Part shown: positions 1 to 39,766 of the stretch, piece by piece | Layout: every line of letters starts with the position of its first letter | Numbering within the stretch: the stretch's first letter is position 1 | The notes under the pieces: model-generated | The model's input: the letters and a program-made list of their open reading frames with translations, nothing else | What the model was told of the DNA's origin: nothing | Database searches by the model: none | Translations under genes and position numbers: made by a program | Virus record (IMG/VR): IMGVR_UViG_3300001750_000014 | Span: 1-39,766 of that record | Strand: one strand, 5' to 3' | DNA: 39,766 bases | Source: a virus

Positions 1-14
1 AAAAAAAAAAAAAA
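1..14. repeat. Poly(A) tract at left window end
   Basis: Fourteen A residues open the window, followed by a purine-rich leader that ends in the ATG of the first gene. The other window end is also poly(A). The simplest reading is that one longer A tract in the leader of the first gene was cut during assembly. A true molecular terminus cannot be excluded from sequence alone. Confidence 0.7.
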
Positions 15-35
15 GAAGAGGAAAAAGAAAAGAAA

Positions 36-257
36 ATGCTAACAGACTTACTAACAAATTTTCATACTCTAACACCAGAGACACAAATTACTTTCTTCTT
101 CCCATACTATGAAAGACGTAACATTGACTTAGTTACACCAAAAGAAGTAAAGAAAGTAAGGGCTAAAAGTACCGCAGTAAAAGGTAAAAAGCCTAAATTA
201 ATAAAAGTTTCACTTGAACAATTAACACAGCTTAAGAAATTAGGCTTAGTGAAGTAA
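36..257 (+). CDS. Small basic protein of unknown function
   Basis: The 73-residue product is not recognised. It has a short hydrophobic/aromatic stretch (TFFFPYY, about residues 19-25) and a lysine-rich second half ending in an amphipathic helix-like LEQLTQLKKLGL. It has no signal peptide and no clear membrane segment. The ATG is preceded by a purine-only leader (GAAGAGGAAAAAGAAAAGAAA), typical of this genome. It is the first gene of the left part of the rightward arm and ends 30 bp before the nucleotidyltransferase gene, so it is probably co-transcribed. The long ORF on the opposite strand here runs against the local gene direction and was not accepted. Confidence 0.7.
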   Translation: MLTDLLTNFHTLTPETQITFFFPYYERRNIDLVTPKEVKKVRAKSTAVKGKKPKLIKVSLEQLTQLKKLGLVK

Positions 258-287
258 AGGAAGTAAAAAGAAGAAAAGGAAAAAGAA

Positions 288-647
288 ATGAAAATAAAAA
301 CACAAGTAATAGTAACAGGAACACGAGCATATGGCCCAGTTACTAAAGACAGCGACATTGATATAGCGTTAATACAAGATGAAGCTACAGCCTTACGTAG
401 ATTTTTAATAAAAAAAGACATCCCTACTTACAAAACCAAGGTACAGCAACTCAATAACTACCCAGGCTATTATTTCAACCTTTACAATATAAAAATTAAT
501 ATCATTTATGTAGATGACAAGAAAGAATTTAATATCTGGAAAAAAGTGACTGAAAAACTTCAGGCATTAGAGCCGATATTCTCAAAAGAAGAGAGAGTCA
601 AAACATTTCAAAGATTTAAAATGGTAGAGGAAATTAAATGCAAGTAA
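288..647 (+). CDS. Minimal nucleotidyltransferase-fold protein (MNT type)
   Basis: This 119-residue protein carries the signature of the polymerase-beta nucleotidyltransferase superfamily: G11-T12 with a downstream G16, then D21-S-D23-I-D25, matching the GS..G..SD.D motif that binds NTP and metal. It is about the size of minimal nucleotidyltransferases (roughly 100-150 aa). Such proteins transfer nucleotides to proteins, RNA or small molecules, and some act as toxin-antitoxin partners; the substrate here is unknown. No HEPN partner is seen nearby. The 3' end overlaps the start of the ParB-methyltransferase gene by 10 bp, suggesting translational coupling and possibly a joint role. The start follows a purine-rich SD leader. 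Confidence 0.75.
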   Translation: MKIKTQVIVTGTRAYGPVTKDSDIDIALIQDEATALRRFLIKKDIPTYKTKVQQLNNYPGYYFNLYNIKINIIYVDDKKEFNIWKKVTEKLQALEPIFSKEERVKTFQRFKMVEEIKCK

Positions 648-1939
648 TACAAAAAGACCCAAATAAAATAATAGTAAAAGAAGGCTTACCAAGGTACCGC
701 AAAGACCTTGGTGCCCTTCACTCACTTGCTGAAAGCATAGCCAGAATTGGCCAAATACAACCAATTGTAATTACAAGAGACCAAGAACTCGTAGCAGGTG
801 GAAGAAGACTCGCTGCCTGTACAGACTTAAAGATAAAAATAAACTGCATCTACAAAGATGACCTCTCCGATATTGACTTAAGAATTTTAGAGATAGAAGA
901 AAACCTCCACAGAAAAGACTTTTCCCCTGGAGAGAAATGCCTTGCAGTAAGAGACCTCCATGCTATGAAACAAGAATCCCTTGGCAAAGCACACAGTGGC
1001 CAATTAGGAGGGTGGACTCTTGAGGATACTGCAAAGCTCCTTGGCTGTTCCAAAGGCTCAATCATAGAGGATATAAAAAGCGCTAACATGATTGATAAAT
1101 TTCCTGACCTTATAAAAGTAAAGAAAAAAGGAGATATTAAAAAGGCAGCCAGAGGATTAGAAAAATTAGCAAGTGCAATCTCTGGCCTTGCTTCTTTAAA
1201 GGAGATAAAAGAAACTGACTTAATTCAATATCATTTCACAGATTCAATTACTTTCATGCCTACACTTAAAGATAACTCCATTGACATCCTCTTAACTGAC
1301 CCACTCTACGGCATTGAGCATGAAACACTACGAATAGGAGACACTCCAAGACTTACCTTCGACGATGAAACAGACAAAGCTCTTGATGTTTACAACTTTT
1401 TAGCCATTGAAAGCTTTCGCTTCACTAATGACACTGCTCATGGCTTTATCTTCCTTGCCCCAGAACATTTCACAACGATACAAAAGATGTTCCATAGAGC
1501 AGGGTGGCAAGCTTATATCAAACCAATAATCTGGATTAAACCAAACTGCGGTCAATGCAACATAGCGTCACAGTGGCCGGCTTCCAGTTACGAAATGATT
1601 CTCTACGTTAAGAAGGAAAAAGCAAGGATAGTAAAAGAAGGCCAACCTGACCACATCATCATGAGTTCAATAGTATCAACTGCAAAAGATCACATTTATG
1701 AAAAACCTGTGCCATTACTACTAAACCTTCTTGATAGAATTTCCATCCCTGGAGGTACACTTTTCGACCCCTTCGCAGGAAGCTGTTCTGCACTAATAGC
1801 AGGAAGGGAAAAACAACTAACTACCATAGGCTGCGACAATTCAAAAGAAGCCTTTGCAATTGGTACAGCTAAATTAAAAGAGTACAAAGAAAGAAAGGAG
1901 GAAGAAAAAAGATGCCATTTAAAACAGGAGAAAGAATAA
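638..1939 (+). CDS. ParB-like domain fused to a DNA methyltransferase
   Basis: The 433-residue protein has an N-terminal ParB/sulfiredoxin-like domain (about residues 1-110). Its landmarks are G38QIQPIVIT, the A53GGRR box and the E87ENLHR segment. A helix-turn-helix-like stretch follows (about 127-147, TLEDTAKLLGCSKGSI). The C-terminal half is an amino-methyltransferase with motifs in beta-class order: catalytic D221-P-L-Y, E355-K-P, then the SAM-binding D377PFAGS. It probably methylates adenine N6 or cytosine N4 in DNA, with the ParB part supplying binding or nucleotide hydrolysis. The catalytic tetrapeptide reads DPLY rather than the usual DPPY/F, so activity should not be assumed. No restriction endonuclease lies beside it, so an orphan phage methylase role fits best. 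It overlaps both neighbouring genes. Confidence 0.88.
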   Translation: MQVIQKDPNKIIVKEGLPRYRKDLGALHSLAESIARIGQIQPIVITRDQELVAGGRRLAACTDLKIKINCIYKDDLSDIDLRILEIEENLHRKDFSPGEKCLAVRDLHAMKQESLGKAHSGQLGGWTLEDTAKLLGCSKGSIIEDIKSANMIDKFPDLIKVKKKGDIKKAARGLEKLASAISGLASLKEIKETDLIQYHFTDSITFMPTLKDNSIDILLTDPLYGIEHETLRIGDTPRLTFDDETDKALDVYNFLAIESFRFTNDTAHGFIFLAPEHFTTIQKMFHRAGWQAYIKPIIWIKPNCGQCNIASQWPASSYEMILYVKKEKARIVKEGQPDHIIMSSIVSTAKDHIYEKPVPLLLNLLDRISIPGGTLFDPFAGSCSALIAGREKQLTTIGCDNSKEAFAIGTAKLKEYKERKEEEKRCHLKQEKE

Positions 1940-2520
1940 TAGTAAGTACTTACCCAGACTTTAGCAATCCATGCATACGCACATTTTTAAGAAAAGCATG
2001 GAACCAAAATGGCTATATCTGCGAAGCCAGTCCAGAAACAACAAACCATAACTACATAGAAAAGCTACAGTGGAGAAATTTTCCTACTGTTGAAATCTGG
2101 AGATACGCAAAGAAATTACCCACTACTACTAATGTAAAATTCAAAACAGGAGAAAAGATAATAGTCAGCTATTGCAAAGACTTTAACCCAGGATACACAC
2201 GTATTTTTCTGGAGGAAAAACATGGCCTTATCCCACAGTACACCTGCGTAAGGGGAAACAATGAAAAAGATTTCTATAATACCAGGCCTTTCGGCAAAAC
2301 AACTTGGGACTATGCAAAGAAAATTAAACCTAAGTTTAAAATTGACACTAAACTCTTAGTTACAGATGACAACTGCCCAAAACCAGTCCGTGCGTACTTT
2401 GCAGGCTGGGCAGCAGATGACAGAGTATTTACATTTCCAGCTGGTAGAACTTCCTGGTCAGCACTTCCGTATGATCAAGAAGCTTATGAAATCTGGAGCA
2501 TGTATGAAGAAGTAGAATAA
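1912..2520 (+). CDS. Protein made of three tandem repeats of a ~65-aa module
   Basis: No family name is recognised for this 202-residue protein, but it has clear internal triplication. Each module starts FKTGE(R/K)IIVS (residue 3), FKTGEKIIVS (about 78) or FKIDTKLLVT (about 142). Each continues with a basic/aromatic R.F or R.YF element and ends in a W..(A/S)..(K/Y) helix (EIWRYAKK, TWDYAKK, EIWSMYEE). The third copy is the most diverged. The pattern suggests a small beta-rich fold used three times, perhaps as an intramolecular trimer. The start overlaps the end of the methyltransferase gene by 28 bp and has a GGAGGAAG ribosome-binding site. Cytoplasmic; function unknown. Confidence 0.8.
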   Translation: MPFKTGERIIVSTYPDFSNPCIRTFLRKAWNQNGYICEASPETTNHNYIEKLQWRNFPTVEIWRYAKKLPTTTNVKFKTGEKIIVSYCKDFNPGYTRIFLEEKHGLIPQYTCVRGNNEKDFYNTRPFGKTTWDYAKKIKPKFKIDTKLLVTDDNCPKPVRAYFAGWAADDRVFTFPAGRTSWSALPYDQEAYEIWSMYEEVE

Positions 2521-2547
2521 AAATAACTAAGGAAAAAGGAAAAGAAA

Positions 2548-2775
2548 ATGCAAAACCAGAACCAACAGTTAAACATAAATGTAAATGACCTTAATGAAAT
2601 AGTCTGCAAAGACTGCAGAGGAACTGAATTTATTCAAATTGTTAACTTAAAACATGCCAGTGCACTGGTAAGCCCAACTGGAAAAGACCATACATTCATA
2701 GTTCCAATTGGTTTTAAATGCACAAACTGCAACTGTCAGGAACAAGAAATAAAGAAAGAAGAGTTACTTAACTAA
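2548..2775 (+). CDS. Small zinc-ribbon protein
   Basis: This 75-residue protein has two cysteine knuckles, C20-x-x-C23 and C58-x-x-C61-x-C63, separated by a beta-rich linker with the phrase SALVSPTGKD. This arrangement is typical of small phage zinc-ribbon proteins that bind nucleic acid or act as accessory replication or transcription factors. The function itself cannot be read from the sequence. The start follows AAGGAAAAAGGAAAAGAAA. It lies between the triplicated protein and the DNA polymerase, in the same direction, with 27 bp and 36 bp spacers. Confidence 0.8.
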   Translation: MQNQNQQLNINVNDLNEIVCKDCRGTEFIQIVNLKHASALVSPTGKDHTFIVPIGFKCTNCNCQEQEIKKEELLN

Positions 2776-2811
2776 AGAAAAAGAAAAAGAAAGAAAAGAA
2801 AAGGAAAAGTA

Positions 2812-5223
2812 ATGATTGTTAATGCTATAGGAACTCCAGGGGCTACTATTATGTTAATAGGTGAAGCTCCTGGAGAGCAAGAAAACAGGACAGGGAAACC
2901 TTTTCACCCAGGTACGCCAACTGGTAACACGTTAGATAAAATACTAAACAGCGCAGGGATATCTCGCCATGACTGCATCATTACTAACGTAGCAAAAGAA
3001 AAGCCTCCAGGAAATAAGATAGCTTTTTACTTTCAAGACAGCAAATGCACAATTCCTAAAGATATCTTACTCCAGGACATTGAAAAACTTAAACAGGAAA
3101 TAATTAAATACAAGCCTAACATAGTAATACCTCTTGGTAAAATAGCCACAAATATCCTTACAGGTAATAATAACATAGCTGCAGCAAGAGGTTACATTTG
3201 CGAAAGTACTCTTCTCCCTAATTTAAAAGTCCTCCCTACTTACCACCCACAGCAAGTAAACTATGAGTGGAAACTATTCTTCACTGCAGTATTAGACATA
3301 AGAAAGGCTATTAAGAACTCCGAAAGCCCTGACATGCCTAAAGATAAAAGGGTATTAACTACAAATATGTCAAAGCTTGAATACATCTCTTATTTAAAAT
3401 ACCTCCTATACGAGCATAGCGGGCCAATAGCAGTAGATATTGAAACACTGCAACCTGGCAGCCACATTGACATAATGGGAATTGCAGATAGTGCCACTCA
3501 TGGTGTAGCATTTGAGCTTATAAAAGGTAGAAAACCTATTTACTCTAAGCAAAAAGAACTTGAAATTTGGCAACACCTTGCATTAGTTCTAGAAAATAAA
3601 GAATTAATCATGCAAAATGGCAGTTACGACACTACTGTTCTTTATCTCCACCATGGTATTCACTGCCCTAAATTCTACTACGACACTATGGTAGCTGCCC
3701 ATGTCTGTTGGCCTGAGAATCCAAGAAGTCTTGCTTACCTTGCAAGCATTTGCCTAAATGTTCCTGCATGGAAACATACCAGTCAATCAGAATCTCTACT
3801 CTACAATGCAGGTGACACTACTAACACCTTCGGAGTCTGGAATGTCCTAAGAAAGGAATTAGTAAAGCAAGACGTCATGTCAGTTTTCAACCATGAAATG
3901 TCACAGGTAGAGCCAAGTGTAATGCTACAAATACAAGGACTATTCGTTAATAAAGAAAAGCAGAAAACATTACTTAAAGACATCGAAACTGAACTTACTT
4001 CTATCCAAGAAACTCTTACGGCAAAATTAAATAGAGAGGTAATATTCAAAGCTGATAAAAAGAAAAAGGATGCTTTAAATATTAACAGTCCGACTCAGCT
4101 CGCTGAACTTCTCTACATTGATTTAAAAATTCCGCCACAATATAAGAGAAGAAAAAGAGCTTCAGAAGTAAGGAAAGTAACTACAAATGAAGAAGCACTT
4201 TCAAAACTTGCTCGCACTATTAATGACCCAATTTTTACTGACATTATAAAAGTAAAGAAGCTTTCTAAGTTAAAATCCTTCATAGACATTACCCTTTCCC
4301 CTGCAGATAGCGTTCATACTTCCTACAATGTAACTGGCGCAACTATGGTAAGGGAGAGTAAAGGCTTTGTCCGTGATGAAGAAGATTCCTTTAAAAGCTT
4401 TGGAAGGTGGAGCAGTAGTAAATCAATAATTCTCCCCTTCGGCAGTGGAAACCTTCAGAACATCCCATCAAGGGCAAGAACTATGTACACTGCACCTGAC
4501 GGCTATGAATTCTTACAAGCTGATTACATGCAAGCAGAGGCAGTAGTAGTAGCATATGAAATTAATGACTACAAAAGCATTGCACTATTTGAAGAAAGCT
4601 TCGGCCTTTCAAAAGAAGAGAGACAGAAAAGAGAATTAGACATCCACAAGCTAACAGCCAGTACTATGTTTGGGATACCAATTGCTGAAGTTACCAAAGA
4701 GCTAAGAATGAAAGGAAAGATAGTAAAGCATAGTACTAATTATAATGCTGGCCCAGGAGTAATAGCTCATCAACTACAGATACCAATGAAAGAGGCTAAA
4801 GTTCTTCTCTCTCAAGCCAGTAATGCCACTCCGCAATTAGGACTCTGGCATAAACGAATACAGCAACACCTTCAAAAAGAAAGATCATTAACTAATCTCT
4901 TTGGAAGAAAGCATAGATTCTTAGGCAGGTATAATGACAGCTTATTAAGAAGCGCTTACGCTTTTATTCCTCAATCTACAGTAGGTGATCTTTTAAACAT
5001 GGCACTGGTAAGATTCTATAACATGTACGGAAAGCAGAGAAGAATCAGACTTCAACTTCACGATGCTATTTATACATTCTCTCCAATAGGTAAAAGGGAA
5101 GAGACAATGAAAATGCTAAGAGATGTTATGTTAATTGAAATGAAAAGCTCCAATGGCGTTAAGTACACCATAGACGTTGACTTCAGTGCTGGCCCAAGCT
5201 GGGGAGAAATGAAGGAAGTGTAA
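2812..5223 (+). CDS. Uracil-DNA glycosylase / 3'-5' exonuclease / family A DNA polymerase fusion
   Basis: The 803-residue replicative polymerase has an extra N-terminal domain. Residues ~10-165 match uracil-DNA glycosylase family 4/5: G17EAPG, E24, G28-K-P-F31, T58-N59 and the H145-P active-site histidine. The four Fe-S cysteines of family 4 are not in place. Residues ~200-345 form a proofreading exonuclease with Exo I D209/E211, Exo II N269/D273 and Exo III Y331/D335. The polymerase follows, with motif A D571, motif B R632/K636/H640/Y644 and motif C H750-D751-A752. Motif C normally reads HDE, and position 640 is usually Phe or Tyr. The fusion would couple uracil surveillance to synthesis. 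It is the only DNA polymerase in the window. Confidence 0.93.
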   Translation: MIVNAIGTPGATIMLIGEAPGEQENRTGKPFHPGTPTGNTLDKILNSAGISRHDCIITNVAKEKPPGNKIAFYFQDSKCTIPKDILLQDIEKLKQEIIKYKPNIVIPLGKIATNILTGNNNIAAARGYICESTLLPNLKVLPTYHPQQVNYEWKLFFTAVLDIRKAIKNSESPDMPKDKRVLTTNMSKLEYISYLKYLLYEHSGPIAVDIETLQPGSHIDIMGIADSATHGVAFELIKGRKPIYSKQKELEIWQHLALVLENKELIMQNGSYDTTVLYLHHGIHCPKFYYDTMVAAHVCWPENPRSLAYLASICLNVPAWKHTSQSESLLYNAGDTTNTFGVWNVLRKELVKQDVMSVFNHEMSQVEPSVMLQIQGLFVNKEKQKTLLKDIETELTSIQETLTAKLNREVIFKADKKKKDALNINSPTQLAELLYIDLKIPPQYKRRKRASEVRKVTTNEEALSKLARTINDPIFTDIIKVKKLSKLKSFIDITLSPADSVHTSYNVTGATMVRESKGFVRDEEDSFKSFGRWSSSKSIILPFGSGNLQNIPSRARTMYTAPDGYEFLQADYMQAEAVVVAYEINDYKSIALFEESFGLSKEERQKRELDIHKLTASTMFGIPIAEVTKELRMKGKIVKHSTNYNAGPGVIAHQLQIPMKEAKVLLSQASNATPQLGLWHKRIQQHLQKERSLTNLFGRKHRFLGRYNDSLLRSAYAFIPQSTVGDLLNMALVRFYNMYGKQRRIRLQLHDAIYTFSPIGKREETMKMLRDVMLIEMKSSNGVKYTIDVDFSAGPSWGEMKEV

Positions 5224-5237
5224 AGGGGAGTTAAAAT

Positions 5238-5250
5238 GTCAAAATTTGAC
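5238..5250. promoter_or_regulatory. Palindromic operator-like site 1 (GTCAAAATTTGAC)
   Basis: The perfect inverted repeat GTCAAA/TTTGAC, with one central base, starts 14 bp after the polymerase stop codon. It lies 28 bp before the GTG start of the next small gene. The same palindrome recurs at five other intergenic positions. The even spacing of the half-sites suggests a dimeric DNA-binding protein. Confidence 0.6.
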
Positions 5251-5278
5251 CTTTCAGCTTAATAAAAGGAAGTAAACA

Positions 5279-5431
5279 GTGAAAAGAAAACTAATATTAT
5301 GGCATCCTGAATCACCTGGAGAAAAGATAATTGTCTACAGAGGTTTTTTAAAAAGGTTATTCTACCCAAGTGCTTTTGCAACTTTAACTGAAACATTAAA
5401 GGAAATAACCAATGACAAGAGAGTTAGATAA
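5279..5431 (+). CDS. 50-codon GTG-start small protein
   Basis: This short gene fills the space between the polymerase and ATPase genes. The GTG start lies 8 bp after an AAAAGGA(AG) ribosome-binding site, and the frame runs 50 codons to TAA, overlapping the ATPase start by 20 bp. The product begins VKRKLILWHPESPGEK and is basic overall, with no membrane segment or recognised motif. Coding is supported by the SD, the coupling to the next gene and the otherwise tightly packed operon. The GTG start and short length keep confidence moderate. The function is unknown. Confidence 0.5.
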   Translation: MKRKLILWHPESPGEKIIVYRGFLKRLFYPSAFATLTETLKEITNDKRVR

Positions 5432-6614
5432 CTGGCTTACAGGCTACATGGAATATACTGAGCAGACTGAAAGTGCTAAGATATTTCATACCTGGACAGG
5501 ACTTTCTATGCTATCATCAGCACTTAGAAAAAAAGTCTGGTTTAACTTTGGCCGATTCAAGGTTTACTGCAACATGTACGTAGTCTTAGTTGCAGAGCCT
5601 GGAACGACAAGAAAAACACAAGCAATATCCTACGGAACAAGGATATTAAATGAAGTATCTTCAATCATCACTTCTGCAGATGTCATTACAAGGGAAGCAC
5701 TTCTTGAGGACTTAGAGGAAAGCGCAGATGATGCACAGTTAGAGGATGGTAAAATTTTCAAGCATGCGTCATTGTCAGTAATATCCAGAGAGTTTGAAAG
5801 TTTCTTAGGCCAGAAGAAAGAAAACACTAAAATGTTAGTTCTTTTAACTGACCTCTTCGACTGTGAAGAATTACCCTTTAAGTATAGAACTAAAAGAAGT
5901 GGCTCCAATGTCGCACCTGCAGTATTCTTTAACATCTTAGGAGCAACAACACCAGAGAGCCTTGCTTCCTGCCTTCCATCTATAGCCATTGGCGGTGGCC
6001 TTACATCAAGAACTATTTACGTCTGGGCAGATGACAAAGATCACAAAGTGCCAATTCCTGAAATGTCTCCAGAGATAGAGGCAGTAAAGGTAAAGCTTAT
6101 AAAAGATCTATCAGCAGTGTCCAGGATAGTCGGAGAGTACAACTTTTCAAAAGATAGTAAAAAAGAATGGATTAATTGGTATAACCAGTATGAAGAACGA
6201 GACCCTAAACGTCTATGCACTGACTATGCTTTTCATAGCTGGTATTCCAGAAAGCCACTTTATATAATCAAACTTGCTGTGATTTTAACAGCTGCTATTA
6301 GTGACAGTAGAATAGTAGAGTGGGCTGAGTTTAAAAAGGCCATTACCTTAATGGAAGACATAGAAAGATCAATGGGTAAAGCATTCTGTGCAGTTGGTAG
6401 AAGTGACATTACTGCTGACGTAGCAGAGGTAAGAACAATCATTGAAAGTTATCATAGTATTTCTGAAAAAATGTTAATGCACCTTGTCTGGAGGAACATA
6501 GATAGTGCAAAATTTAACAACGTAATTGATACAGTATTAAAAAGCGGTGTAGCAAGAAGATCATTTACTGGCCCAAAAGGGCAACAAGAAGTTTGGTATC
6601 ACTGGGAAGATTAA
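5412..6614 (+). CDS. DUF3987-like P-loop ATPase, putative replicative helicase
   Basis: The 400-residue protein resembles the DUF3987 group found in phage and plasmid replication modules. The region around residues 55-72 (NMYVVLVAEPGTTRKTQAI) is the group's characteristic P-loop, in which Arg replaces the second glycine (GTTRKT instead of GxxGKT). A Walker B-like hydrophobic strand lies in LSVISREFESFL, followed by a sensor-like ILGATTPESL. A C-terminal winged-helix-like part (about 335-400) ends the protein. No primase motifs are visible. Its position just after the polymerase supports a replication role, probably DNA unwinding or loading. The ATG overlaps the preceding small gene, so translation is likely coupled. 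Confidence 0.75.
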   Translation: MTRELDNWLTGYMEYTEQTESAKIFHTWTGLSMLSSALRKKVWFNFGRFKVYCNMYVVLVAEPGTTRKTQAISYGTRILNEVSSIITSADVITREALLEDLEESADDAQLEDGKIFKHASLSVISREFESFLGQKKENTKMLVLLTDLFDCEELPFKYRTKRSGSNVAPAVFFNILGATTPESLASCLPSIAIGGGLTSRTIYVWADDKDHKVPIPEMSPEIEAVKVKLIKDLSAVSRIVGEYNFSKDSKKEWINWYNQYEERDPKRLCTDYAFHSWYSRKPLYIIKLAVILTAAISDSRIVEWAEFKKAITLMEDIERSMGKAFCAVGRSDITADVAEVRTIIESYHSISEKMLMHLVWRNIDSAKFNNVIDTVLKSGVARRSFTGPKGQQEVWYHWED

Positions 6615-6643
6615 ATTTAAAAAGGAAAAAAGGAAAAAGAATC

Positions 6644-7039
6644 ATGCCATTAATAGAAGGTCACAAAGCTGACGACAAAAGGAAAATCGACTGGGATTAC
6701 ACTCCTATGGAAGTCCTCCCTGGAGTCGCACGGGTATTTCAATTAAGTTCTAAAAAGCATAAAGGTAAAAGAACATGGTTTCCTGGGATAAGGTACAGTA
6801 AAATATTCTCCGCCATATGGCGGCATCTTTTTGAATGGTACTACTTAGGTCATGATACCGATGAAGAGACGCCAGAACATCCATTATGTTACGTCATTGC
6901 CAATTGCATGATGCTTTTATCATACATTGAAAACAAAGATTACGACGATAGACCAAAAAGGAGTAATTATGAAATTAGTAAAACCAAGTACAACAATACT
7001 GACAAAAGTAAACCCTACAAAGGTATTACAAAGTATTGA
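6644..7039 (+). CDS. dATP/dGTP diphosphohydrolase-like protein (DUF5664-type)
   Basis: This 131-residue protein resembles the phage family annotated as a dATP/dGTP diphosphohydrolase domain. Landmarks are ADDKRKIDWDYTPMEVLPGVARVF near the start, then KKHKGKRTWFPGIRYS, the conserved I..A..RH.F.W (SAIWRHLFEWYY) and a terminal H..YV.AN..ML helix. It probably hydrolyses deoxypurine triphosphates and so shapes the dNTP pool. The annotated activity comes from family knowledge, not from catalytic residues I can prove. The start at 6644 was chosen over an upstream ATG inside the ATPase gene because a run of AAGGA elements precedes it. The last 23 codons lie inside the thyX reading frame. Confidence 0.7.
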   Translation: MPLIEGHKADDKRKIDWDYTPMEVLPGVARVFQLSSKKHKGKRTWFPGIRYSKIFSAIWRHLFEWYYLGHDTDEETPEHPLCYVIANCMMLLSYIENKDYDDRPKRSNYEISKTKYNNTDKSKPYKGITKY

Positions 7040-7640
7040 AAAAGCAGGAAGAACATGCTATAAATCAGAAGATAAAATCACTGCTGATTCAGCTGGTGCC
7101 TTTGTAAGAAGAATTATAAAGTCAGGGCACCACAGCGTCTTAGAACATGAAAGTATTTCAGTTAAAATAACATGTGACAGGGGAGTTTCTCATGAGCTTG
7201 TCCGCCACAGAATTGCAAGCTTTTCTCAAGAGAGCACCAGGTACTGCAGCTACAAAGACGATATAACTTTTATCATTCCTCCTTGGGTAAATATCCCAGA
7301 AGGAATTTACACATCTATTAATACTGCTACAGAAGCAATCAATCCAGAAGACAGCATATGGTTCTACTCTATGCAATTTGCAAAGAGTAATTATTTAACA
7401 CTATTAGCTTCTGGCTGGTCAGCACAACAAGCAAGAAGTGTACTTAATAATAGTTTAAAAACTGAAGTAGTCATGACTTGTAACTTAAGAGAATGGCTAT
7501 ACATTTTTAATCTCAGATGCTCAAAGGCTGCACATCCTCAGATGGTTGAAATTATGCTGCCTTTATTAAAAGAACTTTACACTTTACTACCTGCAGTATT
7601 CATAGACATATACAATAAATACTTTCCATTATCTAAGTAA
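6969..7640 (+). CDS. thyX: Flavin-dependent thymidylate synthase
   Basis: ThyX makes dTMP from dUMP using methylene-tetrahydrofolate and reduced FAD. The 223-residue product has the diagnostic RHRX7S motif at R79-H-R81 to S89, the upstream HHSVLEH (54-60) that helps bind flavin and dUMP, and a C-terminal NLREW..F..LR region with the substrate-binding arginines. Its length is normal for the family. The start at 6969 was preferred over an upstream ATG because AAAGGAG stands 7 bp before it. It overlaps the dATP/dGTP hydrolase gene by 71 bp. Together with that gene and the glycosylase-polymerase it forms a dNTP-control module that favours thymine over uracil in phage DNA. Confidence 0.95.
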   Translation: MKLVKPSTTILTKVNPTKVLQSIEKAGRTCYKSEDKITADSAGAFVRRIIKSGHHSVLEHESISVKITCDRGVSHELVRHRIASFSQESTRYCSYKDDITFIIPPWVNIPEGIYTSINTATEAINPEDSIWFYSMQFAKSNYLTLLASGWSAQQARSVLNNSLKTEVVMTCNLREWLYIFNLRCSKAAHPQMVEIMLPLLKELYTLLPAVFIDIYNKYFPLSK

Positions 7641-7656
7641 GGAGAAAAAAGAAAAG

Positions 7657-7875
7657 ATGCAAACAAGAGTTGAAAGTGCAATTGAAAGTGTTATTAATGT
7701 TCTTATTGGCTACAGCATAGCAGTGCTTAGTCAAATTATAATATTCCCATTTTTTAACATTCACATCCAGGTTAGTGAAAATCTTGCAATAGGTGGATAC
7801 TTTACAGTAATATCCATTATCAGAAGCTACATTGTAAGAAGATTCTTTACAGGTATAAAAAGAAAATTAAAATAA
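7657..7875 (+). CDS. Two-helix membrane protein, DUF7220-like
   Basis: The 72-residue protein starts MQTRVESAIESVINVLIGYS and has two hydrophobic segments, about residues 13-32 and 43-60, before a basic tail (YIVRRFFTGIKRKLK). The pattern of a Q.R.ES..E...N..(I/V)G start, a short loop and S..R.Y..RR matches a common small phage membrane protein family (DUF7220). Its function is not established. A holin-like role is possible from topology alone but is not supported by a neighbouring lysin. An AAGGAG(A) ribosome-binding site precedes the ATG, 16 bp after thyX. Confidence 0.72.
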   Translation: MQTRVESAIESVINVLIGYSIAVLSQIIIFPFFNIHIQVSENLAIGGYFTVISIIRSYIVRRFFTGIKRKLK

Positions 7876-7886
7876 GGAGATAAAAA

Positions 7887-8135
7887 ATGGAGGACTGGGA
7901 AATAGAACATATAGTAGATTCTTTAGCAGACATTGCAAGTGCAATTCGTGAGTTGTCCAGTGTTAAAAAAGATAACACTAACACTATTGTGGAATCAGAT
8001 AATAGTATAGATAAAGTTCACCAACTTAGAGATGGTATTCTTCATCAGTTAGAAGCAAAAACAAGTTGGGGAAGATTGCAGTTAATAGAAATAATAACAA
8101 ACCTTGTAGATAATATAGAAGAAGAGGAGGAGTAA
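7887..8135 (+). CDS. Acidic helical protein of unknown function
   Basis: The 82-residue product is not recognised. It is mostly helical by composition, with an acidic N-terminus (MEDWEIEHIVDSL), a polar middle and a C-terminal helix ending in five glutamates. It has no cysteines and no membrane segment. A TAAGGAGATAAAAAATG context gives a strong SD, 11 bp after the preceding gene. Its stop codon directly abuts the next ATG, and its glutamate codons supply the GAGGAGGAG that serves as the next gene's ribosome-binding site. Confidence 0.72.
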   Translation: MEDWEIEHIVDSLADIASAIRELSSVKKDNTNTIVESDNSIDKVHQLRDGILHQLEAKTSWGRLQLIEIITNLVDNIEEEEE

Positions 8136-8318
8136 ATGGACATTTTAAAAAGGCTAAAGGAAAAGCAAAAAGGTTATGAATACGCTGCCGGTTTTCTTTC
8201 CCAAGAAGGGCATGTAGAAATGCTTGAATTAGACATTGAACAATCTAAAGATTTTGGTACTTTCGATTATTTCGATGAAGGTGTTCAAGAGGCTATAACA
8301 GAGTATAAATTTGGCTAA
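8136..8318 (+). CDS. Small protein of unknown function, last gene of rightward arm
   Basis: The 60-residue product starts immediately after the stop codon of the previous gene (TAA then ATG), with GGAGGAG overlapping that gene's end, so translation is probably coupled. It opens with a basic amphipathic helix (LKRLKEKQKGYEYAAGFL) and is acidic afterwards. The GYEYAAGFL phrase resembles short conserved phage proteins of unknown role. It closes the rightward transcript, 9 bp before a terminator. Confidence 0.68.
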   Translation: MDILKRLKEKQKGYEYAAGFLSQEGHVEMLELDIEQSKDFGTFDYFDEGVQEAITEYKFG

Positions 8319-8323
8319 CGAAA

Positions 8324-8362
8324 AAGAAGAGGGAGATTAAATTTCCTCCCTCTCCTCTCTTT
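8324..8362. terminator. Bidirectional terminator between converging gene arms
   Basis: An 8-bp perfect stem, AGAGGGAG (8328-8335) and CTCCCTCT (8346-8353), encloses a 10-nt loop. On the + strand it is followed by a pyrimidine-rich tail with TTTT. On the - strand the stem is followed by TCTTTTT. It lies exactly between the last + gene and the end of the late - gene run, so it can stop both transcripts. Confidence 0.75.
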
Positions 8363-8376
8363 TAAAATAAAAGGTA

Positions 8377-11300
8377 TTAATAACTACCATGGCTAAGAGA
8401 CTTAGTTGGCACAGCAAACAGATACTTCAAAGGACTATCATTGTAGATATCTGGAATGTCATTGTCACTAAGTCTTGCAGCTTTATTAATAATACTCGGC
8501 ATGTAATTAGTACTACCTAAGTAAGCTTGTAAAAAGCTTGGAATAAAGAAGTCGTACTCTTCACTATTATTATAAGCCATTTTCCTATCCTGCATAGTCT
8601 TAAAGAATGCCTTTACTCCAGGATTAAGAGCCACTGAAGGTTCAGCACCATGAAAACCAAGAAAAGGTAAATGCATAGTATGAGGACTAAGGTCAAGATC
8701 AAATACTTTAGCCCCACCATAAATCATTCCTCCAACTATTAAAGACTCTCGCATAAACTGCTTACTTGCAGAAGTACCAAAGAAATCTTTTTCAGTCTTC
8801 ATAGCATCATAAATCAATCCCCTTTTAAAACTTGTTTCACCTTCAATAACTGAATCCTTTAACACCTTTAAATCCTTTAACAAGCCAACAAGCCCTTCTT
8901 CTTTATAAATCTTTTTACCTTCCCTTGTAGCTAAAGACAATGCCTTTCCAGCTTTAATTGCAGTTGTAACTCTTCTATCAAGTACTTTAAAAGGAGTCTG
9001 TTGAAATAACATCATAGCTCTAATCTTAGGATCTCTCATCCATCTTGGATTAAGAGACTGGCCCATGAAGTTATTCTTTAAAGAAGTGCTATAAAAGCCA
9101 TAAGCAGCTTGCTGTGCAGTCATTCCTTTCTTAGCTGCCATGTCAAGAGAGGCTAAAAATGTATGAGTTCTATCAACATATTCTACCATTCTAATAGGGA
9201 CAGAGCCATAGTAATTCCAACTCTCCATTAACTTATCCCATTTCCTCATAGTAACTTTATCTATCCCTGCACCTACTTCTAAATCAGCAAGGTTATTCAT
9301 CATCCTTCCTTGATGTGTCATACTTACTGACATATTTTCCAGAAGGTTACCAACTTCCTTCCCTGAAGGATTCCTTCCTATTAACTTACTTAACCCTTCA
9401 CTACTACCAATCTTACCTCTTATAGCAGTTTTAATAGCTGGCGCTACATGCTTACTATAATTACCAATTCCCATACTTGCAGCTTGGCCTATCAACTTAA
9501 AGGCATGTTTAAATCCTGGACTTGGGATAAAAGCAAGGAGCCTTGCAACTTCAAAGGAAGAATATTTATTAGCTAATTTATTTCCCCAGCTATCAGCAAA
9601 TGGCTTAGTTGCATCTTCAATCCCACGCCAGAATTTTGAAAGGTCATCTGAATTCTGCACAATACCATTAAGTTTATTCCTATGATTCCACCAGGTATTT
9701 CTATCAGCCTTTCCATTCTCTAATTTCCTACCCTTTCCCCAGAAACTTTTCCACTGCAATCTCCTCTCAGTGTCAGGAACATACTTAGAAGTGTTATAAA
9801 GGATATCTGGAACTGATTGTCTACTAAACTGTGCTCTTCTAAAGAATTTAGAGAATGGTGCTGCAGAGCCAGCTTGTAAAGTATTAGCTTCTTTCAAAGG
9901 CTCCTTCCATGCAGGATGAAAAGCATGATGGACGAATGGCCTTTCAGTAATAACCCTTCCACCTACTTCCTTTATACTAACTGCATAACTATCATAAAAG
10001 TTTCTAAACTCTTTCACAGCAGCCTTTTCTTCAAAGGTTAACATTTCTTTTAACCAAGGTCTATGTTTAAAGTCAGGAGTGTCTTCTACTGCAAAGGAAA
10101 TCCTAGAAGTAGCATACTTCTTAGCAAGATCTTGCTCCATAACAGTAGCTTCTTTAACATATTCTTTATACTTAGGAGAAAGAGAATTAACTACTCTTTT
10201 ATTAGTTATAATATCTTCCTCTAAAATTCTAAGTGCTCTTTCTTTTCCTGCTGTATTTTTACCCTTCGCCTTTTGAAGAAGTTTAAAAAGTCTGTTATAA
10301 CTTTTATCAAGCTGTTCCTCTTTAAACTTAGCCATGCCGTACTCCACCACACTGGCACTATGCTTTTTAGCCAAGCCTTCAGTAGCTGCAACTATTTCTT
10401 TACTGGTCTGAATGCCACCAGTACCAAGACCAGGCACTTTCTTAGCAATGTTATCAACTACCTTCAAAGCATTAGAGACATTAAAGTCAGTTGCTGTCTG
10501 CCCATGAGCTACTTCAATCAAGGGATTAGCACCTTTTTTATAAAGGAATTCTCCCTTAGACCCAGGAGTTAATGCATTAAAAATCACTCCAGGAATCTTA
10601 CCTCTTCCAAGAGGAGTAACAGACCTATCAACACTACCATGAAGTCCTGCGGCAAGATTAGCTACATCAAGAGCAGAATGACTCATCCTAGTCCCTGCAG
10701 TTAAAGAAGTCTCATCAATTACAGTCTTAGCACCTAAGCCACTCTTTGCAAACTGACTAAGTAACTTTACCTTTCCTTCTTTAGTACTACCAGCCATTGC
10801 TTCTTGAACTGCACTAACAGCAGGCTTTGACATCTTAACACCTGTCTTAGCAAGGGTATCTGCAATGCCAGCTTCAGCTTCGTCAGGAGAAAAAAGAGAG
10901 GCAACGGAAGCAAGACCTAATGTAGGAACAGCTATTTTCTTTAGCAAGTTTTTAATCCCTGTTATTCTTTCTTTTTCAGCAAGGCCAGTATTAACAGCTA
11001 CTTTTTCAATCTCCTTACTAACAGTTTCTACTTTCTCCTTTCCATTTCCAACTCTAAAGACATTACCTCTATCCACTTTAGCAGTCTTATCAGTTAAACT
11101 TTTAACAAGGTTATTCTTAACTGTTACTTTCTCCTTAACCATTCCAGGAAGTGTAGAAGCAAAGTTCTTAAAAGCTTTAACATTTTCAATCTCTACAGCC
11201 TTTTTAGTCGCTGCTACTATACCAATAGTCTGACTTTCTCTAAGGGCATAGTCAGTTGCTTCTGGAGAAAGATTTCTAAATGCACTTGCAGGGGAAATTT

Positions 11301-12696
11301 TCTTTTCCTTAACTACAGAAGATGTTTTAGCTGTAGAAAATAACTTTCTTACTTTTAAAAGTCTTTCACTTTCTTTCATCTTAGGAAAAACCGCAGCAAC
11401 AATACTTTCCTGCTCCCCTTCAGTAAAGGCATTTACTTTTGCAGTCCCTGCAACTCTTGCCTCCGCTCTTGTCTTTGCCTGATTTAATGAAAACTTCTCC
11501 CCCTTTACAGCCTCTCTTGCTACAGTAGCAGGCGCTGCGAGTCTTTGCTTTTCTGCTGAAGTTTTAGGAAGTAACTTTTTAACCCCTTGCAACCTTTCTC
11601 TCTCTGCACTTCCGCCTACAATCTCTGCAGCTTTAACAGTATTAAAAAGATCACCTTTAATAACTTTAGCCTTCTCCCCTACAGTGCTATTAAACTTAGC
11701 AAGAGCATTAGCTTCTCTCCTCTGTGCAAAGCCTAAGTTAATAGCATCCTTTGCTTCACCACCACTCTTCTTAAAGAAATTTAACGCTGCCCGTGAAAGA
11801 GCTCCTTTCTCTGTAGCTTTAGTTAAACTCTTAGTAAAGGCAGTCTTTGCAAACTTTCCTGCAACACCACCACCTGCAATACCACCTGCTAATTCAACAG
11901 CAGTTTTTTCCCACGTCCCTTCTCTTGCCTTACCCCAGTCACTTTTATCAATAACATTCTGAACAAGTTCAAAACCCGCAAAGGAAGGTACTGCTAACAA
12001 TGCTGCCCCTGCAACTTTAGCATAAGGATTAGGAGTTGCTAACAATGTCCTCCCTGCAAATTTCTGCACTCCAACCTTAGCCAATGTATTTAAAACTTTC
12101 TGCCCTATTGCCTTTTTAATCCCAATGCCTGCAGCAGATGTAACAGCTCCAATGGCACCACTTAAAAGAGGATTAGTATAATGACTTTCTACCTCCTTAC
12201 CTAAAACACTCTCTTTATACTCCGCATAACCAGGCAAAGCCTTAACATCTTTATCCTCACCAAAAGCACCGAAGAAGTTAGTAACTCCAGTATCAGCAGA
12301 TAACTTAGCTTTATGAGCTCTTTCTAAAATACTCCCACCTTTTCTTGGAGCTTCTAAAAGCCTAGTCCCAATATTATAAAGCATTTCTTTAGGAGTAACA
12401 TTCTTTAATTTTCCTGTCCTATCACTTAACGCTTGTGTAAACATTTTATCAACTTCAGCAGCATAACCTGAAGTAGCAGTACCTTTAGCTGCATCTTCAA
12501 TAGCTTCAATCCTGGTATTAAACCTTTTAACCTTTGGAACTTTAGTGCCCTGTTGAAACTGACTGGTAAAGCTTGCTACTAATGTCTGCCTTTTCTTAGC
12601 ATCTGCAAGAAGGTTAACTTTCTTTTCTCTATTAACACTTTCAGCCTTAGCCCTTCCTGCTTGTTCTCTTCTTAACTGCTCAATTAATCTGCCCAT
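8377..12696 (-). CDS. Giant putative internal virion / DNA-ejection protein
   Basis: The 1439-residue protein is the largest in the window and the last of the late run, the usual place for internal core or ejection proteins of short-tailed phages. Its first ~600 residues are Ala/Lys/Glu-rich and helical. They contain glycine-alanine-rich hydrophobic stretches around residues 175-290 (such as LLSGAIGAVTSAAGIGIKKA and AGGIAGGGVAGKF) that could insert into membrane. The last ~700 residues are a more conserved-looking, aromatic-rich region. No lysozyme or transglycosylase motif was seen. The function is inferred from size, composition and position. The start has AGAGG 5 bp upstream and follows the next gene by 9 bp. 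Confidence 0.65.
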   Translation of the reverse strand: MGRLIEQLRREQAGRAKAESVNREKKVNLLADAKKRQTLVASFTSQFQQGTKVPKVKRFNTRIEAIEDAAKGTATSGYAAEVDKMFTQALSDRTGKLKNVTPKEMLYNIGTRLLEAPRKGGSILERAHKAKLSADTGVTNFFGAFGEDKDVKALPGYAEYKESVLGKEVESHYTNPLLSGAIGAVTSAAGIGIKKAIGQKVLNTLAKVGVQKFAGRTLLATPNPYAKVAGAALLAVPSFAGFELVQNVIDKSDWGKAREGTWEKTAVELAGGIAGGGVAGKFAKTAFTKSLTKATEKGALSRAALNFFKKSGGEAKDAINLGFAQRREANALAKFNSTVGEKAKVIKGDLFNTVKAAEIVGGSAERERLQGVKKLLPKTSAEKQRLAAPATVAREAVKGEKFSLNQAKTRAEARVAGTAKVNAFTEGEQESIVAAVFPKMKESERLLKVRKLFSTAKTSSVVKEKKISPASAFRNLSPEATDYALRESQTIGIVAATKKAVEIENVKAFKNFASTLPGMVKEKVTVKNNLVKSLTDKTAKVDRGNVFRVGNGKEKVETVSKEIEKVAVNTGLAEKERITGIKNLLKKIAVPTLGLASVASLFSPDEAEAGIADTLAKTGVKMSKPAVSAVQEAMAGSTKEGKVKLLSQFAKSGLGAKTVIDETSLTAGTRMSHSALDVANLAAGLHGSVDRSVTPLGRGKIPGVIFNALTPGSKGEFLYKKGANPLIEVAHGQTATDFNVSNALKVVDNIAKKVPGLGTGGIQTSKEIVAATEGLAKKHSASVVEYGMAKFKEEQLDKSYNRLFKLLQKAKGKNTAGKERALRILEEDIITNKRVVNSLSPKYKEYVKEATVMEQDLAKKYATSRISFAVEDTPDFKHRPWLKEMLTFEEKAAVKEFRNFYDSYAVSIKEVGGRVITERPFVHHAFHPAWKEPLKEANTLQAGSAAPFSKFFRRAQFSRQSVPDILYNTSKYVPDTERRLQWKSFWGKGRKLENGKADRNTWWNHRNKLNGIVQNSDDLSKFWRGIEDATKPFADSWGNKLANKYSSFEVARLLAFIPSPGFKHAFKLIGQAASMGIGNYSKHVAPAIKTAIRGKIGSSEGLSKLIGRNPSGKEVGNLLENMSVSMTHQGRMMNNLADLEVGAGIDKVTMRKWDKLMESWNYYGSVPIRMVEYVDRTHTFLASLDMAAKKGMTAQQAAYGFYSTSLKNNFMGQSLNPRWMRDPKIRAMMLFQQTPFKVLDRRVTTAIKAGKALSLATREGKKIYKEEGLVGLLKDLKVLKDSVIEGETSFKRGLIYDAMKTEKDFFGTSASKQFMRESLIVGGMIYGGAKVFDLDLSPHTMHLPFLGFHGAEPSVALNPGVKAFFKTMQDRKMAYNNSEEYDFFIPSFLQAYLGSTNYMPSIINKAARLSDNDIPDIYNDSPLKYLFAVPTKSLSHGSY

Positions 12697-12705
12697 AATT
12701 TACCT

Positions 12706-13296
12706 CTACTGTAAGTTGTTAGGAAAAAGTGAAAAGCGCTTTTTAAAATCTTCCCGCCTCTTTTTACTTCCCTCAGCAAGCATAGTCTTCAATGTCGCTG
12801 CAATACCAGATACATACTTAGTCTTTCCAGTCTTAGTTGTTAATGGACTGGCTAATGATAAAGCTGTTGCTTTCTTTTCTTCCGGCATTGCTTCAGCACT
12901 TGCAGGTAATGCGCTTGCTCTTTTTTCACTATCTTCAATAAATTGCTCCTCTGCAAGTCTTCTCTTCTCTTTATTTAATACTAACCCTGCAGCTTCTCCC
13001 TCTGCTTTAAGCCCTGGCATTTGAGCCAAATCCATAGGAGAGGCAGTGCCCTTTAATGCTGCTGCACTTCTACTCCTTTCCTTTGTAAGAGCAAGATTTC
13101 CAGCGGACACTTCTCTTTGCTGTGCCATATTACTAACATTTTTCCTTCTTTGCAGCTCAATATCATCCTCTGCTTTTGCGGATTCCAGTGCAAAGTCGTG
13201 CGCTCTTTTAAGTTCATCTTGCCTATCCTTTCTCTTCCTGGTAAAATCCCGTGCTTTTTTATATTCCCTTGTTAAAGAGCCAGTCATTTTAGCCAT
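12706..13296 (-). CDS. Highly charged helical protein, putative virion core component
   Basis: The 196-residue protein is rich in Lys, Arg, Glu and Ala, with almost no aromatic residues between about 30 and 180, and is probably long alpha-helix or coiled coil. It lies between the giant putative ejection protein and a 697-residue structural protein in the late operon. A small internal-core or accessory role is the natural inference. No family is recognised. It ends with TAG and its start follows an AGGAGA-type site. Confidence 0.62.
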   Translation of the reverse strand: MAKMTGSLTREYKKARDFTRKRKDRQDELKRAHDFALESAKAEDDIELQRRKNVSNMAQQREVSAGNLALTKERSRSAAALKGTASPMDLAQMPGLKAEGEAAGLVLNKEKRRLAEEQFIEDSEKRASALPASAEAMPEEKKATALSLASPLTTKTGKTKYVSGIAATLKTMLAEGSKKRREDFKKRFSLFPNNLQ

Positions 13297-13312
13297 TCTA
13301 CTTCTCCTTTAT

Positions 13313-15406
13313 CTATTCATCATTAGTCATAAGAAAGTTTATCTTCGCAACTAAGTCTGTCTTTAAAAATCTATGCTTTTCTTCTACCCAGTATAAAGGC
13401 TCGTAATTTAAAAGCATTGTTTCTAACTTCGTTAATAATTCTATATCATCTACCAGTTCACAATCATCTAAACTAAAAGTATTAAGGTCTGAAATGTTCT
13501 CTTGTTTATAAAACCTTAAATAAACTACAGGTTCTGATTCTGTCTTTACTACTGTAATAGGAGCATCTGGTAGTATTGGTAAACTACCCGCACCTGACTG
13601 AGATTCTAAAAGATCTTTACAAACGCTGAAGTATAAAAAGTATGCAGTATCTGTAAACACAGAACTAAAAAGGATAGACCCACCATGAACAAGAAGATTC
13701 TTTTCTTCTGTACTTTCAAAAAAACTATAAGTACCAGAAAACTCAGGTGACATAGTTGCTGTTCTATCACTCTGGCTAATGATACATTTAGTATAGGTGT
13801 AAAAAGGCTTTGAGTCTTTATCAAGATACACATCTTCTATATCCCTTCTACCATCTGTATGCGTACTGCTATCAATACCATCATCAGCGTATGAACTAAA
13901 GCTATTAAGTACATTTGAAATACTTTTAAAAATTAAAGGTTTTCCATTAGAGTAAGTAAAATCATCATAGTTAATAGAACTATTAAGATTCTTAGCAACT
14001 AAGCAGTAAATAGTAGGATGGAGAGATATAAAACTGCTACTACTTTCTGTAATAGTATAATCAATTACAGTGCCTATATAATCCCCATCAACTACGTAGT
14101 CATAATCACTTTCAGCAGTATAAGAAACACTATCTTCATTAGTTAAAGGGGCAGTAAAACCAGGCCTTGTTGCAGTAGTGTCCCTGTGAAAGTAATCTAA
14201 TACATACTCAGAAGGTGTAGATCTATACATAGCATAAAAGTCCATTAACTGAATATTATACCCAATAACCTGAACAGGAGAAGAATTAAAATCTACATTA
14301 GGTTCAACAACTCTATCCATGTCAAGGATATAAGTAGACTCTACATTTCTCTCATGAGGAAGATCTCTTTTAATATCAAGTATTGCAGTAGGGCATCTTG
14401 TCATGACACTATAGCTAAAGCCTAAAACAGTGTAGCTTTCACCAGTCTTTAGCAATAACAATGGATAAGCACCTTTGCGCACAGACATAGCTGCAATTCT
14501 TTTTCTGTCATCTTGAGTATGTGGTGTCTGACAAAATGCGCAGACGTCAGCAGTTATAACACTACTATCGAATAACTGCACATGTACTTGATTTTCTTCT
14601 AAAGGTAAATCACCAATGTAAGGTAAATACGCCTTACCTCCATGTACATCACCTTTCTCTAATTCCTTTTTAGTTACAAGTTTTGAGTAACTGTTATCAG
14701 GGCCAGTAAAGGTAAGCGGAGTTACAACATAAGTACCTTCTAATTTCTCAAGTTCTACTCCAGTATTAGTCAAAGCGTTACAAGAATAGCAATTGCCAGA
14801 AGAGCCACCACAAGCTTGAGGCTCCTGCAGTGCATTGGCAAACGGATAAGTCCTTTCTTTCCATGTACTTGCAGCAAGGTAATCTCCAACGCAGAAAAGC
14901 ACTACTTCCTCTCCTTCTTTATACTGCCTTAAGTCTGTAGAACTGCATGTTAAAATCTCTTTCTTCCTTCCTCTACAGACTTCTACAGAGTAAAGAACAC
15001 CTAAGTATTCATCAATAGCAAAGTGTTTAGCGTTAAAAATATTAACATAGTAATAATGTCTATTAATGTCAGCAGGGTAAAGACCTTCCCTGTCATCAGG
15101 TCTGAGGACTGAAATAATTTTTCCCTCTGTGAAGTAGGTACTGCACCAGCAATACCTTTCTTCTATTATTGGCACTGCGTCTTTAGTAACTGGAAGCAGC
15201 GGAGGAACATAGATTTCAATAGTATCAAAGCCTAGTACTGAAGAGCAGAGAAAAGAAACACCATCAGCGAATGTAACAACTCTCCTGTTCTGCTGTAGCC
15301 CTTGAAATCTCATAGCATTCTTTAAAATTTCAAGGTGTCTTAATGCAGAAAACCTTAACCTATTAGCGTTATACTTATCACCAAGGTATTTAAAAGATAC
15401 TGGCAT
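13313..15406 (-). CDS. Large structural protein of unknown family, cysteine-bearing
   Basis: The 697-residue protein is not recognised. It is beta-rich by composition, with many aromatic residues and several close cysteine groups: CWC near residue 86, CGGSSGNCYSC near 200 and CAFC near 283. These could bind metal or form disulfides. Its place between tail-type and core-type genes suggests a tail or nozzle component. The start is unusual for this genome: no Shine-Dalgarno lies before the ATG, and the 13-bp palindrome ends 15 nt upstream. The conserved MPVSFKYLGDKYNANRLRF start leaves no good alternative. It ends with TAG. Confidence 0.65.
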   Translation of the reverse strand: MPVSFKYLGDKYNANRLRFSALRHLEILKNAMRFQGLQQNRRVVTFADGVSFLCSSVLGFDTIEIYVPPLLPVTKDAVPIIEERYCWCSTYFTEGKIISVLRPDDREGLYPADINRHYYYVNIFNAKHFAIDEYLGVLYSVEVCRGRKKEILTCSSTDLRQYKEGEEVVLFCVGDYLAASTWKERTYPFANALQEPQACGGSSGNCYSCNALTNTGVELEKLEGTYVVTPLTFTGPDNSYSKLVTKKELEKGDVHGGKAYLPYIGDLPLEENQVHVQLFDSSVITADVCAFCQTPHTQDDRKRIAAMSVRKGAYPLLLLKTGESYTVLGFSYSVMTRCPTAILDIKRDLPHERNVESTYILDMDRVVEPNVDFNSSPVQVIGYNIQLMDFYAMYRSTPSEYVLDYFHRDTTATRPGFTAPLTNEDSVSYTAESDYDYVVDGDYIGTVIDYTITESSSSFISLHPTIYCLVAKNLNSSINYDDFTYSNGKPLIFKSISNVLNSFSSYADDGIDSSTHTDGRRDIEDVYLDKDSKPFYTYTKCIISQSDRTATMSPEFSGTYSFFESTEEKNLLVHGGSILFSSVFTDTAYFLYFSVCKDLLESQSGAGSLPILPDAPITVVKTESEPVVYLRFYKQENISDLNTFSLDDCELVDDIELLTKLETMLLNYEPLYWVEEKHRFLKTDLVAKINFLMTNDE

Positions 15407-15421
15407 AATTTAAAACAAAAG

Positions 15422-15434
15422 GTCAAAATTTGAC
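15422..15434. promoter_or_regulatory. Palindromic operator-like site 2
   Basis: This is a perfect GTCAAA-A-TTTGAC on the + strand. It begins one base after the stop codon of the leftward gene ending at 15436 and stands 15 bp before the start codon at 15406, in a spacer of only 29 bp. Confidence 0.62.
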
Positions 15435-15435
15435 T

Positions 15436-16803
15436 TTATGTCTCCGTGTGTGGATAATAGTGTTGTTCTGATAAGTTGGCAGTATTACTAAGACTATGGT
15501 TGTAACTATAACCTGTAGAAACTCCCCTACTAAGGCTATCCCCTAAACTTGCACTGGCACTAACTGATGAAAGAGCACTTGCAGCTAATTGCGCAGAGAT
15601 ATTACTAATTGCTTTCTGCCCCTCTGCAGTTAAATTCATCGCACCAAGATAACCTTGCAAAGTTAATTCAGCTTCCTTTAACGACAACTCTGTCTGATTA
15701 TTCGCCTGACTAATTTTAGCTTTATACTCTTCTATCTGCCCATCAAGAGTAACAGCAATGGCTTTAGCATCAGCCTCATAACCTGCAACTTTGTAGCTAT
15801 AAACTTTAGCAATGTTTTCTACAATGCTAAGCTCTGTTGCTACTCTTATTTTATAAGCTTCAATGTCACTCTGGTAAATGGAAACTAAATTCTCATTACT
15901 CTTGGTAACAACTTCAGCCTGTGTCTTTGCAATTTCTACCTCTAAAGAACTGGCCTGAAGTTTAGCTACATAAGCATCTACTTTTGTTTTATAAGTAGTT
16001 AAAATCACTTCTACTGCAGCCTTAGCAGCCTCTAACAATCTCGCTGCTGTTGCGTTAAAGAGTTCCTTCTCTTGCCCTTCTAATTGAATAGCACTGGAAA
16101 TAATAAACTGACTATGTTCCTTTGCAAGCCTTGCCTGCTCAATACTGATTTCATAGTTAAGCTGCTGATTGTTTCTATTAATCTCTTTAGTTATTTCTAA
16201 AAGTCTCCCAGATAACATCCCCGGAGGAATTTCATAACCTCTTGATTCAAAGTACTCTTCAGTTTCAGCATAAAGTCTTTCATTCTCTAATTCAGTTCTA
16301 TTCCTTCCCCTTTCCCAAATGGCAGCTTCAACCTCTTCACCAAGGCCAGTGCCGCCATTTTCCACTGCATTTTTAACAGCTTCAATTAATACAGTATTTA
16401 AATCACTACTGTATTCACTTTCAGAGTAGTTAAAATTAACATCAGGTTCAACTATATCATATGAAGGAATTGTAATTGTAGGAATAGTTACAGTGCTAAA
16501 TGTTGGCCTACCTGGAATAGATACAGTAGCAGGGGTAAGTTCTTCATCACTTGGTGCTTCTGGTCGCAGTGATGGTAAATCATTAGTAAGACTCATTTCC
16601 TGAAAATCATAGTTAATATCATTTTCAGGAACAGCAATGTTAGCAAAAAGATTAGCTAACGCTTCAAGGTAATATTTCGCAGTGTCTATTGCGTCATCAG
16701 CATAAGCTTGCGCACTGGTAAATTTATCTTCAACAAGTTGTCCTGCTTCATTAGCTCCAATACTATAACTTGTATACGGAACATTGTCCACTGAAACAGC
16801 CAT
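15436..16803 (-). CDS. Coiled-coil phage tail structural protein
   Basis: The 455-residue protein has a proline-rich beta-like segment near residues 75-125 (repeated IPGRPTF, TIPTITIPSYD) and then a long alpha-helical coiled-coil region, about 150-400. The centre contains SRGYEIPPGMLSGRLLEI, a phrase I associate with a widespread but unnamed phage structural family. The C-terminus is serine-, alanine- and histidine-rich. A tail needle, fibre shaft or hub role is plausible, but no function is proven. It lies directly downstream of the 154-residue beta protein, a pairing I believe is common in related phages. Confidence 0.65.
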   Translation of the reverse strand: MAVSVDNVPYTSYSIGANEAGQLVEDKFTSAQAYADDAIDTAKYYLEALANLFANIAVPENDINYDFQEMSLTNDLPSLRPEAPSDEELTPATVSIPGRPTFSTVTIPTITIPSYDIVEPDVNFNYSESEYSSDLNTVLIEAVKNAVENGGTGLGEEVEAAIWERGRNRTELENERLYAETEEYFESRGYEIPPGMLSGRLLEITKEINRNNQQLNYEISIEQARLAKEHSQFIISSAIQLEGQEKELFNATAARLLEAAKAAVEVILTTYKTKVDAYVAKLQASSLEVEIAKTQAEVVTKSNENLVSIYQSDIEAYKIRVATELSIVENIAKVYSYKVAGYEADAKAIAVTLDGQIEEYKAKISQANNQTELSLKEAELTLQGYLGAMNLTAEGQKAISNISAQLAASALSSVSASASLGDSLSRGVSTGYSYNHSLSNTANLSEQHYYPHTET

Positions 16804-16821
16804 ATTTTTAATCCTCCATTT

Positions 16822-17286
16822 TTACTTTGATAATATTGTAGATACTGCTGTTAAGCTATCAATACTAAAATCTACACCTTTATTATTTTCCACTCTTACT
16901 TTCCAGTACCTACCCTTCTGACTCCTCCTTCCATACATGATACTGCCTCCTTGCTGCTCTGATACAAGGACAGGCTTTAAAGAGTACCTTTCTTCATACC
17001 CTTCATCAGTTGTTAAAATTAAAGTAATAGCTCCTTCAGCCTCATACCCAATCTGCATCCTTCTAACTCTTTTAAGGTTAGCTATTCCCCAATCGCTATT
17101 AACAAGTTCAGCAAAGGCAGCAATAATAGTGCCATTATCAGAATTTAAATTATCCAGTTCAAAAATCCCATCCTGGTTAAAACCAATAGCAGTATTATTA
17201 ATTTTAACAAAAGAGTTAAAGTTATAATTAACATACTGACTAATTGCAATGTTCTTTAAGTTAACTGCTAATGTTAAGTAATTCAT
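16822..17286 (-). CDS. Conserved small beta-rich tail/virion protein
   Basis: The 154-residue protein is beta-rich. Conserved-looking phrases are G.FELDNL..DNGTIIAAFAE (about 40-60), the basic KRVRRMQIGYEA and the C-terminal GRYWKVRVENNKGVDFSIDSL. It resembles an unnamed family that accompanies the coiled-coil structural protein in other phages; this is recalled, not checked. It lies between that gene and the repeat protein, with an 18-bp spacer on one side and adjoining ends on the other. The function is probably structural. Confidence 0.62.
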   Translation of the reverse strand: MNYLTLAVNLKNIAISQYVNYNFNSFVKINNTAIGFNQDGIFELDNLNSDNGTIIAAFAELVNSDWGIANLKRVRRMQIGYEAEGAITLILTTDEGYEERYSLKPVLVSEQQGGSIMYGRRSQKGRYWKVRVENNKGVDFSIDSLTAVSTILSK

Positions 17287-18318
17287 TTAATACCTTTTAT
17301 GCCTTAGTATCTCATCAGTGAATCTACCTGCTACTTTACCGTTACTGTAACAAGTAATAGAAGGAATAGTAATATCACATGTTGCAGAACCTGCTATAAA
17401 ACCTGTTCCAGTTATCTCCAACACAGGCATTGAGATATCCGCAGTACTATCCATCCCAAGAATTGCTGTTGCAGTGCAAGTAAGCATTGGAATAGTTTCT
17501 TCTAATACTCCAATAGTTGTAACTGTGCCAGTGCCAGTGCATTCAAGTAAAGGCAAGAAATCAGTACAGCCACCGAGCATACCTACTAACCCAGTAGCAT
17601 CACAGGTAAGTAATGACAAGGTTGCAGCTCCAGCCCAACCACCATATGCTGAAATTGTCATTACTTCTAACGTAGTATCTAAATTACCTGCTATCGCAAG
17701 AGTGATAACTTCGAATTCAGGTATGGTATTCGTTACTGCACTTATTCCGTTGTATATAAAAATAGGTCTAACAATAAAGCCAGCTACTTCCATCGCTGCG
17801 GTACTTGCAAAAACATCCCTACCAGTGTCAGGAACACCAAAGCTTAAAAACTGCCCATTGGCGGAGTATACCAATTTCCCCGTTAAAGATAATCCTTCAG
17901 TGACAACAGTACCATCTGCAAGTAAAGCAGTATACCCAAATTTTAAATTCGGGCAGATTACTGAAAATGTCACACCAGCAACTTCAACAATATTTTCAAG
18001 GTAAAATGATGGGGTATCTGAAACAAAGGTACAAGAGTTTAAAAGTGATACATCACCAAAGTGAAAATATGGAGTATTAATTACAAAAGCACTTTCAGTT
18101 AATAATGCTATATCTTTATAACGTTCTCTTCCTGTAAGGAGATTATACGTACCAAAACTGGATAATGTTATCCCTTCAATGTATGTATTCTCTGGGCCAG
18201 TAGGAGCAACGCTACTGTTTTTAGCATGATAGTATGTAAAAAATGGTAGCACCTTTACTGTAGAAACTATAGTAAAAGGCAGTCCTTGTGTTAAATCTAT
18301 GGCATCATAAGTAGTCAT
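17287..18318 (-). CDS. Beta-repeat tail protein
   Basis: The 343-residue protein has an irregular beta-rich first half. In the second half (about 205-330) it has four tandem repeats of about 28-30 residues, each built round a P.L.C/T.TG element (LSLLTCDATGLVG, LPLLECTGTGTVT, IPMLTCTATAILG, MPVLEITGTGFIA, then IPSITC). Such regular beta repeats are typical of phage tail appendages. Its first ~28 residues closely match the whole start of the next upstream gene (TYDAI.LT, then VLPFF), showing local duplication. Its ATG overlaps that gene's stop (ATGA). Confidence 0.68.
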   Translation of the reverse strand: MTTYDAIDLTQGLPFTIVSTVKVLPFFTYYHAKNSSVAPTGPENTYIEGITLSSFGTYNLLTGRERYKDIALLTESAFVINTPYFHFGDVSLLNSCTFVSDTPSFYLENIVEVAGVTFSVICPNLKFGYTALLADGTVVTEGLSLTGKLVYSANGQFLSFGVPDTGRDVFASTAAMEVAGFIVRPIFIYNGISAVTNTIPEFEVITLAIAGNLDTTLEVMTISAYGGWAGAATLSLLTCDATGLVGMLGGCTDFLPLLECTGTGTVTTIGVLEETIPMLTCTATAILGMDSTADISMPVLEITGTGFIAGSATCDITIPSITCYSNGKVAGRFTDEILRHKRY

Positions 18319-18524
18319 ATTCTATCACTTCTTAATATAGTACTGGTGAGTAATACTGCAATTCTATACACTGTAAAAGCAGAAAATGTGCATGTGGGAA
18401 TAACAGTTACGGGTAATGGTGCGCAAGTACAACTTGGATACGCAGTAAAAAAAGGCAGTACTCTACTTCCTGTTGCTATTTCTACTGTATCCGGTGTTAG
18501 TACTATTGCATCGTAAATAGCCAT
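18315..18524 (-). CDS. Short paralogue of the beta-repeat protein N-terminus
   Basis: The 69-residue product starts MAIYDAIVLTPDTVEIATGS and has VLPFFTAY at about residues 23-30. This parallels the MTTYDAIDLTQ and VLPFFTYY of the following 343-residue protein. It then diverges and ends early. It is either a small separate structural protein or a decayed partial duplicate. Both ends overlap neighbours (4 bp downstream, 1 bp upstream), which suggests it is still translated. Confidence 0.58.
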   Translation of the reverse strand: MAIYDAIVLTPDTVEIATGSRVLPFFTAYPSCTCAPLPVTVIPTCTFSAFTVYRIAVLLTSTILRSDRI

Positions 18525-19714
18525 TACAGCACCTCTCTATCCTCTTTTATAACAACAGAATCTTCAATGTACCTATACACAGCATCACAGATTCTATAGG
18601 TACTTGTACCATCAGGGTTCACGTCCCATGCTTCAACAGTAATGGCAGTAGCAGTATTACTATTAACCTTTCGTACAGCACCAGAAGCCGTACCGTCTAC
18701 GATTAATATCATTTTATTCTGCCATTCATTTATAGTCCACGTTTTTGTAGTATCTGTAAGTACAGTATTTGTTACAGAAGTAGGAGTACCTTGCTCTGGT
18801 TGATTACCAGTTTGAATAGCAAACATATCATTCAGAGTAGCAAGTATACTCATTCTAAATAACCCATTTAAATCTAACCAACCCAAGGCACCTTGCGATG
18901 AAAAACTATTTACCTGCACTGGCACTAATCCATACTGCCCTTGTCCAGCATCAGGGTCAAGATAACCAGAAGCAATAGCAGGTGTGCCTACTGCATAGTC
19001 AGATGCAATACCATTTTCAGTACCTACATGGTCAAATCTACAGAGTTCTGAAAACGATGTCATTACACTGCTTTGAGAACTTATTAATGCAGGGCATGGG
19101 GTAACTCCAATAAATGCTCCAGAAGCATAATTTCTTGGTAAATTAATAACATTAATATGTGTACTGTCTGCAATGGACTGTACAGTTAATTGATCTCTTC
19201 CTTCGTTATCTACCCCAACAATTTGAAACTTCTGCCCTTTGTTAAAGCCAGAAGAATCTACCACTGTAAGTGATGCGCCAGCGCCAGATGTTGCCAGTGC
19301 GGTAGTTGTTGTAATGGTAGGGTAAAAAAGTTTATCTAAAAAGCCTACACTTAACTGGTTATTACCAGAAAAGCCACCAAAGGCTAGAAAGTCAATATTC
19401 CCTACTACGAACATTTTACGGTCAGCTGCCCAAATTACCTGGTCATAACTACCACTAGCATATGCCTGAGTAGCGCCAACATGAGTAGTTGCATTCCAGT
19501 ATAACCAAAGGGTAAATGTAATTGTGGTGCTAACTCTTACAACTTCTAAGTAAATATACGGATGCCTGCCGGTACTGCCATTTGTTTTATACACACCACT
19601 ATTAGCATCTAAAGAGTCATGCAATGTCCAGCCAGCTTCAATAATAGCTGCTTGCACATCTGTCCACCAATCATCACTAAGGGCATAAATTTTATGTAAC
19701 GCTATGTCAGCCAC
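18524..19714 (-). CDS. Beta-rich virion protein
   Basis: The 396-residue protein starts with a distinctive aromatic segment (LSDDWWTDVQAAIIEAGWT, about 13-31) and continues with many Thr/Gly/Val beta strands. It contains an SGF-type loop region (ASLTVVDSSGFNKGQKF) of the kind seen in phage tail and fibre-associated proteins. No enzyme motif is visible. It belongs to the tail cluster by position, overlapping its downstream neighbour by one base. The exact role is unknown. Confidence 0.62.
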   Translation of the reverse strand: MADIALHKIYALSDDWWTDVQAAIIEAGWTLHDSLDANSGVYKTNGSTGRHPYIYLEVVRVSTTITFTLWLYWNATTHVGATQAYASGSYDQVIWAADRKMFVVGNIDFLAFGGFSGNNQLSVGFLDKLFYPTITTTTALATSGAGASLTVVDSSGFNKGQKFQIVGVDNEGRDQLTVQSIADSTHINVINLPRNYASGAFIGVTPCPALISSQSSVMTSFSELCRFDHVGTENGIASDYAVGTPAIASGYLDPDAGQGQYGLVPVQVNSFSSQGALGWLDLNGLFRMSILATLNDMFAIQTGNQPEQGTPTSVTNTVLTDTTKTWTINEWQNKMILIVDGTASGAVRKVNSNTATAITVEAWDVNPDGTSTYRICDAVYRYIEDSVVIKEDREVL

Positions 19715-19735
19715 TTTATTTCTCCTTACTTTTAA

Positions 19736-20236
19736 TTACACATTCTGTAAAGTTACAGTAATTCTAACCTTCAAGGTGTCACCAGATGCAACAGGCAAGC
19801 CCGCAGTAAATTTTGCAGCCCCGTACATAACTTCTCCACTTGCAGCAGCGTCACCTTTAGTATTATTACTTACTAATGCTGCGCCATAAATTGTAGCTGT
19901 TGATATGATGCTAAAAGCTGCAGTGGTACTATTTGCGATACTCCCACTCGCTGCAGCATCATCAATCCAAGTAGGCCGTGTAGCCTCAGAGTACTCAGCA
20001 CTGGCTTCAGTAAAACCTGGAACAGCATAAGTATCTGTAAGCAATGGGGTATAGTCATCAGTAAAGATACTTATATACCAAGTTGACTTTGCAGTCCCAT
20101 TACCTAAGCCAGTTTGTAAAATGTAATTAAAACCTTCTGTAGTTGTTACATTATGGCAAGTGCCATTTATAAAGACTTTTCCATCTCGCCATAATTCCCA
20201 TTCATAAATAGATGTACCTTTTGCAGTGATATTCAT
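19736..20236 (-). CDS. Conserved phage structural protein (tail/fibre accessory)
   Basis: The 166-residue product has phrases common to a widespread unnamed phage family: ELWRDGKVFINGTCHNVTT, EGFNYIL near 45, WYISIFTDDYTPL, EYSEATRPTW and a terminal TLKVRITVTLQ. It is probably a beta-sandwich virion protein. The start at 20236 was chosen because AGGGAGATGTT precedes it directly. An upstream in-frame ATG at 20287 would add a lysine-rich 17-residue tail overlapping the upstream gene and is less likely. Confidence 0.66.
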   Translation of the reverse strand: MNITAKGTSIYEWELWRDGKVFINGTCHNVTTTEGFNYILQTGLGNGTAKSTWYISIFTDDYTPLLTDTYAVPGFTEASAEYSEATRPTWIDDAAASGSIANSTTAAFSIISTATIYGAALVSNNTKGDAAASGEVMYGAAKFTAGLPVASGDTLKVRITVTLQNV

Positions 20237-20264
20237 AACATCTCCCTTTTTCTTTTTCTCTTTT

Positions 20265-20633
20265 TTACGCAGGACTACTAATTTCAATATCCCAAGATGT
20301 ACTTTTGTACACAGAATTTATAATAGCTTCAGTTGAATCAGTTTCTGTAATGTATATTAATGCATTAGTACTTACCTTCCCAAGAACTAAAAACGTTACA
20401 TTATTAGAAGCTGTGATAGTTATCTCTACCCCTTCACAAGTAATTCTTCTTCCAGATATACTGCCAGTTTTAGGTGCGCTAAAATTAACAGTGCTGATGT
20501 TACTTGACCCTACAGAGTAAGTAAGTGCTTCAGCGTAAGTAGTTGGCGCAGAGTGGCAAAGTATCATGATTGTAGCATTTGTTTTAATGTAATTAAGCGC
20601 AGTGTCTAAAGCGTCTAAAGATATATATTTCAT
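20265..20633 (-). CDS. Small conserved phage structural protein
   Basis: The 122-residue protein starts with a helix (LDALDTALNYIKTNATIMIL), followed by beta-rich sequence with PTTYAEALTYS and SGRRITCEGVEI and a C-terminal WDIEI. This layout matches a common small phage virion family that usually lies beside proteins like its two neighbours here. It is unnamed to my knowledge. Gene order in the late operon supports a tail or head-completion role. Confidence 0.64.
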   Translation of the reverse strand: MKYISLDALDTALNYIKTNATIMILCHSAPTTYAEALTYSVGSSNISTVNFSAPKTGSISGRRITCEGVEITITASNNVTFLVLGKVSTNALIYITETDSTEAIINSVYKSTSWDIEISSPA

Positions 20634-20636
20634 AGT

Positions 20637-21104
20637 TTAACTCTTAGGTAACGTTAAAGTGAAAGTATCTATAGTTATAGGTAAGGCGACTTTAACTGCA
20701 GTAGCACTAAGAACAAGCTGACTACCAGCGGTAGAAACATTCCCATCGAATCTTACTGTTAAAGTGCTCGCACCAAGAGTATAATCATTAGCGTAGAATC
20801 TAAACCAACCTGCAGTTCCTACTGCAAGACCAATACCTGACCACACTTCAGCCGCAGCTTTACTAAGCTCTCCATCAACAGCAGCATCAAATTCTAAACC
20901 ATTAGTAGCTACGCCTCCAGTAAAATCACCAGAAGCAAGAGTAATAGAAGCAAGCTTTATTCCGGACTCTGCTGCGTCTGCTGTGGATGGTTGGCTACCA
21001 CTATAGATATCCATTACTCCATTAGCAAGTAATTCCTTTAAAGAATTTCCACTACCATCTCCCATTAACTCAGTTACTAACCCTGTACTTAATCGTAATG
21101 CCAT
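20637..21104 (-). CDS. Conserved phage virion protein, Gly/Ala/Thr-rich
   Basis: The 155-residue protein has MDIYSGSQPSTADAAESGIKL near residues 31-51, a phrase shared with a common unnamed phage virion family, then GWFRFYANDY and several short beta strands. It is low in charge and rich in small residues, fitting a shell-forming or tail-tip beta protein. It is in line with the adjacent late genes, 3 bp from the next and 10 bp from the previous. Confidence 0.64.
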   Translation of the reverse strand: MALRLSTGLVTELMGDGSGNSLKELLANGVMDIYSGSQPSTADAAESGIKLASITLASGDFTGGVATNGLEFDAAVDGELSKAAAEVWSGIGLAVGTAGWFRFYANDYTLGASTLTVRFDGNVSTAGSQLVLSATAVKVALPITIDTFTLTLPKS

Positions 21105-21114
21105 TTACTCCCTC

Positions 21115-22008
21115 CTATGGCTGTAGTGTAACAATGTACTTTCTATTTTTAAAAATCCCTGCGCTAAAATTAGCTGCAGGGTATTTAACCCTATCCTCTG
21201 AAAGGTTAATAAACTTTCCCCCTTCAAAGGCTGCAGCAATGCCATTCTCAGTCGCCATCATCACAGCCTTTCCACCTTCTTCAGCTCCTCCAATTTGTGA
21301 CATCATTACTGGAGTGTCAGACCCTGGGATAACTGGGTAATCAGCAACTACTACCCTTGTAAATTCCTTAGGTGTGCTGCCAGAAAAGAAAAGAATCTCA
21401 GCATCAGTACCTAAGTAAAAACCATTTACAACTGGAGAGAACATTCTTATCCTTGAACTTTCAAGAATTACATTCCTTGCAAGGTCAAAGTGATTCCTTG
21501 AATTAGCCTCGCTGAAGAAAAGCGCTTCAGCAACTGCAGTATAAATTCTCCCATTGTAAAAGCCTATAAGGTGACCTACTGGAGGATCACTAAAGTTCCT
21601 TGTTGTAGGCTCCCCAGTGTAAGAAGTTGCACTCCAGGGGTAAGAAATTCTATCCCTTACATAGCCATTCTCTCTACCATTGCAGTAATAAATTTCCTTA
21701 CCAACTTTAACATAGCTCATTCTTAATCCAGTAGTAACTGCTCTTATTGCAGTAGTACTGTAATCCTCTTCAAGAACTGTTAAAGCGTCGCCAGTTACAC
21801 AAAGGGCGTAGTTACCGCAAGAGAAAGCACTGTGGTAATTTCCACTAACCTTTTTCTCAAAACCCTTTCTTCTTGAAATCCTACCAGTGTCATCAATATC
21901 AATATTCTTACATGCTGCAAGATCTTGAATACCTGACTCTTTATTAAATTCAATCCTGGCAGGATCAATTTCAGTATTTAAACCTGTAGTCCCTTTAAAT
22001 AATAGCAT
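21115..22008 (-). CDS. Beta-propeller-like tail/stabilisation protein
   Basis: The 297-residue protein begins with the pattern GLNTEIDPARIEF ... AACKNIDIDDTGRISRRKGF, typical of phage tail-nozzle or packaged-DNA stabilisation proteins. The rest consists of repeated short strands (YCNGRENGYV, GFYNGRIYTA, NGFYLGTDAEILFFSG) of blade-like length, suggesting a beta-propeller. It follows the adaptor gene by 2 bp, where P22-like phages carry proteins that close the portal after packaging. The assignment rests on N-terminal pattern and gene order. Confidence 0.66.
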   Translation of the reverse strand: MLLFKGTTGLNTEIDPARIEFNKESGIQDLAACKNIDIDDTGRISRRKGFEKKVSGNYHSAFSCGNYALCVTGDALTVLEEDYSTTAIRAVTTGLRMSYVKVGKEIYYCNGRENGYVRDRISYPWSATSYTGEPTTRNFSDPPVGHLIGFYNGRIYTAVAEALFFSEANSRNHFDLARNVILESSRIRMFSPVVNGFYLGTDAEILFFSGSTPKEFTRVVVADYPVIPGSDTPVMMSQIGGAEEGGKAVMMATENGIAAAFEGGKFINLSEDRVKYPAANFSAGIFKNRKYIVTLQP

Positions 22009-22010
22009 AA

Positions 22011-22664
22011 TTAAATATTCCAGACACTTGAAATATGGTGTACTTTCTTAATTGCTATAATACTTTTAAGTTCTGACAAGCCAGAATGTCTATTTTTATG
22101 ACTAAAGGCTTGCCAGAACTGTGCATTAGTATTTACTTTCTCTCCATCTAAACCATCCTCTATGTCGTTGTAGATAAAGTGTGCAGTACCATGAACGAAT
22201 AACTTTCTATGTACGCTTTCTGGAATATCAGCAGGAGGAGTGTCGTCATCCCCTGTCAAGGTTTCGGGATTTTGGTAGTAAATTAAGACGAGTGACTCTG
22301 CAGATGTAGGAATTTTCTGATACCAGAGAACAGTACCTTCAAGAGCAATCCCCTCAACACTGCCTTCTTCATCAATGTCTGGGGCATAACAGTACATTAA
22401 ATCCTCCAATGAAGGATGGATAATGATACTATCAGAAATGCAACCTACTAACCTACCAGAAAAGCCACTTGCTAATCCCGTAAGAGTTGCGTAGTTTTGA
22501 CCAACTACCGTATCAACAGAGTCTATTCCTTTAAGACCTGGAAGGTTAACAGTATCTGCAACATACTTAATAGTATTATTAATGTATCTTGTAATTGCAG
22601 CATTTGAATAACTGTCATCTTGAATTAAATTACTCACTTCAGTAACCATTTCGCCGAGATTCAT
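22011..22664 (-). CDS. Head-tail adaptor protein
   Basis: The 217-residue protein has the hallmark layout of P22 gp4 / T7 gp11-type adaptors: an N-terminal helical EV..LIQDDSYSNAAITRYINN, a central beta region and a helix with DIPESVHRKLFVHGTAHFIYND (about 145-166). Adaptors form a ring under the portal and link head and tail. Its position after the capsid and decoration genes supports this. It has a regular AAAGGA site 7 bp before the ATG, and the palindromic site lies 34 bp upstream. Confidence 0.7.
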   Translation of the reverse strand: MNLGEMVTEVSNLIQDDSYSNAAITRYINNTIKYVADTVNLPGLKGIDSVDTVVGQNYATLTGLASGFSGRLVGCISDSIIIHPSLEDLMYCYAPDIDEEGSVEGIALEGTVLWYQKIPTSAESLVLIYYQNPETLTGDDDTPPADIPESVHRKLFVHGTAHFIYNDIEDGLDGEKVNTNAQFWQAFSHKNRHSGLSELKSIIAIKKVHHISSVWNI

Positions 22665-22698
22665 ACCAAAATCCTTTACCTTATATTCCAGTTAAAAC

Positions 22699-22711
22699 GT
22701 CAAAATTTGAC
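22699..22711. promoter_or_regulatory. Palindromic operator-like site 3
   Basis: This is a perfect GTCAAA-A-TTTGAC on the + strand. On the transcribed side its first base overlaps the stop codon (TAG) of the leftward gene ending at 22711. It stands 34 bp before the adaptor start codon. Confidence 0.62.
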
Positions 22712-23226
22712 TATCCTACTGAAGGCATCTCAGTAATGTTCATATGAAAGTACATTGCGCCAGTTGTAATTGTTCCTGTTGCTGTAAGCTTGCAGTAAAC
22801 TACAGGTACTGTAGTATCAGCAGGTACAATCATATCTACATTTGCTGCTGGTATACTGGTAACAGCACCAGTAACAAAGGCACTCGCACCTTGCATCTTT
22901 ATACCAGCAGTCTCAGGTACCGCAACTGCATCAGTCATAAGAGCATCAACGTCTACAATACTAAGAGCACCGCCAGTTGTAACAGCATCCGTAGCAATGG
23001 TACCAAAGCCAAAGGTAACTGTAGGCGTTCCGTTAAATAGTGTGATAACTTCCAGCATGACGTAATTAACAACAATTACACCGTTGCCGTATCTGGACGC
23101 AGGGAATGAAAACAACACTCCCTCTGTGTCATCAGCATCTGCAGAAATTTCCCCAGACACAATAGTGTAGGTACTTCCAAGAAGCTGATTATGTAAGTCT
23201 GTTCTTCTATAATCAAGTATTGCCAT
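22711..23226 (-). CDS. Putative head decoration / virion protein
   Basis: The 171-residue protein is rich in Val, Thr, Ala and Gly, with few charges, and looks all-beta (TPTVTFGFGTIATDAV, TTVPVVYCKLTATGTITTG). It opens with a short helix (LDYRRTDLHNQLLGS). It lies two genes after the major capsid protein, a usual place for decoration or head-completion proteins. No named family is recognised. It ends in TAG, which shares a base with the palindrome. Confidence 0.62.
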   Translation of the reverse strand: MAILDYRRTDLHNQLLGSTYTIVSGEISADADDTEGVLFSFPASRYGNGVIVVNYVMLEVITLFNGTPTVTFGFGTIATDAVTTGGALSIVDVDALMTDAVAVPETAGIKMQGASAFVTGAVTSIPAANVDMIVPADTTVPVVYCKLTATGTITTGAMYFHMNITEMPSVG

Positions 23227-23250
23227 CTTTTAAACTCCTTTCTTCTTCCT

Positions 23251-23664
23251 TTAATAAATTACTGCATACCTGGCAAAGATATGAGCATCCAGTAATGTAG
23301 TATGATCACCATTGTCGATAGTAATAGTAAGCATGCCACTACCACTGTTAAACCATTTCCCTGCGCTTCCGGGCTGCCCATCAGCAGACATTCTATACAT
23401 TCCTGCAGTTTCAATATCCGCAACTGAATCTATAAATGCATCGGGGTCAGCAGTCTCCTGGTTACCAGAAAAACCTACGAGCAGTTCACTGGAGCTCCCT
23501 GTACCTCCGGATACTGGAACAGTAACAAGAACATAAACTTCACTAAGGAAAGCATACCTTGGAATCCTGATAATATTATAAACATCATCAGCCTTATTGT
23601 AAAGTCTCTTACTCTTTGCAAGAAGGTAATTTTCACTTAGTGCGGCAGATATAAAATCTGTCAT
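23251..23664 (-). CDS. Virion protein next to the capsid gene
   Basis: The 137-residue protein has an N-terminal helix and basic YLLAKSKRLYNKADDVYNIIRIP, then a beta-rich body with acidic loops and a terminal LLDAHIFARYAVIY. Its position, 14 bp after the major capsid protein, fits a head-associated or minor capsid protein. No family is recognised and no enzymatic motif is visible. Confidence 0.62.
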   Translation of the reverse strand: MTDFISAALSENYLLAKSKRLYNKADDVYNIIRIPRYAFLSEVYVLVTVPVSGGTGSSSELLVGFSGNQETADPDAFIDSVADIETAGMYRMSADGQPGSAGKWFNSGSGMLTITIDNGDHTTLLDAHIFARYAVIY

Positions 23665-23678
23665 TTTCTACCTCCTCT

Positions 23679-24716
23679 TTATGTTAACGCAGTAGCGTAA
23701 CCAGCTGCAGTGATAACACCGTAATCTTTAGAGTCAAAGGCTACTTTCTTACAGCCGAAAATACCACCACCCCTGATCATGACAAAGCGCTTGGCATCTT
23801 TTTCGTAAGGTACGAATGACATAGTTGTGCTTTTACTCTCTCCCGCACCGCCCCATGCCCATGTAGCTGCCTGTTTACCAAGAAGAACTGCTCTGTAGAT
23901 ATTGGTATAAAGACTCGGCATTCTTTCACTCTTTGTAATCAGCATGCCATTGTACTCTATTTCAACATCAGGGATCTTTAATTCCTGAGCACTCCTTTTA
24001 AGATCTCCCCACTGGCCAAGATTCATATTAACCCTTAGCTGATCAAAGGCGTAGTTATGAAGAATTACTCTGTAATACTTCTTTCCACCTTTCATCAATG
24101 GTCTGATTTTATCACAGTCAGTCGCAGGAAGTTCTGCCCTTTGCTTTAGTCTATCAAGAAAGGGAAGATCAATAATGTCACCTGAACCAAGACTTGCCTC
24201 AGTGACATCATTTACTGTCATTTTATGCCCAGTATCAGGATCTGTACAAGCCTGCGCAAAGACCTTTCCTGCAATTGTAAAGTTAGTATTACCTGCTAAG
24301 GTATTAATTACAACATCTGATAGTTTGTCTATCCACCAGTCCGCAAGACCATCTTTACCAATCTGCATAAGGTTATAAGGAACTCTTTGTTCCTCCATCT
24401 TACCACCAGTGTCAACAGCATGGTTAAGCTCTTCTATAGTCATGGAGAAATCTTTAAAGACCAGTTTCTCTTCATGACCTTCTACAGTGTCTCGGCCAAC
24501 TCGGCCATCACCAGTCAATTCCCTCCTAATACCAAATTTAATGTTATCCCCTTCTCCTTTGCCCAGTTCAGTCCTCAGCTGCACAATGGCGGAGTCTCCA
24601 CTACCTACAAGGTAGCTAAACTCAGTTGCGGGAAGTAATACTTTAAACAGGTCTCTTGCCCATTTCTTTCTTGTCAGCGGATCATTTGTTTCGAATCTTG
24701 TATTCGGGTAAGGCAT
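23679..24716 (-). CDS. Major capsid protein, N4 gp56 family
   Basis: The 345-residue protein forms the icosahedral shell. The N-terminal third matches the N4 gp56 / DUF4043 capsid family: LGKGEGDNIKFGIRRELTGDG (about 51-71), RDTVEGHEEKLVFKDFSMTI, and an ELNHAVDTGGKMEEQRV helix where the family has its conserved RH...M..QR. A DPDTGHKMTVNDV region and a DQLRVN..W.D substrate-like strand follow. The length is normal for the family. It lies directly after the scaffold gene, overlapping by one base, and shows no sign of an N-terminal maturation peptide. Confidence 0.9.
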   Translation of the reverse strand: MPYPNTRFETNDPLTRKKWARDLFKVLLPATEFSYLVGSGDSAIVQLRTELGKGEGDNIKFGIRRELTGDGRVGRDTVEGHEEKLVFKDFSMTIEELNHAVDTGGKMEEQRVPYNLMQIGKDGLADWWIDKLSDVVINTLAGNTNFTIAGKVFAQACTDPDTGHKMTVNDVTEASLGSGDIIDLPFLDRLKQRAELPATDCDKIRPLMKGGKKYYRVILHNYAFDQLRVNMNLGQWGDLKRSAQELKIPDVEIEYNGMLITKSERMPSLYTNIYRAVLLGKQAATWAWGGAGESKSTTMSFVPYEKDAKRFVMIRGGGIFGCKKVAFDSKDYGVITAAGYATALT

Positions 24717-25594
24717 TAGTTAAGTTCTCCTCTCATGTACTTTTTATAAACATCAGCTGGAACAGAGTTTAAATCCTCTTCTGAAAGGTTATCAATCCTT
24801 GCTACTGTCCAGCCACCTTTTGAATTACCATCACTGGAGCCATCTTGAGTTGACTGCATAGTCTTAACTGCAGTTGCACTTCTTGTCTCCTTTTCTTTTC
24901 CCTTTCCTGTTTCTGTTTCCTTTCCAGCATAAGTAGGATGAAATTCTTTAACAACATCGTAGATATATTTATAAGGATTAGACATACTCCAGATACCCTT
25001 TTCTATCTCTAACACTGCAGAGTTAAAATCAGCACCTTCAGAGCTTTCCAGTTCCTTAGCAATAACTTCAATAATGTCATCTAAGTTAGCACGACTGCAG
25101 ACAGAATCAAGATCACTGTATTTATCCATTCCTCGCATACTGTCAGCCATTAAATCAATCATGCCACCCCTTTCAGTGACAATTTCCCCTATTTCAGCTT
25201 GTAGCACTTCAGAAGGAGAGGGAATTCTATTCCCATCTTCGTCAATATTTTTAGTCTGCAGAGCCTTTAACGCAGCAATTTCTCTTTTCTGCTCCCTGAG
25301 AATTTGCCTCAATTCAATGCGGTCAATCTCCTCTGCTGACTTCTCTCCCTCTATGCTTTCAGTTTCAGTTTCACTTTCACTCTCCACAGAAACTTTATTA
25401 TCTTCATCCTTAGCAGAAGAGTCAGCGCCATTATCGTCAGTGTTACCTGCATCTTTACTATTCTCAACACTTTCCTCTCCTTCTTTTTCCTCTTCTTCTG
25501 CTCCCTCAAGCAAATCCACTTCCTTCAGGACTTCGTCCACTCCAGTAGCGTCTTCCTCTTGCGCAGCACTTTCTCCCACTACAGCATCAGTCAT
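24716..25594 (-). CDS. Scaffolding protein
   Basis: The 292-residue protein is strongly acidic in its first ~95 residues (long Glu/Asp/Ser runs). It has a central coiled-coil helix (RIELRQILREQKREIAALKAL, about 91-111) and a more ordered C-terminal half ending EDLNSVPADVYKKYMRGEL. Scaffolds of tailed phages have this acidic, helical design and precede the capsid gene, exactly as here. It would guide procapsid assembly and then leave. Its ATG overlaps the portal stop codon (ATGA), so translation is coupled. Confidence 0.82.
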   Translation of the reverse strand: MTDAVVGESAAQEEDATGVDEVLKEVDLLEGAEEEEKEGEESVENSKDAGNTDDNGADSSAKDEDNKVSVESESETETESIEGEKSAEEIDRIELRQILREQKREIAALKALQTKNIDEDGNRIPSPSEVLQAEIGEIVTERGGMIDLMADSMRGMDKYSDLDSVCSRANLDDIIEVIAKELESSEGADFNSAVLEIEKGIWSMSNPYKYIYDVVKEFHPTYAGKETETGKGKEKETRSATAVKTMQSTQDGSSDGNSKGGWTVARIDNLSEEDLNSVPADVYKKYMRGELN

Positions 25595-27414
25595 GATTTC
25601 TCCCCTTTGTTAGAACTCTTAATCTTTAGCATTTCAATTTCTCTATCAGCTTCTATATTCTCCTGCTCTTGTTCCTTCACTGCAGCATGGTACTCTTTAA
25701 CCCTTTCTTTAGCAGTAAAAGGAATGTTAATATAATCAAGGATAACATCAGGTGGTATGCTACCTGGGCTATTATGGCTAAAGTCAATTAATGCTTGCCC
25801 AGTAGCTGCCCGCATAGTATTAGTCTCAATGCTTTCCTCCATTATTACGTCATACTCCCCTGCAGTGATATCATTAAAACCTTCTACAGTGGGGTTAATT
25901 TGGCTATTAATTTCTACAAGCTGTGCGGCATTACCACCTCCTATTCTAATTACTGTTGGTAGTGAAATAAATTGTTGAATGAAGGATAGTAGAATCTTAC
26001 CTCCATGCAGTCGAGACTTACTTAAATTATCATAAAGAGTGAAGAGGACAGCAAAGCCAGTCTCCTGCCTTCCCCTTAATGTCACTCCAGCTTCCCTTCC
26101 AGTAGTCTGAATACCTAAAAGTGAATCTTGGATGCCACTGGAATCTTTTATACTCTGCTGAAAAGTACCATCTAAGTGCTGGTAAATGGGACTGATTCCA
26201 GGCTGTGTAATAAATTTAAACTTATCAAGGCCGCCCTGGGCAACTTCCAGCCAGAAAGTCGGATCAGCGCTTCTCTTTTCATACTCATCAATGTTAAGAA
26301 TTGTACCAACTTCCTGAGCAAGGATACCCTTTGGCAGTACCTGGAGTAAATGAGTAAGCTGCCTTCTTGTAGTATTAAGACTTTTTTGAGGATCTTTCAT
26401 GGATTCTATGGAACTGAACCAGCTATTGCTATCCTCATTCTTATACGCACCGTAAAAGGCAAATGGAAAGCCCTTCCATCTATAAGGGGATTTCCCTTTT
26501 TCTAAAAGAATATCACCACAGAAAGTTAAAAAGTACAGTACCCTTTTAACAGATGGATAACCTTGTGGAGGATCCACTTCCATTACTTCCCCATTTTCAT
26601 CCTTAATCCCTGCAGTTATAGTCTCAACAAACTTTGAAAACTCTTTAGGAGTAAGGTTTTCATCCTTTCCATTAAAAGGGTTGATAAAGTAAATTGCCTC
26701 TTCATATTTATAGTACCAACATTCACTAACTCGGTACCTTTCTCTAGACTCATTGTAATAAAGAGGGTAGTTTATAGAGTTAATAACTGAAGAGGTACCA
26801 AATTTTTCAGGGTCAAAGTTCTTCCACTTAGCTTTAATCTCATCTGCAGGAAGCCAACTGTCAATAATAGCATACTTTGCATCACTGCAGTCAAACTCCC
26901 TACTGTCAGGGTCAATTTTAAAGTTATAAGTAGGAACTCTCTTTACTTTTATTTCAGGTTTAAATGGATTAGAAGTATCAACGTAAAAGTAAAGCATTGA
27001 TCTGCCGGATTTTACAGTATGTTCAAAGCAGTCTAATTCATAATCACTCGCCTTTATCACTTTTCTAAAATGAAGGATAGTACTGTTTAACAATTCAGAA
27101 AGAGGTTCGTCCTCAACTGTAACTGGGACAGTAGTAGTTTCATATTTCGACTGCCCAGCAATCCCTATTAACATGTCAATCTTAGGCTTCACTTCATTGT
27201 ACACTGACACAGGCCTGTTCTGGCGTATTAACTCATCCTTTACCTCTTGAGTATCTTGATCACCAGCATAGAATTTATACGACTCCATTGCAGTTTCTCT
27301 ATGCACAGTTTCAGCAGTACTGGCTTCAGCAGTACCATCCCACTCTAAAACCTGAGCTAACTCAGAGTCAGCTGTTTGCTCTAACCCACTGTCCATTCTT
27401 TCTGCAAGTGCCAT
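25591..27414 (-). CDS. Portal protein
   Basis: The 607-residue protein forms the dodecameric ring through which DNA enters the head. It resembles P22-type portals: an N-terminal helical segment with ESYKFYAGDQDTQEVKDELI, RPVSVYNEVKPKIDMLIG (about 65-82), then DCFEHTVKSGRSMLYFYVD and VKRVPTYNFKIDPDSREFD. A long C-terminal helical barrel-like tail ends KEQEQENIEADREIEML. The size suits this portal group (about 500-750 aa). It lies between the large terminase and scaffold genes, as expected. Confidence 0.9.
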   Translation of the reverse strand: MALAERMDSGLEQTADSELAQVLEWDGTAEASTAETVHRETAMESYKFYAGDQDTQEVKDELIRQNRPVSVYNEVKPKIDMLIGIAGQSKYETTTVPVTVEDEPLSELLNSTILHFRKVIKASDYELDCFEHTVKSGRSMLYFYVDTSNPFKPEIKVKRVPTYNFKIDPDSREFDCSDAKYAIIDSWLPADEIKAKWKNFDPEKFGTSSVINSINYPLYYNESRERYRVSECWYYKYEEAIYFINPFNGKDENLTPKEFSKFVETITAGIKDENGEVMEVDPPQGYPSVKRVLYFLTFCGDILLEKGKSPYRWKGFPFAFYGAYKNEDSNSWFSSIESMKDPQKSLNTTRRQLTHLLQVLPKGILAQEVGTILNIDEYEKRSADPTFWLEVAQGGLDKFKFITQPGISPIYQHLDGTFQQSIKDSSGIQDSLLGIQTTGREAGVTLRGRQETGFAVLFTLYDNLSKSRLHGGKILLSFIQQFISLPTVIRIGGGNAAQLVEINSQINPTVEGFNDITAGEYDVIMEESIETNTMRAATGQALIDFSHNSPGSIPPDVILDYINIPFTAKERVKEYHAAVKEQEQENIEADREIEMLKIKSSNKGEKS

Positions 27415-27416
27415 AG

Positions 27417-27611
27417 TTATTTCCCCATGCCCTCTAATGCTTTTCTATTTCTTTTCTTTTGTTCTTTAAGCTTTTTAGCCCCAGTAAACATACTGTAGAT
27501 AGGTTTACCAGTTCTACCGACCATGTTCTTTTTACCTTCTTTTCTATTTTTCTTTTTCTTAGCATGCGCTTTTTTAAGTGTATCCCAATACATCTGCAAT
27601 GGTCCAGCCAT
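27417..27611 (-). CDS. Small lysine-rich protein
   Basis: The 64-residue protein contains several Lys/Arg clusters (KKAHAKKKKNRKEGKKN, KKLKEQKKRNRKA), so it is very basic and may bind DNA or RNA. It sits between large terminase and portal with 26 bp and 2 bp gaps. An AAGGAGAGAGAAATG context gives a strong start. A packaging accessory role is only an inference from position; no family is recognised. Confidence 0.62.
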   Translation of the reverse strand: MAGPLQMYWDTLKKAHAKKKKNRKEGKKNMVGRTGKPIYSMFTGAKKLKEQKKRNRKALEGMGK

Positions 27612-27637
27612 TTCTCTCTCCTTTTTCTTCTTTTACT

Positions 27638-30145
27638 TTAACAAACCATCCAGGCGTCTTTGCCCAGCGACCCATTCCCAATCATTCCATAACGTAAATC
27701 ACTTGCCATCTTAGCTTTCTTTTTAATATCCCTACTCCAAAGACTAATCGCCCTGCCGTTGCTGAAGAACTCTGAAATTGCAACGGAGTCTGCAAGGTTA
27801 GGACTCACTACTCCCCTGTGCAGCATGTCTTTTTTACTCTCAAGTTGTAAAGCTCCTTTATTGTCAAAGTCGTATTTTAAAGTTGCCAATTCATTAGCCA
27901 GTTCATGCCCAATATGAACGTCTGAGCCTGCTACTTTAATAGTAATGTCAGGGAAACTGTACCTTGCATGCTGGCAATTATCCCTTACCCTATCGTAAAG
28001 TTCATCCCTAAGTCTTCGCCATTTTGCATTATTACTTGACGCATCGTAAGAGTTAACTTCATAAACTCTCCTCTGGTCAAGACCTCTTGGGTCATGTCTA
28101 AGCCAGTCTACTACGCCACCGCCAACTCCAATTGCATCAACTCCAACACCCGAGGCATCATTGTCATAGTAGGACCTTGTAATATGTTGAGCAAGTTCAG
28201 TAGTACCCATTCCCTGGAAACTGTCCCAGGGTAAGATTTTATTCCCACACCTTGGCATGATGATACTCTTGTCATCGCCGTATCTTGCAACGTCTATAGA
28301 TAGATAAGTAGGCCATTCTGGGTCAACTTCTATCTCATTACCAATGCAAGATATTGCCCAGGATAGTGGAATAAAAGCTCTACTATCATCGAGAGGAGGT
28401 TCTCCTATTACCCTGATTCTAAAGACATTTGAATCTTCCCCGTACTTCTGCGCCATGTAGTCAATGTAAGATTTTGCTACCCTGTTACTATCTCTACAGT
28501 CCCAGTGAAGCCTTTCCCATTTATCCTTCATGACTGGATGATACTGGCTATCGTGGAAGTAACCATTGCTTTTAGTAGGATTACCTATTAACAATATTCT
28601 ATTATCTTCCTGAGTCATAATTCCTTCAAGAGGAATAAAGACAGGATCTGGAACACCTGAAGCTTCATCAACTACAGTTAAAAAATGGTCACCATGAAGG
28701 CCAGCGAGAGTTTCAGCCTGCTCTTCTTTAGACCCTCTTACATTTGGAGATATAGCCCTTATCCACCATTCCTTCGGGTAGTCTTTATGAAATATTTTAG
28801 CTTTCTGAATTACAAATTCATCCTTTAAAAGGCTCTGCCTAATCCACCTGGAAAGCTCACTCCAGAGAACATCATCCAGCTGCCGAGCAGTAGGCGCAGT
28901 GCAGGCTACTTTAGGAAATGTCCTTGTTGAAGAGAACCAGAGAATTACCCAAGAAGCAAAGGTATCTTTTCCTGTATTATGAGTAACAGTAAAATCACTT
29001 AAAAGGTAAAGATGATTACCTGAAAGTTCAAAGCCGTAGTAAGTATCTTCTGGAAGCCTTTCTACTTTAAAACCAAAGTGTAAATTCTTTCTTTGTTCAG
29101 GTGTTTTTTCTACTTTCCTCTTTCGCTTTAAAACTGTTGGAACTTTTGTAGTATTCCTTGAAATTCTAACCTCAAAGTAAGTGCCCTGCTTCTTTACTCC
29201 TTTCCATGTCCAGGACTTCTTTTTCTCCTGTAACACTGCATGCATGCCACAAGATTGTGCAAGTACTTGAATACTTCTAGCTAACCTTTCATTCTTTTGA
29301 ATGATTTGAAATTGTAGTCCTCTTCGCTTATCTGCATAGCCATCAGTGTCTATTAAACCAGCTAACAATTCCAGCCTTTTCTCCATGGAATTGTAAAGGT
29401 AATCGTTAGGGATATGTTTATTAGACAGTAAGTTATAAGCCCTGAACCTATTCAGCATGGCCCCATTATCCCCAGAAAGGCGATGGTTTTTTCCCTTATA
29501 AGTTTTCATCTCAAGGCCGTTAAGTTCTCCAAAATCCCGCCAAATAGTAATTAATTCTTCGTCAATACTGGTTAGTTCCATTAAAGAACTTGTTCCATCA
29601 CCCAGCCACATCCCTAAAATGTAAGGAGGGATAGTTACAGGCTTTTCAGTATACTCAACTGCAGCTTTGTAGCAAGCAAATCTACCTTTTAATGATGGCC
29701 TTTCTGCTATCATTTGAAGATACTCTCTTACTGTAACTATGATCTTATCACCAGTTACAAAACCACATTTATTCCCTGTGCAGATAAGTGCAAGTTTATG
29801 ACTTAAGTTAACGTCATAGTAAGTATTATCATGGTATTTTATCCTGGCCATTTCTTCCTTGCCAGTATAAAGTTTTAACACTTTTCTTGGGGTACTATCA
29901 TCACCCATTAAAAGGTCAGTGGTAGTGATATCCTCTACTGCCTTAGTTCCGTAAGGATAAAGGGAAACTCTTGTCCCTTTGGAGTGACAACCATGTCCAC
30001 TTCTAATAGACATCCTTCTTGTAGCTTCAAACTTCTTCAGTGCCTCTGCCTGTTGATTAGAGGGTGTAGCCTTTAAGCACTCTACCACAAAAAGTAATGG
30101 GCTCTTTCGCCAGGCACTAAGCCTTTTTAAGATTGTTGGATCCAT
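27638..30145 (-). CDS. Large terminase subunit interrupted by an intein
   Basis: The 835-residue precursor splits into host residues 1-52 and 391-835 and an intein (53-390). The joined 497-residue terminase has a Walker A motif GHG/TGKDT across the junction, Walker B VVDEA (491-495), coupling motif GNPT (521-524) and an RNase H-type nuclease with D618 in YLSIDVARYGDD, a second acidic strand VGVDAIG and a late D in NLADSVAI. It packages DNA using ATP and cuts concatemers. Because the intein breaks the P-loop, packaging depends on splicing. No Shine-Dalgarno is visible before the ATG, and the palindromic site ends 10 nt upstream. Confidence 0.95.
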   Translation of the reverse strand: MDPTILKRLSAWRKSPLLFVVECLKATPSNQQAEALKKFEATRRMSIRSGHGCHSKGTRVSLYPYGTKAVEDITTTDLLMGDDSTPRKVLKLYTGKEEMARIKYHDNTYYDVNLSHKLALICTGNKCGFVTGDKIIVTVREYLQMIAERPSLKGRFACYKAAVEYTEKPVTIPPYILGMWLGDGTSSLMELTSIDEELITIWRDFGELNGLEMKTYKGKNHRLSGDNGAMLNRFRAYNLLSNKHIPNDYLYNSMEKRLELLAGLIDTDGYADKRRGLQFQIIQKNERLARSIQVLAQSCGMHAVLQEKKKSWTWKGVKKQGTYFEVRISRNTTKVPTVLKRKRKVEKTPEQRKNLHFGFKVERLPEDTYYGFELSGNHLYLLSDFTVTHNTGKDTFASWVILWFSSTRTFPKVACTAPTARQLDDVLWSELSRWIRQSLLKDEFVIQKAKIFHKDYPKEWWIRAISPNVRGSKEEQAETLAGLHGDHFLTVVDEASGVPDPVFIPLEGIMTQEDNRILLIGNPTKSNGYFHDSQYHPVMKDKWERLHWDCRDSNRVAKSYIDYMAQKYGEDSNVFRIRVIGEPPLDDSRAFIPLSWAISCIGNEIEVDPEWPTYLSIDVARYGDDKSIIMPRCGNKILPWDSFQGMGTTELAQHITRSYYDNDASGVGVDAIGVGGGVVDWLRHDPRGLDQRRVYEVNSYDASSNNAKWRRLRDELYDRVRDNCQHARYSFPDITIKVAGSDVHIGHELANELATLKYDFDNKGALQLESKKDMLHRGVVSPNLADSVAISEFFSNGRAISLWSRDIKKKAKMASDLRYGMIGNGSLGKDAWMVC
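28976..29989 (-). mobile_element. Full-length LAGLIDADG homing-endonuclease intein in the terminase P-loop
   Basis: The 338-residue in-frame element begins with Cys (CHSKGTRVSLY, splicing block A). It has a block B-like LSHKLAL and ends VTHN, followed by Thr as the +1 residue, so all class 1 splicing residues are present. Two endonuclease motifs are intact, YILGMWLGDGT (about 175-185) and LLAGLIDTDGY (about 260-270), implying a mobile element able to home. It lies between Gly52 and Thr391 of the GHGTGKD P-loop, a site where inteins are known in several ATPase families. Confidence 0.95.
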
Positions 30146-30155
30146 AAGTTAAACA

Positions 30156-30168
30156 GTCAAAATTTGAC
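30156..30168. promoter_or_regulatory. Palindromic operator-like site 4
   Basis: This is a perfect GTCAAA-A-TTTGAC on the + strand. It begins one base after the stop codon of the leftward gene ending at 30170 and stands only 10 bp before the terminase start codon, filling the position a Shine-Dalgarno would normally occupy. Confidence 0.62.
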
Positions 30169-30169
30169 T

Positions 30170-30541
30170 TTAATGACTTTCCCTTTTTAAAGCTAACATA
30201 ATTAACCCAGTTCTTGAAGTCCCTGCACTTGAAACTACGATAGAAAGTGGGCCGAAGATTGGAATTGGGGTAGAGTTAAGTACTAACTCAGCAACAGTGC
30301 CACTTCTACCTGTAAGGGTAGTAGCTGCAATATCACAGGAAAAGCTATCGTTAATAACAACGTTGTAAAGATTTGTAGGTAATGTTGTAGCCAGGTCACC
30401 ATCAAGCCCAGGAACAGTCTCAAAAGCTGTGATGTTGTAACCAGCGTAATTTACCATAGAGATAGTAGCATTACCACTTGCATCACTTAGCCAAGTGTAA
30501 GAAATAAATAATACTTTACCACTTTGAAACTTAACAGCCAT
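30170..30541 (-). CDS. Small beta-rich virion protein
   Basis: The 123-residue protein is beta-rich with low charge. It starts AVKFQSGKVLFISYTWLSD and ends with a GPLSIVVSSAG... LIMLALKRESH strand pattern. It lies between the large terminase and a series of small structural genes. No family is recognised; a head-fibre, decoration or tail role is possible. Its stop codon is followed at once by a palindromic regulatory site. Confidence 0.6.
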   Translation of the reverse strand: MAVKFQSGKVLFISYTWLSDASGNATISMVNYAGYNITAFETVPGLDGDLATTLPTNLYNVVINDSFSCDIAATTLTGRSGTVAELVLNSTPIPIFGPLSIVVSSAGTSRTGLIMLALKRESH

Positions 30542-30560
30542 TTTTTACTCCCATTTAATT

Positions 30561-30899
30561 TTATTCCACTCTAATTTTCATGTTAACAACTTTTTTAAAC
30601 TTACTGCCATTTACAGTTACAGCTTTAAAGGTAATGGAGTAAGCAGACCCTGCTACTGTTCCACCCTTTACAGTAACTGACAATGCATTAGAAGTTCCAG
30701 TTACAGTGGAATCAATTACTGTAAGAGAAGCAGCTGTCAAGACATCATCAGTGGCATCAGCTCCTGCACTGTCAACTGCAGTTACACTTGAAGAGCCTAA
30801 GACTATAGAATCATCTAAGTCTATGTTCCTATGAAACTGCGCAGTGATGCCGAACTCTTCATAGGTATATTTTTTAAAATCTATTGCATTGCTACTCAT
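30561..30899 (-). CDS. Small Ig-like beta-sandwich virion protein
   Basis: The 112-residue protein has short alternating strands rich in Val, Thr and Ser, such as NALSVTVKGGTVAGSAYSITF and KFKKVVNMKIRVE at the end. These suggest an immunoglobulin-like or similar beta-sandwich domain, common in phage surface proteins. The first ~30 residues are more polar (YTYEEFGITAQFHRNIDLDD). It overlaps its upstream neighbour by one base. The assignment is by composition only. Confidence 0.6.
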   Translation of the reverse strand: MSSNAIDFKKYTYEEFGITAQFHRNIDLDDSIVLGSSSVTAVDSAGADATDDVLTAASLTVIDSTVTGTSNALSVTVKGGTVAGSAYSITFKAVTVNGSKFKKVVNMKIRVE

Positions 30900-31132
30900 T
30901 AGCGAAACACCTTAGTAATTTTTGTTTTTACCATTATTGCTGCCCTTTCAGATTGAATAAACATTCTTGTAGCTTTTTCTTTCGCCATTACTGTTATTAT
31001 TTCAGCCTGAATAAAAGCCATTGCTATTTTTTCTTTTGTGAAGGTGTAAAGGACTGGTAAGGTAGCAGTAATTCCACCACCATAGCCCTGTGTTGTTATT
31101 AAGTTACTTCCGTAACCTTTAGTCACTATCAT
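30899..31132 (-). CDS. Small protein, glycine/tyrosine N-terminus and helical C-terminus
   Basis: The 77-residue protein has two parts: an N-terminal GYGSNLITTQGYGGGI repeat-like segment and a helix with a near-repeat, FIQAEIITVMAKEKATRMFIQSERAAIMVKTK, in which FIQ(A/S)E(I/R) occurs twice about 18 residues apart. The function is unknown; it probably belongs to the virion set. Its stop overlaps the next start, and its start overlaps the preceding stop (ATGA). Confidence 0.6.
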   Translation of the reverse strand: MIVTKGYGSNLITTQGYGGGITATLPVLYTFTKEKIAMAFIQAEIITVMAKEKATRMFIQSERAAIMVKTKITKVFR

Positions 31133-31680
31133 CTTGGCACTCTCCTTATATAAGAAGGTACAGTTTCTTCAGTAGCAGTAAGGTCAAAAACTTTTAAAAC
31201 TGTAGTCCCATCTGCTTTATACAGTGTTAGAGTATTCGCAACTGGGTCAAGCGTCCACTCCCCAAAGGCTTCATCGTGTAGGTTGTCAGTGCTTGTAGAA
31301 ATAGCTGCGATATTATTACTTATATTAGTTAACCTTACGTCATATTCATTTGGAGTAGAGAAACCTGTAGCTGTTAACCAATTACCCTGATTAAGCTGTA
31401 GGTCATTAGTATCCTCTATTATTGTATTAGGGTAGCCACCTAAGATAATCTTACCACCTTGTTCTTCTGTAGTGGTTTCAGCAATGTAAAAGTACTCTGT
31501 TAATGCAGTGGCAGTGGGATTAAATTGGTACTTAAAAAATCCGGTTGCCCCTAATTCACTCATAGCAGCAGCGTTAATAATGACAGAATCATCAGAAGCG
31601 TCATAGATTGTAATAGTTGGACTGTCTCCAGTATTAAACCTTACCCAGAGATAAGGATTTTCTGTTAAGACATACCGCAT
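31129..31680 (-). CDS. Tail fibre-associated structural protein
   Basis: The 183-residue protein has an N-terminal beta domain (NPYLWVRFNTGDSPTITIYD), a helical middle with heptad-like spacing (about 110-140) and a C-terminal motif WTLDPVANTLTLYKADGTTVLKVFDLT. I recognise that motif as a widespread end domain of phage fibre or baseplate-adjacent proteins. It lies just downstream of the tail fibre gene, whose stop is adjacent. A fibre-linker or trimer-tip role is likely but not shown. Confidence 0.66.
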   Translation of the reverse strand: MRYVLTENPYLWVRFNTGDSPTITIYDASDDSVIINAAAMSELGATGFFKYQFNPTATALTEYFYIAETTTEEQGGKIILGGYPNTIIEDTNDLQLNQGNWLTATGFSTPNEYDVRLTNISNNIAAISTSTDNLHDEAFGEWTLDPVANTLTLYKADGTTVLKVFDLTATEETVPSYIRRVPR

Positions 31681-33555
31681 TTACACTACTCCTTGGTCAA
31701 GATTAATTTTATTCCGTGTTAAATTTATTTCCCAGTCAATCTTTTTTGTAACTGTAAATGCTTTACTGTAAATTTGTAGCCCCTTCTTTTGAATTGTTAA
31801 AGTATGCGGACTGTTATCTCTTATATTTTCCATTACGTAGTAGCCAGTTGCCCCATGAAAGGTAGGGTCAAGCCAGTAAGTTCTTCGCACAAGTGGGATG
31901 GTGGTAAAAACTCCATTTACGTCTGCTGTTAAACTGTCATGGCGTATGAATATTTGCTGCCCTGTCGCGTATTGCCTATCTTCTGTGTTTTCCTGTCCCC
32001 TTGTAACAGTAAGGACATCTCCAGTTACATTAGTAACTGTTAAAACTTCACGATTAACTCTAATTGAATCACCAGTTGAAAAAACAGAGCCATCACTTAC
32101 AGTCCAGTCAGTTTCACCTATTGAAATTGCTTCACTTAATGTTTCATTACTGTTTAACCAGATTGCATTATAGCCATTTATGTCTTTTACTTTTACAACA
32201 GCATCTTGTAAAATAGTATTATCAATTTTTAAATCCATTGTGTATTGCTCTAAAACTACTTGATGAGCAACTTCAGCTGTGGTTACTACACTTCCCCGGA
32301 TATCAGGTGTGGAATTCGCGAAAGTAACATTCTCTAAGATAGTAACTTGGTCTTCTGTAGCAGAACGGTTATATCCTCTGAAGTCATACTGTGTGGGGTT
32401 TAGAAAAGTGGAGTTAGCAATTTTACCCTGCCGGATGTTATACCCAGATATAATGAAATTTTCTATTTCACAGTCTTCAATATTTACGTCAGTGGCTGCA
32501 AGTTCGGCTGCTAAAATATGCATTTTATTCGATTGAAGGTCTAAAACAGCTGGCTTTACCCTACCAGATGATGACCCTGCCCCAATTGGGTCGTATAAAC
32601 TTCTATACATTGTAAAGTTACAGTCATCTACCATCTGAAACAAATGACCGCTCTTACCTCTCGTTAAGTTAGTATAGGGTAATTCTTTTGGAAGGCTTAT
32701 AATACTACCTTCGTATATTTCAACAGTACCGTAAGAACCAGAGTACCAGGCGTAGCCCCCACCACGTTGCCAAGTTCCACCATACTTCCCTTTACCATTT
32801 TCAATTTCTCCAGTTCGAAAGTAGCTATCTGAATCAAACCATGTCTTTCCCCATTGCTGTAGAAAGTAAGTCCTATTTGGAATACCAAAGTATAAAGGCT
32901 GTGTCCCTGGTTGTGGCTGCCTAATAGATGCCATTGTTCTAACTGCGATAACAGAATCCATTCCTGGGTACATGTTCCAGCTATCAATACAATATGTTTT
33001 ACTATTCGTTACAGCCCAGTTATAAAGATCTTCTGGCGTTATAGGGTCACTATCACTGCCGCCTTCTACCTCCCAGCATGGACAACCATCAGGTAGTAAA
33101 GGGCACCTTCCTAAAGATTTACTCCCATCATCTGTGTATTTGTAGCCAGAACCTGAAGCTACACATTGTGATTTTGTTAAGCCGTAGGCTCTGGCGCTTG
33201 AACCAGCTAGCAAGAGGTGAGAGTAAAAAGTACCACTTTTATACGCATCGTAGTCACCAGAAATTTCTGTCTTAAAGATTAAAAAGACTTCACCGTCATA
33301 GCCATTTGAGTCAACAGGGTTATCCCAATAAAGTTCAATACTCTTATTTACTGCATCAGTTGTTGCTGTTACTTCAGCGCAGGGAATAGAGCACCAGAAC
33401 ATTGCAATATTGCCAGCATTGTATCGATCCCCAGGCCCTATAGCTACAACTCTGTAGTAGTAAGTTGTACCAGCAGTTAATACCCCACCAGATACTGCAG
33501 TAGCAGTTGGGTTAGTCGGCGCAGGGCATTCATTAAGAGTAATTACTTTTGCCAT
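31681..33555 (-). CDS. Tail fibre / tailspike with fibronectin-like and beta-helix regions
   Basis: The 624-residue protein starts with a fibronectin type III-like domain (about 8-110, including TAGTTYYYRVVAIGPGDRYN and NKSIELYWDNP). A cysteine-containing linker follows (RCPLLPDGCPCWEVEGG). The middle, about 210-430, looks like a right-handed parallel beta-helix, with rungs such as DVNIEDCEIENFIISGYNI and KIANSTFLNP. The C-terminal part (about 470-610) is beta-rich with TGDSIRVNREVLTVTNVTGD. This build suits a host-receptor-binding spike or fibre. No catalytic polysaccharide lyase residues could be identified. Confidence 0.75.
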   Translation of the reverse strand: MAKVITLNECPAPTNPTATAVSGGVLTAGTTYYYRVVAIGPGDRYNAGNIAMFWCSIPCAEVTATTDAVNKSIELYWDNPVDSNGYDGEVFLIFKTEISGDYDAYKSGTFYSHLLLAGSSARAYGLTKSQCVASGSGYKYTDDGSKSLGRCPLLPDGCPCWEVEGGSDSDPITPEDLYNWAVTNSKTYCIDSWNMYPGMDSVIAVRTMASIRQPQPGTQPLYFGIPNRTYFLQQWGKTWFDSDSYFRTGEIENGKGKYGGTWQRGGGYAWYSGSYGTVEIYEGSIISLPKELPYTNLTRGKSGHLFQMVDDCNFTMYRSLYDPIGAGSSSGRVKPAVLDLQSNKMHILAAELAATDVNIEDCEIENFIISGYNIRQGKIANSTFLNPTQYDFRGYNRSATEDQVTILENVTFANSTPDIRGSVVTTAEVAHQVVLEQYTMDLKIDNTILQDAVVKVKDINGYNAIWLNSNETLSEAISIGETDWTVSDGSVFSTGDSIRVNREVLTVTNVTGDVLTVTRGQENTEDRQYATGQQIFIRHDSLTADVNGVFTTIPLVRRTYWLDPTFHGATGYYVMENIRDNSPHTLTIQKKGLQIYSKAFTVTKKIDWEINLTRNKINLDQGVV

Positions 33556-33867
33556 CTAAAGTGCCTCAATTTCTGAAAGTAGTAATTGATTAGTTGTAAT
33601 CTGGTTTAATACATAGTCTGCCTCATTAGTAAATAATGCATCGTTATACTCTTGAATTATTTCTTTTACATTGTTAGGATAACTTTCAAAAACTTCAATT
33701 GGCTCAGGTACAATGTCTAATTCAGTCTGTAATTTGTTTATCTTTAAAGTTAACTCTGATAATAGACGAGCTTTTTCAATAACCCATTCTTCAGGAGTAA
33801 ATGCCAAACTTGGGGAGTCATAAGCTTCGTAGTAAATATTACCGCTTTTATCTTTTAGGTACGGCAT
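33556..33867 (-). CDS. Small helical protein, possible fibre assembly factor
   Basis: The 103-residue protein has a short beta/aromatic N-terminus (MPYLKDKSGNIYYEAYDSP) followed by helices with leucine spacing (IEKARLLSELTLKINKLQTELD). It lies immediately before the tail fibre gene in transcription order, adjoining it without a gap. The size and position resemble small fibre-assembly chaperones, but no named family is recognised. Its start overlaps the preceding gene's end by 20 bp. Confidence 0.6.
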   Translation of the reverse strand: MPYLKDKSGNIYYEAYDSPSLAFTPEEWVIEKARLLSELTLKINKLQTELDIVPEPIEVFESYPNNVKEIIQEYNDALFTNEADYVLNQITTNQLLLSEIEAL

Positions 33868-34024
33868 TTATGCCTCTCTTTTCATTCTTATTCTTATTTA
33901 TTAACCCTACAACAGCTGAAGTAATTTTACCCTTCTCTGCTTTTGTAAGCTTTAACTTTGGGAGCACTTTAATATTAAACTTCAATGCTAAGTAATTATC
34001 CTTGACCTCTTCAGTTACTTTCAT
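33848..34024 (-). CDS. Small basic protein of unknown function
   Basis: The 58-residue product is lysine-rich (FNIKVLPKLKLTKAEKGKI, KNKNEKRG) and has no membrane segment. The start at 34024 was chosen because AAGGGAGAGT stands directly before it; a longer frame from 34051 has no such site. It overlaps both neighbours, by 14 bp with the exported protein gene upstream and 20 bp with the gene downstream, which suggests coupled translation. The function is unknown. Confidence 0.58.
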   Translation of the reverse strand: MKVTEEVKDNYLALKFNIKVLPKLKLTKAEKGKITSAVVGLINKNKNEKRGINAVPKR

Positions 34025-34568
34025 ACTCTCCCTTTTCTTTACCACTGCCAAAATTCATAGACATAATGGAAAGATCTTTACCGTCAACACTTCCGTCGTT
34101 GTTAATGTCTCCGGGGGTGACAGCTTGAAAGTCAATAACTGCACCAGGCATGGTAACATCAACGAAGCAAGAAATAATATTGCTTCTACTGCTAAATTGT
34201 TTAGTAGTATCAAAAGCTCTTATCATGAAATACCAGGTTCCACCTTCTAAGCACCAACAACTGTATTTATCTTTATTCTCTGTTATAGTAGCAGGGATAA
34301 CCTGGTAAGCCTTTTCTATTCCTGTAATTTCTTTCCAGTCTGCACTTTCATTACTTCTACTTCTGTAGATAGTATAACCTGCAAGGTCAGTGCAAGGAGT
34401 GTTATTAGCATTGACTGTTACTGGTACCCAGGTGAAGGTTAACCAAGTAGTTGCCCTTCCTTCTCCTCCTTCAGCAATAGAGGAAGAGGTAAAAGTAGTT
34501 GTCATTAATAGGGCTAAGGTTAAGGTTAAGGCTAAAGCTGCAATAAAGACCTTACTATTTCTTCTCAT
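34011..34568 (-). CDS. Exported fibronectin-like protein with a dockerin-type calcium motif
   Basis: The 185-residue product begins MRRNSKVFIAALALTLTLAL, a clear signal peptide with a basic n-region and hydrophobic core; it has no obvious lipobox. A fibronectin III-like domain follows (TWLTFTWVPVTVNANNT, LAGYTIYRSRS, GGTWYFMIRAFDT). The C-terminus carries one dockerin/EF-hand-like calcium loop, GDINNDGSVDGKDLSIM. A normal dockerin has two such segments, so this is half a module. An exported product is unusual in a phage late operon. An upstream ATG at 34580 is also possible; 34568 fits the SD spacing and signal peptide better. Confidence 0.75.
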   Translation of the reverse strand: MRRNSKVFIAALALTLTLALLMTTTFTSSSIAEGGEGRATTWLTFTWVPVTVNANNTPCTDLAGYTIYRSRSNESADWKEITGIEKAYQVIPATITENKDKYSCWCLEGGTWYFMIRAFDTTKQFSSRSNIISCFVDVTMPGAVIDFQAVTPGDINNDGSVDGKDLSIMSMNFGSGKEKGEYESN

Positions 34569-34740
34569 CTTTACTTCCATTATTCCCAATTCCTTTAACA
34601 TTAACATTAGCAGCAAAGATATTTAAAATAACATTAAGGTACTTTACTATCTTATTATCACTTTCATTAGGAGTGAGATTGGCTAAAACAGAAACTATTC
34701 CTACTACCTGAAGTATAAGCTCTAAGTATTTATCTTCCAT
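34555..34740 (-). CDS. Small hydrophobic protein, possible lysis accessory
   Basis: The 61-residue product has two hydrophobic helical stretches (YLELILQVVGIVSVLANLT and IVKYLNVILNIFAANV) and a polar lysine-rich tail. The start at 34740 has a strong AGGGAGGAAAG site; an upstream start at 34830 would overlap the neighbouring gene deeply. Short proteins of this type often occur beside holins, and a holin-like membrane protein is directly upstream. No enzymatic motif is present and the function is uncertain. Confidence 0.6.
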   Translation of the reverse strand: MEDKYLELILQVVGIVSVLANLTPNESDNKIVKYLNVILNIFAANVNVKGIGNNGSKDEKK

Positions 34741-34978
34741 TATTCTTTCCTCCCTTTTCTTTTTTAAGCTGGAGCAATAACTTTCTAACTTTACTCTTCC
34801 TTCTAATCTTTGAAATGTTTCCAGCCGCATGGGGAACAGTAATAAAGAAAAAAGTAACCATGACTATTAGTAGTGCAAAAACACTGGCCCATCCTTCACA
34901 GGTACATGGTAATTTATCATAAAGCATACCTAAGAATCCAATAACATAACTACTCATTTCTTGCCAACTCCGTTCCAT
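34730..34978 (-). CDS. Holin-like small membrane protein
   Basis: The 82-residue product has one strongly hydrophobic segment, about residues 31-48 (SVFALLIVMVTFFFITV), then a long basic tail (KIRRKSKVRKLLLQLKKEKGG). A weaker hydrophobic stretch near residue 12 (YVIGFLGML) may give a second helix. The topology and position at the head of the late operon fit a holin or related lysis protein, but no endolysin accompanies it. The ATG at 34978 has AAGGA 5 bp upstream. It overlaps the next gene by 11 bp. Confidence 0.6.
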   Translation of the reverse strand: MERSWQEMSSYVIGFLGMLYDKLPCTCEGWASVFALLIVMVTFFFITVPHAAGNISKIRRKSKVRKLLLQLKKEKGGKNNGR

Positions 34979-34996
34979 TCAGATCCTTTTATTCCA

Positions 34997-35437
34997 TTAG
35001 AGTAAAGGTAAATCTTCTTCTTCCCTTTTATTTACAGGAGTAATGTTTAAAATTTCCTCTTCCTTTGATAGCTCCTGCTTCTCCATCTCTACAAGGTAAG
35101 CTACTAAGCCTTTAATCTCACTCGGCTTCCCTTCAGTAACTAATTCCTTATCCTTTAAAATTTTAAAAGCATAAACTAAGTCTTTAAGACTTGCTTCTAC
35201 TATCTTTTCATCAGTAATACTTTCTAAAATCTTAGATTGAATTTCTGTTAATTCAAGTGACTGGAGAGTTCTGTACTCTAAAAGAAGTCCCTGTTTTATT
35301 TTAATATCTGCTAACTTTTTAGAAAGTGTTGCAGTAGTGCAGCCAAGGTCAGCTGCAATTTCCTGCCTGGTAGCTCCTCTTTCTAAAAGATCATAGACTT
35401 CATCAATGTTAAGTTCATCTTTCTTTTTCTTAGCCAT
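34997..35437 (-). CDS. Small terminase subunit-like HTH protein
   Basis: The 146-residue protein is the first gene of the late leftward arm. Residues ~22-45 (ATRQEIAADLGCTTATLSKKL) form a helix-turn-helix of the type used by small terminases to recognise the packaging site. A helical middle, about 55-120, could drive ring formation, and the C-terminus is acidic. The large terminase lies in the same operon, but 4.8 kb downstream rather than adjacent, so a plain transcription factor is an alternative. The start follows AAGGAAAGAA. Confidence 0.62.
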   Translation of the reverse strand: MAKKKKDELNIDEVYDLLERGATRQEIAADLGCTTATLSKKLADIKIKQGLLLEYRTLQSLELTEIQSKILESITDEKIVEASLKDLVYAFKILKDKELVTEGKPSEIKGLVAYLVEMEKQELSKEEEILNITPVNKREEEDLPLL

Positions 35438-35469
35438 TTCTTTCCTTACTTGAAAATGCGGAGGAAAAT

Positions 35470-35484
35470 GGTCAAAAAATGACC
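35470..35484. promoter_or_regulatory. Degenerate palindrome in the late leader (GGTCA-N5-TGACC)
   Basis: This 15-bp inverted repeat, GGTCAAAAAATGACC, keeps the outer half-site of the 13-bp palindrome seen elsewhere but has an altered centre. It lies 33 bp before the first late gene and about 30 bp downstream of the proposed late promoter's -10 box, a typical operator location. Confidence 0.5.
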
Positions 35485-35513
35485 TTTTAATTTAAACTCC
35501 CCCAGTCATTTCC

Positions 35514-35542
35514 ACAGTATAAATAAGGTATAAATTTGTCAA
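35514..35542 (-). promoter_or_regulatory. Candidate late (leftward) promoter
   Basis: Read on the - strand there is a consensus -35 box TTGACA (35537-35542). Candidate -10 boxes are TATACT (35516-35521, 15-bp spacer) and TACTGT (35514-35519, 17-bp spacer). It precedes the entire late arm by about 80 bp, with the degenerate palindrome between promoter and first gene. Neither -10/spacer combination is ideal, so a phage-encoded activator may take part. Confidence 0.5.
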
Positions 35543-35602
35543 CTTTTTTCTTCTTTTCTGGGCTTTAAATTTTACCTTTGTATCACAGACGACCAGTCAT
35601 TA

Positions 35603-35664
35603 CACCAGCCAGTACCCTAAAGGGGTCTTGGGGGGGTCTTTTCTTGGTGTTGTTTTGACTGGCT
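35603..35664. other. G-rich structured element in the divergent control region
   Basis: In an otherwise AT-rich stretch, GGGGTCTTGGGGGGGTCTT forms a doubled G-run. It is enclosed by the 7-bp inverted repeat AGCCAGT (35607-35613) and ACTGGCT (35658-35664), with an inner ACCC/GGGT pairing. The core CTAAAGGGGTCTTG-GGGG-T resembles the terminator layout of T7-like phages, but no phage RNA polymerase gene is present. It could be an RNA structure, terminator or protein-binding site. Confidence 0.4.
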
Positions 35665-35849
35665 TTAGTTGTGTCTTCTTTTCTTTCTTTTGTTTTATTT
35701 TACTTAGTTATTATTCTTTAGCTGTTTACTTTAGTTATTTACTTTAGCCATTGCTCTTTAGTTGTTATTTCTTAGCTATTGTTCTGTTAAAACTAATGTT
35801 TATTGACTAAGGTTGTGCAGTTATCCCTGTTACCATTGTTATTTAATTA

Positions 35850-35882
35850 TTCTTTAATTGTTCTTTAATTGTTCTTTAATTG
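35850..35882. repeat. Three tandem copies of an 11-bp repeat (TTCTTTAATTG)
   Basis: Three perfect, uninterrupted 11-bp units start at 35850, 35861 and 35872. The unit is about one helical turn, so the copies face the same side of DNA, as expected for stacked protein-binding sites (iterons or operators). They lie in the gene-free region between the diverging arms. Confidence 0.7.
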
Positions 35883-35907
35883 CTTATAAGAACATAAGTG
35901 CATAGTT

Positions 35908-35943
35908 GTTACAATTATTGGTGCTTTTGTGACAATTTTTGGT
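35908..35943. repeat. Pair of 15-bp direct repeats spaced 21 bp
   Basis: GTTACAATTATTGGT (35908-35922) and GTGACAATTTTTGGT (35929-35943) match at 13 of 15 positions. They are 21 bp apart, two helical turns. A regulator binding in tandem is a reasonable inference. They lie just right of the triple 11-bp repeat. Confidence 0.6.
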
Positions 35944-36088
35944 ATTAGGTAAAAGGTGGGTGATTTGGTGTAATGTTATGATGTTTGATGTAAGGTGTTG
36001 TTATTGTTGTTCTTTTTTCTTTTTTCATTTAACTTAACCACATGGCATTAAGATTGCAATAATAAATATTAACTTATTAAATTTTTAG

Positions 36089-36122
36089 TTAAAAAAGTAA
36101 TTTTTTAATTAAAAAAGTAATT
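36089..36122. repeat. Pair of 14-bp direct repeats upstream of the + promoter
   Basis: TTAAAAAAGTAATT occurs at 36089-36102 and again, perfectly, at 36109-36122, a 20-bp period. The second copy touches the -35 box of the candidate rightward promoter. The phased A-tracts could act as an UP element or as an operator pair. Confidence 0.6.
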
Positions 36123-36149
36123 GACTTAGGTTATTTTAAGTGTTAAGAT
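36121..36149 (+). promoter_or_regulatory. Candidate rightward promoter
   Basis: TTGACT (36121-36126), a 17-bp spacer and TAAGAT (36144-36149) give a sigma70-type promoter 33 bp before the first + gene of the right arm. AT-rich phased repeats lie immediately upstream. It is a likely start for the early rightward transcript. Confidence 0.6.
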
Positions 36150-36181
36150 TCTTTAACTTTAGAAAAAAGGGAGATTTTAAA

Positions 36182-36328
36182 ATGAAAGAAATTATTAATC
36201 AGTTAAGAAAGATTCAAAGAAGTTTAAAAGGTATTAAGGTAGTTTCAAGGATAAAGGCAAGTGACATGGAGTATGTTGTAATTAAGAAAGAAGACTTTGT
36301 TCTTTTAAAGGCTATTGCTGAAGGGTAG
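36182..36328 (+). CDS. Small basic protein, first gene of the right + arm
   Basis: The 48-residue product (MKEIINQLRKIQRSLKGIK...) is basic at its N-terminus and ends acidic, with no cysteine or membrane segment. The start at 36182 follows AAAAAAGGGAG; a longer frame from 36140 would place its start within the promoter. Because it is the first product after the candidate promoter it may be an early regulator, but nothing in the sequence proves this. It ends in TAG. Confidence 0.58.
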   Translation: MKEIINQLRKIQRSLKGIKVVSRIKASDMEYVVIKKEDFVLLKAIAEG

Positions 36329-36410
36329 TTTTGTTTGTTTGGTTTTGTTTTTCTTTATTTTGTTTTAACTTAATTTAATTTAATTTAACTGAAAGAAAAG
36401 GAGTATTAAA

Positions 36411-36875
36411 ATGACTGAAGTAAAAGCAGTAGAAGTAGAAGAAGAAGTAAAAGTAAAGGTAAAAAGAATGAAGTGGAATTTTAACAAAGAAGATGAAACA
36501 TTAAGCCTTGGAACATTAACTCTTAACCTTAAAGAAAGTACTTATGGTTCTTTAAGTAGTAACATTGATAAATATGTCTTCCTTTATGGAATTAAACAAG
36601 CTTGTAGTGACGCAGGAGCAGGGATTAAGGATTTTACTTTAAGAAAGGAAAAAGTAGAGAAAAAGTTTTCACTTTTTATAAATCAAGATAGTGATTTCTT
36701 GCCTCAAGGAAGAAAGGCTTTAACTGCTGAAGAGAAATTAAAAGTTAAGGTTAAAAAAGTTGAAGGTTTAATTCTTGAAATGATAAATGCTGGAATGGGA
36801 AGAGAAATGGCAATTGCTATTGCTGGAAAGACTTTTAGCCTTAGTGAAAAGGAGCTGGAAGGAATTAAAGTTTAA
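36411..36875 (+). CDS. Conserved-looking small phage protein of unknown function
   Basis: The 154-residue protein has a Val/Glu/Lys-rich start, then MKWNFNKEDETLSLGTLTLNL and IDKYVFLYGIKQACSDAGAG (about 55-75). That layout recalls a phage family with a lhGl.Q...DA.A motif. The C-terminal third is helical and basic. No catalytic motif is visible. The start follows AAAGGAGTATTAAA. A terminator lies 67 bp after it, so it ends the first short transcript of the right arm. Confidence 0.66.
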   Translation: MTEVKAVEVEEEVKVKVKRMKWNFNKEDETLSLGTLTLNLKESTYGSLSSNIDKYVFLYGIKQACSDAGAGIKDFTLRKEKVEKKFSLFINQDSDFLPQGRKALTAEEKLKVKVKKVEGLILEMINAGMGREMAIAIAGKTFSLSEKELEGIKV

Positions 36876-36907
36876 AGTTCTTTAGTTTTAAAAAGTGCAG
36901 TTAAAAA

Positions 36908-36920
36908 GTCAAAGTTTGAC
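36908..36920. promoter_or_regulatory. Palindromic site 5, left flank of the candidate origin
   Basis: GTCAAA-G-TTTGAC has perfect half-sites with a changed centre. It lies 32 bp after the gene ending at 36875 and just before a terminator. Together with the copy at 37964 it brackets the gene-free segment. Confidence 0.6.
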
Positions 36921-36942
36921 TCTTTTGTTTGAAATGGAATGG

Positions 36943-36982
36943 AAAAGAGAGGTGGTATTTTTTATAATATTGTCTCTCTTTT
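36943..36982 (+). terminator. Rho-independent terminator
   Basis: The 9-bp perfect stem AAAAGAGAG (36943-36951) and CTCTCTTTT (36974-36982) has a 22-nt AT-rich loop, and the U-run forms the end of the stem. It is placed after the gene ending at 36875, so it should end the right arm's first transcript before the gene-free segment. Confidence 0.6.
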
Positions 36983-36994
36983 ATCCCTTTTAGA

Positions 36995-37056
36995 ATGGCA
37001 ATTTGCCATGTTCTTTGGCCTTTTAGAAAAAAGTAATACCTTGGGTAAGGTTTTTT
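36995..37056 (+). terminator. Palindrome followed by a second short terminator-like hairpin
   Basis: ATGGCAA-T-TTGCCAT (36995-37009) is a perfect 15-bp inverted repeat, a possible protein site. Downstream, ACCTT-GGGT-AAGGT (37038-37051) followed by TTTTT forms a weak terminator. Together with the hairpin before it, this seals transcription away from the AT-rich core. Confidence 0.45.
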
Positions 37057-37117
37057 AAAGTCCTCTTATTTGAGCTCTGTTATATGTAAATATGTATTCT
37101 TGTAATGTTTGTACTTT

Positions 37118-37876
37118 TGTAAATATGTATTTCAGTAATGCGCGTCAACTTGTATTATTTTTTCTTTCAACCATTTGAAATCATTATAAAAAAATGTCAA
37201 AAAGTGCAAATCCGTTTCCTGTATCCTGTAACGTCAGAAAGAGGCATTTCAAAAAGGGCCTATATCATTTTGACATGACTTTACTATTAAGCCTGACTTA
37301 CTGGTAGTTTGTTATTACTTGTAGTTTGTATTAGTAAACGTGCAAGAACCGTGCCATTATTTGTTATTATCTCCTTTTATATATATTTTTTTTTATATAG
37401 TAAGAAGAATGAGTTACTGATACTGTTATTCTTTTATTACTTTATTCTTTTATATTATTATTGTTTTATGGAAGTATTAACTAATGCTATTATTTACTTA
37501 TATTGTTATTCTTTTATTATTTAATTAACTTAAGGAAGTATTCTTTTATTCTTTTATTCTTTTATGAAAGTATAAGACTATAAAAGTATTAGTTAAAAAA
37601 AGGTTCTTACAGAAATATCATAAGATTATTATATAATAAAAATATATATAAATAAATATATAAAAGAATAAGTAGTTAAAAGTATGAGATTATTATTTAA
37701 TAAGTAAGTGAAGTAAATTGAACATAGGTGGTTTTGAAAATGTGCTTTTATTCTGTTACAGGATACAGAGAACGGATTTGGTGTTTTTATTCATTTTTTG
37801 CAATGATTTTAACCATTTATGGGTAAAAAGAATACAACCTGACGGACGTCATTAAAATACATGTTGACACATTTAC
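37118..37876. other. Candidate replication origin: inverted-repeat arms around an AT-rich core
   Basis: Two arms in inverted orientation, 37118-37232 and 37755-37876, share several blocks in the same order. The best is a 26-bp block (37207-37232 against 37755-37780) matching at 24 positions, made of CAAATCCGTT, two variable bases and CTGTATCCTGTAAC. Outward come shared AATCATT with A-runs, TTGTATT with CGTCA, and TGTAAAT. The 520-bp core is extremely AT-rich and holds repeated 16-mers and 8-mers. No gene is convincing here. Terminators on the left and palindromic sites on both sides isolate it. An origin is the likeliest role; a packaging or recombination site is possible. Confidence 0.5.
37424..37563. 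repeat. Direct repeats inside the AT-rich core
   Basis: TGTTATTCTTTTATTA occurs identically at 37424-37439 and 37504-37519, exactly 80 bp apart. GGAAGTATT occurs at 37470 and 37534. ATTCTTTT is repeated three times in tandem at 37540-37563. These T-rich iterons sit where strand opening would be expected if the segment is an origin. Confidence 0.55.
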
Positions 37877-37896
37877 ACCCATATGCAATAATGAAA

Positions 37897-37924
37897 GGCA
37901 AAAAAGGCAATATGACCTTTTGCC
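37897..37924. other. Hairpin right of the inverted-repeat arm
   Basis: GGCAAAAAAGG and CCTTTTGCC form an imperfect stem (two extra A residues) around an 8-nt loop. It lies between the right arm and the right palindromic site. It may be a weak terminator on the - strand or part of the origin structure. Confidence 0.3.
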
Positions 37925-37963
37925 CTTCCCCATTTTCAAGCTGATTAAAAGGCAAGGTAAAGA

Positions 37964-37976
37964 GTCAAATTTTGAC
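37964..37976. promoter_or_regulatory. Palindromic site 6, right flank of the candidate origin
   Basis: A perfect GTCAAA-T-TTTGAC lies 44 bp before the ATG of the next + gene. It mirrors the copy at 36908 on the other side of the gene-free segment and is followed by a pyrimidine-rich leader. Confidence 0.62.
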
Positions 37977-38020
37977 TTTCTTTCTTTTTATTTCACCATA
38001 AAATTAAAAAAGAAAAGGAA

Positions 38021-38248
38021 ATGAAAATGATTAGTAATAACAACAATAGTAAAGTATTTAATAATATAATACTACCAAAGAATATAAAGTATAATGGAAT
38101 TCAAGAAGGAATTTCTTTTAACCTTTTTTTATTTACAGAGTTAAAAACAGGCAGTACATTTGCAATAAGGAAAGAAGAAAGGGAAGTAACGGTAAAGATG
38201 ATAGAGAGAAGGAGTAAGGAAGTAATTGCTTCTTTTACCTTGATTTAA
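38021..38248 (+). CDS. Small protein of unknown function
   Basis: The 75-residue product begins with an asparagine-rich stretch (MKMISNNNNSKVFNN). It then has alternating hydrophobic and charged residues suggesting a small beta domain (ISFNLFLFTELKTGSTFAI, REVTVKMIERR). An AAAAGGAA site precedes the ATG. It is the first gene right of the candidate origin, with a palindromic site upstream. The function is unknown. Confidence 0.58.
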   Translation: MKMISNNNNSKVFNNIILPKNIKYNGIQEGISFNLFLFTELKTGSTFAIRKEEREVTVKMIERRSKEVIASFTLI

Positions 38249-38296
38249 TTTCCTTTAACTTAACTTAACTAAAGAAAGAAAGAAAAGGAGTAAAAA

Positions 38297-38704
38297 ATGA
38301 AAATTACAGTAGACCTTGAAACACTAACAAAGGAAGAAATTGCGGTTTTAAAAAGACTGCAAATTGAAGTAGTAACAAAGAAGAGCAGTAAAAGTAGAAA
38401 CGGAGTTAAAAAGCAGTTAAACCATTTAAAACCTTATACCCTTGAAATACTCCATTCATGCAATCTTTGTAAAAGTGAATTTTCAAGATTCTTTAAATTA
38501 AAGAAGTTTAAAAAAGGATTAAAAAGTAAAGAAAGGTTTAATCAATTAATTCTTTCTAATGTTAAAAAAGAAAGGAAAGTATCAACTTGTAAAAAGTGTA
38601 AAAAAGTATTACTTTCTATGCCTAAAGAAAGAATAATTCAAAAGTATTTAAAAGAAAAGGGAGTGGTATCAGAAAGGAGGAGAAAATTTGGTGGAACATT
38701 TTAA
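38297..38704 (+). CDS. Four-cysteine zinc-binding protein
   Basis: The 135-residue protein is very basic and has two knuckles, C55-N-L-C58 and C98-K-K-C101, 40 residues apart, with CKSEFSRFFK after the first. This spacing fits a zinc-ribbon-like nucleic-acid-binding domain. The N-terminal ~30 residues look like a short helix-strand unit (ETLTKEEIAVLKRLQIEVV). A DNA- or RNA-binding role is inferred. A GGAG site stands 7 bp before the ATG. Confidence 0.68.
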   Translation: MKITVDLETLTKEEIAVLKRLQIEVVTKKSSKSRNGVKKQLNHLKPYTLEILHSCNLCKSEFSRFFKLKKFKKGLKSKERFNQLILSNVKKERKVSTCKKCKKVLLSMPKERIIQKYLKEKGVVSERRRKFGGTF

Positions 38705-38794
38705 TTCTTTCTTTCTTTCTTTTTTTAAGAGAAATGGTAATAAAAAAGAAAGTAAAATAGAAGAAAGTAAAATAAAAAAAAAGGAAAATAACAA

Positions 38795-39087
38795 ATGGTA
38801 GGAAAAAAAGACAATGCAGAAGAAGTCTTCGACCGAGCAGTAATGCTTGCAGTTGAAGAAAATGACACTGATGCAGTAGAGGTGTCATTTCATTTACTAA
38901 AAGAAAGAGAAAACTTTAGAGTTAGACTATACCGCCAGAAAAGACTATTTAAAGAGGCAAATCCTGAAATGGCAGAGAAGATTAAAATAGCTGCAATTAC
39001 AGACAGGAAGAAAAAAGAGTTTAAAATTCAACTTTCTTACTGTCAGAATATAGAAATTAAGATAGTTTCTAAGGAAGGGGAGAAGAA

Positions 39088-39091
<4 letters not shown>
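38795..39091 (+). CDS. Charged helical protein of unknown function
   Basis: The 98-residue protein is mostly helical by composition. It has an acidic first third (AEEVFDRAVMLAVEENDTDAV) and a basic remainder with RVRLYRQKRLFKEANPEMAEKI. It has no membrane segment and one cysteine. The 90 bp before it are low-complexity pyrimidine then purine runs, in which CTTTCTTTTTT and AAAAAAGAAAG can pair as a weak hairpin. Its stop overlaps the next start (ATGA), so the two are translationally coupled. Confidence 0.64.

Positions 39092-39766
<675 letters not shown>

Follow-up and report, generated by a model that had tools for sequence, protein, structure and literature searches.

Theta origins have a common theme: an initiator binds to several sites and thereby opens the A+T-rich region next to them; ori-lambda is, in addition, transcriptionally activated (PMC5043065). 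The phage locus analyzed here resembles ori-lambda in that repeated sites, candidate initiator sites in our case, lie beside an A+T-rich region within the early region and near an early promoter (PMC5043065). The layout, however, differs. In ori-lambda the sites are one-sided, next to a 40-bp A+T-rich region within the O gene, whereas here inverted arrays lie on both sides of a core of about 50–500 bp located outside genes, and no O-like gene was found. In archaeal origins, repeats flank an A+T-rich unwinding element (PMC5333045). As in archaeal chromosomal origins, where ORB repeats flank the DUE, the repeats described here surround an A+T-rich candidate unwinding element (PMC5333045). Unlike in archaea, no Orc1/Cdc6 gene was recognized, and the arms differ among phages, with no conserved ORB.

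The origins of PLE satellites and RepA_N plasmids contain inverted sub-repeats inside each short iteron, while the present element inverts entire arms, and a RepA_N gene was not recognized. Herpesvirus oriS and SV40-type viral origins place inverted initiator sites to either side of an A+T-rich centre, the arrangement that we propose below, but they are much shorter and their proteins are unrelated. Beyond a few model systems, most virulent phages have, to our knowledge, no known origin. Symmetric origins are already known as a kind; for a layout conserved over phages that have diverged deeply and whose arm sequences have been exchanged, we found no published description in the open-access literature.

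The Element in the Window

The window, i.e., the entire 39,766-nucleotide stretch of viral DNA analyzed (IMGVR_UViG_3300001750_000014), has its strongest spaced inverted repeat at 37096–37232 versus 37755–37892 (138 alignment columns, 70.3% identity, E=8e-10). Local alignment of one arm against the other scored 84; over 1,000 dinucleotide shuffles, scores averaged 23 and never exceeded 39. In a separate comparison the element scored 89, compared with 41 for the best of 287 random places in the window. The large imperfect inverted repeat of the original prediction is therefore real, and so is the 26-bp block within it, which matches at 24 of 26 positions (37207–37232 and 37755–37780). Its arms, put at about 115–120 bp, turned out to be somewhat longer, and the best bounds of the element, 37096–37892, are slightly wider than those first drawn.

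The core between the arms is 522 bp long and 78.5% A+T, with 84% A+T in its inner part (37364–37716) and 91% over 80 bp at 37620–37700. Both the AT-richest 200-mer and the AT-richest 300-mer of the window fall inside it; the 300 bp from 37381 are 85% A+T. The core had been described as almost pure A+T: it does hold the AT-richest DNA, but the purity was overstated. Repeats of 8 bp, such as TATTCTTT in 3.4 copies, and of 16 bp were present, as the predicted internal iterons would have it. The absence of a convincing gene also held up, since the element contains no ORF longer than 71 aa and no relative was found for any ORF there. The same is true of the nested layout, with one palindrome outside each arm and terminator-like hairpins on the left (Table 1).

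Structural genes run leftward from 35437 and early genes begin at about 36.1 kb, which places the element about 1.7 kb into the early region, measured from a small-terminase-like gene. The replication block of the phage comprises a ParB_N-methyltransferase fusion, a UDG-PolA fusion, a DUF3987 helicase-like protein, and ThyX; the DUF3987 family consists of predicted helicases (PMC5862659). The phage also has a phrog_156-type portal and a TerL with an insertion of about 336 aa.

Table 1. Coordinates of the element, its surroundings in the window, and the corresponding elements of six relatives
Feature	Position	Strand	Remarks
Upstream early gene	36411..36875	+	154 aa; (Y/F/H)GxKQ-like motif
Palindrome AAAGTCAAAGTTTGACTCTTT, outer left	36905..36925	.	
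Terminator-like hairpin	36943..36982	+	17 pairs, T tail; after upstream early gene
Second terminator-like hairpin	36995..37009	+	short
Left arm	37096..37232	+	from inverted-repeat alignment; contains 26-bp block 37207–37232
TGTAAATATGTATT repeat	37118		in left arm; second copy at 37085, just outside the arm
Tandem heptamer pair TCCTGTA-TCCTGTA	37217–37230		within left arm
A+T-rich core, candidate unwinding region	37233..37754	.	from composition and internal repeats
Right arm	37755..37892	-	inverted copy of left arm; 70% identical, gaps few
Promoter-like TTGACA-17-AATAAT	37864..37892	+	outer edge of right arm; 11/12, TG before -10; faces early genes
Palindrome AAAGTCAAAATTTGACTCTTT (- strand), outer right	37959..37979	.	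about 70 nt downstream of promoter
Downstream early gene	38795..39091	+	98 aa; its G004 relative lies directly downstream of the G004 element
Element in Mel-JY34	44129–44291		
Element in VS-ABTNL-3	40665–40790		
Element in MW202489	38405–38613		
Element in MW202554	35772–36018		
Element in OP947158	about 43055–43445		
Element in vir526	385–782		

Architecture and Arm Sequences in Relatives

The arm sequence of the window had no match in relatives. An exact search of viral contigs with the shared 23-bp part of the block found none, and comparison of the window with phage records at the DNA level returned nothing. Because the neighboring proteins (31681–33555 and 36411–36875) likewise led to no relatives, these were sought through PolA (41%–55% identity), TerL, and portal, and among phage records with the UDG-PolA and DUF3987 block; the genomes scanned were picked as PolA or helicase relatives, not randomly. 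The 13 genomes counted below are the window and 12 relatives with the same UDG-PolA and DUF3987-helicase module whose sequence spans the locus (G004, G007, G009, G010, G013, G014, Mel-JY34, VS-ABTNL-3, MW202489, MW202554, OP947158, and vir526); contigs G008 and G011, which apparently do not reach it, were left out. Cultured Microcystis and Vibrio phages and one virus assigned to Methanomicrobiales are among the 13. A 47-kb phage of the group (L029/G014:C102, JAUWAD010000005.1) is filed within the Bacillota MAG CSMAG_1285, either a hint at its host or a binning artefact.

A spaced inverted repeat around an A+T-rich or poly-A/T core was present at the locus in 13/13 genomes, and in one uniform test every one of these repeats outscored all of about 290 random places of its own genome. 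In G004, G007, G009, G010, G013, and G014, it is the strongest inverted repeat of the genome or among the strongest. Compared with the best of 12 shuffled genomes, five of these six were clearly above and G013 was weaker (38.3 versus 32.8 bits); for Mel-JY34, VS-ABTNL-3, and OP947158, BLAST scores taken alone are near the shuffle maximum. With bounds in the relatives drawn by eye, ahead of the composition and lag statistics, the arms measure 22–140 bp across genomes, aligning over 22–139 columns at 71%–95% identity with few gaps, and the cores measure 49–506 bp. Core G+C is below genome G+C in all 13 (for example, 0.24 versus 0.43 in G004, 0.35 versus 0.59 in Mel-JY34, and 0.39 versus 0.62 in MW202489). 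The cores of G009 and G010 contain a poly-A/T run of 27–28 nt, and that of OP947158 a shorter one. The place is constant as well: about 1–3 kb within the early region, near the strand switch. Conservation of the arms in relatives, on which the original prediction had been made to depend, is thus seen in their inverted pairing in every genome, but not in their sequence.

Autocorrelation pooled over the arms peaks at lag 7 (Z=8.9) and lag 14 (Z=6.0). Several arms carry tandem heptamers, the units of which differ from phage to phage. Tandem units comprise six copies of ATAACAT and 11 of ATGTTAT in G009, GTACTAG (3.9 copies) and GTGCTA (3.3) in G010, TGTATCG (3.9) in G004, AACGGC (3.5) in G007, and two copies each of GTTCACC in G014 and TCCTGTA in the window. 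No clear heptamer array was seen in Mel-JY34, MW202554, or G013. At the sequence level, the lag of 7 and the arrays provide candidate initiator sites such as an iteron-type origin would have, although arrays are weak or absent in some genomes.

Just outside the early-side arm, an outward-facing TTGACA-17 promoter occurs in 7 of the 13 genomes (the window, G004, G009, G013, G014, Mel-JY34, and MW202489); in the six relatives, no more than 3% of random stretches score as high. No such promoter was found at the element in G007, G010, OP947158, VS-ABTNL-3, or MW202554. The early gene upstream of the element encodes a (Y/F/H)GxKQ-like motif in seven genomes, the window and six relatives, as judged by the direct motif only, a broad profile having drifted past the second round.

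No convincing repeat was detected in Kuura (a Caulobacter phage), PaP2 (Fredfastierviridae), or EBPR podovirus 3, despite their helicase relative; a helicase of the DUF3987 family is therefore not always accompanied by the element. MW202455 also showed no convincing element. Polaromonas phage Tiera (L058) has a 780-bp non-coding region at 43391–44172, possibly a degenerate version of the element, in which a weak inverted repeat is accompanied by a direct duplication and by a TTGACA-16-TATAAT promoter. In G007 (rotated by 24000), a second and stronger inverted match of 92 bp with 78% identity (24169–24260 versus 25484–25575) pairs the right arm with a site at a distance of 1.3 kb, which suggests that arms are copied within the genome.

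Proposed Origin Function and Alternative Readings

On balance, we think the element is probably the replication origin of the phage, or one of its origins, with inverted initiator sites enclosing an unwinding region. Along with origin function, we infer initiator binding, melting, and fork direction as follows. A phage initiator would bind the repeated sites, which, being placed in both arms, would face each other across the core. It would then melt the A+T-rich core and load the DUF3987 helicase onto each strand, whereupon two forks would depart symmetrically; transcription from the adjacent promoter would probably help the opening. The initiator and its sites would co-diverge, and arm letters would therefore turn over while the inverted arrangement stays.

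An A+T-rich region distinct from the genome, as an iteron-type origin has for unwinding, was found in all 13 genomes, the window included. The 13 genomes share PolA and the DUF3987 family but carry terminases of two PHROG types; by this comparison of genes, the element travels with the replication module, which strengthens the origin reading. An initiator gene was not recognized beside those for UDG-PolA and the DUF3987 helicase (and, in relatives, ligase, exonuclease, and Sak4). A skew change at the element, proposed at the outset as a check, did not materialize: the cumulative GC-skew minimum, at 35617, coincides with the strand switch some 1.5 kb away (1.5–3 kb overall) and is confounded by gene direction, and GC3 skew has no consistent jump at the element.

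The original prediction allowed for an origin or another cis-acting site such as one for packaging. The cis-acting nature is upheld by an architecture kept in 13 genomes; the origin has gained from the comparison and packaging has lost. A packaging start or concatemer-resolution site used by terminase now appears quite unlikely to us. Palindromes are involved in concatemer processing of T7-like phages, a role that would suit such a site, and a small-terminase-like gene lies about 1.6–2.4 kb from the element in the five genomes where it was identified. The element does not, however, track a terminase family as a pac or cos site would: it occurs with phrog_2-type TerL (the window and MW202489) and with phrog_38-type TerL (Mel-JY34, OP947158, VS-ABTNL-3, and vir526), which weakens this explanation. 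Moreover, TerL, portal, and TerS profiles of the window clade found no homologue in the distant genomes, where the replication profiles do match, and an A+T-rich core with iteron-like repeats is unexpected of pac or cos sites. An operator or enhancer array of the early promoter, with a regulator on both arms looping the DNA and no role in replication, would account for the inverted orientation of the repeated sites and for the promoter directly at the early-side arm in 7/13 genomes. It leaves the most A+T-rich DNA between the arms unexplained, and the element is present in the five genomes listed above in which no such promoter was found; we give it as little credence as packaging.

Somewhat less improbable, but still unlikely, is control of the early operon at the RNA level, whereby the early-sense transcript would form one long hairpin that steers transcription or message decay. 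Folding of the entire element is far superior to that of shuffles in 13/13 genomes (z between -17.6 and -3.9, and z -8.2 when treated as DNA; in the window, 194 pairs are cross-centre), and arm mismatches are G.U-compatible more often on the early-sense than on the other strand (50 versus 24; binomial p 0.012 given composition). Yet the antisense strand also folds strongly above shuffles, and a C-to-T mutation bias of the sense strand yields the same G.U lean, which the window itself does not show (8 versus 9). In the window, the terminators precede the element and the adjacent promoter faces away from it, so sense transcription may not run through it; an Rfam search of the window gave no match. 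Least probable are the ends of a mobile element (terminal inverted repeats), an invertible segment, or a neutral inverted duplication. Two inverted arms flanking a gene-free stretch would fit these, but the arms occupy the same place in 13 diverged genomes with differing letters, those of the window are only about 70% alike, and no transposase or recombinase was recognized beside the element.

Returning to the replication origin, we advance more tentatively the view that a lineage of tailed viruses, one of them assigned to archaea, may start replication at a large symmetric origin whose sites have been almost wholly replaced while arrangement and place were kept. If true, this would call for fast co-evolution of the initiator with its sites and for some process that keeps both arms alike. 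The candidate origin is recognizable by architecture, not by sequence, in records of Microcystis and Vibrio phages, of a Bacillota genome bin, and of a Methanomicrobiales virus, and the cultured members Mel-JY34 and VS-ABTNL-3 make origin function directly testable. Confirmation would open a route to origins in metagenomic phages, give a handle on a new initiator family, and provide naturally varied origins that share one layout but have their recognition sequences exchanged.

Other Observations on the Window

The DNA polymerase I encoded at 2812–5223 bears a uracil-DNA-glycosylase domain at its N terminus. The fusion of a ParB N-terminal domain with an N6/N4 DNA methyltransferase is encoded at 638–1939 and adjoins PolA in almost all relatives. 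TerL (27638–30145) is 835 aa long. The 501-aa TerL of the close relative L006 matches its residues 1–52 and 389–834, and short TerL proteins (487–513 aa) occur in five more relatives of the same family (G007, G010, G011, G013, and G014). Residues ~53–388 are thus an insertion, probably an intein.

Poly-A runs at 1–14 and 39737–39766 are the sole A or T runs of at least 10 nt in the window. Their restriction to the ends had raised the idea of a closed circle, which was dropped in view of absent conserved gene families and of circular relatives of about 48 kb. Since a PD-DEXK exonuclease, a Sak4-like ATPase, a DNA ligase, and one unknown family, kept in 9–12 relatives, are absent, several kb are probably missing from the contig.

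The palindrome AAAGTCAAANTTTGACTTT occurs at six intergenic places in the window (5233, 15417, 22694, 30151, 36905, and 37959), where 0.01 would be expected; five of the six lie within about 30 nt past a stop codon. Similar GTCAA..TTGAC hairpins are present in G004, G010, G011, G013, and G014. Palindromes of this type are probably terminators of this phage group.
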